Shown: one piece after another, positions 1 through 64,000 of the stretch
How positions within the stretch are numbered: the first letter of the stretch is position 1
How the letters are laid out: every line of letters begins with the position of its first letter
Origin: Jannaschia seohaensis
GTDB taxonomy: Bacteria > Pseudomonadota > Alphaproteobacteria > Rhodobacterales > Rhodobacteraceae
DNA length: 64,000 nt
NCBI RefSeq assembly: GCF_900116765.1
Contig: NZ_UETC01000003.1
Location: 1 to 64,000, forward strand
Reading direction: 5' to 3'
Translations under genes and position numbers: made by a program
Notes under the pieces: generated by a model
Seen by the model: the letters and a program-made list of their open reading frames with translations, nothing else
What the model was told of the DNA's origin: nothing
The model's database searches: none

Positions 1-92
1 GCGGACTTCAGGGGAGAACTTGTTCGAGGTCTTGCTCATGATGCTCCATCCTACTCAAGAGTTGGAGCCTCCGGCAAACCCGGGGCGGTTCA
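1..92 (-). mobile_element. IS3-family element, terminal repeat and first codons of orfA
   Basis: Read on the minus strand, bases 92 to about 60 begin TGAACCGCCCCGGGTTT, which looks like the terminal inverted repeat of an IS3-family element. A GGATGGAG ribosome binding site follows, then an ATG at 39-37 that opens MSKTSNKFSPEVR. This is the usual N-terminus of the orfA helix-turn-helix protein of these elements. Only 13 codons lie in the window; the rest runs off the left edge. The element end at base 92 marks the junction with host DNA. Bases 93-244 hold no gene I can support. Confidence 0.75.
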
Positions 93-244
93 GAATGGGC
101 GGTCGGATGACCGTTCGCGCGCAGGAAAGGCCCGACGATGTCTGTGCTGCGCTCAACCTGCTTTCCACCGCTCGAGATGCGCGGGATTCCATGGCGGTAG
201 CATGGCTGTTTGCGAAGGGCGGTGGCCGGAACCGCGAGGCCACT

Positions 245-1438
245 TCAAGCGGCGTCGATGCCAAAGCGGGCTCGCCAGGCCCGGTTCTGGGCGTCAGAGA
301 TGGCTGATAGCTCCCCAAGCGCCACTTCAATGTCAAGCGAAGGTGGAGCGCGCTCCTCGCTCACAGCGCGGATCGCCATCGTGTACCATGCCGTCAAGCC
401 GCCCGGCTTCGTGCTTTGAAATCTGGGGAATTGGGGGCCGGGATCGCCTTGCGCCCATGCCTTTGCGAGGGACGGGTCCAGTACAAGCGCTCGGGCAATC
501 CCAACCGCGTCCACGGCCCCGGTCACGATGGCGGACTCCGCTTCGGCGTGGGTCTTGAACCCACCTGTGGCCATCAGCGGAAGAGTGGTGACACGGCGCA
601 CCCTCTTGGCGAAATCCACGAAGTAGGGGCCTGACGCCACGCGATCCGAGCTGGCAGGCGCGCCTGGAAAATAGGTGCCGCCACTTATGTCGATCAGGTC
701 GAGCCCGCTTCGATCCAGCGCCGCGATCACGCGCAAAGCTTCATGTTCCTCGAAACCGCCCTGCAGACCATCGCTGGAATTTAGCTTCAGTGCCACGACG
801 AAATCCGGTGACACCGCAGAGCGCACTGCGGCCGTCACCTCGATCAAGAGGCGCATACGATTTTCGAGGCTGCCGCCGTAGCGGTCGCCTCTGCGGTTGA
901 AAAGTGGCGAGAGAAACTGACTGAGCAGGAAGCCGTGCGCCGCATGGATCTGCACACCGCCAAAGCCCAATGCCTCGGCGCGCCGTGCAGTGACCGCGAA
1001 TTGGCCGGGCAGTGCGCGGATTTCCTGAGTGGTCAGGGCGCGCGCCTGCAATTCCGGCAGATCGATCGCGCTTGGACCAACCGGTTTTCCGATGTCGCGC
1101 GGGGTGAGCGCGCCGGCATGGCCAAGCTGAACCCAAAGGCTGGCACCGTTCGCGCTGCCGCGTCGCGCAAGGGTTCTGAACGCCGTTTTGTCGGACGCGG
1201 CGTCCAGCACGAGATTGCCGGCCGCTTCCGGAAACCGCGGATCGCCCTGGACCTCGCCGATGATCGACGCCGCGACGCCGCCTTCGGCCCAGCGTTCATA
1301 GAGCCGTGCCTGATCCGGTGTGGGGTTCCCTCGGCCGTCGCCCAGCATGTCGGACATGGCAGACTTCACGATCCTGTTCTTCAGGCGCAGGCCGTTCGGC
1401 AATGTGAGCGGAGCAAACAGATTGGGCAGGGCGGTCAT
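245..1438 (-). CDS. NADH:flavin oxidoreductase / Old Yellow Enzyme family protein
   Basis: 397 residues, the normal length for a single-domain FMN-dependent Old Yellow Enzyme barrel. Visible family marks are the N-terminal NRIVKSAMSD block, QLGHAG near residue 105, the paired histidines of QIHAAHGFLLSQFLSP (H165/H168) that hold the substrate carbonyl, NRRGDRYGGSLENR (about 181-194), and ATGGF near the FMN phosphate site. Such enzymes reduce activated C=C bonds of enones, nitroesters and similar electrophiles with NAD(P)H in the cytoplasm; the substrate here cannot be read. It is transcribed away from the LysR gene at 1547, which is its likely regulator across a 108-base intergenic region. Confidence 0.9.
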   Translation of the reverse strand: MTALPNLFAPLTLPNGLRLKNRIVKSAMSDMLGDGRGNPTPDQARLYERWAEGGVAASIIGEVQGDPRFPEAAGNLVLDAASDKTAFRTLARRGSANGASLWVQLGHAGALTPRDIGKPVGPSAIDLPELQARALTTQEIRALPGQFAVTARRAEALGFGGVQIHAAHGFLLSQFLSPLFNRRGDRYGGSLENRMRLLIEVTAAVRSAVSPDFVVALKLNSSDGLQGGFEEHEALRVIAALDRSGLDLIDISGGTYFPGAPASSDRVASGPYFVDFAKRVRRVTTLPLMATGGFKTHAEAESAIVTGAVDAVGIARALVLDPSLAKAWAQGDPGPQFPRFQSTKPGGLTAWYTMAIRAVSEERAPPSLDIEVALGELSAISDAQNRAWRARFGIDAA

Positions 1439-1546
1439 GGCAAGTCAGACCTTCTCTTAACGTTTTCGGGTCACTGTGTCATAAATGGGAGTAGATAGGT
1501 CGATAAAGTCACCTATTGGACCATCACTTAATCCTAAAAGGATCAA

Positions 1547-2443
1547 ATGGATCGACTGAATGAGACCGCCCTTTTTCTGGCGGTGGTGGATCACGGTAGC
1601 TTCTCGGCAGCGGCGCGCGCGATCGGGCAGACCCCGTCGGCCGTCGGAAAGCGGATCCGGCTGTTGGAAGAACGGCTGGGCGTGGACCTCTTGACCAGAT
1701 CGACCCGGCGCATGGCGCTCACGGATGCGGGCCGACGCTATGCGGAAGACGCGCGCGAGATCCTGTCGCGGCTCGAGGCGTTGGAAGAGGACATCACCGC
1801 GGGCACCGGCCAATTGCGGGGCACGGTGCGCCTGACCTCACCCATCGCCTACGGTCAGCGATTTGTTGTCCCGGCGGTGACCGAGTTCATGCACAGGCAC
1901 CCGCAGGTCGAGATCGAGCTGTCGCTGACCGACAGGAAAATCGACCTTGTCGCCGAAGGCGTCGATCTCGCAGTAAGGACCGGGATTGTCGCGGATTCCG
2001 GGTTGATCGGACGACGGCTCGGCCCTTACCGGCGCAGTATTTGTGCCGCTCCGGACTATATCGCCGCGCATGGCACACCCCGGACGCCAGGCGATCTCGG
2101 GTCACACCGTTGTTTGCGGCTGCCGACCGAAAAGATGCCGATCGCGTGGGGGCTTGAGGTCAGCGCGCATAAGGGCCTCCGACTGGGGCCGGGCCTTGTC
2201 TGCAACTCGCTCGATGCGCTTCACGATGCGTGCTGCGCGGGGCTGGGCCTGGCCTGTCTGCCCGAATTCATGGCTGGTAAAAGCATCGCCGCCGGACATC
2301 TGGTGCCGCTTCTACAGGCTCATCACGATCCCGCAGCCGACGGAGCTATCCTGATCCTGCGGCCGGAAACGTCGGTTGTCACGCGTCGCCTGCGCGCGCT
2401 CGTCGATCATCTTGTCGCGCATTTGCGCCCTGCGCCTGGCTGA
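1547..2443 (+). CDS. LysR-family transcriptional regulator
   Basis: 298 residues with the standard LysR layout: an N-terminal winged helix-turn-helix (about residues 1-60, FSAAARAIGQTPSAVGKRI recognition region), a linker helix, and a periplasmic-binding-protein-like effector domain. The sequence resembles the subgroup annotated as CrgA/DmlR-like. It is divergent from the Old Yellow Enzyme gene at 245-1438, the classic arrangement for a LysR protein controlling its neighbour in response to a substrate of that enzyme. The regulatory link is inferred from position only. Confidence 0.9.
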   Translation: MDRLNETALFLAVVDHGSFSAAARAIGQTPSAVGKRIRLLEERLGVDLLTRSTRRMALTDAGRRYAEDAREILSRLEALEEDITAGTGQLRGTVRLTSPIAYGQRFVVPAVTEFMHRHPQVEIELSLTDRKIDLVAEGVDLAVRTGIVADSGLIGRRLGPYRRSICAAPDYIAAHGTPRTPGDLGSHRCLRLPTEKMPIAWGLEVSAHKGLRLGPGLVCNSLDALHDACCAGLGLACLPEFMAGKSIAAGHLVPLLQAHHDPAADGAILILRPETSVVTRRLRALVDHLVAHLRPAPG

Positions 2444-2460
2444 GGACGCACGCCCTCAGC
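2439..2460. terminator. Bidirectional hairpin between two convergent LysR genes
   Basis: GCTGAGG (2439-2445) pairs perfectly with CCTCAGC (2454-2460) around an 8-base loop. The hairpin spans the stop codon of the upstream plus-strand LysR gene and the stop codon of the convergent minus-strand LysR gene. It lacks a clear U-tract, so it may act as a compact shared barrier or mRNA 3' stabiliser rather than a strong intrinsic terminator. Confidence 0.45.
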
Positions 2461-3391
2461 GTCGACCGGCAACGGCTTTCATAAGGTCCTGACTGCGCCT
2501 GGCCTCTGAGATCAGCCAGTCGGCGACACGCTTGAAAGCCTTCGTTTGTGCGTAATCCGGCCTTGCGACGATCCAGTAGCGGGATTTCAACGGAATTTCG
2601 GGGCCACGCAACGCAAGGAGACCGTCAGCAATATCCTGTTCGACCAGCAAGCTGCGTCCGAGCGCATGGCCTGCCGCACCGATTGCAGCCTGCAGGACGA
2701 CATCGGTTCGGCGAAAGGTCGCGCCGGTCTCTGTCGCTATGTCTCCCATTCCGGTTTGGTCAAGATAGTCTTCCCAGGACAGGCTGGTCCCGTCCTGCTC
2801 GGCCCGCGCGTCGCGCAAAAGGATCGCAGGCCTGCCGCGTCGCGCGTGCTCTAGCGACGGAACGGCAGGCCCTGATACCGGCATCACGGCGCATTTCGAC
2901 AGGAGTTGCGCGTGCAGGCCAGGATAGGGGCCGGGGCCAAAGCGGATCGCCATGCGTGCGCTGCCCTCGGCTTGCAGCTGCGTGAGCTCGTCCTCGATCT
3001 CCAGCGAGATGCGCAGCCCTCTTTCAAAGGCTCGGGACATGGCTGGCACAAGCCATTTCAACGCGAGCGAGGACGGCAGGCTGAGCACCGTGTCGCTCGT
3101 GCTGTCGAGCTGAGCAATCCGTTCCAGCGCCGCTGTAAGCGTTTCGACAGAGGCCTGTGCGGCCTGACAGAGCAGGCGGCCCTGGCCCGTCGGCTCGACC
3201 TGTCGGGTCGTCCGGGAAAAAAGCGCATAGCCCAGATCCGCCTCGAGTGCCCGGATCTTGTGGCTGACAGCGGATTGCTTCAGCCCAAGCTCCATGCCGG
3301 CCGCGGTAAAGCTGCCGGTCCTGCTGATCGCGGCGAGCAGCGGCGCAGCGCTGGCGAGTTTGCGCAGGATATCCGGCGCAGCGTCATTCAT
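2456..3391 (-). CDS. LysR-family transcriptional regulator (GcvA-like)
   Basis: 311 residues. The N-terminal helix-turn-helix (residues about 17-75, TGSFTAAGMELGLKQSAVSH then KIRALEADLGYALF) and the effector domain carrying LSLPSSLALKWLVPAM are typical of the GcvA-like branch of LysR regulators. The gene lies divergent to the PhzF-family gene at 3475 with 83 bases between the two starts, so it probably binds that intergenic region and controls both. Its stop region overlaps the convergent hairpin with the preceding LysR gene. Confidence 0.9.
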   Translation of the reverse strand: MNDAAPDILRKLASAAPLLAAISRTGSFTAAGMELGLKQSAVSHKIRALEADLGYALFSRTTRQVEPTGQGRLLCQAAQASVETLTAALERIAQLDSTSDTVLSLPSSLALKWLVPAMSRAFERGLRISLEIEDELTQLQAEGSARMAIRFGPGPYPGLHAQLLSKCAVMPVSGPAVPSLEHARRGRPAILLRDARAEQDGTSLSWEDYLDQTGMGDIATETGATFRRTDVVLQAAIGAAGHALGRSLLVEQDIADGLLALRGPEIPLKSRYWIVARPDYAQTKAFKRVADWLISEARRSQDLMKAVAGRR

Positions 3392-3474
3392 GAATTTTGG
3401 TCATGAGCATATGAGTCAATACTCCGCAATTTCAGAGTAGTTCAACATCCGATCCACTCAAAAGGAGCATCAGG

Positions 3475-4389
3475 ATGGACATGACAAGAAAGATCGGAAC
3501 CATCACCGCGCAGATCGTCAACGGGTTCGTCAACGATGGTATGGGCGGAAACCCGGCAGGCGTCGTCCTCGACGCGGATGGCCTCGACGAGGCACAGATG
3601 CTGCAGATCGCGCGTAAGGTCGGTGTTTCGGAAACCGCCTTCGTATCGGCATCCGACGAGGCAGGGTTTCGCCTCGATTTCTTCACGCCGAACCGCCGGA
3701 TCGCCCATTGCGGCCACGCGACAATCGCAGCCTTTTCCTATCTGGCCCAGCTGGGACGTGTCTCCGAGGGGGAGACATCGAAAATGACGGTCGATGGCCC
3801 GCGCAAGATCATCATTCGCGACAACCAGTCATTCATGGAGCAACTCTCTCCCAGTTATGCCTCACCTGGGGACTGGAACGACGCGGGGGTCGGGCGCGCA
3901 GACGTCCTGGCGTCGCTGGGCCTGACCGACGACGACCTGATCCATGGCGCGGACATGCAGTTGGTGAACACCGGCAACAGCTTCATCGTGGTTCCCGTGC
4001 GGGATGCCGCCACGCTCGCGGCCATCGTCCCCGATCAGTCCGCGATCGAGGAGATCAGCGAAAAGCTGGACCTGATCGGCTATTACGTCTTTGCGCTGGA
4101 AGGCGAGGACGCGGATTTTGACGCCACGACCCGCATGTTCGCGCCCCGCTATGCCATCCCTGAAGAGGCGGCCACCGGCATGGCTGCGGGTCCGCTCGCT
4201 TGCTACCTGCATGATGTCCTCGGCTCTAAGGCATCGCATTTCGAGATTGCGCAGGGGTATTTCATGACCCCGCCCTCGCCAAGCCGGATCAAGGTGGATC
4301 TCGACCTCGATGCAGACGGCAAGATCAAGGGCCTAATCGCCGGCGGATATGGCAGGTCCATGCACGAAATGATGATAGAACTCGACTAG
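3475..4389 (+). CDS. PhzF family epimerase/isomerase-like protein
   Basis: 304 residues with the two-lobed PhzF/diaminopimelate-epimerase-like fold pattern. Seen directly: NGFVNDGMGGNPAGVVL at the N-terminus, the catalytic glutamate in VSETAFV (E53), FFTPNRRIAHCGHATIAAF, and the second-lobe block ATGMAAGPLACYL (the commoner form is ATGSAAG). PhzF itself isomerises trans-2,3-dihydro-3-hydroxyanthranilate in phenazine synthesis, but most relatives are orphan isomerases and no phenazine genes lie nearby, so phenazine production is not implied. The start at 3475 fits the AAAGGAG upstream. Probable control by the divergent LysR gene at 2456-3391. Confidence 0.88.
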   Translation: MDMTRKIGTITAQIVNGFVNDGMGGNPAGVVLDADGLDEAQMLQIARKVGVSETAFVSASDEAGFRLDFFTPNRRIAHCGHATIAAFSYLAQLGRVSEGETSKMTVDGPRKIIIRDNQSFMEQLSPSYASPGDWNDAGVGRADVLASLGLTDDDLIHGADMQLVNTGNSFIVVPVRDAATLAAIVPDQSAIEEISEKLDLIGYYVFALEGEDADFDATTRMFAPRYAIPEEAATGMAAGPLACYLHDVLGSKASHFEIAQGYFMTPPSPSRIKVDLDLDADGKIKGLIAGGYGRSMHEMMIELD

Positions 4390-4398
4390 GACCGGTCA

Positions 4399-4439
4399 GC
4401 CGAATGCCGGGCGCATATTCAGCACGCGCGGCATTCGGC
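4399..4439. terminator. Strong hairpin after the PhzF-family gene
   Basis: GCCGAATGCCG (4399-4409) and CGGCATTCGGC (4429-4439) form 11 perfect pairs, extended inward by more G-C pairs after one mismatch. It sits ten bases after the PhzF-family stop and lies between that gene and the convergent LysE gene. No T-run follows, so the function as a terminator is inferred from placement. The remaining bases up to 4606 show nothing else. Confidence 0.5.
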
Positions 4440-4606
4440 CTTGCGGTTCAGACTTCCGGTTGTCCAGGACCGATGCCCGGAACGTCAGCGGCTTCGCGCG
4501 GGCGAGAGGCGGATTGCGGGCGTCCAATCCGGGCGGCCTCGGGATTTGATCTTCGATCAACGCACGGGAAGGATGCCGGTGTTCGACGTCCGTGTATGCG
4601 GCGCTG

Positions 4607-5239
4607 TCAGGGTCCGATCAGGACAGAGGCCGCGCTGAATGCCACAAGCGCGGCCATGAGCAACGACATCCAGCGCGCCGACGCGCCCTGCGTGATCAAT
4701 GCGCTCAACCCGCGCCCGGCCAGAGCCCAGAGGCTCAGGCAAAACGGGGCGACCACGAGGAAGGTCATCGCCATCACCGCGGCGCGCATCACTGGCTCGG
4801 AAGCGACGCCGGAATAGGCCGCACTCGCCCCTAGCGCCATCGTCCAAGCCTTGGGATTGACCCATTGGAACAGTGCAGCCTCGAATATGTTCAGTGGCCT
4901 CGATGCTTTCTGGTCCCTTGGGTCGGCTTCGGCGTCCGCAGTGGGGCCAAAGGCAGAGCGGCCCATTTGCCAGGCCAGCCAGAAGAGCCATCCGGCACCT
5001 GCGATCCGCACGGCGGTCACAACGTGCGGATAGGCGTCGAGCACGGCGCCAAGGCCAAGCACGACGGAACCGATCATGATGGCAAAACCTCCGGCAATCC
5101 CGGCCACATGCGGAACGGTCCGGCGCCAGCCGAACGCGGCGCTGGAGGCCATGACCATGAAATTGTTTGGCCCCGGGGTGACCGAGGCGATCACAGCGAA
5201 GGTTACAAGTGCGGCGAACAAGTTGGGATTCTCGACCAT
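4607..5239 (-). CDS. LysE/RhtB family amino-acid exporter
   Basis: 210 residues from the ATG at 5239, which has GGGAGAG a few bases upstream; this start gives the normal family length, whereas a longer frame back to 5503 adds a non-hydrophobic extension. Motifs: SVTPGPNNFMVMASSAAFGW near the N-terminus (the family signature) and FQWVNPKAWTMALGA in the middle, with about six hydrophobic segments. Members export amino acids or related small metabolites across the inner membrane. A LysR gene is divergently placed at 5398, resembling the lysE/argP arrangement, so induction by the exported compound is likely. Confidence 0.9.
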   Translation of the reverse strand: MVENPNLFAALVTFAVIASVTPGPNNFMVMASSAAFGWRRTVPHVAGIAGGFAIMIGSVVLGLGAVLDAYPHVVTAVRIAGAGWLFWLAWQMGRSAFGPTADAEADPRDQKASRPLNIFEAALFQWVNPKAWTMALGASAAYSGVASEPVMRAAVMAMTFLVVAPFCLSLWALAGRGLSALITQGASARWMSLLMAALVAFSAASVLIGP

Positions 5240-5397
5240 TTGTACTCTCCCGCCGTTTCGAGTCCTGGGTTTGCAGCCGCGGAACAACCGTCTTCGCAGC
5301 TCACAGGTCCCGGCGATTGGCTTGGGAACACTGATACGAATGCAGTTGAGCTGCGAAAATGCTGTAATTCTCAGAGAATATCTGGATTTATGCAGGA

Positions 5398-6318
5398 ATG
5401 ACTTTGGAACGACTTTCCTGGGATGACATCCGGCTTCTTCTGGCTGCGAGCCGGGCGGGCTCGCTGACCGCGTTGGCAAGGGAACTCGCCGTAGACCCGA
5501 CAACGGTCAGTCGCCGCACCAAGGCACTTGAGCAGGCGGTCCGCCTGTCGCTGTTCCAGAGAGGGCACGGTGCATTGGGGCTTACCGAAGAAGGGCAACG
5601 CCTGCTGAGCCACGCGCAGGAGATGGAAGACGCGGAGCGCGCATTCAGGATGTCTGCGCGGAAACTCCGCGACGCACCGGACGGGCTCGTCCGGATCAGT
5701 GCGCCCCCAACCCTTGCGCGCTTTGTTCTCGCACCGGGAGTGGCTGCACTTCATCGGCAGGCGCCCGGGATCTCGGTCGAAATCGAAACCGAGCCCGCCA
5801 ATGTGCGCCTCGACAAGTGGGAGGCCGACATTGCCGTTCGCCTTGGCCCACCGAGAGATGTGCCAGACACACTTCTGGTCCGCAGAGTGGGGACAGCGGA
5901 CTATGCCGTGTTCGAACCGGCCGACGCGCCTCCGCCTTCGGGCTGGGCCGCCTATCCGAAGCGTTTTTCCCACGTGCCGGAAGCGGACTTCGTCGAAAAC
6001 GCACTGGCTGGTGCAGAACCGGTGATGCGGTCCAACGATCCGATGTCGATGGCTCTGGCCGTGGCGGCGGGCGCGGCGCGTGCGGTTCTTCCGGTTCTTC
6101 TTGGCGAAATTGTCCCGGGACTCAGGCAAGCTGGTGGTTCGGTCCTGGAACGGGAGATCTGGGTTTTGCGAAACGCCGAGACCGGCGAGACGTCTGCCGT
6201 CAGAACGGCGCATGACTGGCTCGTCGGGCTCTTCAACGAGCACCGGAATGGACGTCTCCGGCCAACTCACGGCTACGCAATTCCGAGGACCTCCCGCGCG
6301 AAAAGCAGCTTTGCATGA
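5398..6318 (+). CDS. LysR-family transcriptional regulator divergent from the LysE exporter
   Basis: 306 residues. N-terminal helix-turn-helix (LAASRAGSLTALARELAVDP then TTVSRRTKALE), followed by an effector-binding domain. The start is ATG at 5398 and lies 158 bases from the start of the LysE gene on the other strand. Unlike many LysR proteins it has a long basic C-terminal tail after about residue 280. Position suggests it senses an amino acid or toxic metabolite and activates its export. Confidence 0.9.
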   Translation: MTLERLSWDDIRLLLAASRAGSLTALARELAVDPTTVSRRTKALEQAVRLSLFQRGHGALGLTEEGQRLLSHAQEMEDAERAFRMSARKLRDAPDGLVRISAPPTLARFVLAPGVAALHRQAPGISVEIETEPANVRLDKWEADIAVRLGPPRDVPDTLLVRRVGTADYAVFEPADAPPPSGWAAYPKRFSHVPEADFVENALAGAEPVMRSNDPMSMALAVAAGAARAVLPVLLGEIVPGLRQAGGSVLEREIWVLRNAETGETSAVRTAHDWLVGLFNEHRNGRLRPTHGYAIPRTSRAKSSFA

Positions 6319-6371
6319 CGACCGGCACCCAGGGCCGTACCCTCGGTCTGCCGGCATAGGAGATGACCTGA

Positions 6372-6396
6372 GCGCCGGACGCAAGGCGCCCGGCGC
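6372..6396. terminator. GC-rich hairpin between convergent genes
   Basis: GCGCCGG (6372-6378) pairs with CCGGCGC (6390-6396) across an 11-base loop, midway between the stop of the LysR gene at 6318 and the stop of the GFA-family gene at 6408. No U-tract on either strand, so a shared termination or insulation role is inferred from position. Confidence 0.4.
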
Positions 6397-6407
6397 ACGC
6401 AGATTCC

Positions 6408-6788
6408 CTATCGGCTGTTTTGCGGGAGGCCATCGGCAATTTCGTAGTAGTCGCCCTTTTCCGAAACGAAGATGTGCATCGAGAGGGACGTGCCCGTGGA
6501 CCCATCGAATGCACCCATGGCGATAGCCGTCCAATCATGGTGCACCGGATCCCAGAACAGGGTCGACCCGCAGGCACAGCAGAAGCCACGTCGCACTTTG
6601 TCTGAGGATTGATACCAACGCACCATGTCCTCGTTTTCTACGCTGAGGGATGACCTCGGAACATCCACAGATGCGCCGTAGTGTCCGGTTTGCTTGCGGC
6701 AGGCCCTGCAATGACACGCGTTGGGCTTTGGCAAGTTTCCGGATACCGTGATCCGGACGGCGCCACATAGACAAGAGCCTTTATGCAT
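6408..6788 (-). CDS. GFA-family (CENP-V/GFA domain) zinc-binding protein
   Basis: 126 residues from ATG 6788; a longer frame to 6827 lacks family sequence at its N-terminus. The cysteine pattern of the glutathione-dependent formaldehyde-activating (GFA) fold is complete: GSCLCGAV, CHCRACRKQTG and FCCACGSTLFW supply the zinc ligands. Most small single-domain members have no proven substrate, so formaldehyde-glutathione activity should not be assumed. Its start lies inside the end of the upstream DUF2087 gene (8-base overlap), which suggests translational coupling. Confidence 0.85.
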   Translation of the reverse strand: MHKGSCLCGAVRITVSGNLPKPNACHCRACRKQTGHYGASVDVPRSSLSVENEDMVRWYQSSDKVRRGFCCACGSTLFWDPVHHDWTAIAMGAFDGSTGTSLSMHIFVSEKGDYYEIADGLPQNSR

Positions 6789-7350
6789 GGGACGTTTCCC
6801 TCGCGCGAGAGAGGCGTGCGCGCACACGGTGCGTAAGCGCCCGGATCAGCACCTTCGCCTCTGCGGGCGGCTCCTTTTCGATGCGTCGATAGTCGGTGCC
6901 ATCCGGGCGGCGCGTCAGAAGCCCGCAGGAGATCATCGTCCGCCGCAATGTTGCAGGATCGCCGAACAGGTGTTCAGCGCACAGCCGGTCGCTGATCTCG
7001 CGTTCTGTCATGTTTCGCCCGGCTGGGAGTCTGGCCCAGAGGCTCCAGAGCGCAAGCGTCTGCACCGAGCGTTTCGACGGCCATCGGCGGAGGCGGCCAA
7101 CGGCGTCGAACTGATGTAGGCAGCGCTCGACTGCACGGGCATCAACGGCATGCTCTGTCTTACCGCGCTCCAACCGTCGGGTTGCAGCATGAGCCGATCG
7201 CATGTGTTGGAGGTTTTGAAAGCCGGCAGCGCGAGCCAGCATATTCATCAACTTCAGGTGCGATGGGCTTGTATCGCCAAGTTGTCGCGACAAGGAGCGG
7301 GAAAATACGGTAAGGTCGTCCGCTGACAGCGGTATTGGGGGTTTGGCCAT
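6781..7350 (-). CDS. DUF2087 domain-containing protein
   Basis: 189 residues. The C-terminal half (about 100-165) has the DUF2087 pattern: LALWSLWARLPAGRNMTERE, then LFGDPATLRRTMISCGLL and TDYRRIE, which resembles a small winged-helix regulatory domain. The N-terminal half, rich in helices, is less characteristic. Function is unknown; DUF2087 proteins are often treated as putative DNA-binding or ArsR-associated regulators. It is the first gene of a two-gene unit with the GFA-family gene, overlapping it by 8 bases. Confidence 0.75.
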   Translation of the reverse strand: MAKPPIPLSADDLTVFSRSLSRQLGDTSPSHLKLMNMLARAAGFQNLQHMRSAHAATRRLERGKTEHAVDARAVERCLHQFDAVGRLRRWPSKRSVQTLALWSLWARLPAGRNMTEREISDRLCAEHLFGDPATLRRTMISCGLLTRRPDGTDYRRIEKEPPAEAKVLIRALTHRVRARLSRARETSHA

Positions 7351-7659
7351 GATGCACCCACTGTGTGCGCCTTACTTGGTCGTCGGCCGCTGGCTTAACG
7401 ACACGGCGCATCGGTGGTTGCGGTGTCTTTGAAGAGTCATGGCAGATTTAGCTCTCCCGAAAGAGCAGCGACGCCTGGGTGTCTGCCAACCCGAGCGAAC
7501 CGTAGCGAGTCCGTTCGTATCTTCCAAGTCTCAAAATTCATGCATCCTGGCCACTCGAGGTAGAGATGGGGCGGATGCCGCTCTCCCCTGATGGCATGGC
7601 AACGTGCCAAGCTTCCGGTATCAAAGCACAATCTGTGGGACAGGGCATGAGCGGGGGAG
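7351..7659. other. Intergenic stretch without a supported gene
   Basis: Upstream region of the DUF2087 gene running into the IS110 remnant. I see no convincing reading frame, RNA gene or repeat. It is slightly less GC-rich than its surroundings, which fits degraded mobile DNA. Confidence 0.4.
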
Positions 7660-7790
7660 GTCACCATCATCGACGTCAATCTCGCACAGAACCTATTCCA
7701 GGTGCATGGCGCTGCAGCGGACGGCTCCGCGCTGTTTCGGAAGTGGTTGCTGCAGGCGAAGTTAATCCCTGTTTCGTTGATAGTCGCGAC
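7660..7790 (+). pseudogene. IS110-family transposase, N-terminal fragment
   Basis: Bases 7660-7790 translate as VTIIDVNLAQNLFQVHGAA then ADGSALFRKWLL, matching the N-terminal RuvC-like start of IS110-family transposases (usual form VxxIGVDLAKxxFQVHG). The catalytic aspartate region is altered (DVN for GVD and LAQ for LAK) and the frame loses similarity after about 7790. There is no intact transposase on either side, so this is an inactive stump. Confidence 0.65.
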
Positions 7791-8033
7791 TGAACCGAAT
7801 GGACGCTCACACCCTCGAACCTGCGAAATAAAACAATGACGTAGGTGCGAGAGAACGTTCGATCCCAGTCGCGTTCCCTCCGCCATTTTACCTCAGAACG
7901 GTGCTATCCGCGGTCGCGCTCGATGGCGCTTTTCCTTTGAAAATAGGGCGCTGGGCCTGCTTGTCCTTGCGGATGAGTTTTCTTCGATTGCCTTCGATCA
8001 TGCCTCTTGCGTGGTATGAAACGAGGTATACTG

Positions 8034-8564
8034 ATGGCGCACATCTCTGGGAAGCTGACGAAGGCGCTGGTGCGTTCGCTCGGGCCGGGGCGGCATTCCG
8101 ACGGGAACGGGCTGTATCTTGTGGTCGATCCGTCCGGGGCGCGGCGCTGGGTCGTGCGGGCGACGATCAAGGGACAGAAGAACCGCGCGGGCAAGCCGCT
8201 CAGGACCGATTTCGGGCTCGGCGGCGCGGATCTGGTGATGATCAACGAGGCACGGGCGCGCGCGCTTGAGTATCGGCGGCTTGCGCGATCCGGGCTGCAT
8301 CCGAAGCATCACGGCGCAAAGGACATCCCAAGCTTCGAGGAGATCGCCAGGCAGGTGTATGTCGAGCGCCTTCCGACCTGGAAGAACCCCAAGCATGGAC
8401 AACAATGGATCAACACGCTGGCCGAGTATGCCTTTCCGAAAATCGGGCGGTTGCCCGTCGACGCCATCGGTCAACCGGAGGTTCTAGCTGTCCTTTCGCC
8501 GATCTAGACCGACAAGACCGAGACAGCGCGGCGTGTGGCACAAAGGATCGGCACCGTGCTCGAT
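8034..8564 (+). pseudogene. Tyrosine-recombinase integrase, N-terminal part with a nonsense codon
   Basis: From ATG 8034 (GAGG just upstream) the frame reads like the N-terminal arm and core-binding domains of P4-type phage/island integrases: KLTKALVRSLGPGRHSDGNG, LYLVVDPSGARRWVVRA, then PSFEEIARQVYVERLPTWKN. A TAG at 8505-8507 interrupts it, but the same frame continues in family-like sequence (TDKTETARRVAQRIGTVLD) to about 8564, where TGG (Trp) would be expected at the stop. Similarity then ends. The catalytic domain with the R-H-R-Y residues is missing, so the protein cannot recombine. Confidence 0.8.
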
Positions 8565-9290
8565 GTACCGCCTGCCAGGAGGGGTCTGCTCGGCGCGACA
8601 GCGCATCGTCTCGACGTCAGCAAGCCTAATCAGCACGACACGAAGGCGGAGTTTCTCGCCGAGAAAGTCGCCGTCGAGGCCGCCGCGGAGCATGGGCGCG
8701 CGTTGTTCGAAATACTCGCCGGGCAGTTCAGAGAGGGAAGCGATCAAAGAGGCGTATCGGAACGCCTCAGTGATTTCATCGACGCTAGCGAGAACCAGGG
8801 CGGACTGACCAGACGGCCAGACACACCAGTCGATTTGGTGTTGCAGAACGCCAAGGCCGTCGGATTCACTTTCACGCTCGTGCTTGCACTGTATCACGTG
8901 CCTGGCTCTAGTCGAGCGAAAGCAAGAGCTTGCAAGTCAGGAGGCGACCTTCTGGAGCCAAAGGCACCAGCTCCGAACCACTATGCCCGAGCAATCGCCT
9001 TGCGCCTTGCGAAGCTGATCGCGCGGCATACCGGAGAGCGCCCTACGCTGGGCACATCGAGCGAGAGCAATCATCCGTCGACCGATTGCGGCCGCGCCGT
9101 CGAGGACCTCTTCAAGGTTCTCGGGATCAAGGCTCAATTTCGGAACGCAGCGAAATGGGCTATCGACCAGTTGACGGACGAGGACCTTGCGCCGGAGGAG
9201 CCGATTGGCTCTCTGCTCGGTACAAGAGATAACCTCGGATTTTCGACGGGGCGCCCGATCCAAAGATTTAGATTATCGAAGCCCTGCTGA
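8565..9290 (+). other. Open stretch after the integrase stump, unrecognised, possibly decayed island cargo
   Basis: The frame that carries the integrase tail stays open to 9290. Its last third (about 8925-9240: RLAKLIARHTGERPTLGTSS, then LFKVLGIKAQFRNAAKWAID) reads like a short helical protein of the sort found in integrated elements, but I cannot name a family. The middle part looks like frame-shadow sequence. I would not treat it as one gene; at most a C-terminal fragment of an island protein survives. Confidence 0.3.
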
Positions 9291-9368
9291 AAGGTCGCGA
9301 AAAATGGACCTTTCGGGCACCCGACACTCGGCCCCGCTCGCTGCTCAACACACCGAAATCATTCGCGT

Positions 9369-9834
9369 CTAAAGCGTCGGATCATAATTCTGGAGCATAG
9401 CCTGCGTGTCGGAGGTAGTTGCGGCATTCGTTTGGGGTGAAGGTGCGGCAGATCGTGCCGATGGTATCCGAGGCGTCGTCGATCGTCCTGGCATCGATCC
9501 GCCGGAGATGAGCTTTGAGCTTGGCGAAGGCCATCTCGATAGGGTGAGGGCGACCGTGGCCCCAGTGGGGCCGCGAAAGCGCCCGAACGGTCGGGGGAGT
9601 AGGCAGGCAGGAAGAGGAACCAGCATCCGGCGCGGCGCAGGGCTTCGGCAGCGGGGGCGACCTTGTGGGTGGAGGGTTTGTCGAGGATCACGACCGTGCC
9701 TGGCGCGAGGACGGGGGCGAGTTGCGTCTCGACCCAGTCGGTGAAGAGCGCGCCGTTCATCGCGCCTTCGATCGGCCAGGGCGCGATGATCGCGGCGGCG
9801 GTCAGACCGGCCACGAAGGTCTGGGTGCGCACGC
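9369..9834 (-). pseudogene. IS630-family transposase, C-terminal DDE part with an internal insertion
   Basis: On the minus strand from about 9832, TFVAGLTAAAIIAPWPIEGA then MNGALFTDWVETQLAPVLAP and the block leading to FLPAYSPD match IS630-family transposases (Tc1/mariner-like DDE). After YSPD about 40 extra bases interrupt the frame; the family sequence resumes as PIEMAFAKLKAHLRRIDART and ends NECRNYLRHAGYA in another frame. The N-terminal helix-turn-helix half is absent: similarity starts exactly where the DUF3883 fragment on the other strand ends. Inactive. Confidence 0.8.
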
Positions 9835-10004
9835 CCTTCTACATCAGCCGCAACGAGTTGGCCGTGGCCGAGGAGCGACGGTCGGAATGGCGTCTGTTCC
9901 GCCTGTGGAATTTCTCCCGAGAGCCGAAGGCGTTCGAACTGCACCCACCGCTCCATGCCCACGTTTCACTGACCGCGACCACGTTTCAGGCGAGCTTTCA
10001 CTGA
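9834..10004 (+). pseudogene. C-terminal fragment of a DUF3883-domain protein
   Basis: Bases 9834-10004 encode TPFYISRNELAVAEERRSEW then RLFRLWNFSREPKAFEL and end at a proper stop. This is the usual C-terminus of DUF3883 domains (FYVSRNE, SEE, W.LYR...R.PR.F). These domains are common in large helicase- or ATPase-linked proteins of restriction and defence islands. Everything upstream is gone, replaced by the IS630 remnant, so only about 57 residues persist. Bases 10005-10282 hold no gene I recognise. Confidence 0.65.
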
Positions 10005-10282
10005 GGGTCAGTCGAACACCCGTTCCGGCTGTTCGCGCCATGGCAGGGCCGCGAGATCGGTCAGTTTCAACAGGGTCACGGCGGGCAGTCGCCCTTGCCG
10101 AGTGGCGTGGTCTCTGCGCGGCATAAGGGGCAGTATCGCTGTCCAAACGGAGACTGGTTCGAATTAGTCTGCCAGCACCAGAAATCGCGCATCATTTTCA
10201 ATCAATTTCACATTATGCCTTACGCAAGGTTGGCAAACTTCGTTAACTGCTGTCACGGCTCGTTTCTGGTTTGGAGGGTGCG

Positions 10283-12712
10283 ATGTCTGAAGTTGATCCG
10301 AGCGCGGACCTTGTCGCGCCTGGCGAAAACAGTAGCGTCCTCGCGAGTCGAGAGATCAGGCTGCAAGACCTGAGCCGCGCCGAGAAGGCCGCGTATCGCG
10401 GTTTCGCGGAAGCCGTCGCAGAGGCGGGCGGGTTCGAACTCAGCCGCTCCCTGATCGGCAAACTCGTCGATGGCGAGGTCGGCAAGAAGCTCCTGCCTAT
10501 CGGCCAAAAACTCCTGCCGCTCTGGTCGGGCGAGAGCAGTGCCACATACGATCCTGCCGATACCGGAATGGTGAGCGTCAGCCTGATCGGCGAGCGCGGT
10601 CAGATGCAGGCGATGCGAAAGGCGCTGTCGGATCTCGGCATCGCGGAGACGGGCAGTGTCAACAACGCGGTTGATGTGCTTGTCGCCATCGAGGACCTGC
10701 CGAAGCTTCTGACGGTGCCCGGCCTGCGCGACGCCACGCCCAACCTCTCGATGACCAATGCCGGCGCCGTCCTGTCCCAGGGCGCCGAGTCGATGGGAAC
10801 GGACGACTTCAACGCCAAATATCGCGTCGATGGCTCGGGCGTGAAGATCGGGGTCCTTTCGGATTCCTTCGACACCGCCCGCGACAACACCGCCAATCCG
10901 CCGCTGACCACCTATGCCGATGACATCGCCACCGGCGACCTGCCGGCTGGTGTTACCATCCTTCAGGATTTCCCCTTCGGATCGGACGAAGGCCGCGCCA
11001 TGGCGCAGTTGATCTACGATGTCGCGCCGGGGGTCACGTTCTCCTACCACACGGCCTTCGGTGGCGAAGCCACCTTCGCCGGCGGCATCGACGCGCTCGT
11101 GGCCGATGGGGCTGACATCATCGTCGACGACGTGTTCTACGCGATCGATCCTGTCTATCTCGACGGCATCATCTCTCAGGCGGTGGACAACGCCTTCGCC
11201 GCGGGCCGCCAGTATTACTCCTCGGCCGGCAACGGCGCCGTCCAGGCTTTCGCGCAAGACTTCAACCCAGATCCTTTCAACGCCCTGTTCAACGGCGATC
11301 TTTACGAAAGCGTTCACGACTTTAACCCCGATCCAACTTCCACGGATCAAATTCGACAGTTCTTTCTACCCAATGGGGGAACGCTGCGGATCTTTCTGCA
11401 GTGGGCGGACGCCTTCACGAATGCTGATGTCGGCGCCCCTGTCACGGAGACCGATCTCGACATCTTCGTTCTCAATTCCAGCCTAGCCGTCGTGGGTGGC
11501 AGCAATGCCGTCAACACCTCGTCGCCTTTCGAGTTCGTGCAATTCACGAACACGACCGGCTTGGATGCCGTTTTCGGTCTGGCCATTTTCAAGTATTCCG
11601 ACAGCAGCCCGGATACGGAGCGCTTCTTCATCCGCGACTTCGGATCCACCATCGACATCTCCAATCCGAACTTCTTCGAAGCGCCGAACGGAACCGGCGC
11701 CAGCTACGGCCATTCCGGGGCCGAGGGGGGGCTCGGCGTCGGCGCGTCGGCGTATTTCAACACGCCGAATTTCAACAACACCCTCACCGAGGCGGTGCTG
11801 AACGGCTTCTCCTCCGCCGGGGGGGAGCCGATCCTGCGCGACATCGACGGGACGCCGCTCGCGGCGAACGAGCAGACCCGCCAACGCGTCGATATCGTCG
11901 GGCCGGACGGCACCGACACGACCTTCTTCGGCAGCGACGTTGAGCCGAATGGTTTCCCCAACTTCTTCGGCACCTCCGCCGCCGCGCCCCATGTCGCCGC
12001 GGTCGGGGCGCTCTTGCTGGAGGCCGTGCCCAATGCCACGCCGCAGGAGGTCTATGACGCGCTGCGTGCTTCCGCTTTCGGCATGGACAACCCCTTCATC
12101 GCCGCCGACGATGGGAAACTGGCCCTCGTCGACGAGGCGACGGGCCACGGCTTCGTCAACCCGGATGGGGCGCTGCGCCTGCTCGCGAACGTCGTGGAAG
12201 GCGATACGGGGCGCAATCGGCTGGAAGCGACGGGCACGGCGGACGACGTGAACATCCTTCTCGGTCAGTCCGGCAACGACGTGCTGGTCGGTGCCGCGGG
12301 CATCGATCGCCTCTTCGGCGGCGACGACGACGACCGCCTGCAAGGTAAGGCGAGCGACGATGTCCTCTTCGGGGGTGCCGGCAACGACCTTTTGGTCGGC
12401 GGCCGCGGCGCGGACTGGCTGGAAGGCGATGCCGGCTCCGACACGATGTTCGGCGGCGCGGATGCCGACAGCTTCGTGATCAGTTCCGCCATCGGCCGCG
12501 ACAGGATCGCAGATTTCGAGCAGGGCGTGGATCTGATCGTGCTGACCACGGAGTTCCTCGCCCTGGGCGCGGCGACCTATGATGCGATCCTCGGCGGCAC
12601 GAATATCCGGCTGGATGGCGACGTGGTGGCACAGGTGGCTGGCGTATCCCTGGTCGCGACCGATTTCGTCGACGAAACCGGAGCATCGATTTTCGGTCTG
12701 GGTTTGGTATGA
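10283..12712 (+). CDS. Secreted S53-like (sedolisin-type) serine peptidase with RTX repeats
   Basis: 809 residues from ATG 10283, which has GGAGG five bases upstream; a TTG four codons earlier lacks this spacing. The peptidase domain (about 170-620) has KIGVLSDSF (D194), DEGRAMAQLI (E236) and FFGTSAAAPHVAAV (S575). The position that holds His in subtilisins is Glu, as in the Ser-Glu-Asp triad of S53-like peptidases found in S8/S53 superfamily proteins. Residues about 655-745 contain RTX nonapeptides (GGDDDDRLQG, GGAGNDLLVGGRGADWLEG), predicting calcium binding and export by a type I system. No signal peptide and no cysteine were seen. No ABC/MFP exporter is in the window. Confidence 0.85.
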   Translation: MSEVDPSADLVAPGENSSVLASREIRLQDLSRAEKAAYRGFAEAVAEAGGFELSRSLIGKLVDGEVGKKLLPIGQKLLPLWSGESSATYDPADTGMVSVSLIGERGQMQAMRKALSDLGIAETGSVNNAVDVLVAIEDLPKLLTVPGLRDATPNLSMTNAGAVLSQGAESMGTDDFNAKYRVDGSGVKIGVLSDSFDTARDNTANPPLTTYADDIATGDLPAGVTILQDFPFGSDEGRAMAQLIYDVAPGVTFSYHTAFGGEATFAGGIDALVADGADIIVDDVFYAIDPVYLDGIISQAVDNAFAAGRQYYSSAGNGAVQAFAQDFNPDPFNALFNGDLYESVHDFNPDPTSTDQIRQFFLPNGGTLRIFLQWADAFTNADVGAPVTETDLDIFVLNSSLAVVGGSNAVNTSSPFEFVQFTNTTGLDAVFGLAIFKYSDSSPDTERFFIRDFGSTIDISNPNFFEAPNGTGASYGHSGAEGGLGVGASAYFNTPNFNNTLTEAVLNGFSSAGGEPILRDIDGTPLAANEQTRQRVDIVGPDGTDTTFFGSDVEPNGFPNFFGTSAAAPHVAAVGALLLEAVPNATPQEVYDALRASAFGMDNPFIAADDGKLALVDEATGHGFVNPDGALRLLANVVEGDTGRNRLEATGTADDVNILLGQSGNDVLVGAAGIDRLFGGDDDDRLQGKASDDVLFGGAGNDLLVGGRGADWLEGDAGSDTMFGGADADSFVISSAIGRDRIADFEQGVDLIVLTTEFLALGAATYDAILGGTNIRLDGDVVAQVAGVSLVATDFVDETGASIFGLGLV

Positions 12713-12741
12713 TGAGTGGCGCGACAATGAGAGGCTTTGAC

Positions 12742-13266
12742 ATGATGTCCAGGATAGCAGGCGCCGCGGTGCTGGCGGTCTCGCTCTTGCCTTCGGCCGC
12801 CGCCGCGTCCGTTGTGGACTTTACTGGGGCCGTGACGGCTTTCACCGCGCCCACGGGCTATTCAGGGACGCTCACGACAGGCGACCTCTTCGGTGGAACC
12901 CTGTCCTTCGACGAGACGGACCCGCTCTGCCCCGATGCCTGCCTCGTCACGTCGGCGGCGCTGACCATTGGCAGCGGCCTCTCGATCACGATCCCGACGG
13001 ACCCGGTGACGATCTCCTTCGACACGACGACCGCTCCGGGCCTGAACGGGACGTTCAGCTTCGGCGATGTGGACGGGCTGACCAACCTTACGGTCTCCTT
13101 CGGCCTCAATGCCGGGGGGGCTGGCACGTTCGTGTTCGACGCCGATGAAGGAATCGGCTTTGCCTCCGGGACCTTCAGCATCGCAGCGATCCCTCTGCCG
13201 GCTTCGGTCCTACTGCTTCTGGCGGGTGCGGGCGCGCTTGCCGCGCTGCGCCGCCGGCCCAGTTAA
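12742..13266 (+). CDS. VPLPA-CTERM sorting-domain protein
   Basis: 174 residues from ATG 12742 (GAGAGG upstream); in-frame ATGs at 12709 and 12727 would add a short non-hydrophobic lead. It starts with a signal peptide (MMSRIAGAAVLAVSLLPSAA, cleavage near AAAAS), continues with a beta-rich Thr/Gly/Asp region containing one close Cys pair (CPDACL), and ends IPLPASVLLLLAGAGALAAL plus RRR, a VPLPA-type PEP-CTERM tail. Such tails are recognised and removed by an exosortase (XrtD type in proteobacteria), giving a processed surface or extracellular protein. It follows the RTX peptidase at once and may share its transcript. No exosortase gene is present here. Confidence 0.85.
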   Translation: MMSRIAGAAVLAVSLLPSAAAASVVDFTGAVTAFTAPTGYSGTLTTGDLFGGTLSFDETDPLCPDACLVTSAALTIGSGLSITIPTDPVTISFDTTTAPGLNGTFSFGDVDGLTNLTVSFGLNAGGAGTFVFDADEGIGFASGTFSIAAIPLPASVLLLLAGAGALAALRRRPS

Positions 13267-13369
13267 CCGGCCCCGCGATACGCGGCTGGCACGCGCCTCG
13301 TCTTGGCCTGCCCCCCTGAAAAGTGGTTCTCCCTGAAGTAGGCTTTCGAGTCAGATGGAGGGCAGAGAA

Positions 13370-13517
13370 ATGCCCCCAGAAGAAGTACAAGCCTGAAGAG
13401 ATCGTCGGGAAGCTGCGGCAGGCCGATGTGATGGTGTCGCAAGGCCAGTCGGTGGCCGAGGCGGTACGGTCGATCGGCGTCACGCAGTTCACGTACTATC
13501 GGTGGCGGAAAGAGTAT
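13370..13517 (+). pseudogene. IS3-family orfA fragment with a frameshift at the start
   Basis: A GGAGGG site precedes ATG 13370, but the five-C run at 13373-13377 puts that ATG out of frame with the orfA sequence that follows. Removing one C would give MPQKKYKPEEIVGKLRQ, the standard N-terminus. The homology (GQSVAEAVRSIGVTQFTYYR then WRKEYG) stops at about 13517. The upstream sequence CTGCCCCCCTGAAAAGTGG near 13307 resembles the left end of the element. Bases 13518-13707 show only unassignable sequence. Confidence 0.7.
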
Positions 13518-13707
13518 GGCCGAAGGAGGATCCGGCGATCCTCCCGCATAGCCACGCAAAGCTGCCGCTCGACCACCCCATCTGAAGGGCAAGCGCCGTC
13601 ATGCGCATCCGTTCGTCGTGGGCGATCAGCATCCGCGGTGGGGGCGCAACTGTAAGCCTTGCTGCTGGTCACCCAGCGCGGCGATGTGAAGAGCGATAGC
13701 AAACCTT

Positions 13708-14163
13708 TTAGGCGTGCCGCTCGAAAACCTCGGTTGACCCGTCACCCCTCACCAGCAGGGTATCGAAGGTGTCGCGCTGATTGCCCATCTCCATGCCGGG
13801 TGAGCCGATCGGCATGCCAGGAACCGACAGGCCGATGGCTTCCGGTCGTTCAGCGAGCAGACGCACGACATCTGCGGCGGGCACGTGGCCCTCAACGACG
13901 TAACCGTCGACGATTGCGGTGTGGCAAGAGGCCAGTTCGGGCGTGATCCCGGACCGTGCCTTGAGTGCATAAAGGGCGTCCTGGTCGATATCGCGCGCGT
14001 CCACGAGGAAACCCGCGCGCTCCATGTGCTCGACCCATGCCGAGCAGAATCCGCAGGTCGGTGATTTGTAGACCTCGATGCGCGGTGACTGGGTCTGAGC
14101 TTGGGTCCTCCCGGCCAGCCCGGCGGCGGCGACGCCTGCAACAATGAATTCTCGTCTGTTCAT
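13708..14163 (-). CDS. DUF411 periplasmic metal-associated protein
   Basis: 151 residues from ATG 14163. The N-terminus MNRREFIVAGVAAAGLAG is a likely Tat signal (RREFI). The mature part has the DUF411 pattern: IEVYKSPTCGFCSAWVEHME with a CxxC pair, ELASCHTAIVDGYVVEGHVP, and a C-terminal GMEMG region. DUF411 proteins occur with copper-resistance genes and are thought to bind copper through the conserved Cys residues, which would act in the periplasm. It lies 66 bases after the small HMA-domain gene on the same strand, forming a likely two-gene copper-handling unit. Confidence 0.88.
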   Translation of the reverse strand: MNRREFIVAGVAAAGLAGRTQAQTQSPRIEVYKSPTCGFCSAWVEHMERAGFLVDARDIDQDALYALKARSGITPELASCHTAIVDGYVVEGHVPAADVVRLLAERPEAIGLSVPGMPIGSPGMEMGNQRDTFDTLLVRGDGSTEVFERHA

Positions 14164-14229
14164 TCGTATTTCCAGTTCCAATCCTGTTCGGTTTCGGCCG
14201 TCGACTGCTCGAGATTTCACATTGGTTCG

Positions 14230-14424
14230 TCAAGCCGGAGTAGCGGGGTAGCCGGCTTCTTTCAGGGCGATCTGTCGCGCAGCGGCATCCACAGCGGACA
14301 GGATCGTGACGGTCTTCGGCGTCAGGTCGGTATCGACCTTGGCATCCGGATCGATCGATTTGAGGGCCTTGTCGATGGCAGCTGTACAGTGGCCGCAGCT
14401 TATGTCCGGGACGTGAAACTTCAT
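14230..14424 (-). CDS. Heavy-metal-associated (HMA) domain protein, CopZ-like copper chaperone
   Basis: 64 residues, the size of a free-standing ferredoxin-like metallochaperone. It opens MKFHVPDISCGHCTAAIDKAL, with the CxxC (here CGHC) copper(I)-binding motif in the first loop, and ends KEAGYPATPA. The cytoplasmic role would be to carry Cu(I) to an exporter. An AAGGAG site lies just upstream of the ATG. The neighbouring DUF411 gene supports a copper function; no copper ATPase or oxidase is in the window. The gene begins only 27 bases after the broken end of tctA. Confidence 0.88.
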   Translation of the reverse strand: MKFHVPDISCGHCTAAIDKALKSIDPDAKVDTDLTPKTVTILSAVDAAARQIALKEAGYPATPA

Positions 14425-14451
14425 TTTGAGTTCTCCTTGGCGTGTCGAGTC

Positions 14452-14790
14452 TTAGAGGCTGATCTCCAGTGCCTCGCGCGCCCGGCCGGACCTCGCCATG
14501 GCGTTGCCGTCGGCCGCCGTCGCTGCGGCCGCCGCCGTGCCCGGCGTGTTGATCAGGATCGCAGGGATCGAGCCGGCATAGATGACGCCCTTGTAGGCGC
14601 CGAGCAGAAATGGGAGCCCGATCAGCGTGTCCATGACGAATGTGAAGGGGGCGAGCACCGCGACCGCCATCGTTGCCGTGAGCCCAGGCAGCGCACCGAC
14701 GAAGATGCCGGCAAGAAGGCCCAGCAGCGCGACCCCGACCACGACCGGGTCGAGGATCATCTGGAAGCCCATGGCGAGGTCAGCCAGCAT
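14452..14790 (-). pseudogene. tctA: Truncated TctA-family tripartite tricarboxylate transporter large permease
   Basis: 112 residues that match the N-terminus of TctA permeases (GALPGLTATMAVAVLAPFTF, GVIYAGSIPAILINTPGTA then AAAATAADGNAMARSGRARE). Complete proteins have about 500 residues and some 11-12 membrane segments; this copy ends at REALEISL followed by a stop, so about three quarters is missing. The break lies next to the HMA gene, which points to a deletion or replacement of the 3' part. It cannot form a working permease. Confidence 0.85.
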
Positions 14791-15270
14791 TCAGAACGGT
14801 CCCGCGGGAAGCAGCACGTCGAGCACGCCGTTGAATAGCAGGTAAATCGCCACCGGTGCGGCCAGCGCGAGCCGCGCGACCACAACCGGTCTGCGGTTCC
14901 CGAACGTGAGCGAAAGGGCGGCAATCAGCGCCGCCGCGGCCGCGATGTAGCCCACCCAGAAGATCATCGCCGTCGCGCCCGTGAGGGCCGCGGTCACCGT
15001 CAGAACCCGTCCAGGACGTTCCACGGATATCGGGGGCGCCGCTTGCAGCGCACCCCGCACGAGCAGGATGAGCGAGATCGCCGCCGTCGCGCCGCCGGCG
15101 AGGATCGGAAAGAAAGCCGGCGAACGCACGTTGCCGAACTGCCGGAAGCCGTCGCTCTGCACTTCCCCGGGCGCCAGCATCAGCGCTGTAAGCCCTAGGG
15201 CGAGCGTTAGCGCTCCCGTGATCGTGTCGGCGTTGCGAGGGGATGGGCGGTATGACACCCTGCTCTCCAT
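14791..15270 (-). CDS. tctB: TctB-family tripartite tricarboxylate transporter small permease
   Basis: 159 residues from ATG 15270; a longer frame to 15321 adds residues unlike the family. Four hydrophobic segments (ITGALTLALGLTALMLA; AFFPILAGGATAAISLILLV; a central pair around IFWVGYIAAAAALIAAL; a C-terminal one) fit the small TctB membrane subunit, and SPAFFPIL is a common motif. It is adjacent to truncated tctA, and no tctC binding-protein gene is present, so the transporter is probably dead. It is divergent from the catabolic block starting at 15488. Confidence 0.8.
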   Translation of the reverse strand: MESRVSYRPSPRNADTITGALTLALGLTALMLAPGEVQSDGFRQFGNVRSPAFFPILAGGATAAISLILLVRGALQAAPPISVERPGRVLTVTAALTGATAMIFWVGYIAAAAALIAALSLTFGNRRPVVVARLALAAPVAIYLLFNGVLDVLLPAGPF

Positions 15271-15487
15271 ATTGCATGCAATAATGCAAGCTGGCAGCAG
15301 ACTGCATTGAACAAGGCGCAAATATAGTTCAAAAATATAATCATAATATCAGGTACGTGCGGGAATTTTGGGTCTGGTGAGCGTTTCCGCCTTCACGATC
15401 CACGGCACTCTCTTGCCGTCAGGATGGCCAAATGTGTGTGCAATATATGCGCCATGACGCAGGCGCGCAGTCAGCGAGAAGTACACC

Positions 15488-16249
15488 GTGCCCCAGACAG
15501 AACGCCCCGAGAGCGACGTGCCCCCAATTCGAATCGGCATGCTTACGCCGTCGTCGAACACTGTACTGGAGCCGGCGACGAACGCCCTCGTCGCCCCCAT
15601 CTCCGACAAGGTCAGCGTCCACTTCGGGCGATTCCGCGTCACGCGGATCGCGCTCGACGGCGACTCCGACCAGCAGTTCGCCGACGACGCGATCCTCGGC
15701 GCGGCCGACCTGCTGGCCGACGCGCGCCCCTCGCTGATCGCCTGGAACGGGACTGCGGCGAGCTGGCGCGGGTTCGACATCGACGACCGGCTCTGCGCCA
15801 TGATCGAGGAGCGGACGGGCTGTCCGGCGACCTCGGCCATCGTGGGGCTGAACGAGGCGCTGGCGCTGTTCGGTGTGCGCCGTCTCGGCCTCGTCACGCC
15901 CTATACTGAAGACGTCGAGCAGGCGATCGCGGCGAACTACGCGCGGATCGGCGTCAAGGTCGTCGCGGCTCGCCGGTCCGATCTGTCCGACAATTACGCC
16001 TTCGCCACCATCGGCGCGGCGACGGTGCGCGAGATGTGCCGGGAGGTCGCCTCGGAAGGGGCTGAGGCCGTCGCCGTGGTTTGCACCAACATGCGGGGGC
16101 CGCTGGTCGCGCGGGCCGTCGAGGACGAGTACAATGTGCCCGTGATCGATTCCATCGCCGTCACCCTGTGGACCGCGCTTCGAAAGCTCGGCCTCGATAC
16201 CGCGCCGCTGGCGCGCTTCGGCAGGCTCTTCGCCGCCGGCGCTGGCTGA
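15488..16249 (+). CDS. Arylmalonate decarboxylase / maleate isomerase-like protein (Asp/Glu racemase superfamily)
   Basis: 253 residues from GTG 15488. The opening IRIGMLTPSSNTVLEP is a hallmark of the maleate cis-trans isomerase / arylmalonate decarboxylase branch. The second catalytic cysteine is present in VAVVCTNMRG (C199), while the first half-site reads IAWNGTAASW, with no cysteine, as in decarboxylases that use a single Cys. This favours a decarboxylase or unilateral isomerase over a two-Cys racemase, but the substrate cannot be assigned. It heads a co-directional block with GntR regulators, a second racemase-like gene, a TRAP system and an amidohydrolase. Confidence 0.75.
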   Translation: MPQTERPESDVPPIRIGMLTPSSNTVLEPATNALVAPISDKVSVHFGRFRVTRIALDGDSDQQFADDAILGAADLLADARPSLIAWNGTAASWRGFDIDDRLCAMIEERTGCPATSAIVGLNEALALFGVRRLGLVTPYTEDVEQAIAANYARIGVKVVAARRSDLSDNYAFATIGAATVREMCREVASEGAEAVAVVCTNMRGPLVARAVEDEYNVPVIDSIAVTLWTALRKLGLDTAPLARFGRLFAAGAG

Positions 16250-16253
16250 GGCC

Positions 16254-16933
16254 GTGACGCAACGCGAACCCGCGACGGCGGAGGCGGGCGCACGGCCCGA
16301 CCGTGGCGGCGGGTTGCATGACTACCTCCGCGACAGCATCCGCGACCTGATCCTGCGTGGCTCGCTCGCGGCTGGCGCCCGCCTTGCCGAGGCCGAGCTC
16401 TGCGCCCGGTTCGACGTGTCGCGCACGCCCATGCGCGAGGCGCTCAAGGCGCTTTCGGCCGAGGGGCTCCAGCCCAATCGTGGGGCGACGGTTGCGCCGC
16501 TCGACCCGGCGCGGCTGCGCGACCTCTTCGAGGCGAAGGGCGCCATCGAGCACTTCATCGGCCTGCAATCGGCCGTGCGCGCCTCTCCGATGCCGATATC
16601 GAGGATCTGCAGCGCCTCCACGAGCGCCTCGTGGCGGCCGAGGTGGCGGAGGCCACGCAGATCTACACCGAACTGAACGAGGCGTTTCAGCTCGAACGCG
16701 CGCGGCTTGCCGGTAATGCCGAGCTGCTGAAGGTTTACGAGCGCTTGCAGCAGAACATTCTGCGCGCCCGCCACCGCGTCAACAACGATCCCGCATGGGT
16801 CCGGGCTTCGCTCGCTGAACACGAGGGGATCAGTGCGGCGCTGGCTGTGCGCGGCCGGCTCGACCTCGCCGACCGGCTTGTGGCACATAACGAGGCGACC
16901 GCCGCCGCGATAATCGCCAAGATTGACCTTTAG
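16254..16933 (+). pseudogene. GntR/FadR-type regulator interrupted by a frameshift
   Basis: GTG 16254 opens four bases after the preceding stop. The first frame has the winged helix (RDLILRGSLAAGARLAEAEL, FDVSRTPMREALKALSAEGL) and the start of the FCD domain up to about IEHFIGLQSAV. Near 16575 family sequence moves to another frame, which reads LSDADIEDLQRLHERLVAAE and continues to a stop at 16933 (LARHRVNN, EHEGISAALAVRGRLDLADR). One missing or two extra bases explain the shift. Either the gene is inactive or there is a sequencing error; if corrected it would give a normal regulator of about 225 residues. Confidence 0.8.
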
Positions 16934-17049
16934 CGCGTTCCCGAGGCCGTTGGTCCCGCCGTTCCTTGCCCCACGTCCTGGGCCGGGCGATTGCGCACCC
17001 GACCGGGACGCGCGATAGGAGAAGGCGCAAGGGTAGGGAGCCGTTCACC

Positions 17050-17715
17050 ATGTCCGAAGCGAGCAGCCGCGCACAGGCTTCCGCCGAATGGGTGGCCGAG
17101 CGGCTTCGCGACATGATCGTAAAGGGGGATCTGCCGCCCGGGGCGCGGATCGTCGAGCGCCGGATTTCAGCGGACCTGAACGTCTCGCGCACCCCGGTCC
17201 GCGAGGCGCTCAAGCTGTTGCGCGCCGACGGGCTGATTGAGATCTCGATGCACCGTGGCGCACAGGTGACACGCTACACCGAGAAGGAGGCCGAAGACCT
17301 GTTCGACCTCATCGCGGTTATCGAGGGGCTCGCCGCGGAACGGCTGGCCGAGCGCCTCACGGCCCGGACGCTGCGGCGACTCGAGGATTTGCATGTGCGG
17401 ATGCTCAAGGAATACGAGGCACGCGATACCTCGGCCTATTTCGACACGAACACCGAGATCCACGACACCATCGTGGAGGAAGCGGGCAACCTGATCCTCG
17501 CCGAGAGCCATCGCCGGGTGATGGTTCGTGCCCGGCGCGGGCGCTTCATGGCGATTGTCGACGCGGATCGCTGGCTTCAGGCTGTGAACGAGCACGAGGC
17601 GGTCATGGCGGCGTTCCGCGCGCGCGACGCTGCTGCCGCCGGAGCGATCTGGCGCGAGCATCTGCGTCACACTGGCGAAACCGTCGCCGACGTCCTGCGC
17701 CACGCCGGGGACTGA
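17050..17715 (+). CDS. GntR-family (FadR/FCD) transcriptional regulator
   Basis: 221 residues from ATG 17050, which follows a GGGAG site; an upstream in-frame extension to 16966 is basic and unlike the family. N-terminal winged helix (LRDMIVKGDLPPGARIVERR, LNVSRTPVREALKLLRADGL) and a C-terminal FCD ligand domain (FDLIAVIEGLAAERLAERL; DTNTEIHDTIVEEAGN; NEHEAVMAAFRARDA; REHLRHTGE) with the His/Asp residues that normally coordinate a metal. It sits in the middle of the catabolic block and is the intact partner of the frameshifted GntR gene just upstream. It probably represses the block until substrate binds. Confidence 0.9.
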   Translation: MSEASSRAQASAEWVAERLRDMIVKGDLPPGARIVERRISADLNVSRTPVREALKLLRADGLIEISMHRGAQVTRYTEKEAEDLFDLIAVIEGLAAERLAERLTARTLRRLEDLHVRMLKEYEARDTSAYFDTNTEIHDTIVEEAGNLILAESHRRVMVRARRGRFMAIVDADRWLQAVNEHEAVMAAFRARDAAAAGAIWREHLRHTGETVADVLRHAGD

Positions 17716-17956
17716 CCCGGCCGCGTCGGGCCGATCCCGGCGTGAGTCGTCCGACCAAGGCTCTCGGCGCGCCAACAGATCGCACCTGAATTGCGCAACG
17801 GGCCATCCCGGAAGCCTGCAAACCGGGCATCGTGTCAAAATGGCATTCCATTTTGAAAAATGGCATGCCATTCTGTTGTGGTGGCCATCGGCGCGCCTAA
17901 GGTGGTGGGCGGGACCGGGGGCGTGCCCCTTGATCTTGTGACCGATTGTGAGAGCG

Positions 17957-18709
17957 ATGCGCATACTTCTGGTGAACCCGAACATGACCAAGGCGATGAC
18001 CGACCGAATGGCGGGCATCGCGCGGGCGGTCCTGCCCGAAGGCATGGACCTCGTGCCGCTGACGGCCGAGCGCGGGTTTCCCTACATCGCGTCGCGCGCC
18101 GAGGCGCAGGTCGGCGGAGCCGTCGCCTATGAGATGATTGCCGCCCATGCCGAGACCGCGGATGCCGCGATCCTGGCCGCGTTCGGCGACCCAGGTCTGG
18201 CCGGCGCGCGCGAGCTCTTCGACTTCCCGGTCGTGGGCATGGCCGAGGCCTCGTTGCTGACCGCGGCGATGTTGGGCGAGCGCTTTTCCATCGTGACGTT
18301 CTCGCCCGTGATGCAGCGCTGGTACGTCGATTCCGTGCGCGATGCCGGGCTGACCTCCCGGTTCACCGGGGTGCGCACGCCCGCCGCGCATAGCGCTGAC
18401 GTGGGTGCGGTGCGGGAAACCCTGCGCGCGGATCTGATCGAGCTTTGCAACGCGGCGGTCCAGGAGGACGGCGCCGATGTGGTCATCCTCGGCGGCGCGC
18501 CCCTTGCGGGGCTCGCCCACGAAATCGAGGAAGACGTGGCAGGCGTCGTCGTTGACCCGGTATCGGCCGCGGCGGCGCAGGCCGTCGCGCTTCTGACCCT
18601 GACGCGCCCCGCAGCCTTCGCCCGGCGGCATTCCAAGCCGATCGCCAAGGCGTCTAAAGGGCTCGCCCCCGCTTTGTCCCGCAGCTTCGCACGGGAGACG
18701 GCGGGATGA
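17957..18709 (+). CDS. Hydantoin/Asp-Glu racemase-like protein lacking both catalytic cysteines
   Basis: 250 residues from ATG 17957 (a GTG three codons earlier is possible). The fold marks of hydantoin/allantoin racemases are clear: MRILLVNPNMTKAMTDRM, the AAFGDPGL block and VVILGGAPLAGLA. In active racemases these two blocks read ACFGDPGL and GCAGMAG, with one Cys each. Here the positions are Ala (A75) and Gly (G180), so a two-Cys proton-transfer mechanism is not possible. It may be a lyase-like or binding member of the superfamily. It lies between the GntR gene and the TRAP genes. Confidence 0.75.
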   Translation: MRILLVNPNMTKAMTDRMAGIARAVLPEGMDLVPLTAERGFPYIASRAEAQVGGAVAYEMIAAHAETADAAILAAFGDPGLAGARELFDFPVVGMAEASLLTAAMLGERFSIVTFSPVMQRWYVDSVRDAGLTSRFTGVRTPAAHSADVGAVRETLRADLIELCNAAVQEDGADVVILGGAPLAGLAHEIEEDVAGVVVDPVSAAAAQAVALLTLTRPAAFARRHSKPIAKASKGLAPALSRSFARETAG

Positions 18710-18898
18710 CTCGTGGCGCCATCTTCGCAGGTCGCCGCACCGGTCCGGGCTTCGAGCGTCCGGAGACCGTCATGTGACGCAGACCGTATCCGGCGGCGCG
18801 CCTCCTCTCGCGCCGTCCTCCTGACGGCGCCGGAGCGGCGCGGCGCCGCCCGGCCAAGACACGAAGCCGCACATCTCCACAGGGAAAGGACCAGATAC

Positions 18899-19888
18899 AT
18901 GAAACAGACGCTTGCCTCCGTCCTCGGGCTCACGCTCGGACTCACGTTCACCGTCAGCGCTGCCTCGGCGCAGACCGTGCTGCGCATCGCGGGGAACTTC
19001 CCCGAGGAGCACACCGCGACCGGCGCCATGGAGATCTTCAAGGAAGAGGTCGAAAGCCTCACGAGCGGTGAGATCACCGTGCAGAACTTCCCCGCCATGC
19101 AGCTCGGCGGCGCGTCCGAGAACGTCGACCAGGTGCGCTCCGGCGCGATCTTCGCCGTGTTCACCTCGATCGCCTACTTCACCCGCTCGGTGCCCGAGCT
19201 TGAGGCTGTCAGCCTGCCCTTCCTGTTCGACAGCCGCGAGAAGGCCTTTTCCGTCATGGACGGTGAGGTCGGCGATGTAATGGACGCGGCGCTGCTCGAA
19301 GAGGGCTTCGTCAACCTCGGCTACATGGAACTGGGCTTCCGTCACGTGACGAACAGCGCCCGGCCGATCACGAGCCTTGAGGACTTCGCGGGCCTCGATA
19401 TCCGTCTCCAGCCCAACGAAGTGCATCTCGATACCTTCCGCGCCATCGGTGCGAACCCGCAGCCGCTCGACATCTCCGAGCTTTACTCGGCGCTTCAGCA
19501 GGGCGTGCTCGACGGGCAGGAGAACCCCTACAACATCATCTACACACGCCGCTTCTTCGAGGTGCAGGACTATCTCTCCGACAGCGGCCACTTCTTCGAC
19601 TTCATCAACGTGGTCGCCAATGCCGATGCGTTCGACGCATTGAGCCCCGAGCACCAGGAAGCCGTCCGGACCGCCATGCGCACGGCCGTCGAGTGGCAGC
19701 GCGCCGAGGCCGCGAAGCTGGATCTGGAATTTCGCGAGAAGCTGATCGCGGAAGGCATGCAGTATGATCCGCTCCCCGACGCCGAGCGCGCCCGCCTGCG
19801 CGAGGCGACGATGGGTATCGCCGAGCAGCTCAAGGAGCGTGTCGACCCCGCCGTGATCGACCTCGTGCTCTCAGAGGTGGCAGGGTGA
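18899..19888 (+). CDS. dctP: TRAP transporter substrate-binding protein (DctP family)
   Basis: 329 residues from ATG 18899 with a clear Sec signal peptide (MKQTLASVLGLTLGLTFTVS, cleavage after ASA). The mature part has DctP features: LPFLFDSREKAF, the substrate-carboxylate region around SLEDFAGLDIRLQPNEVH, and LYSALQQGVLDGQENP, which includes the family's QGxxDGQENP motif. As the periplasmic receptor it delivers its ligand to the QM permease encoded just downstream. It shares a 4-base overlap with the dctQ gene. The ligand is unknown; the surrounding racemase-like and amidohydrolase genes suggest an acidic amide or ureide-type compound. Confidence 0.92.
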   Translation: MKQTLASVLGLTLGLTFTVSAASAQTVLRIAGNFPEEHTATGAMEIFKEEVESLTSGEITVQNFPAMQLGGASENVDQVRSGAIFAVFTSIAYFTRSVPELEAVSLPFLFDSREKAFSVMDGEVGDVMDAALLEEGFVNLGYMELGFRHVTNSARPITSLEDFAGLDIRLQPNEVHLDTFRAIGANPQPLDISELYSALQQGVLDGQENPYNIIYTRRFFEVQDYLSDSGHFFDFINVVANADAFDALSPEHQEAVRTAMRTAVEWQRAEAAKLDLEFREKLIAEGMQYDPLPDAERARLREATMGIAEQLKERVDPAVIDLVLSEVAG

Positions 19889-20433
19889 GCGACGACGCAA
19901 CCCCTTCCGGGCCGGCTCCGTCCGGCCCGATCGCCCATTTCCGCCGGGTCGTCGACTTTGTCGACGGCCTGTCGCGCTGGATCATCGTCCTGTCGATGGC
20001 CGGCATGGCGCTTCTGGTCTCGGCACAGGTGTTCATGCGCTACGTGATGAGTTCCTCCATCGACGCCGCCGACGAGCTGTCGCGGCTATTCTTCGTCTGG
20101 TCGATCTTTCTGGCCATTCCCCACGGCGTGCGGCGGGGGGTCCATGTCGGGATCGACGTCTTTGCGCGGATGCTTCACATCCGGATACAGGACGCGCTCA
20201 ACCGCGTCTCCGCCATCGCGGGCCTCGTGCTAATGCTCGCTGTCTTCTTTACCGCGCTCGGGGCAGCCGCCGACAAGTGGGGCGAGCTCATGCCCACGCT
20301 TTCCGTTACCGCCGCGCTCTACTACGTGCCGGTGTGCATCTGTGCCGGGCATGCCGCGCTACACCTGTCCCTCTTCGCGGTGGGCGGGCCTCATGTCTGG
20401 GGCGAGGACGCCTGGAAGGAGGGCAGGGCATGA
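19885..20433 (+). CDS. dctQ: TRAP transporter small permease (DctQ family)
   Basis: 182 residues from GTG 19885, overlapping the dctP stop by four bases. Four hydrophobic segments are visible (WIIVLSMAGMALLVSAQVFM; the stretch around LFFVWSIFLAIPHGV; AIAGLVLMLAVFFTALGAA; the C-terminal YYVPVCICAGHAALHLSLFA). DELSRLFFVW matches the common DctQ pattern. It forms the inner-membrane complex with DctM. Confidence 0.9.
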   Translation: MSDDATPSGPAPSGPIAHFRRVVDFVDGLSRWIIVLSMAGMALLVSAQVFMRYVMSSSIDAADELSRLFFVWSIFLAIPHGVRRGVHVGIDVFARMLHIRIQDALNRVSAIAGLVLMLAVFFTALGAAADKWGELMPTLSVTAALYYVPVCICAGHAALHLSLFAVGGPHVWGEDAWKEGRA

Positions 20434-21710
20434 GCGCCGTCGCCATCTCCGTCTTCACCGCACTCGCCCTGATCGGCGCGCCGCTGGCTTTCGCCATTGG
20501 CCTCGGTGCCGTCGTGGCGCTCTACCTCAACGGTTTCGACCTCGTCGTCTTGCCGCAGCGCATGATGTTCGCCGTCAATTCCTTTCCGCTGATGGCGATC
20601 CCGCTCTTCATGCTGGCCGGCGAACTGATGGTGAAGGCCGGCATCGTCGATCGGCTGATCGGCTTTGCGAACTCGCTCGTCGGGCGGGTGCATGGCGGCG
20701 TGGCGCATGTCACGATCCTCGCCGGCACCGTCTTCGCCTCGGTCAGCGGCGCCGCGGTGGCCTCGGCGAGCGCGCTTGGCTCCACGCTCGTGCCCGCGCT
20801 GCGCAAGTCCTACCCGGACGGGTATTCCAGCGCCGTCATCGCTTCGGCCGCAAATCTCGGCCCGGTCATCCCGCCCTCGAACGCCATGATCGTCTATGCC
20901 CTGATGGCGGGCTCGTCCGTCTCGGTCGGCGGGATGTTCATGGCCGGGATCGTTCCCGGCATCCTCCTGACGCTGGGCTTCATGGCTCTTGCGACGATCA
21001 TCGCGCGGCGCCGCGGCTACCCGCTCTCGGGCACGCCGTTCTCTTGGCGCAACGCACTGGTGGAAACGCGGCGCGCCAGCCTGATCCTGATGATGCCCGT
21101 GGTGGTGGTCGGCGGCATCGTGGGCGGTGTTTTCACCGCGACCGAGGGCGCGGCCATCGCGGTGGTCTACGCGCTGGCCGTGGGTCTCTTCGTTACAAGG
21201 AAGCTCAAGATCGCGGACCTGCCCGGCTGTCTGTTCCGCGCCGCGCTGATGGCCGCGATGGTGGGCGCGCTGATCGCCTTCGCCTCGGTGATGACCTTCG
21301 TCTTCACGCTCGACCTCGTGCCGATCCGCCTGTCGAGCTTCATCGAGAGCCTCACGTCCGATCCGGTCGTTTTCATTGCGCTCGTCATGGCGATGCTTCT
21401 GGTCGTCGGCATGCTCATCGAATCCAACGCGGCCTACATCATGCTGGTGCCGCTGTTCGCGCCGATGGCGCTGAGCTATGGGATCGACCCGCTCTTCTTT
21501 GGCTTCCTCTTCATGTACAACCTCGTGGTCGGCATGATGACCCCGCCGGTGGGCGTGCTGCTATTCGTGATGAGCGGCATCACGAGGGTGCCGATGAGCC
21601 GGCTCACGATGGAAGTCCTGCCCTTCGTGGCGCTTCAATTTGCCGTTCTCGGCCTCTGCGTTGCCTTTCCCCAGCTCGTGCTCTGGCTGCCTTCCATGTT
21701 CGGGTTCTGA
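20430..21710 (+). CDS. dctM: TRAP transporter large permease (DctM family)
   Basis: 426 residues from ATG 20430, a 4-base overlap with dctQ; a longer frame starting at 20277 is a shadow of dctQ. About 12 membrane segments. Family blocks: NSFPLMAIPLFMLAGELM, FASVSGAAVASASALGSTLV, ANLGPVIPPSNAMIVYALMA, and MTPPVGVLLFVM near the C-terminus. It is the sodium-coupled transport subunit. The P-Q-M order with short overlaps indicates one transcript that also includes the amidohydrolase gene three bases later. Confidence 0.92.
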   Translation: MSAVAISVFTALALIGAPLAFAIGLGAVVALYLNGFDLVVLPQRMMFAVNSFPLMAIPLFMLAGELMVKAGIVDRLIGFANSLVGRVHGGVAHVTILAGTVFASVSGAAVASASALGSTLVPALRKSYPDGYSSAVIASAANLGPVIPPSNAMIVYALMAGSSVSVGGMFMAGIVPGILLTLGFMALATIIARRRGYPLSGTPFSWRNALVETRRASLILMMPVVVVGGIVGGVFTATEGAAIAVVYALAVGLFVTRKLKIADLPGCLFRAALMAAMVGALIAFASVMTFVFTLDLVPIRLSSFIESLTSDPVVFIALVMAMLLVVGMLIESNAAYIMLVPLFAPMALSYGIDPLFFGFLFMYNLVVGMMTPPVGVLLFVMSGITRVPMSRLTMEVLPFVALQFAVLGLCVAFPQLVLWLPSMFGF

Positions 21711-21713
21711 GAC

Positions 21714-23087
21714 ATGCCAACAACGACCTTGCCCCCCATCCCCGATCTCCTCGTCGCCGGAGCGACGGCCCTCACTTCCGATCCGGCGCGCCCCTATATC
21801 GAGAAGGCCTGGATCGAGGTGTCGGGCGGGCGAGTCCAGGCCATCCGGGAAAGCGCCCCAGAGCATGTCGATGCCCGAACCCAGGTCGTGCCCGGCGAAG
21901 GCCGTGTCGTGACCCCCGGCTTTGTCAACGTGCACACCCATGCGATCCTCAGCATGGTGCGGGGCGTCGCCGAGGACATGGGCTTCGCGCCGGCCTACAC
22001 GATGGGCGTGCCTCACGGCCACGACGTCAGGCCCGATGAGGCCTATGCGCTGGCGCAACTCGGCGGGCTGGAGGCTCTCTGCTTCGGCTCGACCCTCATC
22101 AATGACAGCTTTACCCATCAGGAGATCGCGCTGGCCGCGATGGCCGAGACGGGGCTTCGCGCCTGGGGATGCGGGCGCATCCACGATGTCGACTTCTCGC
22201 GCGTTCATCTGGGCGAGTGGACCTACGACACGAAGATCGGCGAATGGACGCTCGGCCTCGCCGCCGATCTGATCGACCGGTTCCACGACCCCGCCGACCT
22301 GAGGACGGGCGTCGTGCTGGCGCCACACGCGCCTGACACCTGCACCCCGGACCTGCTCCGCCAGGTGCGAGAGTTGCGCGACGCGAAAGGGCTGCGGATC
22401 AACACCCACGTCGCGCAGAGCCGCGTCGAGGTGGACTTCATCCGCGAGCGCGACGGGATGAGCCCGCCCGAGTTGCTCGACTCGGTCGGCCTGCTCGACG
22501 ATCGTCTGATCGGAGCGCATTGCATCCACCTGAGCGAGAGCGACATCGCACGGCTCGGAGGGGCCGGAGCGCACATTGCCCATATCGCCAAGGGCAACCA
22601 AACGCATGGCAGCACCGCGCCGACCCATGCGCTGCGCCGGGCGGGCATGAATCTGGCGCTGTCCACCGATAACATGCATGCCGACATGGTCGAACTCATG
22701 CGCTGGGCATTGGCCACAGGCCGGCTGCAGGAGGGACGCATCACGGAGGCGTGGCAGCCTGCGACCGTCTTCGAAGCGGCCACGATTGGAGGTGCGCGCG
22801 CTCTGGGGCTCGACTCCGAAATTGGATCAATCGAGGAGGGCAAGCGCGCCGATCTCGTTCTTTTCGACTTTCGCCGCCCACATCTTCGCCCCCTGACGAA
22901 TGTGCTCGGAACGCTTGTCCATACCGGGCAGGGGCGCGATGTGGAGACGGTGATCGTTGAGGGGGAGGTCGTCGTCAGAAGCGGTGAGCCGGTGCGGGTC
23001 GACCGCATGGCCGTGATCGATGCCGCCGAAGCTGCGGCGCGCGCGCTCTGGGCGCGCGCAAATGCCGAGGCCGAGGCACATCAGTAG
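21714..23087 (+). CDS. Amidohydrolase-superfamily deaminase/hydrolase (AtzA/TrzN/guanine-deaminase-like)
   Basis: 457 residues starting three bases after dctM. The metal-binding framework of subtype-III amidohydrolases is visible: VTPGFVNVHTHAILSMVRG (HxH on beta-strand 1), LAPHAPDTCTPDLL, a His in INTHVAQS, GAHCIHLSESDI, and LSTDNMHADMVELM carrying the catalytic Asp. The C-terminal small domain ends IEEGKRADLVLFDF. Relatives deaminate or dechlorinate purines, pyrimidines, triazines and adenosyl compounds. Context (TRAP uptake, racemase-like genes) points to intracellular breakdown of the imported compound; the exact reaction is not deducible. Confidence 0.85.
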   Translation: MPTTTLPPIPDLLVAGATALTSDPARPYIEKAWIEVSGGRVQAIRESAPEHVDARTQVVPGEGRVVTPGFVNVHTHAILSMVRGVAEDMGFAPAYTMGVPHGHDVRPDEAYALAQLGGLEALCFGSTLINDSFTHQEIALAAMAETGLRAWGCGRIHDVDFSRVHLGEWTYDTKIGEWTLGLAADLIDRFHDPADLRTGVVLAPHAPDTCTPDLLRQVRELRDAKGLRINTHVAQSRVEVDFIRERDGMSPPELLDSVGLLDDRLIGAHCIHLSESDIARLGGAGAHIAHIAKGNQTHGSTAPTHALRRAGMNLALSTDNMHADMVELMRWALATGRLQEGRITEAWQPATVFEAATIGGARALGLDSEIGSIEEGKRADLVLFDFRRPHLRPLTNVLGTLVHTGQGRDVETVIVEGEVVVRSGEPVRVDRMAVIDAAEAAARALWARANAEAEAHQ

Positions 23088-23185
23088 CGCCAATGCCTCG
23101 GTTGCGCGGCGACGGGACGGGTTGCGAAGTGGTGGATGGCGCAGCGGGGTGGCTGGTCGGCAAGAGCGGACCCGCACGCTCCGCG

Positions 23186-23440
23186 TAGCAGATCAGGCGC
23201 TGGCAGGCCTATAACGAAGCCACCAAGCGCCATGGGACACGGACGATCCGGTTCGATCCCGAGATGAGCTGCGATGCCCCGCCGACAGGCAGGCGTGACC
23301 GACACTAGAGCTACAGCGATACCACCACCCACACCGGCCTGACGAGTAAGGTTCCGTGGGGCATGGCGCTCAGGCAGACGACCGGCCTCGTCGAGAGCTT
23401 GCTGCGAATTATCGGTTTGGGCTGGTCGCTCGACGCTATC
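23186..23440 (+). pseudogene. IS5-family transposase, N-terminal fragment
   Basis: From about 23189 the frame reads RRWQAYNEATKRHGTRTIRF then DPEMSCDAPPTGRR, a TAG stop (23306-23308), and then YSDTTTHTGLTSKVPWGMAL and RQTTGLVESLLRIIGLGWSL. This is the N-terminal part of IS5-family (IS427/IS1031-like) transposases. The stop and later drift make it inactive. Bases 23088-23185 show nothing assignable. The C-terminal part of a similar transposase is found at 37680-38125. Confidence 0.75.
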
Positions 23441-23469
23441 CGGAACGCGGTTCCATACTGATCTCGGGC

Positions 23470-23640
23470 GTGGTGAGCGGTCCACCAGCGCGTCGATCCC
23501 AGCCCCGAACATGCTTTCTTGAGCAGACGGTTCTCCGGGGTCAGTCCGGCTAGGACCTCTTTCGAGGCTGCCGATTCCGACCGCAGTTCTTTCACCTCGG
23601 GCGCTGTCGCCTGACGGTCTGTATCGCGGAGGCCAGCGGC
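23470..23640 (-). pseudogene. IS3-family orfA, C-terminal fragment
   Basis: On the minus strand, RRQATAPEVKELRSESAASK then EVLAGLTPENRLLKK matches the coiled-coil end of IS3-family OrfA (usual form EVKELR.E...LKE.LAE...ENRLLKK). Only this leucine-zipper-like tail is left, squeezed between the IS5 fragment and an OmpR-type domain fragment. Confidence 0.65.
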
Positions 23641-23643
23641 AGT

Positions 23644-23928
23644 GTGATCGAGAGCGGTGCGCAGGTCTTTGACAGCGCGTCCCTTCGGGTCTGTTTGGAT
23701 GGCATCGAGATCGAGTTGTCCAAGCAGGATCACGATGTTTTGCCGCTGCTTCTGACCAATCAGGGGCGGGTCTTGTCGCACGAACGCATCCTCAACGCGG
23801 TCTGGCGACTGAACGCCGATCGGCTGACAAATGTGGTCGACGTCTATGTCGGCGGCTTGCACCGCAAGCTCAAAACCGAGGGCGAGCGCATCGTGATCCC
23901 GCGAAACGTGGGCTACCGCATGACCTAG
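23644..23928 (+). pseudogene. OmpR-type winged-helix DNA-binding domain fragment
   Basis: 94 residues from a GTG at 23644. The sequence has the trans_reg_C winged helix of OmpR/PhoB response regulators: LDGIEIELSKQDHDVLPLLL, GRVLSHERILNAVW, then NVVDVYVGGLHRKLK and IVIPRNVGYRMT. The receiver domain that should precede it is missing, replaced by IS3/IS5 debris, and no histidine kinase follows. It is most likely the surviving 3' end of a two-component regulator, though a free winged-helix protein could in principle be made. Bases 23929-24253 contain no gene I can support. Confidence 0.7.
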
Positions 23929-24253
23929 CCGCTGCCATGGCCGCAACGGCTACGGGGCGCTGCCGCCAAAGCATGCAGCGAGGCAAGCGTCCCGGAATGC
24001 ACGGCACGCGTTTTCCTCATGTGAGACAATGCTCGATAACCCCGATCTGATCCGTCGGGCGTCTCTGAGGCGGCTCGACGCGCTCCCAGCAGAAGGCGCG
24101 GACCAGCACCCCGACCGGCGTGTTGCCGGTCCGTCGGGTCTGGCTCCCGCATCAGTGGCCCGTCATGCACGAACACGCGAACCGGATCACTCAGTGGGGC
24201 AGGCCACTCTCGATTTCTCCCGCTCCGCGTTGAGATATGTTGGACATGCCGCG

Positions 24254-26149
24254 TCAGAACAGAATGATGTTGTCGGGGCCCAGCTGCGGTGTCGTCTCCA
24301 CGATCGCGATCACGTCTGGGTCATCGGGTCCACCTCGCCCGTCGGTATCGATCGTCAACTCACCGCTGGCGCGGTCGTACCAGGCAAAGCCGTTTTTGAG
24401 CGCGGCATCGATCTGTCGCTGCGTGACGTTGCGCGGATCGACCAGGCCATCGCCCAAGTCGAAGAGGCGGTCGTCGAGCGCCAGCAGGTCGCCATCCTGG
24501 AAATCCACGATACGCGCCGTTCCGGGCGCGTCCTCCAACTGGAAAGCGAAATAGTCGACGCCGCCGCCGCCCTCCAGCGTGTCCCTGCCGCCTCCTCCGG
24601 CCAGGATGTTGACCCGGTCGTTTCCGACGAAGCTTGTAGCGACCCCATTGCCCATGACCTGCTGTCTGGAAGTGCCGGCGAATATGACCTCCTCGATCTC
24701 GGCATCGCCCAAGTTGAAGTTGCTGGATGTCAGGACGCTGTCTTCCCCGCCACCGGCTATCTCCTCGATCCGGTCGTCGCGGTCGTCGACGACGTAGCTG
24801 TCGTTCCCGCCGCCACCGATCATCCGGTCGGCCCCGCGCCCGCCATTGAGCGAGTCAGCGCCGGGCCCGCCGTCCAGCCTGTCGTTGCCGTCACTTCCGA
24901 TGATAATGTTGTCGCCGGATCCCCCCACCAGCTCATCATCGCCCCCGCGCCCATCGATAAAGGCCGAGTTTCCGGGATCGATCAGAGTATCCGCTCCTTG
25001 GGTGCCCCACAGCTCCGGCCCATACCGCCGGCTCACGACGCCGTTGGCATCCCCATCCTGCTCGGAGGAGCTCCAGATCGCGGCGATGCTGCCATCCTGA
25101 AGCGTTTCGATCTCCCCGAGAATTTGCCAGGACGCGGTCTGGTCGTTGAGGCGCAGTTCAGTTCCGATCCGGACCCCGGACGCGTCGAACCTCTGGCCAT
25201 AGACGCCAAAGCCGTCCCCGTCCTGTTCAAAGGAATCCCAGGCGACGACGTAGCCGCCATCCGCAGTGCCCGTGACCTTTGCGTTGCTCTGCCGCCCTTC
25301 GGTGAACGTGTTGACCTGGAACTCGGTCCCGAGGGCCGTTCCATCGGCGGCGTAACGCTGGCCGAAAATCCCCGTGGCGTCGCCGTCTCCCACCGAGGAA
25401 TGCCACACCGCAACGAAGCCGCCGCCGGACAGTCCTGCGAGTGCGGACGCCTCTTGCCAGCCCGAAACGGTGGTGTTCATGCGGAACTCGGGGCCGATCG
25501 CCGCGCCCGTTTCGTCGAAGCGCTGCGAGTAGATGTCGTAGCCGGTGCTGTCGTCGTAAGATGTCCAACTCACCACGGACGCGCCGCCGACAAGACCCGT
25601 GATGTCAGGCCTCCCCTGGGACCCGACCGTGGTCGTGTTCACCAGGATCATGTCGCCTTGAGGTTGCCCGGTCCCTGAAAACCGTAGCAGGTAGATACCG
25701 GACTGGTCCGCATCCGCACCGCCGTCCCAGCTCCACGTCACCGCGAAGTCTCCGCCTTCCAGAGCGGCGATCTCAGGTCGGCCGGGATGCCCGCCCTCTC
25801 CCGCGCTGACCATGATCTCGCCGCCGATTTTCGCTCCGGTGTCGTCGAACAGCTGCGCCAGGATCTCTCCTTCGTCCCAAATCGTGACGAAGCCGCCCCC
25901 TGGAAGCGGCGCGACCTTCGGCTCTCCATAGCCCCAGGTCTCAGACGTGTTGACCTGGAATACCGCGCCCGCCCGGTTTCCCTCCTCGTCAAAGAGCTGA
26001 CCGTAGACGCCGTTATCCCCTTCCAGCGTCACCCACACGGTGACAAGCCCGCCTCCCGAGAGGCTCGACAGCGCAGGCTGCTCCTGCCGCCCGACCACGT
26101 CGCTGTTCACAAGGACTTCGGGGTTTGTGACCAGATGCTCCGTCAACAT
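24254..26149 (-). CDS. Secreted RTX protein with seven N-terminal propeller-like repeats
   Basis: 631 residues without signal peptide or cysteine. Residues about 25-380 consist of seven imperfect repeats of around 50 residues, each with a [LxGGGFVxxW] strand and most with GxYGQRFDxxGxxxGxEFxVNT. This pattern is typical of calcium-rich bacterial surface repeats and would fit a seven-bladed propeller (inference). Residues about 385-465 are RTX nonapeptides (GGDDELVGGSGDN, GGPGADSLNGGRGADRMIG), followed by a C-terminal domain ending in DNIILF, a usual type I secretion tail. Function unknown; adhesion or exopolymer binding is plausible. Flanked by IS debris on both sides. Confidence 0.82.
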   Translation of the reverse strand: MLTEHLVTNPEVLVNSDVVGRQEQPALSSLSGGGLVTVWVTLEGDNGVYGQLFDEEGNRAGAVFQVNTSETWGYGEPKVAPLPGGGFVTIWDEGEILAQLFDDTGAKIGGEIMVSAGEGGHPGRPEIAALEGGDFAVTWSWDGGADADQSGIYLLRFSGTGQPQGDMILVNTTTVGSQGRPDITGLVGGASVVSWTSYDDSTGYDIYSQRFDETGAAIGPEFRMNTTVSGWQEASALAGLSGGGFVAVWHSSVGDGDATGIFGQRYAADGTALGTEFQVNTFTEGRQSNAKVTGTADGGYVVAWDSFEQDGDGFGVYGQRFDASGVRIGTELRLNDQTASWQILGEIETLQDGSIAAIWSSSEQDGDANGVVSRRYGPELWGTQGADTLIDPGNSAFIDGRGGDDELVGGSGDNIIIGSDGNDRLDGGPGADSLNGGRGADRMIGGGGNDSYVVDDRDDRIEEIAGGGEDSVLTSSNFNLGDAEIEEVIFAGTSRQQVMGNGVATSFVGNDRVNILAGGGGRDTLEGGGGVDYFAFQLEDAPGTARIVDFQDGDLLALDDRLFDLGDGLVDPRNVTQRQIDAALKNGFAWYDRASGELTIDTDGRGGPDDPDVIAIVETTPQLGPDNIILF

Positions 26150-26394
26150 GGCGCGACTTTCTTCCTGCCTTACAGGTCCTTGAGGGTAAGGCGGCCGTTC
26201 GTAGACCCATTGACGCTGATCAAGTCGAGTGGCCGGCGATGGAACCTGTCATCGAGTGCTCCCTGCCTGAAACGGCCTTCTCGGCCGAGGCCGGCAGTGT
26301 CCCTGTCGCCCAATGAGACGTGAGCCTGTCCGGGCCCGAGTTCCAAGGCAGCAGTTTGTGAGGGCAGGGGGCAACGCGGCAGGCTCGCGAGGCG

Positions 26395-26669
26395 TGCCTC
26401 CCGCGTCCGCCGCCCCGTGCCTTTGTCGTCGCATAAAGCGCTTCACATAGGCAGGCGGGACGAGCCGGACCTCGTGGCCCAGCTTGTCGATCTCTCGGCC
26501 CCGGCAGTGCGCCCCGCTGCACACCTCCAATGTCATCGCACAGCGCGACAGTCCCGCCAGCACCTGTCCGCGCTGCAGCTTCCGACGCCGCCGGCCCGGA
26601 CGCGGCTGCCATGTGCAGCCGGAAGACAGTCTTTGCCGGATCGAGCCCGAGCGTGGCAATCTCCGGCAT
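26395..26669 (-). pseudogene. IS110-family transposase, frameshifted N-terminal fragment
   Basis: Minus-strand ATG 26669 opens MPEIATLGLDPAKTVFRLHM, the IS110 N-terminal motif (IATIGLDLAKxVF). The similarity then passes into another frame: KLQRGQVLAGLSRCAMTLEV, EIDKLGHEVRLVPPAYVKRF and MRRQRHGAADAG, the normal continuation through the conserved PPAYVK and NDAADA blocks. Frameshifts and loss of the rest make it inactive. It is diverged from the 7660-7790 fragment. The rest of 26150-26887 is intergenic and notably AT-rich after 26740, with a CATCAA/TTGATG inverted repeat near 26790. Confidence 0.75.
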
Positions 26670-26887
26670 GACTACCTGCCTCCTGGATCGTCGCTAACCC
26701 ATTTGGGCACAACAGATGCCCTCGGTGGCGGTCACACGATGAAAGCCGTTGGTGCCGTCATCAAAAATTCGTTGACGATTTGAGCCATCAAGTTATTGAT
26801 GATTACGTTAACCTTTTGACTCACCAGTTAAGGTGCTGTTGTGGAAGGGTTTTATTGGATTATGGTGCGGATGGATCGGCGATTTGG

Positions 26888-27997
26888 ATGCTATTGGTTA
26901 ATCGCCCCTTGCTTCCTGCGGCAGAACGCCTGCTACCGTATCACAAGCACATCGATTCCGCCCGATTCTACAGTAATTACGGACCCTTGAACGACCTTCT
27001 TCAACAGCGGCTGGCGACGCATTTCGGGCGTCGCGGAGATCAGCTCGCGCTTGCGAACTCCGGCACGTCGGCGCTCTATGCGCTGCTCCTGGCGGCGGCG
27101 GGCCCGGCGAGGGCGGAAAAACCCGTCTGTGTCTGCCCGGCCTTCACGTTTGCGGCAACGGCGGCGGCGGCCGAGCTGTGTGGCTACACGCCCTTCCTTG
27201 CGGATATCGACGCCGAGACATGGGCGCTCGACCACGAACGAGTGATGGCGCTTGGCGATCTGGAGCGCGTGGGCGCGGTGATCACCGTTGCTCCTTTCGG
27301 GCGCCCGCCGCTCTTTGAGGCCTGGCAGGATTTTACCCGCACCACTGGCATTCCGTTGATTATCGACGCGGCGGCCAGTTTCGATGTGCTAGGCGAGGCC
27401 GCGGCCGATCATGGCGACTTGCCCATCGCCGTGAGCCTTCATGCCACCAAGACTTTCAGCACGGCCGAGGGCGGGCTCATGTTCTGCGACGATCCGGCGG
27501 TTGTGAAACGTGCCGTGGCGGCGCTCAATTTCGGGTTCAACGACGCACGGGAGGCGCTTGGCCCGGGCCTCAATGGCAAACTCAGCGAATATCACTGCGC
27601 CCTGGGATTGGCCGAACTGGATGGCTGGCCGGACAAGCGTCTGGGGTTCCTGCAGGTGGCTGGATACTACGAGGCCAGTGCTGAAATCGCGGGCCTGTCC
27701 GACAGGATCTATGTGGGCCGAGAGCACGCCAATCCTTATGCGCTCTTTCGCGCGCAAAGCGAGGATCAGGCGCAAGAGATCGTCGCCGCGCTGAGACGCG
27801 AGCGGATTGAATCGCGCCTGTGGTGGGGGCGGGGGCTGCATCATCAGCAGCATTTCCGGGACTGCACCGCGGAACCTCTGCCAGTCACCGACGATCTGGC
27901 GCCGCGCCTTCTGGGGCTGCCCTTCGCAGTCGACCTGGCGCCCGAAGACGTCGAACGCGTTATCAGGACCATAGATCGGGTGGTGCAATGCAAATGA
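26888..27997 (+). CDS. DegT/DnrJ/EryC1/StrS-family PLP-dependent aminotransferase
   Basis: 369 residues from ATG 26888 (MLLVNRPLLP, the usual family opening); the frame is open back to 26780 but that lead is unlike the family. PLP signatures: ANSGTSALYALLLA, CPAFTFAATAAAAELCG, the aspartate of IIDAAASFD (D160) and the Schiff-base lysine in SLHATKTFSTAEGG (K188). Such enzymes transaminate nucleotide-linked keto-sugars to make amino sugars for surface glycans. It overlaps the following GT2 gene, and the block also holds GT61, methyltransferase and WbqC genes. The upstream 130 bases are AT-rich and may hold the promoter. Confidence 0.88.
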   Translation: MLLVNRPLLPAAERLLPYHKHIDSARFYSNYGPLNDLLQQRLATHFGRRGDQLALANSGTSALYALLLAAAGPARAEKPVCVCPAFTFAATAAAAELCGYTPFLADIDAETWALDHERVMALGDLERVGAVITVAPFGRPPLFEAWQDFTRTTGIPLIIDAAASFDVLGEAAADHGDLPIAVSLHATKTFSTAEGGLMFCDDPAVVKRAVAALNFGFNDAREALGPGLNGKLSEYHCALGLAELDGWPDKRLGFLQVAGYYEASAEIAGLSDRIYVGREHANPYALFRAQSEDQAQEIVAALRRERIESRLWWGRGLHHQQHFRDCTAEPLPVTDDLAPRLLGLPFAVDLAPEDVERVIRTIDRVVQCK

Positions 27998-28962
27998 ATA
28001 ACGCTCCCCGGATAGCCGCGTTTCTTGGCGTCAAGGACGAGGTTGGGCTGATCGAAGCCGCGATCCTTCATCTGCGGGCGATCGGGGTCGATCACATCAT
28101 TGCCTGCGATATCTCGTCCACGGATGGCACCGGCGAGATCTTGGACGCCTACCGGTCACGGAATTTCGAAGTTCTGACCCTTCCGGACGAGGCGATCGGA
28201 TCGCGTATCAATGAACCCGATGGTTGGTTCGCCCAGGCCAAGCGGATGTACGAAAAGGCCCCGGCGGATTGGGTCATGTTTCTCGATGCCGATGAATTCT
28301 GGCTTCCTGCGACAGGGAACATTAAGGACTGTATCGCGCAGACAACCGCCGACGTGCTCACGGTGAACCGTTACAATGTGGTTCTGGGGCCCCATGGTCC
28401 CTGCGTCCCAGGTGAGATGCGGCCCGATTCCTTCGATCGCATCTTGCTGTTCGCCGACCGGGTCGCGAAGATGCAATTGGCGCTGCAAGCGGATGAGAAC
28501 ATTCCGTGGATCCGCGGACAGGTCGGACCCAAGATCCTGGCTCGGATCAACCGGATCGAGGGAGTCACCGCGGGCCAGCACGCCGCCATCAGCGACCACC
28601 CGGATCTGCGCCGCGCCAAGCCGTCGGACCTGATCATCGCGCATGTCGGGCTGTCCACTCTGTCGCGCTTTGAGCGTAAGCTTCAGAATCTACGTCAGAT
28701 CTATGAGCGCGAAGGGATCGACTTTTCCGATCCGGACGAGTCCTGGAAAAAGCACAACGTCGCTTGGCATTGGCGCCGCTGGGCGACGTTGCACGATTTC
28801 GACGCCGAGTTCCGGAAGAACATGCTGAGATCAGAAGAGATCGACGATCTGCGCTGGGAGGGCGTGATCCAATCCGCCGGTCAGATCCTGTCCGGCTTGG
28901 ACGACCAGTCCTCCAGAAACGAGGTCAGGGTCTCCGGATCGATCCAGAAGTCCATATCCTGA
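27988..28962 (+). CDS. Glycosyltransferase family 2-like protein
   Basis: 324 residues. Start either ATG 27988 or ATG 27994; both overlap the aminotransferase stop, and the second gives the typical ATGA coupling. GT-A-type features: RIAAFLGVKDEVGLIEAAIL, ACDISSTDGTGEIL and a metal-binding DxD-like motif in VMFLDADEFW. The arrangement (KDE...E, SSTDGT, DADEF) matches the group often annotated as GT2/GT92-like. Likely acts on the cytoplasmic face in glycan assembly. Its last 82 bases overlap, tail to tail, the convergent GT61 gene. Confidence 0.82.
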   Translation: MQMNNAPRIAAFLGVKDEVGLIEAAILHLRAIGVDHIIACDISSTDGTGEILDAYRSRNFEVLTLPDEAIGSRINEPDGWFAQAKRMYEKAPADWVMFLDADEFWLPATGNIKDCIAQTTADVLTVNRYNVVLGPHGPCVPGEMRPDSFDRILLFADRVAKMQLALQADENIPWIRGQVGPKILARINRIEGVTAGQHAAISDHPDLRRAKPSDLIIAHVGLSTLSRFERKLQNLRQIYEREGIDFSDPDESWKKHNVAWHWRRWATLHDFDAEFRKNMLRSEEIDDLRWEGVIQSAGQILSGLDDQSSRNEVRVSGSIQKSIS

Positions 28963-30251
28963 GTCCGTCCGCGCAAAGGGCCTGCTTGGGGCCCGGTCAA
29001 GACGGTCAAGTCGATCTCCAGGGGGGCGGGCCACTTGTGGAGCGTCAGCCCTTCGGTCTGCTGATGGTTGAGGATGCAGACCCGCGCACCCGGTTGTAGA
29101 AAACACCCCAGGAAAAAGGACGAGCCTTCGGGGCCCAGAACATAGCGCGCATCGCGCAGCAGTTTGACTTGATCGGGGAAATCCAGGTCTTCCGTATAGA
29201 CGCGCTCAAACCCATAGGCTTCGGCGATCCGTTCAATCTCGCGGTAGTTGACCATCTTGCGATGCCGAAAGGATTTGCGCGCCAGAAAGACGCGGGCCGG
29301 TCCCCGGTTGGCTGAGAGCGTGCGGTTGGCACGCCTCTGCAGTTCCGCGAGCAGAGGCAGGCGATGCGCGGGCGAGAAGACCATGTAATCCCAACGAAAT
29401 TTCTCGTTCAGCCGCTGATGGAAGGGAATATAGGAGAGACTCGGCGCTTGCCAGAGCCGCTTGACCCGGACGGCCTGAAAGGACGGAACCTCGATGAGAT
29501 CCGCCCGTCCCATCAGGTTCATCTCCAGTGCCTGGCGATGGGTGGGCGGCATATGCGCGTCGATCAGCACGGGCACATCGGGGACATGGCCAGTCATCGT
29601 CGCCGCGACGTAGCGGGCGATGTAATCGCTGAACCAGTCGCCAAAGAAATCCGTCCGCGCCCCAAGGAGCGAGAACGCGGCGTCCAGTTCCAGCGGCGGT
29701 TGCGCATCCGCTAGGGTCCAGACCGTGTCGCCATCGCGGTGAAACACCCCCGAGTCGAATTCGACATCGTCGTCGATCCGCGCCAGTTCGTCCCCCTGGA
29801 AGTCCGCAAGCGCGTAATCGGCCACCTCTGTCACGGCCGAGCGGCCGCGCACTGTCGCATCCCGCAAGGCGCTGACATAGAAGGCGCGTGTCTGGTTGCG
29901 CAGGGGCCGGTGGTTGCCCTGACCGATCACGCGGGGCGGGTCGATCACGAAAGCCTCGCCCGCGCGAATGATCTCGTGCAGCTCGACCGCGTGCCGAGCG
30001 CAATAGGCGTGGTGACTCTCGAACAGCCGCTTTTCCAGGGTGGCGTCCCGCTGCCGGGTTATGGTCTGACGATAGAAATCAACGCCTTTCGCGATCCCAT
30101 GGCGCTCGACCAAGAGCTGTTTAAAATTCATCATCAGGAACAGGTTCGGCTGCCCGATCCTGTAGTCGAAATAGGCCGCGCCGGTGGGGGATCCATTTTC
30201 TAGGGGCGCCGGACGGCTTGCCAGCATCTCGTCCAGGTCAAGCCGGGCCAC
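28881..30251 (-). CDS. Glycosyltransferase family 61 (DUF563) protein
   Basis: 456 residues. The C-terminal half carries the GT61 pattern: PSLSYIPFHQRLNEKF, RVFLARKSFRHRKMVNYREI, then ERVYTEDLDFPDQVKLLRDA and VLGPEGSSFFLGCFLQPGAR. The N-terminal 180 residues are less conserved. Bacterial GT61 proteins are thought to modify capsule or LPS-like glycans. It lies three bases downstream of the methyltransferase gene on the same strand, so those two are co-transcribed, and it overlaps the opposite GT2 gene by 82 bases. Confidence 0.85.
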   Translation of the reverse strand: MARLDLDEMLASRPAPLENGSPTGAAYFDYRIGQPNLFLMMNFKQLLVERHGIAKGVDFYRQTITRQRDATLEKRLFESHHAYCARHAVELHEIIRAGEAFVIDPPRVIGQGNHRPLRNQTRAFYVSALRDATVRGRSAVTEVADYALADFQGDELARIDDDVEFDSGVFHRDGDTVWTLADAQPPLELDAAFSLLGARTDFFGDWFSDYIARYVAATMTGHVPDVPVLIDAHMPPTHRQALEMNLMGRADLIEVPSFQAVRVKRLWQAPSLSYIPFHQRLNEKFRWDYMVFSPAHRLPLLAELQRRANRTLSANRGPARVFLARKSFRHRKMVNYREIERIAEAYGFERVYTEDLDFPDQVKLLRDARYVLGPEGSSFFLGCFLQPGARVCILNHQQTEGLTLHKWPAPLEIDLTVLTGPQAGPLRGRTQDMDFWIDPETLTSFLEDWSSKPDRI

Positions 30252-30254
30252 GGC

Positions 30255-30935
30255 TCACCATCGCGACGGGACGATGTCGGTTTGGGCAGCGGGCGCCTTG
30301 CGGACAAGTGTCGAGACCTCCCAAAGACCATAGTCCAGCTTGAAGCTCACATGCCGGCTTAGATCGCGTTTGCAGAACGCCATGATCTCGTCCAGCGGCC
30401 AGTGAAACAGGTCGTCGCGTTCCCAATCTACATGTTTGGAGATCGAATTGAATGCCAGCCCGCCCGTGACCGACGGCCACACCGCCATGAGCGTGGTCTG
30501 CGCCAGGTCGCGGAGCATTTCGTAGCTGCATTCGAAGCGGGAGGTGAAGATGCCGCACAGGATAGCCATATCGAAGGCGCCCGGATCGTACGGTTGCTCG
30601 CGTACATCGCGCCGGTCGAAGCGGTGGTCGGGCCACCGTCTGCGCACCTCCGCCAGCACACGGTCATTGAGGTCGACACCGGTATAGGCCACACGATCCA
30701 GCAGCGCGTTGGCCTCCAGATAATCGAGCAACAGGCCAAGGCCGCACCCGACGTCCAGCAGCCTGAGGGGCCGGGTGCTGGAATAGGCATCGAAATCGAC
30801 GTTGGAGAGCAGAGCCTGATACCGGGCCGCCAGATCGGCAGGCTTGGCGGGCCAGCCGAGACTTGTCAGATCGTCCTCCGGGGCAGACCCAGGCGGCAGA
30901 TATATCTGGGTTACCAGTTCAACGTCTTTTCGCAT
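30255..30935 (-). CDS. Class I SAM-dependent methyltransferase in the glycan block
   Basis: 226 residues with a Rossmann-type methyltransferase core: motif I RLLDVGCGLGLLLDYLEA (about 58-75), the acidic VAYTGVDLND strand, and FDMAILCGIFTSRFE as motif IV. A substrate is not evident; a sugar hydroxyl or a lipid-linked precursor would fit its neighbours. It is the first gene of a minus-strand pair with the GT61 gene and is divergent from the WbqC gene. Confidence 0.82.
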   Translation of the reverse strand: MRKDVELVTQIYLPPGSAPEDDLTSLGWPAKPADLAARYQALLSNVDFDAYSSTRPLRLLDVGCGLGLLLDYLEANALLDRVAYTGVDLNDRVLAEVRRRWPDHRFDRRDVREQPYDPGAFDMAILCGIFTSRFECSYEMLRDLAQTTLMAVWPSVTGGLAFNSISKHVDWERDDLFHWPLDEIMAFCKRDLSRHVSFKLDYGLWEVSTLVRKAPAAQTDIVPSRW

Positions 30936-31063
30936 GGCTTCAAGCGTTAAAAAGTGCCGTCAGCCCCGTCAAGGCATCTGCCCTGTCTGCGCCTGAGGTG
31001 GTGGCATCCCGCTCTTGGACGATCTATGTCTCGGGTTGGCCCGTTGCTGACCGATGGCAAGTC

Positions 31064-31783
31064 ATGTCTCGAACGCTTGCAATTATGCAGCCTTATTTCT
31101 TTCCCTATATCGGGTATTTCCAGCTTTTGGCGGCGGTCGATTTGATGGTGCTGCATGACGATGTGCAATACATCAAACAAGGCTGGGTCAACCGCAACCG
31201 CATCCTGCGCGATGGCTCCCCGGTCTGGCTGACCCTCCCGCTGGTGTCCGGAGATCATCGTGATCACATCATGGACAAACGTCTGTTCGACGGGGCGGCG
31301 GCGCGTAACAAGGCGTTCCGGCGCATCTGCGCCTCTTACCGGAATGCGCCATGCTTTGCCGAGACGGCGGCGATGCTTGAGCCGCTCTTCCAAGAACCGG
31401 TGGAGGGGATTTCCGAGTTCAACAGGCGATCCCTGTGCGCCGTGGCCGCCAAGATTGGCATCGCGACCCCTGTCGTTTTGGCCTCGGAGCGGGCCTATGG
31501 GCAGGACGTGTCAGGGCAGGATCGGGTCCTGCGGATCTGCCAACGCGAAGCGGCGACACACTATATCAACCCGATCGGCGCGCGCCGGATCGGGCTCTAT
31601 CAGGGGCAGGCGTTCCGCGAGGCGAGGCTGACTCTTTCCTACATCGAGACCGATCCCGACCTGATCTACGATCAGACCAGCGCGCCGTTTGTGCCAAACC
31701 TGAGCATCATCGACATCTTGATGCACGTCCCCCGCGACCGCATCCGTGACATGCTGCCGCGTTACTCACTGCTTCCCGGCTAA
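31064..31783 (+). CDS. WbqC-family protein
   Basis: 239 residues from ATG 31064, where the WbqC pattern begins (TLAIMQPYFFPYIGYFQLLA, VLHDDVQYIKQGWVNRNRIL). The usual PFxPNLSIIDILM block is present as PFVPNLSIIDILMHVP. WbqC-like proteins occur in O-antigen and capsule clusters next to DegT aminotransferases and are believed to take part in amino-sugar acylation or ligation; the reaction is not firmly established. It is divergent from the methyltransferase gene and closes the glycan block. Confidence 0.88.
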   Translation: MSRTLAIMQPYFFPYIGYFQLLAAVDLMVLHDDVQYIKQGWVNRNRILRDGSPVWLTLPLVSGDHRDHIMDKRLFDGAAARNKAFRRICASYRNAPCFAETAAMLEPLFQEPVEGISEFNRRSLCAVAAKIGIATPVVLASERAYGQDVSGQDRVLRICQREAATHYINPIGARRIGLYQGQAFREARLTLSYIETDPDLIYDQTSAPFVPNLSIIDILMHVPRDRIRDMLPRYSLLPG

Positions 31784-32575
31784 CGCGAGGGCTGCTCCGG
31801 CATCGGTCTCCCGCCTCACTTTGCAGCGGTCGGGGAGTGGCGGGCGGCGCGCAACCTCATCACTCGGGTCCGGCTCGATGACGGGCGCTTCTAACGTCGA
31901 CGGGGCCGAGGAGTTGGCGATGCTGTAGGAGGGGACTGGGATCACGGTAATGTTGAGGCACGAAGCTGTGAAGCGGGGTCAGGTGCGTGCATGTCGATCG
32001 AACGGCCACCAATGGAGACCCGTCACATCTGGTGAGTTCGACGATCTGGAGATGCGGCGTGCGCCGATCGGCCATTTCACATTCCATCTGTCACGGATTG
32101 GCGTGCAAGCTCGAAGAGTGCAGAGGACAAGGATCTGATCTCTCGGTGCCTCCGGTTGCCCAATCAGATCGAAGGCCGTGTCGCATGGGTGCGACTGCGC
32201 CCCTGCGTTCGCGTAGCAAATCCTCCACATTCCGGAGCGATGGAGGGAACCGGACGGAGTGCAATCACCGCAAGGCGGATGATCTCGGGCGTTGTCTTTA
32301 GCTCCTTGACGTAGCCGCGCTTGGTCAGTCCCGAAGGCTTCGTCGGCGTTGTGGTCGGCCGCAAGCCGAAGTCCTCTGACAGAACTTCGACATGCATCAA
32401 GCGATTCAGCGATTCAGCGATCCGCCGGACTGCCTCGATGCGCGTCCCCCCCCCGGCGGGCGGCGATGGCCGGTTTCGGTTAGACCTGCCTGGTCGCCAA
32501 ATGCAGCGCAGGCAGGACGGTGAGTCCTGCCTGGCGAAGAGCGCGATGCTTTGGGGCCGCGGACGGCCGGAGGGG
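31784..32575. other. Intergenic stretch with IS debris
   Basis: 792 bases between the WbqC gene and the dctM gene. Apart from the short IS6-like fragment at 32257-32328 I see no gene. A small tandem repeat of GCGATTCA lies at about 32400-32420, and a C8 run occurs near 32450. No strong hairpin stands out. Confidence 0.4.
32257..32328 (-). pseudogene. Possible IS6-family transposase N-terminal remnant
   Basis: Minus-strand residues reading GYVKELKTTPEIIRLAVIAL resemble the start of IS6-family transposases (FKTSPEIIRLAVMLYVRFPL). Similarity covers only about 20 residues and then fails, so this is a weak call on a very short segment. Confidence 0.35.
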
Positions 32576-33856
32576 TTACCGGTAGATCATCGTCGGCAGC
32601 CAAAGCGTGATGGCCGGCACGTAGGTGATCAGGAGCAGCACCAGAACCAGCGGCACCAGGAAGGGCGCGGTGCCCACGACGGCCCGCTCGAACGGTATCT
32701 TGGCTATTCGCGCGAGCACATAGAGCACCATGCCCACGGGCGGCGTAAGCAAACCGAGCATCAGGTTCAGCACCATGATCACGCCGAAATGGACCGGATC
32801 GACGCCGATGGCGGTGGCGACCGGCAACAGGACGGGCACCATGATCGTGATCGCAGCCACGGTCTCCATGAAACAGCCGACCACGAGCAGGATGATGTTG
32901 ATCAGCAGCAGGATGACCCAAGGCCGCTCTGATGCCGACAGAAGAAGCCCTGCCACGATTTCCGGGACCCGGTTCGAGGTGAGGATCCAGGCGAAGATGG
33001 AAGCCGCTCCCACGACCAGCAGGACAACGGCCGTCGTTTCGATAGTGTCATAGCTGACCCTCAGGAAACGGCGCCAGTTGAGCGTCCGATAGATGACAAG
33101 CCCCAGGAAAATGGCCCATGCGCAGGCGGCCACGGCAGCCTCGGTCGGGGTGAAGGCGCCGCTCAGGATGCCACCGACGATGATCACCGGCGTCATCAGC
33201 GACAGGAAGGCCCGGCCGAAGGTCTTGTAGAGCACCGAAAACTGGAACGCCTGGTCGCGCGGGTACCCCCTACGGCGCGCCATAATCGCCACCATGGCCA
33301 TGAGCGCGAGCGCCATCACCAGCCCGGGGATGAAGCCGGCGGCGAAAAGCTGGCCGATCGACGCGCTGGCCACGACGCCGTAGATCACCATGGGCAGCGA
33401 TGGCGGGATGATCGGCCCAATGGTCGAGGACGCGGCGGTGATGCCGACAGCGAATTCGGGATCGTATTTCGCATCCTTCATGGCCTTGATCTCAATGGCG
33501 CCGAGACCGCCGGCATCGGCGACCGCCGCGCCGGACATGCCGGCGAAGATGACTGAGGCGCCGACATTCACATGGCCAAGCCCGCCGCGCATCCAGCCCA
33601 CGATGGACAGGGCGAAATTGAAGATCCGCTCGGTGATCCCGGCAGTGTTCATCAGGTTGCCTGCTAGGATGAAGAAGGGCACGGCCAGCAGCGGAAAGCT
33701 GTCGACGCCGTTGATCATGCGGTGCGCGACGATCATCGACGGCACCGAGCCGCTGACGAGCACGTAGAGTGCCGAAGATCCGGCCAGCGCAATGGCGATC
33801 GGCACACCGAAAAGGATGAGCCCGAACAGGGCCACGAAGAGAAGGGCGATTTCCAA
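32576..33856 (-). CDS. dctM: TRAP transporter large permease (DctM family)
   Basis: 426 residues if translation starts at the TTG at 33856, which is preceded by AGGAGA at the right distance; this gives exactly the usual family start (LEIALLFVALFG). A longer frame to 33910 adds a basic tail lying inside dctQ. Family blocks: SFPLLAVPFFILAGNLMNTA, FAGMSGAAVADAGGLGAIEI, SSTIGPIIPPSLPMVIYGV, GLLTPPVGMVLYV. About 12 membrane segments. Last gene of a minus-strand operon: GntR-Ldh_2 fusion, dctP, dctQ, dctM. Confidence 0.9.
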   Translation of the reverse strand: MEIALLFVALFGLILFGVPIAIALAGSSALYVLVSGSVPSMIVAHRMINGVDSFPLLAVPFFILAGNLMNTAGITERIFNFALSIVGWMRGGLGHVNVGASVIFAGMSGAAVADAGGLGAIEIKAMKDAKYDPEFAVGITAASSTIGPIIPPSLPMVIYGVVASASIGQLFAAGFIPGLVMALALMAMVAIMARRRGYPRDQAFQFSVLYKTFGRAFLSLMTPVIIVGGILSGAFTPTEAAVAACAWAIFLGLVIYRTLNWRRFLRVSYDTIETTAVVLLVVGAASIFAWILTSNRVPEIVAGLLLSASERPWVILLLINIILLVVGCFMETVAAITIMVPVLLPVATAIGVDPVHFGVIMVLNLMLGLLTPPVGMVLYVLARIAKIPFERAVVGTAPFLVPLVLVLLLITYVPAITLWLPTMIYR

Positions 33857-33866
33857 CTTGGGTCTC

Positions 33867-34445
33867 CTAGTCCGTGCGTGGCACGCCCTGGGCGTGGAGT
33901 TGCGGATCAATCAGCTTGGAGGTTCCGGTACGCAGGTGGCGCCATGCGTTAACCAAGGCGTAGACGGTCATGCCCCCAAAACAAAGGGCGACGAACCAGT
34001 AGACGTAGGATTTGGGCACATCGATCGAGACCATCATCTGTTGCGTGCGGCCGGCAAGGCGGATCGTCAGGACGGTGAGAAATCCGAAAAAGGCGATGGT
34101 GACGGCATCGATGCCTGCCTGCGCGATGCGGCGCCCGGTGCGGGGTATCCAGCGGTAGAGAAACTCCACCGCGATGTGGGACTCCTTGCGGACGGCCATG
34201 ATCGCGCCCGTGAAAGTCACGGCAATCAGCAGGAACCGGGCAATTTCCTCTGTCCAGCCAAGGGAGTCGTTCAGAACGTAGCGGGTAAAGAACTGAAGGA
34301 AGACGACGAAGGCCAGGATCCAGAAGATCACAAAGACCGGCACATCGTCCCATTTCAGGTCCGACAGGTCGATCTCTTGCTCATCGAAGTGAATTTCAGG
34401 AGCTTCGGTGGGAGCGGAGACCCGCTCTTCCGGTCCGTCTGTCAT
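33867..34445 (-). CDS. dctQ: TRAP transporter small permease (DctQ family)
   Basis: 192 residues. An acidic N-terminal tail of about 35 residues precedes four membrane segments (VPVFVIFWILAFVVFLQFF; the region FLLIAVTFTGAIMAV; AVTIAFFGFLTVLTIRLA; YVYWFVALCFGGMTVYALV). GWTEEIARFLLI is the common DctQ motif. It lies 80 bases after dctP, with a strong hairpin between, and ten bases before the dctM start. Confidence 0.88.
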   Translation of the reverse strand: MTDGPEERVSAPTEAPEIHFDEQEIDLSDLKWDDVPVFVIFWILAFVVFLQFFTRYVLNDSLGWTEEIARFLLIAVTFTGAIMAVRKESHIAVEFLYRWIPRTGRRIAQAGIDAVTIAFFGFLTVLTIRLAGRTQQMMVSIDVPKSYVYWFVALCFGGMTVYALVNAWRHLRTGTSKLIDPQLHAQGVPRTD

Positions 34446-34482
34446 GCCATGGCCCTTGTCAACGGTTCTGGGGGCGGAAGAA

Positions 34483-34510
34483 ACCGGCAGGCGCGTCGGC
34501 GCCTGCCGGT
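34483..34510 (-). terminator. Intercistronic hairpin between dctP and dctQ
   Basis: ACCGGCAGGCGC (34483-34494) and GCGCCTGCCGGT (34499-34510) are perfect 12-base complements around a GTCG loop. It lies in the gap between dctP and dctQ in a minus-strand operon. Read in the transcript there is only a weak U-rich tail, so partial termination or 3'-end protection of the dctP message is likelier than full termination. Such placement would allow more binding protein than permease to be made. Confidence 0.6.
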
Positions 34511-34525
34511 CCGGTTTTCGTTGGC

Positions 34526-35515
34526 TTACTGGCCGATGGCCTGCAGCCGATCGTAGGTCTCCTGGTCCCAGGTCGCCATGTCACCGTTATGCATGACCTT
34601 GACGGCTTCGATGAACGGGCCGCGGTCGATCTCGTTCACCTGCACGCCCTCGTCACGGAACCACTGCGCCAGCGCGTTCTCGGACTCGCGGATCGCGTCC
34701 GTCGCACAGACCGCCGTGTCCTGCAGGATGCCGGACAGCGTTTCCTGGTCCGCCGCGTCCATGCTGCCCCAGGTCGGTCCGCCGACGATGGTCAGCAGGG
34801 CGTCCGTGATGTGACCCGTCAGATTGATGTTGGTCTGGACCTCGTAGAACTTCTTGGCCTGGATCGTCGGCAGCGGGTTTTCCTGCGCATCCACGGTGCC
34901 CTGCTGCAGCGCAAGGTAGACCTCGGCGAAGGCGATCGGCGTGGGGTTCGCATCGACGGCCATGGGGAACATCATGTAGAGCGGCGCGTTCGGAACGCGG
35001 ATTTTCAGACCTTCCATGTCCCCCGGCGCCGTGATCGGCTTGTTCGAGGTGACATGGCGGTTACCGTAGTAGGTCATCGCCACGATGTGGTTGCCGGTGG
35101 CGTCGGTATAGCCTTGCGACAGCTCGCCAAAGAGATCGGAGTTCCGGAACGCGTCCCAATGCGCGTAATCGCGGAACATGTAGGGGGCGCCGCCGATGGC
35201 GATCGGCCCGTAGGCCCGGCCCGCGAACAGCTGACCCGTATAGATGATGTCGACGGTGCCAAGGCCCAGGCCTTCGTTGATGTCGACCTCCTTGCCCAGC
35301 GACGATGCCGGGAAGACCTCGATGCCGTAGCGGTTTCCGGTCGCCTCCATCAGGGCGTCATTCGCCGCGACGGCGCAGGTGTGATAGGGCTCGCTCGTCT
35401 CGTAGACATGCGCGAACTTCAGCACGCGGTCGGCCTCTTGAGCCGTTGCGGTGGACGCAAGCGCAATCGCCCCCGCCGCCGCCAGTATGGTCGTTTGCTT
35501 AAAGGTAGACGTCAT
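34526..35515 (-). CDS. dctP: TRAP transporter substrate-binding protein (DctP family)
   Basis: 329 residues with a signal peptide (MTSTFKQTTILAAAGAIALA, cleavage after TATA). DctP features: LKFAHVYETSEPYH, the GLKIRVPNAPLYMMF segment carrying the conserved arginine, and YLALQQGTVDAQENPLPTI. The ligand should be an organic acid, perhaps a hydroxy- or imino-acid given the Ldh_2 domain encoded just upstream. It starts 26 bases after the fusion gene and is followed by the 34483-34510 hairpin. Confidence 0.92.
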   Translation of the reverse strand: MTSTFKQTTILAAAGAIALASTATAQEADRVLKFAHVYETSEPYHTCAVAANDALMEATGNRYGIEVFPASSLGKEVDINEGLGLGTVDIIYTGQLFAGRAYGPIAIGGAPYMFRDYAHWDAFRNSDLFGELSQGYTDATGNHIVAMTYYGNRHVTSNKPITAPGDMEGLKIRVPNAPLYMMFPMAVDANPTPIAFAEVYLALQQGTVDAQENPLPTIQAKKFYEVQTNINLTGHITDALLTIVGGPTWGSMDAADQETLSGILQDTAVCATDAIRESENALAQWFRDEGVQVNEIDRGPFIEAVKVMHNGDMATWDQETYDRLQAIGQ

Positions 35516-35541
35516 TGGTTTTTCCTCCCTTTTGATGAGTT

Positions 35542-37305
35542 TCAGCCGTCCGCAGACAGAACCTGCAGGGCCTCGATGCTGTTCCTCCTGGCGAATTCAC
35601 CAAGCGACACCAGCGTCGTTTCGTCCAGTTTGAGACCGATCACGCGCCGCGACTCGGCCTCTTTCCACTCCCGGTCGCCGGGGGCCATGACCTGCTGATC
35701 GGCGGCGACGGCCGACTGGCGGATCGCCTTGAGATAACGGGTCATCACGGCTCGAAAGGCGGCCGCGCCGGAAAAGGCGGCCGGATCCAGGACCAGGACA
35801 AAGGCGCCCAGCCCCCGTGGGGTCGACATGTCGTCCGACACCATCGGCGGGAGCTCGGCGCTGAGCGGCGCGTCCGAAAACGCCGAAGATAGCACCTCTG
35901 ACAACCCGGCCAGACCGGCGCCCTTATATCCGAACAGCGCCCCGCCGAGGGGGGCCAGCATCTCGGCCGCCGCGGGATCGGTCACGTTCATCCCGTGCGT
36001 ATCCGAGGCGACGTTTTCGGGCAGCGGGATGCCGATGCTCTGGCTCAGCAGGACCCGGTTGTAGGGTATGGAGCTGGTCGCCATGTCCAGCAGCCAGGGC
36101 GGGCCGTCCTCGGCCGGGGCGGCGGCGGCGATCGGGTTGGTGCCGTGGAATCTCTCTGCTCCGCCGTGCAGGCGCACAAAAGCGTCGGAGTTGCAGAAGG
36201 TGAGCCCCATCAGGCCCTGCCTGGCGATTTCCGTCGCATAGGCTCCGGCGGCTCCGAAATGCGACGAGCCCCGGATGGCGACGGCTCCGATGCCGAACTC
36301 CCTCGCCTTGTCGATCGCGATCTCGACCGCCTGATACGTCGCCAGGGCGCCATGCGCATTGTCGGCGTCGAGGACGCAGGCGGCGCCCGTTCCTCCGGCG
36401 ACACGCGGGCTGGGACGCCGGTTGATCCGTCCCCCGGCCAGGGCCCGCAAGTAGTGCGGCAACAGACGGAATCCGTGCGTATCGACCCCCAGCGTGGAGG
36501 CATGCATCAGCGCCCTGGTCACGGCGTCGACGGTGGCCGTATCTGCCCCGACTGCGGCGAGGGCCGCCCGCGAGAACCTCTCCATCTCGGCCAGCGCGAT
36601 GCGCACCGTCGGCAACGCGCTGGCCTCGCCGTGATCCGAATCTGCAACCCGGTTCAGGTAGTTGGTGGTGGTCTCGGAAATATGGTTCTTCAGCAGTGCC
36701 AGCGCGCGGTCGAACTCACCGGACAGCACCATGTCGCAGATGCGCCGGTGTTCCTGCAGCGATCGCGCGTTCAGCTTGGGGTCCAGGGACAGCCGGTTGC
36801 GCAGGGCTTGAACCCGGAAGGACAGCATCCGGAAGTTCGCTTCGACATAGCTGTTGCCGCAGTGCTCGAAGATCGCCCTGTGAAAATCGTGGTCCAACAG
36901 CTTGTAGGTATCACTGTCGTCCAGGGCCAGGGCCTGCTCCATCCGGCCGACGATGTCGCTCAAGTCCCTGGCCAGCGGGCCGGGGTTGCGGCTGCATGCA
37001 AGGCGCATCGCCTCGCTTTCGAGGATCAGGCGCAGCTCTCCAAGCTCGGCGATTTCCGAAGCTCCCATCGAGAACACCCGCGTTGTCCTGTTGGCGGACA
37101 AGACGATCAGGCCCTCGCGCTCAAGCTGGAGGAGGGCCTCACGGATCGGGCTCTTGCTGACGCCCAGAAGCCGGACAAGCCCGGACTCGGTGAGCTTTTC
37201 GCCCATCGGGAACTCGCCCGAGATGATCCGGCTGCGGATCGCTTCGCGGGCCTGTTCCGACAGTTTCAGCCGTTCGATCGGTTGCGGATTCGCCGATATT
37301 TCCAA
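35542..37305 (-). CDS. GntR/FCD transcription factor fused to an Ldh_2-family dehydrogenase
   Basis: 587 residues in one uninterrupted frame. Residues 14-80 form a GntR winged helix (AREAIRSRIISGEFPMGEKL; LLGVSKSPIREALLQLEREG). Residues about 85-215 are an FCD ligand domain with the metal-type residues DHDFH (138-142), EHRRI (185-189) and KNHI (206-209). After a short linker, residues about 231-570 are a malate/L-lactate/ureidoglycolate-type Ldh_2 enzyme: GVDTHGFRLLPHYL (273-286) and GSSHFGAAGAY carry the expected catalytic and NAD-site residues, with RFHGTNPIAAA, LLDMATSS and GYKGAGLAGL after them. Both families normally occur as separate proteins of about 225 and 340 residues. It heads the TRAP operon and may both sense and oxidise the imported acid. 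Confidence 0.85.
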   Translation of the reverse strand: MEISANPQPIERLKLSEQAREAIRSRIISGEFPMGEKLTESGLVRLLGVSKSPIREALLQLEREGLIVLSANRTTRVFSMGASEIAELGELRLILESEAMRLACSRNPGPLARDLSDIVGRMEQALALDDSDTYKLLDHDFHRAIFEHCGNSYVEANFRMLSFRVQALRNRLSLDPKLNARSLQEHRRICDMVLSGEFDRALALLKNHISETTTNYLNRVADSDHGEASALPTVRIALAEMERFSRAALAAVGADTATVDAVTRALMHASTLGVDTHGFRLLPHYLRALAGGRINRRPSPRVAGGTGAACVLDADNAHGALATYQAVEIAIDKAREFGIGAVAIRGSSHFGAAGAYATEIARQGLMGLTFCNSDAFVRLHGGAERFHGTNPIAAAAPAEDGPPWLLDMATSSIPYNRVLLSQSIGIPLPENVASDTHGMNVTDPAAAEMLAPLGGALFGYKGAGLAGLSEVLSSAFSDAPLSAELPPMVSDDMSTPRGLGAFVLVLDPAAFSGAAAFRAVMTRYLKAIRQSAVAADQQVMAPGDREWKEAESRRVIGLKLDETTLVSLGEFARRNSIEALQVLSADG

Positions 37306-37679
37306 ACTGTCGCCCCCTTCCCGAGGCCGGATGGTATATAATGTATCATCAGACGCAAGCGTTCTGTTTTTCTTCGTTTCAAAAACCTGGACTCGCGCGC
37401 GGCGGGCGGGTTTGACCTGTAAAAAATATGATGAAAATCAGATGCCTGATGGCCTTTTCCGGTTCGAGACGCCGCGTCGCCAGTTGGGGGCACCAGCGTC
37501 CGGCGGGCCGGTATGGCGCCGGCGCCCCTGCATGCCTGACCCCGTGTGACCGGCGGACGGGCGTCCCGGACCCGCCGCCGGATTCTCGTTGCCCGGAAGG
37601 TTCTTTTGCTCTGACCCATTTCGCCGCGGTGTCGATTTTTCAGGGCGCGTTGACGATGGTGTATGCGCGTGACCCCAGA
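37306..37679. other. Upstream region of the fusion gene, no gene seen
   Basis: The first 100 bases are AT-rich (GTATATAATGTATCATCAGA near 37333), the composition expected of a promoter/operator for the GntR-headed operon. TGATACATTATATA reads as a -10-like stretch on the minus strand, and ATGTATCAT is a near-palindrome typical of GntR/FadR half-sites. Beyond that the sequence is unassigned and runs into IS5 debris. Confidence 0.4.
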
Positions 37680-38125
37680 TGCCGGGTCCGGCCCGGGATC
37701 CATCTCGGCGGAAACGCAGAAGCGCCGGAGGTTCGTGCCGTCGAGATCGCGGACAGCCACATCGGCGATGCGCCAGCGCTGCCCGACCCGCTCAGCCAGA
37801 TGCGGGCGGATGAGGAGATCGGGAGCATCACCGCCAACGGGGCCTATGATACGCGCAAATGCCATGCGGCCATCGCCGGCGCGGGTGCATGAAACGAGGC
37901 GCTGCGGGTCTCGAAATGCCTTGACCCGGCTCTGTGACGGCGATGGAGTGGAGACCACCGCCGAAGCCGCGTCGAGACGAAGATGCCTTGCGTAACACTG
38001 TTGGGCCAGCGGCTCATGGCACCTGATTTCGATCGCCAGGCTTGCCGAGTTCCATCTCCGCATCGCCGTCTCGAACGGCTACACTGCGCTGGGCATACCC
38101 GTCACGGACGGTTCGGGGCGAGTCT
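37680..38125 (+). pseudogene. IS5-family transposase, frameshifted C-terminal part
   Basis: The plus strand reads VRAVEIADSHIGDAPALPDP, LSQMRADEEIGSITANGAYD then TRKCHAAIAGAGA, followed after a stop and frame changes by RRWSGDHRRSRVETKMPCVT, LLGQRLMAPDFDRQ and finally NGYTALGIPVTD. These are the DDE core and C-terminus of IS5-family transposases (VTADGAYDTRKCH...SRVETKM). Stops and frameshifts make it inactive. Its N-terminal half is absent here; an N-terminal fragment of the same type is at 23186-23440. Confidence 0.8.
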
Positions 38126-38497
38126 GTCTGGCGAAAGGGAAAGGCTGAAGATCAGCCGATTGGAACAAAAGAGCCCCTTGTCGGAGCCGTTGCGTGATGG
38201 CGTCGGCACTGGAGGGTACGGCAAAGCCCGGGTGAGGAAGCAGAGGCCCGTCCTCTCCCGCCACCGGTCGGAGCGGGAACGGCGTGCGACTTATACGCGC
38301 GAGACGACGACAACCGCGCTCTTCCTTGCGGCGGTGCTGACGCGCGTCTTTCTGATCGAAAGCCTGATGCTTGCCTCGATCCCTGCCGCGATGGCGGTCT
38401 GGGCCCTGGCCCGTCTTCGCTTCCGATCTGGCCCTTTCGCTGACGGGAGCTTTCGCGTCGGGGCGCCTAGTCCAGTTCTGGCCGATGTCGTGACGCC
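38126..38497. other. Stretch before the MFS gene, unassigned
   Basis: A plus-strand frame ending at the TGA 38499-38501 (overlapping the MFS ATG) contains one hydrophobic segment (TTTALFLAAVLTRVFLIESL then MLASIPAAMAVWALA), but it has no ATG with a ribosome site and no family likeness. It could be the tail of a decayed membrane protein. Nothing else is visible. Confidence 0.3.
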
Positions 38498-39685
38498 ATG
38501 ACCGACGCGGCGGTGGCCGCGCGGGCGCGACGGTGGCCGGTCATTTCCGCTCTCGGCGTGGTGATGATCTTCACCTGGGGCAGCACCTATTACCTCATGG
38601 CGGTCCTGGCCGCGCCCATCGCGACGGATATGGGGTGGAGCCTCGGCGCCATCACGGGGGCGTTGTCGGCGGGATTGCTGGTCGCCGGCCTGGTCTCTCC
38701 GATCGTCGGACGGGCTATCGCGCGTCATGGCGGGCGGCCGGTTCTCGCCGCTGGCTGCGCGCTGATCGCGACCGGCCTGCTGGTGATTGCCGGCGCGGCG
38801 CATCTATGGATGTTCTGGACAGGGTGGCTGTTGCTCGGCCTCGGAATGGCGGCTGGCCTCTACGATCCGGCCTTCGCCTCGCTGGGGCGCCTTTACGGCC
38901 GGGACGCGCGCAGCGCGATCACTGCGCTCACGCTCTGGGGGGGCTTCGCGAGCACGGTCTGCTGGCCGCTTTCCACGCTGATACTGGATGCATGGGGCTG
39001 GAGAGCTGTGGCCGTGGCCTATGCCGTCATCCACCTGGTCGGGACCCTGCCGCTGGTTCTATGGGCCATCCCAGCCCCGCCCGGTCGTGTCGAAGATCCG
39101 TGCTCCGACAGGCCGGACGCACCGCGGCTCAAGGGGCGGGAGGCGGTCGTGTTCAGGCTGATGGCGGCGATGCTCGTGCTCAACGGGCTCATTGTCGTCA
39201 ACGTCTCCACATGGCTTTTCACCGTCCTTCAGGCGCAAGGTCTGACCCTCTCCGCCGCGGTCGCTCTGGGCGCGCTCATCGGCCCCGCTCAGGTCGGGGC
39301 GCGCGTGCTGGAGATGGCGGGTCGTGGGCGGCATCACCCGATCTGGACAATGGCCATCTCGACCTTCGCCATCGCGGCCGGAATTCTGCTCCTTGCGGCT
39401 GACTTTGGCGTCGCTGGAGTGGCACTGGTGCTTTACGGGGGTGGCAACGGCCTGTTCTCGATCGCGCGGGGCGCTCTGCCGCTGGCCGTCTTCGGCCCGG
39501 ACCGTTATCCCGCTCTCATGGGAAGCCTCGCACGGCCGTCACTCATCGCGCAGGCCGCTGCTCCGGTCCTTGGGGCGTGGGTCATAGCCGGTAGGGGGCC
39601 GGAGGCCACGCTCTGGATCCTCGCGGCGCTGGCGCTGGCGAATGCCGGATTTCTGGCTCTCCTGTGGCGCAGCATTCGCGCCTAA
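38498..39685 (+). CDS. Major facilitator superfamily transporter
   Basis: 395 residues with 12 hydrophobic segments and short loops. MFS features include the GxLxxGRxIxRHGGR-type loop between segments 2 and 3 (SPIVGRAIARHGGRPVLAA) and an N-terminal WGSTYYLMAVLAAPIATDMG. It resembles the oxalate/formate-antiporter-like and YnfM-like MFS proteins; the substrate cannot be read. Single gene with IS debris on both sides. A small GCGCC/GGCGC hairpin overlaps its stop (39678-39691). Confidence 0.88.
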   Translation: MTDAAVAARARRWPVISALGVVMIFTWGSTYYLMAVLAAPIATDMGWSLGAITGALSAGLLVAGLVSPIVGRAIARHGGRPVLAAGCALIATGLLVIAGAAHLWMFWTGWLLLGLGMAAGLYDPAFASLGRLYGRDARSAITALTLWGGFASTVCWPLSTLILDAWGWRAVAVAYAVIHLVGTLPLVLWAIPAPPGRVEDPCSDRPDAPRLKGREAVVFRLMAAMLVLNGLIVVNVSTWLFTVLQAQGLTLSAAVALGALIGPAQVGARVLEMAGRGRHHPIWTMAISTFAIAAGILLLAADFGVAGVALVLYGGGNGLFSIARGALPLAVFGPDRYPALMGSLARPSLIAQAAAPVLGAWVIAGRGPEATLWILAALALANAGFLALLWRSIRA

Positions 39686-39849
39686 GGGCGCAGGACCTGC
39701 ACATAGGGCCGTCCCGGCCTTGGGATTGCTGGATTACCCGATATCGGCTCCGGTCTCTCACATGCTGGCGGATAGGCGATTTTTCATGGACAGGAGGCGG
39801 TCCTTCGCCGGAAGCAATATGCGTGGAAGTCGGATTGCTCGGCCGCGTG

Positions 39850-40045
39850 CGGGCCGCAGAAAGGCTCCGCCTCGGACGGACCCCGGTCTTTGGGAACAAT
39901 GACGCCGTTGTCATCGAGCGCCTGAGCTCCGCGTTCTGCGAAGCGTTGGGCGAACCGGTCGATCTCACCCAGCGAAGGACGTATCGGGAGATAACCGAGG
40001 CCCTACTCGATGGCTCGGTGGATGCCGCCTGGATCTGCGGCTATC
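39850..40045 (+). pseudogene. PhnD-like phosphate/phosphonate-binding protein fragment
   Basis: One frame reads RTPVFGNNDAVVIERLSSAF, GEPVDLTQRRTYREITEALL then DGSVDAAWICGY. This is the N-terminal lobe of PhnD-like ABC-transporter binding proteins (usual RxTYxEVxxALxxGxVDxAWxCGxPY). It stops at the CGY motif; IS3 orfB sequence begins 16 bases later, so the gene was probably cut by an insertion or recombination. No start codon or signal peptide is left upstream. Confidence 0.6.
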
Positions 40046-40060
40046 GGATACCGGCCCCCT

Positions 40061-40176
40061 CGCATCCCGCTCAGGCGGGAGGGTTGGGGAATGAACCGGA
40101 AGAATCTCTACCGTATCTACCGCGAGGAGCGGCGGACCCTGCGCAAGCGCGGTGGTCGGAAGCGGGCGCTCGGGCC
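40061..40176 (+). pseudogene. IS3-family orfB fragment
   Basis: Reads RIPLRREGWGMNRKNLYRIY then REERRTLRKRGGRKRALG, the conserved helix-rich segment just before the DDE domain of IS3-family OrfB (NHKRVYRLYREEKLTVRRRGGRKRA). The DDE domain itself is absent; bases 40177-40580 contain only unassignable sequence. It probably belonged to the element that cut the PhnD-like gene. Confidence 0.7.
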
Positions 40177-40580
40177 GGATGGCAACGTGATCACCGGGGG
40201 CGCGAACGGATCGGCGACCTGGGCGGCTCGGTTGTCTGGGGCAAGCGGGGACGATGGACGACGACTGGCTGGAACGGAGCGGGTCAGACCGCACGGCTTC
40301 CCCGTAGCCGTCATCGGGTGGCATCGCACAGTCACCAGGGCGCCGGGGCCGCCAAGCTCGGACGGGTCGACTGACGCAACAACCGCCGCTTCCGCGCGTA
40401 GTCGGCGACCTCCGTTCCGCCGAGGTCAAGGAGCGCTGCCTCGCCGAACTGCGACCCAAGACATGGCCGGCGCAGGCTCAACGCAACCCTGCGCCGTGAC
40501 GTCGGGACGTCTCAAGACTGCATGGCCATTCGGGTAAGGAAATTATTTGGCTTTGTCGGTCGATGCTTTAACGATTGCAT

Positions 40581-42401
40581 ATGGGAGGCATCGAGCGTGA
40601 TAAATCCGTGAGGGCGGCGCCTGGTCCTCTGGGGGATGCTGACGACACGGAACATACGGACCGCGACCTGCTCATCGCTGCGATCTACGAGGCTGCGGCG
40701 GACCCGAGCGCCTATAGCCGCTTCGTGGCGGCGTTGAGCGCGTATCTCGAACAGACGGCAGTCAGGGAATGGCGGATCCGAGATCTGGCCGAGGTCGATA
40801 TCGAGGCTTTCGAGGCCGATCGCGGTCTCGCAATGCATCTCGCCAACCTCAACGACAAGCTGACCGATGCGCCACACCGCATCCCCCCTGGTAGCCTGCG
40901 AGAGCATGTCGCCCGCCGGTCGGGCCTGGCCGTTCTGGTCGACCGGGCAGGGCATATCGCCAGCCTCAGTGCGACGGCGCAAGAGACTTTCGAGAGCGGT
41001 CCGCATGCCTTGGAAGACCTCGCGACGCGCTTGCATGCCGAGGATTCCCGCCACTTGCGCGACGCGATTGCCGGGCATGTCATGCATGGGCGCCACCTCG
41101 CGCCCCGTATCCTGCGCGGCGAGGCGTTTCATCTCTGCGTCAGGACACAGCGATGCGACACCGATGGCGAGGTCTTCCTCTGCCTCGAAACACTGGCCGT
41201 CGACTGGTCGCCTGCGCTGGAGGCGGTTCTCCGGGCGTCTTTCTCCCTCACGCCCGCCGAACTGCGTGTCGCGCGGATGCTCGCCGCAGGCGAGACCGCC
41301 AAGTCGATCGCGGCCGGGCTGGACCGATCCGAAGGCACCGTTCGCAATCAGATCAAGTCGATCCTTGCCAAAACCGACACCGGCGGCATCGCCAACCTCA
41401 ACAGGCTTCTGGCCCTGATAGCCGAAACGGTCGCCGGGGCTCCCATTCTGACCGCGCCGGGGCAGACGGCACTTGCCGATCTCGACATCCTGACACTGCC
41501 CGACGGCCGCGCCATGGAGGTGCGCCTGCAAGGTCCGGTCGACGGAAGACCGGTCTTGTTCCTCCACGGCATGCTCTTTGGAAGTGAACTGCCACCCTCC
41601 GCCATCGAGCCCCTGGAGAGAAATCACCTGCGGCTGATCGCGCCCGCGCGTCCGAATTTCGGCATGTCCGACCCGTCGCCCGGCAGACCCGAGGATGAGC
41701 CGGACCGCCTCGTCGCGGACCTGCTGTTCCTGCTCGACGCCTATGGCGTGGACAGGACGGTCTGCCTGACCAACATCGCCGGCTCGCCCTATGGCTATGC
41801 CTTAGCGGCTGCCGCCCCCGAGCGGATTTCGGGGCTGGTTCATGCCGCCTCCGTCCTGCCGGTGCTGAAGGCGCGGCAATTCGTGACCATGCCGCCGACC
41901 CAGCGCCTGATCGCCTTTTTGATGCGCTTCGTGCCGGCCTATCTGCCGCCGCTGATGAAATCGGGCATCGCGCAGATCCGCGCGTCGGGCGAGATCCCGT
42001 TCCTTGCCACGCTTTACGAAGAAGGCACCTGCGACCATGCCGTCGCGACCCGCCCCGACCTGGTCGACCTGATGACGCGAAGTGTTCATTTCGCTACGGG
42101 GCAGGGCTATCTGGGCTGCTATACTGACACGCTCCACGTCGTGCGCGACTGGTCGCACTACGCGACGGCCATCAGTGACAGGGGCATACCCATAATCCAT
42201 GTCCACGGCCACGCCGACCCGCAATATCCCCTCGACGACGTCGCGCGGTTCGCCGCGCGGTTCCCCTCGGTCGAACTGCGCGGGGTCGAGGGGGCCGGGC
42301 AGCTCCTGCTCTTCGACAGGCCCGGCCCGGTGATCGGCGCGGTTGCCGAGCTGCTGCACCGGGCCCAGGGCGCCGGTCGACCGGTGCCGCCAGCCGTATA
42401 G
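40581..42401 (+). CDS. LuxR-type HTH protein fused to an alpha/beta-hydrolase-like domain
   Basis: 606 residues from ATG 40581 (a TTG two codons earlier is possible). Residues about 30-210 form a PAS-like N-terminal region. Residues about 222-280 are a LuxR helix-turn-helix (LTPAELRVARMLAAGETAKS, LDRSEGTVRNQIKSILAKT). Residues about 300-600 look like an alpha/beta hydrolase (PVLFLHGMLFG; ADLLFLLDAYGVDRTV; HVHGHADPQYPLDDVARFA). The nucleophile elbow is AGSPYG rather than GxSxG, and the place of the catalytic His reads GAGQLLLFDRP, with Gln. So it is probably a ligand-sensing regulator rather than an esterase. Unlike most LuxR proteins the DNA-binding domain is internal. Orphan; rhodanese gene follows. 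Confidence 0.82.
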   Translation: MGGIERDKSVRAAPGPLGDADDTEHTDRDLLIAAIYEAAADPSAYSRFVAALSAYLEQTAVREWRIRDLAEVDIEAFEADRGLAMHLANLNDKLTDAPHRIPPGSLREHVARRSGLAVLVDRAGHIASLSATAQETFESGPHALEDLATRLHAEDSRHLRDAIAGHVMHGRHLAPRILRGEAFHLCVRTQRCDTDGEVFLCLETLAVDWSPALEAVLRASFSLTPAELRVARMLAAGETAKSIAAGLDRSEGTVRNQIKSILAKTDTGGIANLNRLLALIAETVAGAPILTAPGQTALADLDILTLPDGRAMEVRLQGPVDGRPVLFLHGMLFGSELPPSAIEPLERNHLRLIAPARPNFGMSDPSPGRPEDEPDRLVADLLFLLDAYGVDRTVCLTNIAGSPYGYALAAAAPERISGLVHAASVLPVLKARQFVTMPPTQRLIAFLMRFVPAYLPPLMKSGIAQIRASGEIPFLATLYEEGTCDHAVATRPDLVDLMTRSVHFATGQGYLGCYTDTLHVVRDWSHYATAISDRGIPIIHVHGHADPQYPLDDVARFAARFPSVELRGVEGAGQLLLFDRPGPVIGAVAELLHRAQGAGRPVPPAV

Positions 42402-42488
42402 CCCATATGGGACATGACAGATCGCCGCACGCGGCGGAACCTGAGTGACGAACGGTCGCTGCTCCGGACGTCACTCGGAGGGCAGGTC

Positions 42489-42578
42489 ATGGACGCGAAC
42501 ACCTACGAAGCAAGGCGCTGCTTCGCGCGGCATCTGCGCTCCACGCTGCTTCTGCAAGGCGTGATGCTCCCAGGCTAG
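42489..42578 (+). CDS. Possible 29-residue peptide gene
   Basis: ATG 42489 follows GGAGGGCAGGTC, a well-placed ribosome site, and runs to TAG 42576-42578, giving MDANTYEARRCFARHLRSTL plus nine more residues. No family likeness, so it may be chance. It lies in the 255-base gap between the LuxR-hydrolase and rhodanese genes. Confidence 0.25.
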   Translation: MDANTYEARRCFARHLRSTLLLQGVMLPG

Positions 42579-42656
42579 GGCGGCAGCGGACCGCGCGGGA
42601 TCGATGCTTCTGCCGTCGGCACGGTGTTCGGCGGATTATGTGGAGAGGACCTTACG

Positions 42657-43238
42657 ATGACCCCGATATCTGTCACGATATGCACGGCCCTGTGCATCGC
42701 GTTTTCCACGCTTGCCTCCGATGCTCAGACGCTGCCCGATGCGAAACGGACCATGTCGGGCCTCTATGTCACGGCCGCCGAGGCCGCGACGCTCCTGGAA
42801 GATCCCGACGTCATCCTGCTCGACGTGCGTTCGCGGGCCGAGGTGGCCTTCGTCGGTATGCCGCACCGGGTCAGCGTCCATATCCCCTACATGCAGATGC
42901 CGATGATGCCCGAGTACGACCCCGAGCGGCGGACCTATGCGATGGAGATAAACCCCGATTTCCCTGTCGCTGTCCGCGAGTGGGCGGAGACTCAGGGGAT
43001 CCGCCCCGATCAGCCCATCATCATCATGTGTCGGTCCGGATCGCGAAGCGCGCGGGCCGCGGATCTCCTTGCGCAGATGGGCTTCACACGGGCCTACTCC
43101 ATGATCGACGGTTTCGAAGGCGACCGCGCGTCGGATGGGCCTTCGGCCGGGCAGCGTGTCGTGAACGGCTGGCGGAATGCGGGATTGAAATGGGGATACG
43201 CGATTGAGGACTGGCAGGCCTACCCGGACGACCGATGA
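42657..43238 (+). CDS. Exported rhodanese-domain protein
   Basis: 193 residues from ATG 42657 with GGAGAGG upstream. A signal peptide (MTPISVTICTALCIAFSTLA, cleavage after SDA) is followed by a single rhodanese domain: VILLDVRSRAEVAFVGMPH, then the active-site loop IIIMCRSGSRSARAADLL with the sulfur-accepting cysteine (CRSGSRS), and AYSMIDGFEGD. The C-terminal GWRNAGLKWGY segment is common to periplasmic rhodaneses found with thiosulfate- or molybdo-enzyme systems. Sulfur transfer in the periplasm is the likely role; no partner gene is adjacent. Confidence 0.88.
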   Translation: MTPISVTICTALCIAFSTLASDAQTLPDAKRTMSGLYVTAAEAATLLEDPDVILLDVRSRAEVAFVGMPHRVSVHIPYMQMPMMPEYDPERRTYAMEINPDFPVAVREWAETQGIRPDQPIIIMCRSGSRSARAADLLAQMGFTRAYSMIDGFEGDRASDGPSAGQRVVNGWRNAGLKWGYAIEDWQAYPDDR

Positions 43239-43866
43239 CGCCCTCCGGCTGGTCCCCCTTCGGTCACGCCAAGGTGGACGGTCCGGTAGATTATCCTGGG
43301 GTCGAACCCGACGGCACGCTGAGCATCGCCGATAAGGTCGACATCTGAGATCCTGGCCAACGGCAGCGGTCGTCCGCCATTCCGGACCGACCGCTGCTCA
43401 AATCTGACCGGAGCGTCCCTTCGAAGCCCAAGTCGACCTTGGATCTGCCCGTAGAGACCGATCCGGCCGGTCGCCAATTTCGAACCCGCATGCGACCCGA
43501 TGCGCAAATCTGCTTTTCCAGTCGCGCGGATTGGCACGACGCCTTGGCCTCCCTTGAAAGAATCGACGCACTCGCCGGTTGAACTGCCAACAGGCCGGCA
43601 GGTCCGCTTCGTTCGCTCTTCGGGCCGGCGTTGAGTATGCGTCGAATGTCGGGGCGTCCGGCGCTTCATCTCGACGCGGTAGCCGCAGGGCAAGGGCACG
43701 CCGCCCAGCTACGTTCCCTTGCGCCGATCCGTCGCCGACCGAACCTCGGCAGCTGCCGAAGAAGCCGAGCCCGGAGCCGGATTGCCCAACGGGCCGTGGT
43801 CATGACAGACACGCCACGCGGAGATGTGCCGGCGGCGCCTGCACCGACATGCGGCGCCGCGGCCAA
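43239..43866. other. Unassigned stretch
   Basis: About 630 bases between the rhodanese gene and the G10 tract. Several frames stay open because of the GC content but none shows a ribosome site plus family likeness. Probably decayed or regulatory sequence. Confidence 0.35.
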
Positions 43867-43876
43867 GGGGGGGGGG
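43867..43876 (+). repeat. Homopolymer tract of ten G, seven bases before a start codon
   Basis: An uninterrupted run of ten G residues lies immediately before ACGATC and the ATG at 43883. It occupies the position of the ribosome binding site of the ABM-domain gene. Tracts of this length are prone to slipped-strand change. Confidence 0.8.
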
Positions 43877-43882
43877 ACGATC

Positions 43883-44461
43883 ATGCACGCGCTCTTCTTC
43901 GAGATGCAGCCGAAACCCGGGCATCTCGACCATTACTTCGAGCACGTGGCGCGCCTGCGACCGGTGCTCGCCCGGCACGAGGGGCTCGTGTTCCTCGACC
44001 GCTATAAGGCGCTCGACGACCCCGATACGATCCTGTCGCATCAGCTGTGGGAAAGCGAGGAGGCAATCGTCGCGTGGCGCGAGAACACCGAGCACCGCAG
44101 GTCCCAGGAGGCTGGCAACAAGGTGCATTTCAGGGACTATCGCATCCGTGTCGGAGAACGGGTCTTGCACGGAGGGGCACAGATGGACGCCCGCCCGGTT
44201 CCGGCAACATCCGCCACGTCCTTCGTGCTGGCGCTCCATGGGTCACGGCCGGTCCAGACAGCGGGGTTCTCAGCATTCGCGAGCTTCAACCGCGAAGGGC
44301 AGTACGTCTCGCTGGCGACCTTCGGGGCTGTCGAGGATCTCCAGCGCGCATGCGACGCGGGGCCATGCCCAGACGGCATCGACGAGATCGCGGCCTACGC
44401 CATTCGTCGCGACTATGGCCAGTTCGATCGAGCGGATGCGCCTCAGCCAAGGGCTCCATGA
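43883..44461 (+). CDS. Antibiotic-biosynthesis-monooxygenase (ABM) domain protein
   Basis: 192 residues from ATG 43883. The frame stays open further upstream through the G10 tract (start possible at 43802), but likeness begins at MHALFFEMQPKPGHLDHYFE. Residues 1-100 are a ferredoxin-like ABM domain: ARLRPVLARHEGLVFLDRYK, ILSHQLWESEEAIVAWRENT and EHRRSQEAGNKVHFRDYRIR. The second half (about 105-180) is a less clear alpha-beta region that could be a second, diverged copy. ABM proteins range from haem-degrading and quinone monooxygenases to simple small-molecule binders; the reaction is unknown. Confidence 0.78.
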   Translation: MHALFFEMQPKPGHLDHYFEHVARLRPVLARHEGLVFLDRYKALDDPDTILSHQLWESEEAIVAWRENTEHRRSQEAGNKVHFRDYRIRVGERVLHGGAQMDARPVPATSATSFVLALHGSRPVQTAGFSAFASFNREGQYVSLATFGAVEDLQRACDAGPCPDGIDEIAAYAIRRDYGQFDRADAPQPRAP

Positions 44462-44884
44462 CGCGCCCCGAATTGCGCACTTGCGCTCGGCGGCCACTCC
44501 CCACCCGGAGCCGCTGATCGGCCGCTGCGCTCGGGACCGGGGCGCACCGGGCCGTCCCAGACGGGGCAAGCACGCGCCGGCGCATCGCAACGAGGGCGGA
44601 GACCATCCCCCTGAACGGGTCACATCACGCTGCGCCACCCGACGTCCGGCCCTGTGCCGAAGGCATCGGGCGGCGCGACGCGATCGGGCCCCAAGCTCTT
44701 GGCCAGTGGCGCCCGAAGCGCGGGGTCCAGATTGTCCCGTTCGACCGAAACGAGCGACAAGGGCACTGGCCCGTCGGCCGCCTGGGGCTGGATCTCGCGC
44801 GTCTCTACGGTGACCCCACTGCGGTAATGGCGCAGCGACGGTTCCTCTAGGTCGACCAGCGTGACCGCGTGCTTGCGTGGGGGC
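44462..44884. other. Unassigned stretch
   Basis: No supported gene. A minus-strand frame of 122 residues (44620-44988) is open, but it overlaps the decayed membrane-protein gene in another frame, and I recognise no family in it. Confidence 0.35.
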
Positions 44885-45497
44885 TCACAAGTCGGCGCAT
44901 GCGGCAGGAACACCGAGGCGGGAGCGCGGGGCAGCGTCGCGGGCCGAACTCCTTGTGTCGGCGGCGCGAGTTCGCATGGCATGCGCAAGCATCACCTCGC
45001 CGATGACGCCCACGGCGAGGTTCAGGAATGCGCGCAGGATCGTCAGCAACTGCCGCATCCCGCGGAACGGCAGCAGCGTGAACACAGCCAGGATCAGTCC
45101 GGTTATCGCGCGCAACACGCCTTTCACGATCTGATCGGCCGCGAACTGCGCGCCGGTCTCGACCAAGCGGGCGCGCACCATCGCCCGGGCGTTGCTAGGC
45201 TGGCTTCTGCCTTTGGGGAGCGGACGAGTGTCGATCAGATCCACCATGATCGCGATTTGGCCGGCCTGGACGATGTGGAGGATGTACTCTCTGAGCCAGT
45301 ACATCACGAGCGCGACCACGCCGATGCCCGTGAGGGCGGCCGCCGAAGACGGCGGTCGAGGCGCGGAAACCTTCATTCCCCAGCACGCAGATCCCCCAGC
45401 CAATCCCTGCGCCCCTACCGCTGACGACGCTATGGGCGAGTGCCGCGCCGAAGTAGATCGACATGCGAAACAGCATGACAGGCAGCGTCCGCAGCAT
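44885..45497 (-). pseudogene. Multi-segment membrane protein broken by a frameshift
   Basis: Two minus-strand frames read as one protein. From ATG 45497: MLRTLPVMLFRMSIYFGAAL, then AHSVVSGRGAGIGWGICVLG and NEGFRAS. After a shift near 45350 the other frame reads VVALVMYWLREYILHIVQAG then QIAIMVDLIDTRPLP, QFAADQIVKGVLRAITGLIL and FLNLAVGVIGEVMLAHAMRT. Together they form a roughly four-segment inner-membrane protein of unknown function, of a type I associate with Rhodobacteraceae. The C-terminus also seems eroded. Confidence 0.6.
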
Positions 45498-46009
45498 CAG
45501 ATCGACGCCGCGCCGGAATGAACTGTCTCTACTGGTTCCTCCCTTCGGCGCTGTTGCACGAAGCGCCTCAAGGCCGGGGGCTTTCCCCGTTTGATATTGG
45601 TCGACGGGCTGCGTGATTTGGATGCCGAGGGCGGTGAAACGGTTGAGGATGCCGAAGGACAGTCGGCCGCCTGTCGAACGACGAGGCAGTCATGGCGCTG
45701 CGAGATCGGTGGCGCAGGGCGCAGGCCCCCTCGGAGCGGGCGCATGATTTCACAAAACTGACCTGCGCGCTCTTCTTTCGCGCGGTTTGGGACAAGATCG
45801 CGACTGTCTGAGACCGGCCCCAACTGAACACTTTGCGCGACCAGATCCTGGCAGGGCAAACGGCCAAACTGACGCCCTTTCACGAGATATGAGCCAGCTG
45901 ACCGACTTCGATAATCGACGCGGGGCGGGGCCGATTCAGAACGCTTGCTTTCTGATCGACCCACATCGCCATTGCGCCTTTCGACGCCGGGCAATCCCGT
46001 CCCACGGCT
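45498..46009. other. Unassigned stretch, probably decayed mobile DNA
   Basis: A plus-strand segment near 45690-45810 reads ALRDRWRRAQAPSERAHDFT then KLTCALFFRAVWDKIATV and hits a stop. It looks like the remains of a helical protein but I cannot name it. CTGTTGCACGAAGCG at 45551 is similar to the ends of IS5-group elements. No intact gene. Confidence 0.35.
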
Positions 46010-46510
46010 CTAGAACGTCGCGGGCGTCTCCGACCATCGCGCCAGCTTGGCCTCGGTTCCAGGTGCCGGACGATGGTGAGATGGCATATCTCGCCCCAGT
46101 GCGGCTTCGTCGAGAACCTCGTAGCTGGATCGATAGTCGTATCCGGCCGTGGCCGCTTGATCCCGGCTCATCGCGAAATAGACGGCATTCACGCCTGCCG
46201 TGCGAAGCGCCATGGCGCACATGGCGCACGGCTCGCCTGATGCGATCACGGCATGGCCATGAAGGCTGGTCCGTCCGAGTTTGGCTGCCGCGTCGCGAAG
46301 CGCTTCGATCTCCGCATGGGCCGTTGGATCGCTCCGAGCGACGACGCGGTTCACGCCTTCTCCGATAACGGATCCGTCCGCATCGACGACGAGCGCGGCG
46401 AAGGGCGCGGCGCCCGCGATTGCGCGTTCGGTCGCCATTTCGAGCGCACGCTCCAACAGGGCGTCCAGGCCGGGCAAAGCTTGGGAGGGGGGCATCATGT
46501 TCTTTCCCAA
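46010..46510 (-). CDS. Nucleoside/nucleobase deaminase (cytidine-deaminase-like fold)
   Basis: 166 residues. The zinc-dependent deaminase motifs are intact: DPTAHAEIEALRDAA (HAE, with the proton-shuttling Glu) and GEPCAMCAMALRTAGVNAVY (PCxxC). Length and the C-terminal tail resemble guanine deaminase-type and tRNA-adenosine-deaminase-like members; the lack of a long basic helix argues for a free base or nucleoside substrate. It lies 32 bases downstream of azoR on the same strand, so the two may be co-transcribed. Confidence 0.85.
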   Translation of the reverse strand: MGKNMMPPSQALPGLDALLERALEMATERAIAGAAPFAALVVDADGSVIGEGVNRVVARSDPTAHAEIEALRDAAAKLGRTSLHGHAVIASGEPCAMCAMALRTAGVNAVYFAMSRDQAATAGYDYRSSYEVLDEAALGRDMPSHHRPAPGTEAKLARWSETPATF

Positions 46511-46542
46511 CTGAGTGGGGCCGGCTTGCGCCGGCCCATGTT

Positions 46543-47223
46543 TCAGGCGGCCAGCCGTTTGGCCGTGAGACGCGCGACCAGCGCGTCGATCGACTGTTCC
46601 GCCTGGGCGAGCGAGGCCTGCAGGCGTTCGTCGGCGAACTCGTCATACTCCACGGCGAGCGAATGCGTCTGGGTGATGCCGATATAGGCGAAAGGCGTCC
46701 GCACACCGGGCTCGACATGGTTGCTCTTTTCGAGCCGTTCACCGGGGTCGTAGCCGAAATCGCCACGCGAGGAGAGAACGACCAGTTGCTTGCCTGCGGG
46801 CACCATCGGCCAATAGGGCTCGCCATCGCGGTTGCGGTCGAAGCCGAAGGTTCTGCCCACGCGGACGATGTTGTCGATATAGGCCTTGAACTGGGCGGGC
46901 ACGCCGAAATTGTACATCGGCACCCCCACCACGATCACGTCGGCCGCCAGCAATTCATCGACGAGCGTATCGCTTTCCGCCAGCGCCTCGCGCATCCAGG
47001 GCTCGCGCTGATCGGCCGGGGTGAAGGCGGCGTGAATCCACTGCCCGGTCACCGGGGCCGGAGGGGTTTGTCCGACGTCGCGGTAGAGGATCGTGTCGTG
47101 CGGGCGGCGGGCGCGCCACGCTTCGACGAACTTCGCGCTCAGACGCCTGCTGTGGGAGCCGAAGCGGGTTTCGTCGGAGCGGCCGGGGCGAGCGCTCGCA
47201 TCGATATGCAGAATAGTGGGCAT
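46543..47223 (-). CDS. azoR: FMN-dependent NADH-azoreductase
   Basis: 226 residues with a flavodoxin-like fold. AzoR signatures: ILHIDASARPGRSDETRFGS near the N-terminus (FMN phosphate loop), VIVVGVPMYNFGVPAQFKAY (the MYNFxxPxxLK motif) and LVVLSSRGDFGY. These cytosolic enzymes reduce quinones and azo compounds using NADH. A LysR gene lies divergently at 47536, the common arrangement for azoreductase control. The start ATG 47223 has a GGAGAC site upstream. Confidence 0.9.
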   Translation of the reverse strand: MPTILHIDASARPGRSDETRFGSHSRRLSAKFVEAWRARRPHDTILYRDVGQTPPAPVTGQWIHAAFTPADQREPWMREALAESDTLVDELLAADVIVVGVPMYNFGVPAQFKAYIDNIVRVGRTFGFDRNRDGEPYWPMVPAGKQLVVLSSRGDFGYDPGERLEKSNHVEPGVRTPFAYIGITQTHSLAVEYDEFADERLQASLAQAEQSIDALVARLTAKRLAA

Positions 47224-47535
47224 GGGAAGTCTCCTGGTCCTGAGGGGGTGTCACCGGGTCTCATGGGCCATTTTTCCCATGCATCGGCCTTCGCCGACAA
47301 AGACAGCATTTCTGCCGGTGGATGAGATCCGCTCATTCAACTGGTCTATTTCCGAGCGGATGGCTGCCCTCGGAGTTTCTTCCTGGCAAGGATCCCATCG
47401 CGGCTGACGACCCGAAGCAGGCGATTTATGCCTCTCGTTCGCGCGAACTCCCCCTGAGGTCCAGGCGCGAGAATTTGAATGACGCCCGCTCGATGGTATC
47501 TTTGATGATGAAGCCAGACTCATGTATAAGAGGGC
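47224..47535. promoter_or_regulatory. Divergent region between azoR and a LysR gene
   Basis: 312 bases without a gene. It must hold the promoters of azoR (minus) and the LysR regulator (plus). The last 45 bases before the LysR start are relatively AT-rich. I could not pick a convincing LysR box by eye. Confidence 0.4.
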
Positions 47536-48414
47536 ATGCTCCGCGCCATGCCCTCCCTCATTTCGCTTCGCGCCTTCGAAGCCGCCGCCCGCCTCGGGAG
47601 CTTCAAGGACGCCGCAGAAGAGCTTTCGGTGTCGCCGACCGCCGTGTCGCACCACATCCGCGGGCTCGAACAGACGCTCGACACACAGCTCTTCGTACGC
47701 GAGACCCGCGCGGTGCATCTGACCGAGACGGGGCGGCGGCTGTCCGAGCGGCTGGCCTCCGCCTTCACCGAAATCACCGACGCGCTGAGCGAAGTTCATG
47801 CCACCGAGCATGACCTGACGGTGACGACCACCCCGGCCTTCGCGGCCCTCTGGCTGGTGCCGCGATTGGAGGCGTTCCAGGCGGCGCATCCCGAGATCCG
47901 CCTCAGGCTCGAAACCGGGACGGTGCCCGTCGATCTTGCTCGGGACCGGCGGGTCGATCTGGCGATCCGCTACGGAGTTGAGGAGGGGCCGTTGCTGGCG
48001 CGCGCGCTCCCGCAGGAGCGGATCGGCCTCTATGGTGCGCCGCATGTCGTGGCCGCGCTTGGCGGGCGTCTCGATGGCGCGACGATCCTGAGCACCGAGT
48101 GGGAACAGCCGGGCCTGCCGTCGATGACCCCCGAAGCCTGGGTTGCGGCCGCTTCCTCCGAGGGCAGGCCTAAGCTGCGGCATTTCGAGCAGGAGCATCA
48201 CGTCGCCCAATGCGCGATCGCGGGGCAGGGGCTGGCGCTTATCAGCAACGTCCTTGCGGGGGATCTGGCGGCGCGCGGGCTGCTGATACCCTTCCGGCCG
48301 GATATTCAGGTGCCGGGGCTCTCCTACAGCGTGCTGTGTCTGCCGGAGCGGGTTCGGGTGCGAAAGATCGCGCGGTTCATTCGCTGGCTCGAGGCGGCGT
48401 TCGATCGGGCTTGA
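47536..48414 (+). CDS. LysR-family transcriptional regulator (GcvA-like)
   Basis: 292 residues. N-terminal helix-turn-helix SLISLRAFEAAARLGSFKDA then AEELSVSPTAVSHHIRGLEQ, the GcvA-type form, followed by an effector domain with VTTTPAFAALWLVPRLEAF and VDLAIRYG. ATG 47536 aligns best with relatives; ATG 47548 is also possible. Divergent to azoR and so its probable regulator. Confidence 0.9.
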   Translation: MLRAMPSLISLRAFEAAARLGSFKDAAEELSVSPTAVSHHIRGLEQTLDTQLFVRETRAVHLTETGRRLSERLASAFTEITDALSEVHATEHDLTVTTTPAFAALWLVPRLEAFQAAHPEIRLRLETGTVPVDLARDRRVDLAIRYGVEEGPLLARALPQERIGLYGAPHVVAALGGRLDGATILSTEWEQPGLPSMTPEAWVAAASSEGRPKLRHFEQEHHVAQCAIAGQGLALISNVLAGDLAARGLLIPFRPDIQVPGLSYSVLCLPERVRVRKIARFIRWLEAAFDRA

Positions 48415-48639
48415 TCCGCGCCGGGGCGCTCCAGCGGAGTTTCATGCCGCACCAGCGGCGCCGCCAGCTGCGGTTGAGGTGCGACCTACTCCGGCGTCCG
48501 CAGGCGGGGCGCCCAATTTGAAACCCTGCCGATGAGATGTTCCGCAGCGAGGAGCGCCAGCCGGCTCCCAGCCATGCCGCGTCCTGTTGCCCGAACCGGC
48601 CGCGTCTCGGCCATCGACGCGCCGCACCTGCCCGCACTG

Positions 48640-49440
48640 TCAGGCCACGAGGCCGAGCGCCTTGTCGGTGGCCGTCCCGTCATACTTGTTGCGCGGTGGC
48701 CATGGGCGGTCTTGCCAGCGCGGTGTGAACGCGAAGCTCGAAACGGAACGGCCGTCGACCAGCGCCCCGTTCCCGGCGCCGAGAGCATAGTCGTAGTAGA
48801 GCTTGACGATCTCTTCCCGGCTTACTTGCTCAGTCGCCGGGTGGGACATGCACGCCTCCCGCCAGGCGCGCACGCGGCGATACTCGGACGTGTCCGGCAG
48901 CTGGAAATCCTCGTAGTAGTCGAGAAACCAGAAGCGCTTGAACATCGGCGTGAAGACCGCCTCGGCCAGTCCGAACCGGTCGAAGAGAAAGGGCCCCTCC
49001 GGCGCGTGTTCGAGCAGGAAGGCGTCGATGTCACGATAGAGGGACAGCAGCTTGTCGGCATGGGCGTCGCGGCGGTCCCGCTCCTGGTTCATGACGAAGA
49101 GATACCCCGCCATCGTGAATGGCCCCTCTCGCGCGACGAGCATCGACTCGATCGCGTGTTCTGCCGGGTCGCTCCTGCGCAGGGGCGGGCCGTCGATCGC
49201 CTCGTCGAGATAGCGCAGGATGACGAGGCTTTCCTTGAGGATCCTGCCGTCCGGCAATTCGAGAACCGGGAGCGCGGTGGTCCCTCGCGTCTTGGCCAGA
49301 AGCTCCGGGTCGCGGGGCTTCGTGATATCGACCACCCGGAACTCGACCGCGTCGCGCCGGCCGCGCTGCTCCAGCAGGATTTCCAGCCGCTGGGAAAACG
49401 GGCAGACCGGGATGTGATAGACGATATGGCGCGCTGTCAT
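48640..49440 (-). CDS. Glutathione S-transferase family protein
   Basis: 266 residues. The thioredoxin-like N-domain starts HIVYHIPVCPFSQRLEILLE, with a CPFS active site as in Omega- or Beta-like GSTs, and has the cis-proline block TTALPVLELPDGRILKESLV that binds glutathione (ES as the glutamyl anchor). The helical C-domain follows (about 95-250) and ends with a tail of about 30 residues beyond the usual length. Role: glutathione conjugation or deglutathionylation of electrophiles in the cytoplasm. The cupin gene on the same strand lies four bases downstream of the 49445 boundary, so they are likely co-transcribed. Confidence 0.88.
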   Translation of the reverse strand: MTARHIVYHIPVCPFSQRLEILLEQRGRRDAVEFRVVDITKPRDPELLAKTRGTTALPVLELPDGRILKESLVILRYLDEAIDGPPLRRSDPAEHAIESMLVAREGPFTMAGYLFVMNQERDRRDAHADKLLSLYRDIDAFLLEHAPEGPFLFDRFGLAEAVFTPMFKRFWFLDYYEDFQLPDTSEYRRVRAWREACMSHPATEQVSREEIVKLYYDYALGAGNGALVDGRSVSSFAFTPRWQDRPWPPRNKYDGTATDKALGLVA

Positions 49441-49444
49441 TGGC

Positions 49445-49888
49445 TCACTCCAGGGGCGGACCGGTAAAGCGGAGGTTGTGGCGCCGGGCGGACTCCTCGA
49501 TCGCGGGCATGTCCTCCGGAATACTGAACTGGCCCGAGGCCATATCGGCGAAGAACCCCTCGAAGCCGCCCGGCGTCAGGATCACGAGATGCCGGGACGG
49601 CGCGTCACCGACCACCTTGAAGGTGTGGCTCTTGCCGCGCGGGATGAACACGCTCTCGCCCGGGCCGACGAGACGCGCGTCGCCCTCGATCCAGACCTTG
49701 CAGCTGCCGGTGATCATCACGAAGGTCTCGTCCTCGGCCTCGTGGACGTGCCGCGGCGGGCCGCTGCCCACGGGCGAGAGGCTGTCCACGATGGACATGG
49801 CGCCGCCAGTCTGTTCCGGCGACAGGATGGTCTTGTAGCGGACGCCGAGCCACTCGATGGCGTCGGGATCGGCGGTCAGGTCCTTCAT
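49445..49888 (-). CDS. Cupin-domain protein
   Basis: 147 residues from ATG 49888 with a GGAG site; an upstream frame to 50170 overlaps the divergent LysR gene and is rejected. A single cupin barrel is clear: GPPRHVHEAEDETFVMITGS (motif 1, with two His and a Glu for metal) and GPGESVFIPRGKSHTFKVVG (motif 2 with the final His). The last 40 residues form a helical tail. Small metal cupins act as dioxygenases or isomerases or are orphan; no substrate is evident. First gene of a pair with the GST. Confidence 0.85.
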   Translation of the reverse strand: MKDLTADPDAIEWLGVRYKTILSPEQTGGAMSIVDSLSPVGSGPPRHVHEAEDETFVMITGSCKVWIEGDARLVGPGESVFIPRGKSHTFKVVGDAPSRHLVILTPGGFEGFFADMASGQFSIPEDMPAIEESARRHNLRFTGPPLE

Positions 49889-49997
49889 CTTTCCACTCCG
49901 TTCGGGGACACGAACGAACGCGCGTTCGTTGACGGGAGCATAGGTCGGGGCCACGGTATCGAACAAACCGCATTCCCCGATACAGGCTATCGCCCTG

Positions 49998-50924
49998 GTG
50001 AATTTCGCGACCTTCGACCTGAACTTGCTGCGTGTGCTGGACGCGATCTTTCGCGAGGGCTCGACCGTGAAGGCCGCCGCGCGACTGGGCCTGTCGCAAT
50101 CCGCCGTATCCGGCAGTCTGTCGCGCCTGCGCCATGCCCTGGGCGACCCGCTCTTCGTGCGGCAGGGCAACAGGCTGGTCGCGACCGATTACGCCGCCGG
50201 GCTGCGCGATCCCGTCAGGCAGGAGCTCGAACGGATCGAAGCGATGCTCTCACCGGTGGCGCGGTTCGACCCGAAAACCGCCGAGGGCACGTTCCGCATC
50301 GCGGCCAGCGATTTCTTCGCCGAGATGCTGATGCCGCGCCTCGGGGAGCTGCTGCTCCAGAAGGCCCCAGGTATTCGGGCGCAACTCATCGATCTCGTCC
50401 CTCAGGACTATGTGGCCAGCCTCGAACGCCGCAATGCGGATCTCGCGCTGATCCCCGATACCACGCTACCGGATTGGGTCAGGCGAGAAGAGCTCTTCCG
50501 CTCGCCTTTTCATGTCATCGCGCGCCGTGGGAATCCGGGCGTCGAGGGGCTCGAGTCAGGCCAGGTCATGCCCATCGACGTGTTCTGCACTCTGCACCAC
50601 GTCCTGTTTTCACCGGAGGGCAACATCGCGGCAATGGGCGATGCCGCCCTGGCGGAGTTGGGGCGGCAGCGGCGCGTCGCGATGACGGTGCCTGTGTTCT
50701 CGGGCGTGTGCCGTGTGGTGCGGGAAAGCGATCTCATCGCGCTCGTGCCGGCGCAATTGGCAGCCGACGTCTCCGACGCCTTCGGCCTCCAGGTGTTTGA
50801 GCCGCCCATGCCGATAGACCCGCCGCTCATCATCGGCACCTGGCACAGGCGGTCGGACAAAGCGCCGCTTGCACGCTGGATGCGGGACCAGGTTTTCGGC
50901 CTCTTGCGCCGATTGGACCTTTGA
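49998..50924 (+). CDS. LysR-family transcriptional regulator (NodD/NahR-like)
   Basis: 308 residues from GTG 49998. DLNLLRVLDAIFREGSTVKA then AARLGLSQSAVSGSLSRLRH is the NodD/NahR-type helix-turn-helix opening (FDLNLLxxLDALLxExSVTxAA). The effector domain contains FRIAASDFFAEMLMPRLGEL. It is divergent from the cupin-GST pair with 109 bases between starts and likely controls it. Confidence 0.9.
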   Translation: MNFATFDLNLLRVLDAIFREGSTVKAAARLGLSQSAVSGSLSRLRHALGDPLFVRQGNRLVATDYAAGLRDPVRQELERIEAMLSPVARFDPKTAEGTFRIAASDFFAEMLMPRLGELLLQKAPGIRAQLIDLVPQDYVASLERRNADLALIPDTTLPDWVRREELFRSPFHVIARRGNPGVEGLESGQVMPIDVFCTLHHVLFSPEGNIAAMGDAALAELGRQRRVAMTVPVFSGVCRVVRESDLIALVPAQLAADVSDAFGLQVFEPPMPIDPPLIIGTWHRRSDKAPLARWMRDQVFGLLRRLDL

Positions 50925-50942
50925 CAGGGCAGTCGAGGCAGC

Positions 50943-51680
50943 GTGAGACTCGCCGTCGCTGATACGGCGGCGGTGGATTTGTGCCGCGATGATGGTGTTG
51001 CCCGGCGATCCGATGAATTAGGCTCGCTCCGAGTCGGAGGAGGCGGACGAATAGCGGGCGGGCAGAAGCACTGGGACGAGGTCTATGGCGCACGGTCAGA
51101 GGAGGCGTTGACCTGGTTCGAGGCCACGCCCGCGCTGTCGCTCGAACTCGTTCATGCGCATCTGCACCCGGGCGAGCCGTTCATCGATATCGGCGCCGGC
51201 GCATCGCGCCTGGTGGATGCGTTGCTGGATGAGGGGTTCGGCCCGCTGACCGTGCTGGACCTGTCGGGCGCCGCATTGGCGGTCAGCAGGCGGCGCCTCG
51301 GCGCGCGGGGCGACGCCATCGCCTGGATCGAGGCGAACATCACGACATGGCAGCCCGAGCGGGTCTATGCAGTCTGGCACGACCGTGCCGTGTTTCACTT
51401 CCTGACCGGGGCCGAGGAGCGTGCCGGCTACGCCCGCGCGCTGTCTGCTGCGCTCAAACCGGGCGGGATCGCGATCATCGCCACCTTTGCGGATGACGGG
51501 CCGGAGACGTGCTCGGGCCTGCCCGTGATGCGCTACGCGCCCGAGGCTCTGGCAGAGGAACTCGACAGGCTGCTGCCGGGCCGGTTTGAGGCGCTGGACG
51601 CGCAACGCCACATGCACATCACGCCGAAGGGCAATCGCCAGAGCTTTCAGTATAGCGTGTTCCGCAAGGCGGATCGCTGA
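50943..51680 (+). CDS. Class I SAM-dependent methyltransferase with an uncertain start
   Basis: The open frame begins at GTG 50943 (245 residues), but likeness to methyltransferases starts only near residue 38: GGQKHWDEVYGARSEEALTW, then motif I PFIDIGAGASRLVDALLDEG, LTVLDLSGAALAVSRRRL, and the later block VWHDRAVFHFLTGAEER. The best ribosome site (GGAGGAGG, 51036-51043) is seven bases before an ATA codon at 51051, which sits where relatives have their ATG. So either ATA is used or a GTG/TTG further up is. Known relatives resemble thiopurine-methyltransferase-like and TehB-like proteins. Role unknown. Confidence 0.8.
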   Translation: MRLAVADTAAVDLCRDDGVARRSDELGSLRVGGGGRIAGGQKHWDEVYGARSEEALTWFEATPALSLELVHAHLHPGEPFIDIGAGASRLVDALLDEGFGPLTVLDLSGAALAVSRRRLGARGDAIAWIEANITTWQPERVYAVWHDRAVFHFLTGAEERAGYARALSAALKPGGIAIIATFADDGPETCSGLPVMRYAPEALAEELDRLLPGRFEALDAQRHMHITPKGNRQSFQYSVFRKADR

Positions 51681-51749
51681 GACCAGCGCGCCGCCGCCCG
51701 CGTCTGAAGCCGGTTGCCGAATGGCCCGCCAAGCCCCTAGGGTCGGGCC

Positions 51750-52691
51750 ATGACCGATACCGACCCATCGCAGAACGCGGACCCCGCAGCAGGATTTCGC
51801 ATCGAGGCTGGGGCAGGGGAGTGGACCGCCACGATCCTGTCGGCCGTTCCCGAGGGGGCCGGGCTCTCCGTGGCCGTGCGCCCGGACGGCCCCGTCTCGA
51901 TCCATCTCGTGCATGCCGATGCCTTCCAGGCCCTGCCCGAGACAGGCGCCGCGCTATACAGCGCGCGGGTGACCGGCCCGGTGCGCTTCGAGGTCGCGGC
52001 GGCGGTGCCGGGGGATCATGCGCTCGTGCTCGACAATCGCGGCGGGGCGGAACGGCGGCGCGCCGAGGTCGAGATTACCGCCACCGCCCCCGGCGGCGTC
52101 GAGCCTGAGGCTTACGAGGCCGCGGCCGACGCGATGCTGCGCGCCGTCTCCGAGGGGATGGCGCAGATGCTGCGCTTCGATCCGGGGTTTAGCGCCGGGC
52201 GCTGCGGGCGGGTCGCGCCCTTCGGCGAGGGCGGGCTGGTCTGCATCGAGTTTCCGCTGACGGTGATGGCCCGCGTCACCCCGCGCGAGGCGGCGTCGGG
52301 GATCATCATGCTGACGATCTTCTGCCGGCTGGCCGAGGGCATGGCCGCGCGTCTCGGCCGCCGCCTGTCGAGCGAGGAGCGGGACGGGTTGGCCGTCGCC
52401 ACCATGACTGTGCTGGGCTATGGCGGGCCGGCCCGTGCCGCGCTCGCCCATCTCGCCACGCCCGGCGCCGCCGAGGTCCTGCGCGCCGAGATGGAGGCCG
52501 ATGCCGACATCCTGCCCGATACCGGCCGCGCGCAGAGGCTGCGGGACGAGGGCGAGGCCGGCGTCGCGCGGTGGCATGACGTATTGCTCGCCTCACTTTC
52601 GGACATGGTTCTGGAGCGGATCGAGACGGCGCCACCGAGCTGGACGAGTGCCGGGGCGGTGGCGACGGAGCGGGCCGCGCGCGCCGGTTGA
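51750..52691 (+). CDS. Hypothetical protein
   Basis: 313 residues, acidic, no signal peptide or membrane segment. I do not recognise a family. The N-terminal 115 residues look beta-rich (repeated V-x-V patterns with Gly/Pro turns). The C-terminal 190 are mostly helical, with YEAAADAMLRAVSEGMAQML and a tail of Ala/Arg helices. ATG 51750 is the natural start. It stands alone between the methyltransferase gene and the giant surface-protein gene, in the same direction, with codon use like its neighbours, so it is very likely a real gene. Confidence 0.7.
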   Translation: MTDTDPSQNADPAAGFRIEAGAGEWTATILSAVPEGAGLSVAVRPDGPVSIHLVHADAFQALPETGAALYSARVTGPVRFEVAAAVPGDHALVLDNRGGAERRRAEVEITATAPGGVEPEAYEAAADAMLRAVSEGMAQMLRFDPGFSAGRCGRVAPFGEGGLVCIEFPLTVMARVTPREAASGIIMLTIFCRLAEGMAARLGRRLSSEERDGLAVATMTVLGYGGPARAALAHLATPGAAEVLRAEMEADADILPDTGRAQRLRDEGEAGVARWHDVLLASLSDMVLERIETAPPSWTSAGAVATERAARAG

Positions 52692-53001
52692 GTCGGTTGT
52701 TTCCGAAAGGGAAACGACTCGCGCGCTGCGGGCCGATAGCGGACAGATTCGCAATGGTGGGCGGCGGCGCGACGACTAAGTTAATGAAATGTCCCCAAAA
52801 TTGAAAATTTTCAGGGTTCCGCTGCGTCAGGGTTTGTGAGACGCTTCGCGGTATAACGGAATATTTCGTCGGCCATCGCGGCACCTTTTAAGACGGCTAC
52901 CGGGATCAGATTTCGAGCGCCCGGATAGCGTCTCACATTGCGGCGGTGATGGGGGGTGCGTGCGCTTTCGGCGCGTGTCCAAGCGGCGCGGGGGAGAGAA
53001 A
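52692..53001. other. Region upstream of the giant gene
   Basis: 310 bases. A GTTTCC/GGAAAC hairpin lies at about 52708-52724, just after the preceding stop. A locally AT-rich patch (52780-52870) may hold the promoter. A minus-strand reading of 21 residues (ATG 52876, MADEIFRYTAKRLTNPDAAE) has an AAAGGTG site but no family likeness. GGGGAGAG at 52991 is the ribosome site of the giant gene. Confidence 0.4.
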
Positions 53002-56000
53002 ATGCAGTCATTTTTCAAGAACAAGCCTGCGCTTCGTTCGGCCGAGACCTCTCAGGCAGGGCAGGGCCCGCTTTTCGCGCTTGCCGATCCCTGGTCCGCA
53101 CGGCCCGCCCCTCCGGCGCGGGCGCCCGCCAAGACACGCCATGCGCTCGAGATGATGGAGCCACGAATCCTGCTGGCCGCGGATCCGTTCACGCTGGCCG
53201 CGGGCACCCATGTGCTGACCTACGATCCTACCGCTTCCAACCCGGCGGAAGTCCTGACCCTCACCTCCACGGCGGTCGGCGGGGAGGTCTCGGTGGAGAC
53301 CTGGGCGAATGACGGCAGTCTCACCCTGAACGGCTCGGACGGCGACGAGACGCTGATCATCGATGGCACGCTTCCCGGCGATTTCGAATTGACCTTCGAC
53401 GGCGGCGTTGGCTCCGACATGCTGGCCGGCCCGGATGTGGACATGCTCTGGGTGCTGACGGGCGTGGGGGAGGGCAAGGCCGTCAACGGTGCCTCCGCGC
53501 TCGACGTCATCGCCGAGGGGGGCACGCCGGACGGGCCCGGCATTAGCTTTTCGGGGGTGGAGGCGCTCGAGGGCGGGGCCGGGGACGATGTCTTCCTGGT
53601 GCAGTCCGAGGCGGCCGAGTTCACCGGCGGGGTCAGCGGCGGCGAGGATGCCGGCGATACCGGGGACGCGCTGCTGGTGGGGATGGACGTGGCCGGCGGC
53701 GCCGCGCTCTCGGGCGACGACCTGACCTACGGCACGCCCTCGGCCACGCTGACCACCACCAATCTTGAGAAGCATCCGGGCTTCGAGGCCTTCACCGCCG
53801 GCGCGCTGACGCTCGGCGCGGCGGACGCGGCGACCGTCTCTCAGCTCGTCGTCTCCGCCGGCGCGTCCGGCTCGGCGCTGACGCTCGATTACGCGACCGC
53901 ATTCTCCCTGACCGGAGGGCTGATCCAACTCGGCGGGGCCGGGACGGACTCGCTGACGGTTGAGGGGGCGACGGACGCGCTCGACTTCGCGGGGCTGGCG
54001 GGCGCCGCGGCCGAGGCGACGCTCGAACTCGGCGCGGGGGCCGAGTCCCTCGTGGTCCTTCAGAGCGGTGTCGACAGCGTCGCGGTCACGACCGGCCCCA
54101 CGGGCGACGTGACGCTGACGCTTCCTCCGGTGGCCGATCCGGTCAACGGCGGCGCGACGCTGACGGGTCAGAACGACGGGACGATCGACCTTGTTGGTGC
54201 GGCCATTGCCGATCTCTCCCTGGCTGATCCGAGCGGCAACCTTTCCTTGGTCTCCGGCGTCGCGGGCGAGTCGATCTCCGTCGATCTCTCCGCCGGCAGC
54301 TATACCGGGACGGTCACGTTGCAGGGTGCGTCGGACGGCACCGTCGGAACCGCGTGGGACGTGACCCTGGGCGATGCGGACTACACGCTCGCGGCGCCGT
54401 CGGACGGAACACAGGGGCTGTCTGTCACCGGTGACGGCTCGGCCGAGCCGATGGTGCTCACCGCGAGCGGCATCGTGCAGGGCACGTCCTCTCTCTCGTT
54501 CGACGCCGCAGCGCTTGACGCGGTAGCGCTGGCCGCGGGCGCCGGTACGCCCCCGCTCGTCATCGATGCCCAAGGAATCTACGACCTCGAGCTCGGGGAC
54601 GAGACGGTGACCTTCTACGACGCGGCGGGAACTGTCGTCCTTGAGGTTTCCTTTACCCGCAGCGGGTTCGAGACCGTCCAGACCGCGCAGGAAGCCGGCA
54701 TCGTCAACACGCTGACCGACGACGAGGTGAAGGCGCTGTTCGGGGCGCTTGTGGATCTGGGCCACCGGATCGAGCCGGTCAAGGAACTCGGCCAAGTCCT
54801 GCCCGGCCTGTCTGACAAGTATCGCAGCGCCGACGAGCAGGAGAGCGGCATTCCCGTCGGCGGCGAAGTGACGCTGGGCCGCGCCGTCGGCATAGGCGAT
54901 GCGTTCCGCGACCTGGGCGTCGTCGTGCTCAACCGTATGGGCACCGATAGCGAGATCACCCTCAAGCGCCTGTCGGAGATCCTCGAAGGCCTCACCGGCG
55001 GGGTCGACCCGCAGGCCGCCGAGGGCGCGCCCAGCTGGGCCACCGATCAGGCGGAAGGCGCGCTGAACCTCGCCGTCTTCGAGGCCGTGTCCATCGGCCT
55101 CGAACAGAGCGGCAGCTACGGCACGGGCGGAAAGCCGCAGCTTTCGCTGGGCCTGTCGCTCCAGGGCACGCGCGCGAACACGTTCGATCTCGATTTCGGC
55201 CCTGAGGGCGAGGCGCTCGGCCTGACCTTCGACGCGGAGGAGGCGGGCGACACCGTCACACTGGCCTCGCGGCTCGAGGTGGACCTCTCGATCGCGCTCG
55301 ACCGCGACGGTAACAAGGCCTCGCTGGTGCTCGATCGCGTGCTGGCCGAGGCCGAGGCCGAAGAGCGCGACATCGGAATGGGCCTGACCGTGGGGTTCCT
55401 CGGGGCGCAGATCGAGACCGTCGACGCGACCGACCCGGCGCAATTTTTGCTCGACGTCTCGGCCGATCTCAGCTTCGGCGACGGCGCCTCAGAGACCCTG
55501 GACGGGAGCGTGTTCGTCCCCGACGAGACCGATAGCGATACCGTGGCCGACCCGACCGTGACGGCGGAAGACGATTTCAGCACCTCGTTCCGGCTCACGT
55601 TCGACGACGGGATTGCCGGGCTGAGCGACGCCGCGTCCGACAGCACGTTCCGCATCAAGCTCGCCGACTCCGACGAGGTGTTCGGCGGGACGACGCAGAT
55701 CGGCACCGGCTCGGAGCAGCTCGTGGACTTCACGGGCGTGCTGGCGGGAGACGTGCTGCGCATGCTCGGCGAACTGGCCGACGTGCTGACGGAGCTGTCG
55801 CGCTCCGAGGATTTCGAAATCGACCTGCCGCTCGCCGGACAGGCCGAGCAGGCCCGCTTCGATCCGGTGGCCGACGTGGAAGCGGATGGGCTCGATAACG
55901 ACGCGATCACGCTGGGGCTGCATGGGCTCAAGACCGGCCAGGCGGTGAACTATCTCGCGACCGGCGACCTGGTCGGCGGGCTGGAAAATGGCGGTCTCTA

Positions 56001-59000
56001 TTATGTGGTCGTCGTCGACGAGCGGCGGGTGAAGCTGGCCGCCAGCCTTGCCGACGCGCTGTCGGGGACGACGACGCTCGCCCTTGGCGCCGCCACGTCC
56101 GGGGCGGGCACGACCCATCAGCTCACTCCGGCGACGCCGCCCGCGGTGACGCTGGGCGATCTGTTCGATTTCGGCGGGGCTTTCCGGCAGGACGTACTGC
56201 GCGGCCTTTCTGGCACCGGCGATCAGTCCGGGCCCGCCTTCGACTCGGCGCAGGATCTGGGGGGGCTGCTGCGCGCCCTGACCGGCGTCGCCGACACGGT
56301 TGTGCCTGTCTATGACGAGGCGACGCAGACGCTGCGCTTCGACATCGTCTGGACCCATGCGCTCGACATCGGCGGCCTGCCGCTCGATTTCGCCTACGAT
56401 CTCGGCGACCTGTCCGACATCGTGAGCGAGGCGGGGCTGAAGACGCTCACGGATGACGAGGGCAACAATACCAGTACGCTCGCCTTCAACCTCGCCTTCG
56501 GCATCGATCTGGGCGCGCGGGCTCCGATCACGCTGGCGCCGCCGCAGCCCGGATCGGGGCCGGGCGATCTCACCGTCGCCTATGATGCCGTGGCGCAGGC
56601 GACCACCGAGGACCTGCTCTTCGACATCTATCTTGGCAACGATTTCGAGAACCCGCGCCCGGTCTCGCTGCCCGAGGGGTCCACGCTCGAAGACCTCCAA
56701 GCCGCCATCGACGGGATCGTCGCGTCCGGCGCGGCCGAGAAGCTGGGGCTGAACTATTCCGCCGACGGTGCCACCGGGACGGTGATCGAGGCCTCTCCGC
56801 GCGATCCCGAATACGGGTTCACCGATACGATCCGCTTCCGTCTCGTCGCCTCCAGCGATGGGTTCCAGACCCCGCGCAGCTTCACCGTCGAAGTGGCCCC
56901 CGGCGGGACCGCCGATACCGCCGATGGCCCGGCGCTCAAGGCGACGGTGCAGGCGGCCATCGACGCGGCGCTCGGCGCGCGCGACGTCGTGTTCGACGCC
57001 GACGCGTTCGATCCGGCCACCGGCGTCTTCACCGTTGCGGGCCACGGGCTCGTCACCGGGGACACGCTTTTCTACGAGCCCGAGGGATCGTCCTTCGGCG
57101 GTCTGACGGCCGGGGGGCCGGTCTATGCCATCGCACTCGATGCCGACCGGTTCCAGCTCGCCACCAGCCAGCAGCTGGCCTTCGCGGAGACCGCGACGCC
57201 GATATCAGGCGCGACCGGCCAACAGGCGCTGCGGCGCCCCGACAGCCTCGTCGGCGCCGTCACGGTCCAGAACGACGGCACCATCGAGATGGAGGATCTC
57301 GCCCCGGTCGTGGCCGGCGGCCGGGAGGTCGTCGCCCGCAGCCTCGTCATGCTGCCGGAGCAGGGCGTTCCCGCCTATAGCGACGGCGATGTCGTCGTCT
57401 CAATCGGCAGCGTCACCGACGGGGTGGCGACGCTGGAGCTGGCCCCGGGCTCCACCCGGGTCACGGCGCTCGCCGCCGCCGCGGAGCGGCCGCGCGGATC
57501 GGCCGTGCCGGTCGACGGAGAGCTTCCCCGGAGCCTCACATTCACGCTGATGGTGACCGACGGGACGGGGCAGAGCTCGAACCAGATCGTCGTCTCGCCC
57601 AACGCGGCCAACCGCGACGCGCTCGCCACGCTGGAAGGCAGCGTGCCTGAGACGGCCGCGCCGGATGCGGACGTGTTCCTTCAACTCGACATCCAGGAGA
57701 AGCGCGGCGACGTCGATCTCCTTCCCGAGAAGATTTCCGGCAACGTCATCACGAAGGACGGGCATGGCCTCGTCGACGGCGACCGGGTGATCTTCCGCTC
57801 CGGGGGGGACACGGGTGACCTGGGCCAACTGGAGGCCGACCGGACCTATTTCGTCCACTATCTCACTGAGAACACCTTCGAGTTGGCCGTCAGCGCGGTC
57901 GATCTGGCCGATACGGTCGTCTCGCTGGGCGCGGGGGGCGCCGGGGCGGGCGACAAGCTCGTCTCTCTCGGGCATGTGACGCGGGCCAACGTGCTCGTCT
58001 CGACTCTCGGCCTGTCGGATCTGGGGTTCACCGCAGGCACGGCGTCGGGCGGCGTGCTGACCGCCGGCGCCACTCCGGTCACGGCGGACGGGAAGCTGAC
58101 GGGCGATCTGAGCTTCGGCCTTTCGGTTTCGGACGGGACGGACAGCCGGGTGATGCAGGTCATGCTGCTGGCCTCGCAGACCCAGGACAACGAGAGCCTC
58201 GACGATCTGGTCGCGGACCTGAACCTCGCGCTGGTGATGGCCGTGGCGAGCGGCGAGGGCGGCCTGCCCGGGAGTGCCGAGACCATCGACGCCTCGCTCG
58301 ACGGATCGGGCGCGCTGGTGCTGACCGCGACCGCGGCGGACGGGACGACGGATACGACGCTGGAGATCGGCGTCCTCGACAGCGGGCGCATGGCCGAGAA
58401 CGGCGACATGGCCGATCTGGGCGACGACCTGAAGGCCGCGCTGGATGTCGGGCTCCGCGCCGCGGGGATCGATCCGACCCTGCTGGAGGCGGGGCTGCTG
58501 GACCCGCTCGACACGGATGGCGCGCTGCGGATCGCGGGCGCCGACGGGTCGGGCGTGATCGGCCTGCGCATCGCGGGCGGCGAAAATGTCGAGGCCCTCG
58601 GCTTCACGGCGGGGCAGTCCGTCTCGCGCATCAGCGCGCTGGCGGCCGACATCCAAGAGCAGATCGACGCGGCCGGGATCACCGGTGTGGATGTCGTCGT
58701 GCAGGGCGACGCCACCGGGCCAGCCGCGCGCATCGCCTTCGTCGCGCAGGATGGCGCGGGTATCCTGGGGCTGCGGCTCCAAGCCGATCTCGGCAACCCG
58801 ACGGTGACGACGCTCGGCTTCCGCGCGCTGCCCGCCGGAGAGGGGCCGGTCGATCCGCTGGAGGCGCTGCGCGGCTCGGTCGACCTCATCAAGTGGGGGC
58901 GCTCGGACAGCTGGTTCCTCGACAAGGCCGACGAGGCGGCGGCGCTGATCGCGGCCAATCTCGATCTCGGCGATACCGGGGATGGCGCATTCGAGGCCAA

Positions 59001-62000
59001 GGGGCGGCTCGGCTTCGTCGCCGTCGATATCGAGGGATTGGCCAAGGTGACGGCCTCCGGGACGCTGGACCTCGCCGCGGGACCGGTCGCTTCCGATGAC
59101 CTGCTGGAAGATGCCGGGGCCCATGTCGCCATCTCGCAGGTGGGATCGGACTTCGATCTCGACCTGACGTTGACCCCGGGCGAGTCCATCGACCTGCTCG
59201 CCGCGCTGACGCCGGATCTGCTGGATGAGCTGGGGAACGGCACCATCAAGCTATCGGGCGACAGCTGGGCCGCCGACCCGGACCTCGTCCCGACCGTGGA
59301 CGCGACGCTTCCCGAGGAACTCGAGACCGTCTCGAAGGCCGGTTTCGAGGACATCGCCACCGCGCTCGAAGATTTCGCGGCCGCCCTGGCGGAGCTCGAC
59401 GAACCGCTGCTGGAGACCGCCTTCCCGGTCATCAACGGCTCGATCTCCGACTTCCTCGAATTCTCGGACCTCTTCGCCGAGCGTCTGGCGGTGCTCCTGA
59501 ACTCGGCGCCCCTGACGGTCGATCTTCTGCCGACGGCCATCGCCTCCGCGTTCGGCCTGCCAGCGTCGGAATTCGCCAACGTCAAGGTCACGATCGACGA
59601 CGACCCGGTTGAGGGCCGGGCGCTGAAGGTCGAGTTCCCCTTCCTCGCCTCGGTCAGCCGCACGACCGGGCTTGAATTCGACTTCGACGCGCTGGGCGGC
59701 CTGCCCGCTGGCGCCGCGGTGGACGAGGAGGGCAATCCGCTCTCTGTGGTCGATTCCCTGTCGGGCATCGGCGACGGCGCCGGGGTCGGCGTCGACGTCG
59801 CCGCGCGCTTCGACCTGGCCTTCGGGATCGAGCTCGACGTGCCCGAGGACGGCAGCCTCGCGCGCTTCAACCTAGCCTTCGACGCCACCACCGGCGGCAG
59901 CTCGGCCGCCGACCTGCGTCAGGTGGTCCAGGACAGCATCGACGCCACGATGGAGGGCACGCCCGGCTATGAGGCGGGCCACCTGGTCGCGCGCTTCGTG
60001 CCCGCCGAGAACGGCAATCCTCCGCGGATCGAGCTGTGGCGCGCGGAGGACGACACGCTCGCCAAGCAGTTCAACGGCGATGACGCTTCCTTCGATCTCG
60101 ACCCGACCAAGATCCATATCTTCACCGACGCGACCGCCGAGGGCGGCTACCGCGCGGCGCATGTCATCCAGGGGCTCGGCCTCGCGGACGGGCAGGCCGG
60201 CGCCAGCGTCACCGGCGTCGTCGAGACCTCGGTCTGGAGCTCGCCCGACGGCGAGGGCACCTTCCTTCTCGACGTGCTCGACGATGCGGGCGAGACGCTC
60301 GCCACACTCGACCTGCGCGCGCCCTACGGGGACGACTCTGCCCTGAGCGCGGCGCTTTCGGCCGCGCTGACCGAGGCCGGTCTCGACCCGGCCCGCGTCT
60401 CCGCCTCCTTCTCGGGCGGCTTCGCCGAGCTGACCGCCAGCGAGGGCACGATCCGCGTGCTGTCCAAGGGCGTGGACGTGTCCGAGGGGACGACAGGCGC
60501 CGGCGATCCGGAATGGGTGCTGCGCCAGCCCGCCGCGATCAGTGGCAGCTTCGCGCTGGAGACGCTGCTGCTCGACGCGTCGGGCCAGCTGCTGGCCGTC
60601 GAGGTGCGCGACGCGACCCGCGACGAGGTGGTCACCGCCGCCGATGGCACGGTCATCGCGGATGCGAAGCGGCAGGTGCTGCGCGCGATCTCGCCGCAGG
60701 GCACGTTCCGGCTGTCCTATGGCGGCGAGACCACCGCCGCGCTCGATGTCAACGCCTCCGCCGACACGGTGCGCGCGGCGCTGGCCGAGTTGTCGGGGAT
60801 CGAGCTTTCCGACGTGCTGGTGACCCGCAGTTCCGGCGTCGAGGTCGAGACCGTCGTCGACGGCGCTGCCGCGGATGGCACGACCGGCGACCTGTTCGAG
60901 CGGATCAAGCTGCGCGTGGGGAACGTGAACAGCGACACGGTCGGCTTCCAGCTCCGTCTGACCGAGGCGCCGACCGCCTCGGAGATCCTCGGCATCGCCG
61001 ACGGTGAGAGCGGCGTGGGCGGGATCGCAGCGCGCGGCCTGCCGCAGGCGCCCGAGACCTTCGGCTTCGCCTTCGACCTGACGCTCACCCCTGACGGCGG
61101 CACCCCCGAGACGCGCCGCGTCACCCTGACCGCCGAGGACTACGCCGCCGGGCTGGAGACGGCGCTGAACGCCGCGCTTCTCTCCGCCTTCGGGACCGAA
61201 TCCGGGTCGGGCCAGCCCCGCGTGATCGCTCAGACCGCCGCGAGCGGCGCGCTGGAAATCGTCGCGCGCGACAGCGCCGCGACGCTGGCCTTCGCGGACA
61301 TCCAGAACGTCACCGAGGAGATCGGCTTCATCAACAGCCCCGACCTCTTCGGCAGGCTGCCGCTGACCGCCGAGTCCGTCGCGGCGGCGCTGAGCCAGTT
61401 GCCCGCGCTGGCGGGCACGGAGCTGACCGTCGAGGTCGCCTCGGCCCCGCTGGACGGGCCGATCGAGTTCGACATCTTCTTCACCGGGCTCGCCGGTTCG
61501 GACGTGCCGGGCCTCGCGGTGCTGGGCGGCGTCTCGGAATACGAGTTCATCGGTCAGAACGACCTCTTCGCGAGCGAGGGGCTGGGCTATTCCGGCGGGC
61601 TCGTGACGGTCGTCACCGACGAGATCTCCGCCCGCGCGACCGCCGCCGAGGTAGCCGATGCGCTGAACGCGGTGCAGACGCTCTACCAGGGGGAGGGCGA
61701 CATCTGGGTGCCCACCGTGTCGAGCTCGACCGGGGCCCAGGTGCTGACGCTCAGCATCATCGACCCGCGCGAGGGGGCCAATGCCGGCGCGACCATGCTG
61801 GCGGTGGCCGAGGACGGTGTCAGCCAGGGTGTAGAGGCGACGCTGGCGCTGCGCGGGGCGACCTCGCCCTCGCTGCGGCCCTTCATCTATGCCGATCCGC
61901 AGGATGGCGGGACGCGCATGACCTTCGCGCTGTCGGCGGGGACGCAGTCGGAAGGCTTCGGTGGCTTCGCCGGGCCGGCGGCGGTCTATGTCGACGGCCA

Positions 62001-64000
62001 TTCCGTCAATATCGACGCGATCGTCGCCCTGGCGCTTTCGGGCGAGAATGGCCGGTTGACCGGCGCCGAGCTTCTCGACGATCTCGCTGAGGAGGCCGCC
62101 GACCGGGAGTTGGTGCAGTCGATCCTGACAACCTCCGACCCGACCTCGGCCCCGTTCGAGGCCGTCCTGCCGGTCTTCGACGAGAAGGACGGCACCTCGC
62201 TCGGCAACGACCTGGTGCTGCGTTTCGACTCGGCCGTCGATCTCGAGGCCTATCTGCTGTCGCTGCGCGACCTGGCCGACGGCATCCTACCCGAGGCTCC
62301 GCCGGTCGAGATCTTCGCCACGTTCGACGCGCCCGACCTGGAGCTGCACGCGGCCAAATACGAGGGCATCGTCGACAAGATCCGCAACAACCCGGAGGTC
62401 TTCATCGACGGTCTGGGCGCGCTGTTCGGCTCGGTCGAGGAACAGCTGGTGGAGCAGGTCGCGCTGACCAACCTGCCGCTCGTGGGGCAGGGGCTGAGCG
62501 ATATCCTCACCGGCTTCTTCGACACCGACGCGGTGCTCACCTTCCTAGATTTCGCGCTCCGCCGGGGCGATCCGGCGCTGACGCCGTGGCAGCTGATCCA
62601 GCAGGCGCTGTTCGACCTGTTCGGTCCCGGCGAGGACGATGTCCGCCGCTCGAACACGATCCAGACCATTGAGGTCCAGCGCACGCCCTTCTTCACCCTG
62701 ACCGAAGAGAAGGTCTCGACGGCGCGCGGGGCGAATGCGGCCAACGGCAACACCGTCCAAACGATCACGGTCGACAAGGACGCCAATCAGTATCGCCTGC
62801 AGCTGGGCGGCCAGGCCAGCGCGATCATCGAGAAGGATGCGGAGGAGGCGGCCGTGAAGGCGGCACTCGAAGGGCTGGTGGTCGTCGAGAATGCCGGAGG
62901 GGTGGAGTCCGTCGTCAAGTCCAGCTCGGGCGACGACACGGTCTACACCGTCACCTTCAAAACCACCGAAGAGCTCGACCTGCTCTTCGTGGGCAAGGAC
63001 AACACCTACACGATCCGGCTCGAGGATGCGGGTGCGGATGTCGTGACGGTGCAGCGCGCCAAGGGCATCTTCATCGAGCAGACCGTCGAGGGCGATGCCT
63101 CGACCGCCTCGGTCCAGACCGTGACGCTCGACCCGCAGACCGTGCCGACCTCGTTCCGCCTGGCCTTCGGGGGCGAGGTGACTGACGTGATCCGGGTCAG
63201 CGACGGCGCCGCCGGGATCGCGACGGCGCTGAACGCGCTCTCCGAGATCAGCGCGGCCGGGGGCGTGACCGTGGCCGATGGGGCCGACGTCGCCGGGACC
63301 GCGCTGGAGGGCCGCTTCTTCGAGGTGACCTTCAATCAGGACGGCGTGCGCGAGACGCTGGGCAGCGACGCGCGCAACGAGATCCAGACCGTCACTCTGA
63401 CCGCGATGGAAGGCAGTGGCGACGAGGGCGCCTTCCGACTGGCGCTGGGCGGGCAGGAAACCTTCCCGATCCCCTATGTCAGCCCCACGGGGTCGCCCGC
63501 GCCGGGCGGGCCGCTGGCCGGCTATACGCGCGGTGACGGCGGCGACGCACTTCGCGCGGCGATCGCCGCCTCGGCGCAGCGCTCGCTGGAAGACATCCTC
63601 GGCGCGGGCAACGTCAGGGTCGGCTATACCGAGACCCGTAACAGCAACGAGGCCGAGCACACGCAATACGACAAGGTGCTGACCATCGAGTTCATCGGCG
63701 AGCTGGCGGGCCGCGATGTGCAGCAGCTGGTCGGCGTGGCCGATGATCTTCCCGCGCCGCGCTACAGCGTCGAGGTCGAGGCCGACGCCTCGGCTGACGA
63801 GCTGAAGGCCGCGCTGGGCAAGCTCAATAACATCGGTGGCGAGGACAACCTCAAGGTCTCGATCTTCGGCAACAAATACATCGTCGAGTTCGTCGGCCTG
63901 CTGTCCAATATCGACATTTCGACGCTGTCGGTGGCGCCGCCCAATTCGAACAAGGTGACCATCGAGAAGACCTCGGTCGGCGGCATCGGCGACATCGCGG
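53002..64000 (+). CDS. Giant LEPR-XLL-type surface protein, 3' end outside the window
   Basis: ATG 53002 (GGGGAGAG seven bases upstream) opens a frame with no stop to the right edge: 3,666 codons and still open. Residues 50-62 read EMMEPRILLAADP, the LEPR-XLL motif found near the N-terminus of very large Gram-negative surface or secreted proteins. No classical signal peptide is seen. Next come the WVLTGVGEGKAV and FSGVEALEGGAGDDVF blocks usual in this class. Three copies of a GHGL-x-[TD]-G module start near residues 962, 1335 and 1580. A second module (FRLxxGG...A.xxALxxL...V.....FxVxF) occurs near 2566 and four times in a row from about 3250 to 3650. The protein is acidic, and I saw no cysteine in the parts I translated. 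Likely a repetitive cell-surface adhesin exported by a dedicated system; neither exporter nor C-terminus is in the window. Confidence 0.85.
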   Translation, partial: MQSFFKNKPALRSAETSQAGQGPLFALADPWSARPAPPARAPAKTRHALEMMEPRILLAADPFTLAAGTHVLTYDPTASNPAEVLTLTSTAVGGEVSVETWANDGSLTLNGSDGDETLIIDGTLPGDFELTFDGGVGSDMLAGPDVDMLWVLTGVGEGKAVNGASALDVIAEGGTPDGPGISFSGVEALEGGAGDDVFLVQSEAAEFTGGVSGGEDAGDTGDALLVGMDVAGGAALSGDDLTYGTPSATLTTTNLEKHPGFEAFTAGALTLGAADAATVSQLVVSAGASGSALTLDYATAFSLTGGLIQLGGAGTDSLTVEGATDALDFAGLAGAAAEATLELGAGAESLVVLQSGVDSVAVTTGPTGDVTLTLPPVADPVNGGATLTGQNDGTIDLVGAAIADLSLADPSGNLSLVSGVAGESISVDLSAGSYTGTVTLQGASDGTVGTAWDVTLGDADYTLAAPSDGTQGLSVTGDGSAEPMVLTASGIVQGTSSLSFDAAALDAVALAAGAGTPPLVIDAQGIYDLELGDETVTFYDAAGTVVLEVSFTRSGFETVQTAQEAGIVNTLTDDEVKALFGALVDLGHRIEPVKELGQVLPGLSDKYRSADEQESGIPVGGEVTLGRAVGIGDAFRDLGVVVLNRMGTDSEITLKRLSEILEGLTGGVDPQAAEGAPSWATDQAEGALNLAVFEAVSIGLEQSGSYGTGGKPQLSLGLSLQGTRANTFDLDFGPEGEALGLTFDAEEAGDTVTLASRLEVDLSIALDRDGNKASLVLDRVLAEAEAEERDIGMGLTVGFLGAQIETVDATDPAQFLLDVSADLSFGDGASETLDGSVFVPDETDSDTVADPTVTAEDDFSTSFRLTFDDGIAGLSDAASDSTFRIKLADSDEVFGGTTQIGTGSEQLVDFTGVLAGDVLRMLGELADVLTELSRSEDFEIDLPLAGQAEQARFDPVADVEADGLDNDAITLGLHGLKTGQAVNYLATGDLVGGLENGGLYYVVVVDERRVKLAASLADALSGTTTLALGAATSGAGTTHQLTPATPPAVTLGDLFDFGGAFRQDVLRGLSGTGDQSGPAFDSAQDLGGLLRALTGVADTVVPVYDEATQTLRFDIVWTHALDIGGLPLDFAYDLGDLSDIVSEAGLKTLTDDEGNNTSTLAFNLAFGIDLGARAPITLAPPQPGSGPGDLTVAYDAVAQATTEDLLFDIYLGNDFENPRPVSLPEGSTLEDLQAAIDGIVASGAAEKLGLNYSADGATGTVIEASPRDPEYGFTDTIRFRLVASSDGFQTPRSFTVEVAPGGTADTADGPALKATVQAAIDAALGARDVVFDADAFDPATGVFTVAGHGLVTGDTLFYEPEGSSFGGLTAGGPVYAIALDADRFQLATSQQLAFAETATPISGATGQQALRRPDSLVGAVTVQNDGTIEMEDLAPVVAGGREVVARSLVMLPEQGVPAYSDGDVVVSIGSVTDGVATLELAPGSTRVTALAAAAERPRGSAVPVDGELPRSLTFTLMVTDGTGQSSNQIVVSPNAANRDALATLEGSVPETAAPDADVFLQLDIQEKRGDVDLLPEKISGNVITKDGHGLVDGDRVIFRSGGDTGDLGQLEADRTYFVHYLTENTFELAVSAVDLADTVVSLGAGGAGAGDKLVSLGHVTRANVLVSTLGLSDLGFTAGTASGGVLTAGATPVTADGKLTGDLSFGLSVSDGTDSRVMQVMLLASQTQDNESLDDLVADLNLALVMAVASGEGGLPGSAETIDASLDGSGALVLTATAADGTTDTTLEIGVLDSGRMAENGDMADLGDDLKAALDVGLRAAGIDPTLLEAGLLDPLDTDGALRIAGADGSGVIGLRIAGGENVEALGFTAGQSVSRISALAADIQEQIDAAGITGVDVVVQGDATGPAARIAFVAQDGAGILGLRLQADLGNPTVTTLGFRALPAGEGPVDPLEALRGSVDLIKWGRSDSWFLDKADEAAALIAANLDLGDTGDGAFEAKGRLGFVAVDIEGLAKVTASGTLDLAAGPVASDDLLEDAGAHVAISQVGSDFDLDLTLTPGESIDLLAALTPDLLDELGNGTIKLSGDSWAADPDLVPTVDATLPEELETVSKAGFEDIATALEDFAAALAELDEPLLETAFPVINGSISDFLEFSDLFAERLAVLLNSAPLTVDLLPTAIASAFGLPASEFANVKVTIDDDPVEGRALKVEFPFLASVSRTTGLEFDFDALGGLPAGAAVDEEGNPLSVVDSLSGIGDGAGVGVDVAARFDLAFGIELDVPEDGSLARFNLAFDATTGGSSAADLRQVVQDSIDATMEGTPGYEAGHLVARFVPAENGNPPRIELWRAEDDTLAKQFNGDDASFDLDPTKIHIFTDATAEGGYRAAHVIQGLGLADGQAGASVTGVVETSVWSSPDGEGTFLLDVLDDAGETLATLDLRAPYGDDSALSAALSAALTEAGLDPARVSASFSGGFAELTASEGTIRVLSKGVDVSEGTTGAGDPEWVLRQPAAISGSFALETLLLDASGQLLAVEVRDATRDEVVTAADGTVIADAKRQVLRAISPQGTFRLSYGGETTAALDVNASADTVRAALAELSGIELSDVLVTRSSGVEVETVVDGAAADGTTGDLFERIKLRVGNVNSDTVGFQLRLTEAPTASEILGIADGESGVGGIAARGLPQAPETFGFAFDLTLTPDGGTPETRRVTLTAEDYAAGLETALNAALLSAFGTESGSGQPRVIAQTAASGALEIVARDSAATLAFADIQNVTEEIGFINSPDLFGRLPLTAESVAAALSQLPALAGTELTVEVASAPLDGPIEFDIFFTGLAGSDVPGLAVLGGVSEYEFIGQNDLFASEGLGYSGGLVTVVTDEISARATAAEVADALNAVQTLYQGEGDIWVPTVSSSTGAQVLTLSIIDPREGANAGATMLAVAEDGVSQGVEATLALRGATSPSLRPFIYADPQDGGTRMTFALSAGTQSEGFGGFAGPAAVYVDGHSVNIDAIVALALSGENGRLTGAELLDDLAEEAADRELVQSILTTSDPTSAPFEAVLPVFDEKDGTSLGNDLVLRFDSAVDLEAYLLSLRDLADGILPEAPPVEIFATFDAPDLELHAAKYEGIVDKIRNNPEVFIDGLGALFGSVEEQLVEQVALTNLPLVGQGLSDILTGFFDTDAVLTFLDFALRRGDPALTPWQLIQQALFDLFGPGEDDVRRSNTIQTIEVQRTPFFTLTEEKVSTARGANAANGNTVQTITVDKDANQYRLQLGGQASAIIEKDAEEAAVKAALEGLVVVENAGGVESVVKSSSGDDTVYTVTFKTTEELDLLFVGKDNTYTIRLEDAGADVVTVQRAKGIFIEQTVEGDASTASVQTVTLDPQTVPTSFRLAFGGEVTDVIRVSDGAAGIATALNALSEISAAGGVTVADGADVAGTALEGRFFEVTFNQDGVRETLGSDARNEIQTVTLTAMEGSGDEGAFRLALGGQETFPIPYVSPTGSPAPGGPLAGYTRGDGGDALRAAIAASAQRSLEDILGAGNVRVGYTETRNSNEAEHTQYDKVLTIEFIGELAGRDVQQLVGVADDLPAPRYSVEVEADASADELKAALGKLNNIGGEDNLKVSIFGNKYIVEFVGLLSNIDISTLSVAPPNSNKVTIEKTSVGGIGDIA

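Follow-up and report, generated by a model that had tools for sequence, protein, structure and literature searches.

Here, a gene is identified that joins a GntR-type winged helix, an FCD ligand domain and a complete Ldh_2 dehydrogenase in one polypeptide chain, and that stands at the head of an operon for a TRAP transporter. The reading favoured here, at somewhat better than even probability, is that the product is one bifunctional protein, an autorepressor and at the same time a dehydrogenase for the acid that the transporter imports. The gene lies in a stretch of 64,000 nucleotides, analysed at its full length and referred to as the window, where the relevant features are:

35542..37305, minus strand: GntR-FCD-Ldh_2 fusion gene, an uninterrupted ORF of 587 codons with a TTG start
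37075..37263, minus strand: GntR winged helix, residues 15-77 (Pfam PF00392, 53.9 bits)
36676..37047, minus strand: FCD ligand domain, residues 87-210 (Pfam PF07729, 85.2 bits)
36604..36654, minus strand: variable linker, residues ~218-234, with 0-53% pairwise identity among nine fusions and a model pLDDT <50 at residues 222-233
35605..36597, minus strand: Ldh_2 dehydrogenase domain, residues 237-567 (Pfam PF02615, 305.8 bits)
37313..37322, minus strand: putative purine-rich ribosome-binding site, inferred from the sequence
37332..37348, minus strand: 17-bp palindrome TGATACATTATATACCA, a putative operator, found in 8/9 fused loci and 0/6 split loci
34526..35515, minus strand: dctP, TRAP solute-binding protein (Pfam PF03480)
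33867..34445, minus strand: dctQ, TRAP small membrane subunit (Pfam PF04290)
32576..33910, minus strand: dctM, TRAP large membrane subunit (Pfam PF06808); homologues place its true start probably at ~33856

All three domains of the fusion score above their curated Pfam cut-offs, and the Ldh_2 domain is complete, covering positions 2-331 of the 333 in its model. A preliminary description of this DNA had reported the 587-residue frame uniting the three domains, the motifs GVDTHGFR and SSHFG, and a same-strand TRAP operon headed by the fusion; the frame and its Pfam matches, both motifs in the translation, and a complete downstream set of dctP, dctQ and dctM were all recovered. At the fused loci the operon consists of the fusion and the TRAP transporter only. 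The same description had allowed that a hidden stop or frameshift might have produced the fusion, but residues 215-235 contain neither, and nine distinct genomes run uninterrupted and in frame across the junction, which excludes a sequencing or assembly artefact as its source. A separate Ldh_2 product could also be imagined from an internal start, since all nine fusions share a conserved ATG at codon 241, directly preceded by AGGAG in two of them (L035 and G044). In those two, however, the motif abuts the ATG, and the other seven have no ribosome-site-like motif before codon 241, so this candidate was rejected; artefact and internal start together are given a negligible probability.

The fusion is rare in the genomes sampled. 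A short-peptide-pattern scan of the species-genome collection returned eight loci, three of which, in two Maritimibacter MAGs and in Salipiger mucosus, encode the whole fusion with 73-78% identity. Sampling by rank scored no more than the best three candidates of each genome and applied strict E-value limits, so that all counts are lower bounds; it gave a full-length fusion in at least 5 of the 394 family genomes (G000, which is the window's own, G171, G333, G207 and G044) and at least 5 of 390 genomes of the order (G000, G647, G171, G333 and G207). Among the best-scored candidates of 385 class-sample and 398 phylum-sample genomes, none beyond the window's own genome was fused. Neither was the fusion found in 19 other genomes of the genus, and none of 25 matching plasmid records covered 80% of the fusion query. 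In total there are nine distinct fused genomes, the window's own included, and in every one the fusion is followed by dctP, dctQ and dctM. The eight further genomes answer the earlier concern that homologues might always be split into two genes, yet the relatives of the Ldh_2 part are in most cases indeed separate genes, and within these samples the architecture deserves the word unusual that was first applied to it. A literature search, at abstract level and with few subscription journals, found no report of GntR, FCD and Ldh_2 in combination.

The enzyme part retains most of what a working dehydrogenase of this family would be expected to have. Residues were mapped by alignment with AllD, with roles as described in the accessible parts of PMC3527362. 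The equivalents of AllD His44, Tyr52, His116, Ser140, Asp141, Thr156, Pro158, Asp174, Lys224, Met251 and Arg259, eleven residues in all, are invariant in 9/9 fusions; in the numbering of the fusion, H277 and H349 (the catalytic-candidate histidines), T389, P391, D407 and K461 are kept throughout. The equivalent of Ser43 is Thr in eight fusions and Ser in one. Arg48, reported as essential in AllD (PMC3527362), is Leu in all nine, which implies that the substrate differs from that of AllD and leaves activity not assured. The Ldh_2 part is thus probably active as an enzyme, on a substrate other than AllD's. Identity with the ureidoglycolate dehydrogenase AllD itself was rejected on the Arg48 replacement and on an equivalog score of 167.5 against a cut-off of 496.2, and the Ldh_2 part missed the cut-off of every NCBIfam equivalog model.

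The loss of Arg48 also lends something to an alternative in which the Ldh_2 part is a sensor rather than a working enzyme, binding substrate and/or NAD(H) and modulating DNA binding by the head; there is a precedent in the MocR regulators, described in the sources available as a GntR head joined to an aminotransferase-like sensory domain. This is considered unlikely, as the eleven other mapped residues, both candidate histidines among them, are invariant in 9/9 fusions, the FCD domain already provides a sensor, and the relatives are Ldh_2 genes of the ordinary, separate kind; of the 39 close unfused ones (>=300 bits), 20 have a TRAP gene nearby. GntR-like matches also occur near 20 of 39 unfused Ldh_2 genes, and these are not counted as support because such genes are very common.

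The palindrome goes with the fusion. In eight of the nine fused loci its centre lies 29-35 bp upstream of the start codon, and in each of the eight its score, from a matrix built without the tested locus and, where named, without its nearest relative, is above all 300 shuffles of the same upstream region; in G333 the same place was chosen on the opposite strand. The approximate consensus of the eight sites is TGRYAYATNATATAMCA. As the palindromes are related by descent, their conservation does not amount to eight independent facts. Within 260 bp upstream of dctP in the split loci the best match, scored with no shuffle control, reached 11-12 of 17 letters in 6/6, and a palindrome there was discounted. 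The exact pattern occurs once in the window's genome, at 37332-37348, and the only other site within two mismatches sits on a different contig; a wider regulon was rejected on this count, and control confined to the fusion operon would be the simplest interpretation. The region 37306-37420, put forward earlier for a gel shift, includes the conserved palindrome. Some features fit less well with a canonical operator and promoter: the spacing given for the FadR subfamily in PMC4494728, with GT and AC 2-3 nt apart, is not that of the predicted site, and scanning for promoters with strict settings gave no sigma-70-like site. The direct repeats TGGTATAW of NanR, as described in PMC4494728, do resemble the half-site of the palindrome. 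Terminator-like sites were at chance level (4 against 3.1).

The single fusion without an upstream palindrome, in G207 (L082, 8983-10788), where 97 of 300 shuffles scored equally well, is also the only one of the nine with an altered recognition helix, S50, K51, S52 and P53 all being replaced. Judged from its sequence, this locus may have either lost its regulation or gained a new operator. G207 keeps the fusion despite both changes, which would suit a protein that is an enzyme only, its GntR-FCD head a remnant. This is considered very improbable, since approximate dN/dS values from three pairs indicate strong constraint on the winged helix (0.04-0.12, against 0.16-0.35 for FCD and 0.13-0.22 for Ldh_2), the palindrome is kept in 8/9, and the putative FCD metal residues D138, H142, H186 and H208 are invariant in 9/9. 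The spacing of these residues equals that of the sites in PMC7797058 and PMC4746285, as far as these are described there; Atu1419 has a zinc site of Asn and three His (PMC7797058), and three-His FCD metal sites are discussed in PMC4746285. The FCD of the fusion is thus putatively a metal-containing domain. Pairwise identity among the nine fusions is 62-84% in Ldh_2, 34-81% in FCD and 41-97% in the winged helix, and the much more variable linker lies between these conserved domains. A structure model from the nine-row alignment is of moderate quality (pLDDT 69.0, pTM 0.57); it resembles known Ldh_2 and FCD structures, while the relative arrangement of its domains is unreliable.

Taken together, these observations allow the construction of a model for the operon. 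As a dimer or larger oligomer, the fusion would use its GntR head to bind the palindrome that lies shortly before its start codon and, while bound, would repress the four genes for itself, DctP, DctQ and DctM. The inducer would be an acid, most probably a sugar acid, taken up through the TRAP transporter; it would bind the putatively metal-containing FCD domain and the head would leave the DNA, after which the attached Ldh_2 domain would oxidise (or reduce) the acid with NAD(P)(H), the FCD ligand presumably being the Ldh_2 substrate or linked to it. A single chain fixes the ratio of regulator to enzyme, and induction would yield the very enzyme that removes the inducer, making a self-resetting switch. 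It is plausible, as was suggested at the outset, that the fusion binds or oxidises the acid brought in by the transporter.

The head and the enzyme might instead answer to different molecules, FCD sensing for example a pathway product and Ldh_2 acting on another compound, so that joining them couples expression only. The results give no sign of one shared ligand, and the winged helix, FCD and Ldh_2 diverge at unequal rates; the operon, however, adds only a transporter to the fusion, which makes the imported acid the simplest signal for both parts, and separate ligands are rated as rather improbable. Counted in favour of the autorepressor-dehydrogenase were the nine fusions in one clade, each with dctP, dctQ and dctM behind it, the invariant residues, the palindrome, the changed recognition helix of the one fusion that lacks it, dN/dS values of 0.04-0.35 and the attachment of two Ldh_2 lineages to a single transporter clade; counted against it were the replacement of Arg48 by Leu, the non-FadR spacing, the lack of a sigma-70-like site in the scan, the exceptions G207 and L126, and the kinship of the palindromes. 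A bolder version of the autorepressor-dehydrogenase, offered only tentatively, is a switch made of a single chain: a repressor equipped with a ligand domain would be attached to the enzyme that breaks down its inducer, and occupancy of the operator, sensing and removal of the inducer would be coupled in one oligomer; the wide half-site spacing may then reflect a geometry imposed by the enzyme.

The fusion is likely to have arisen once. An Ldh_2 tree was built from 56 sequences after removal of duplicate loci and of matches of <90 bits or <250 residues; it still has long branches, and its outgroup does not form a single clade. A branch supported at 100/99 separates the nine fused sequences from all others, and this single clade makes one origin likely. 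The transporters of the fused loci cluster with those of six dctP-dctQ-dctM-ldh2 loci (L084-L089; support 99/99 for DctM and 98/99 for DctP), in which Ldh_2 is a separate gene at the tail of the operon. Five of the six fetched stretches for these loci gave no match to a GntR gene, and in L085 one lies ~5 kb away on the opposite strand. A single lineage for the fused and tail-gene Ldh_2 was rejected (AU p 0.007, after 14 of the 56 rows, far or long-branched, had been dropped). Two Ldh_2 lineages have thus been joined to one transporter group, which argues that the enzyme acts on the imported compound. The tree of DctM supports the fused group at 88/95, with two of the fused rows in an unresolved fork, and places L092/L093 in the clade at the end of a long branch, possibly falsely. 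The transporter group also includes L126-L129, with neither Ldh_2 nor GntR in the fetched stretches. One of these, the dctPQM set of L126 (G308, 8200-11150), falls in both trees among the transporters of the fused loci and has no fusion within the fetched 20 kb; here the fusion has perhaps been lost. The window's genome contains a second related TRAP system (L137, G000:C23:100001-120000), its DctM 65% identical.

Relatives in which the same functions are encoded by separate genes give a lead to the substrate. L144-L147, from another class of the same phylum and probably gammaproteobacteria, have a related transporter (DctM 643-653 bits) and carry dctP, dctQ, dctM, ldh2 and gntR as separate neighbours in 4/4; the same parts stand as ldh2-gntR-dctPQM in L092 and L093, from one genus of the window's family. 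In three of the four (L144, L145 and L147) a DUF1537-type kinase precedes dctP with a PdxA-like gene beyond it, and on the other side of L144, L146 and L147 are a galactarate/altronate-type dehydratase, a fumarylacetoacetate-hydrolase-type enzyme and a short-chain dehydrogenase. Only L144 was run against Pfam and NCBIfam, the other three being judged by near-identical protein starts; its nearest NCBIfam names are D-threonate kinase (157 bits, below the cut-off of 450) and D-threonate 4-phosphate dehydrogenase (324 bits, below the cut-off of 583). The four are clusters of sugar-acid type in which the genes for TRAP, Ldh_2 and a GntR-FCD protein lie side by side. No such kinase or PdxA-like gene, as a threonate-type acid-sugar operon would have, was seen among the called neighbours of the window's operon, and a PF07005 gene elsewhere in 12/12 genomes searched, the window's own included, had no matched control and is not counted as evidence. 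The DctP of the window is nearest in sequence to 4pc9 (163.8 bits) and to sialic-acid binders; the literature search found no paper on the ligands of the structures 4pc9/4pcd. On these gene contexts the imported acid is likely to be a sugar acid, possibly a four-carbon one, and the cyclic imino acids named among the first candidate ligands find no support.

Enzyme-fused regulators show how metabolic enzymes turn into switches, and the fusion, its split relatives with the same transporter and the fusion-linked palindrome make a small natural test of what an organism gains when sensor and enzyme are joined. A second enzyme-fused regulator lies ~3 kb away in the window, where a 608-residue ORF (40575-42401, plus strand) combines a LuxR-type helix-turn-helix (GerE, 31.1 bits) with an alpha/beta hydrolase (46 bits).

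By its winged helix followed by FCD (PF00392, PF07729) the fusion belongs with the GntR-FCD regulators. As these are described in the sources available, VanR Atu1419, CitO, LldR and NanR share with it both domains, the metal spacing of three His plus Asp/Asn and a palindrome near the gene start, but they have no enzyme domain and their palindromes are spaced differently. The fold and most of the cofactor and catalytic residues are common to the fusion and to the Agrobacterium tumefaciens protein 1z2i (399 bits), AllD, sulfolactate dehydrogenase, DpkA and YiaK, all of which, unlike the fusion, are stand-alone enzymes. L084-L089, L092/L093 and L144-L147 bring the same kinds of part together at one locus but unfused, and L084-L089 do so without an adjacent gntR or the palindrome. 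In PutA of proline use, a single chain is at once a DNA-binding protein and the enzyme for a step in the pathway under its control, although its DNA-binding and enzyme families differ from those of the fusion. The MocR group (e.g. GabR and EnuR) already offers GntR regulators that carry an enzyme-like domain; there, in the accounts available, an aminotransferase-like domain serves as the sensor, and the union of a GntR winged helix with an enzyme-type fold is common to that group and the fusion. Membership of that group was rejected, as the fusion has no Pfam match to the PLP aminotransferase fold and its C-terminal part is Ldh_2. MocR proteins lack FCD and sense through the PLP aminotransferase fold, whereas in the fusion a separate sensor domain coexists with an apparently complete dehydrogenase whose catalytic residues are kept.
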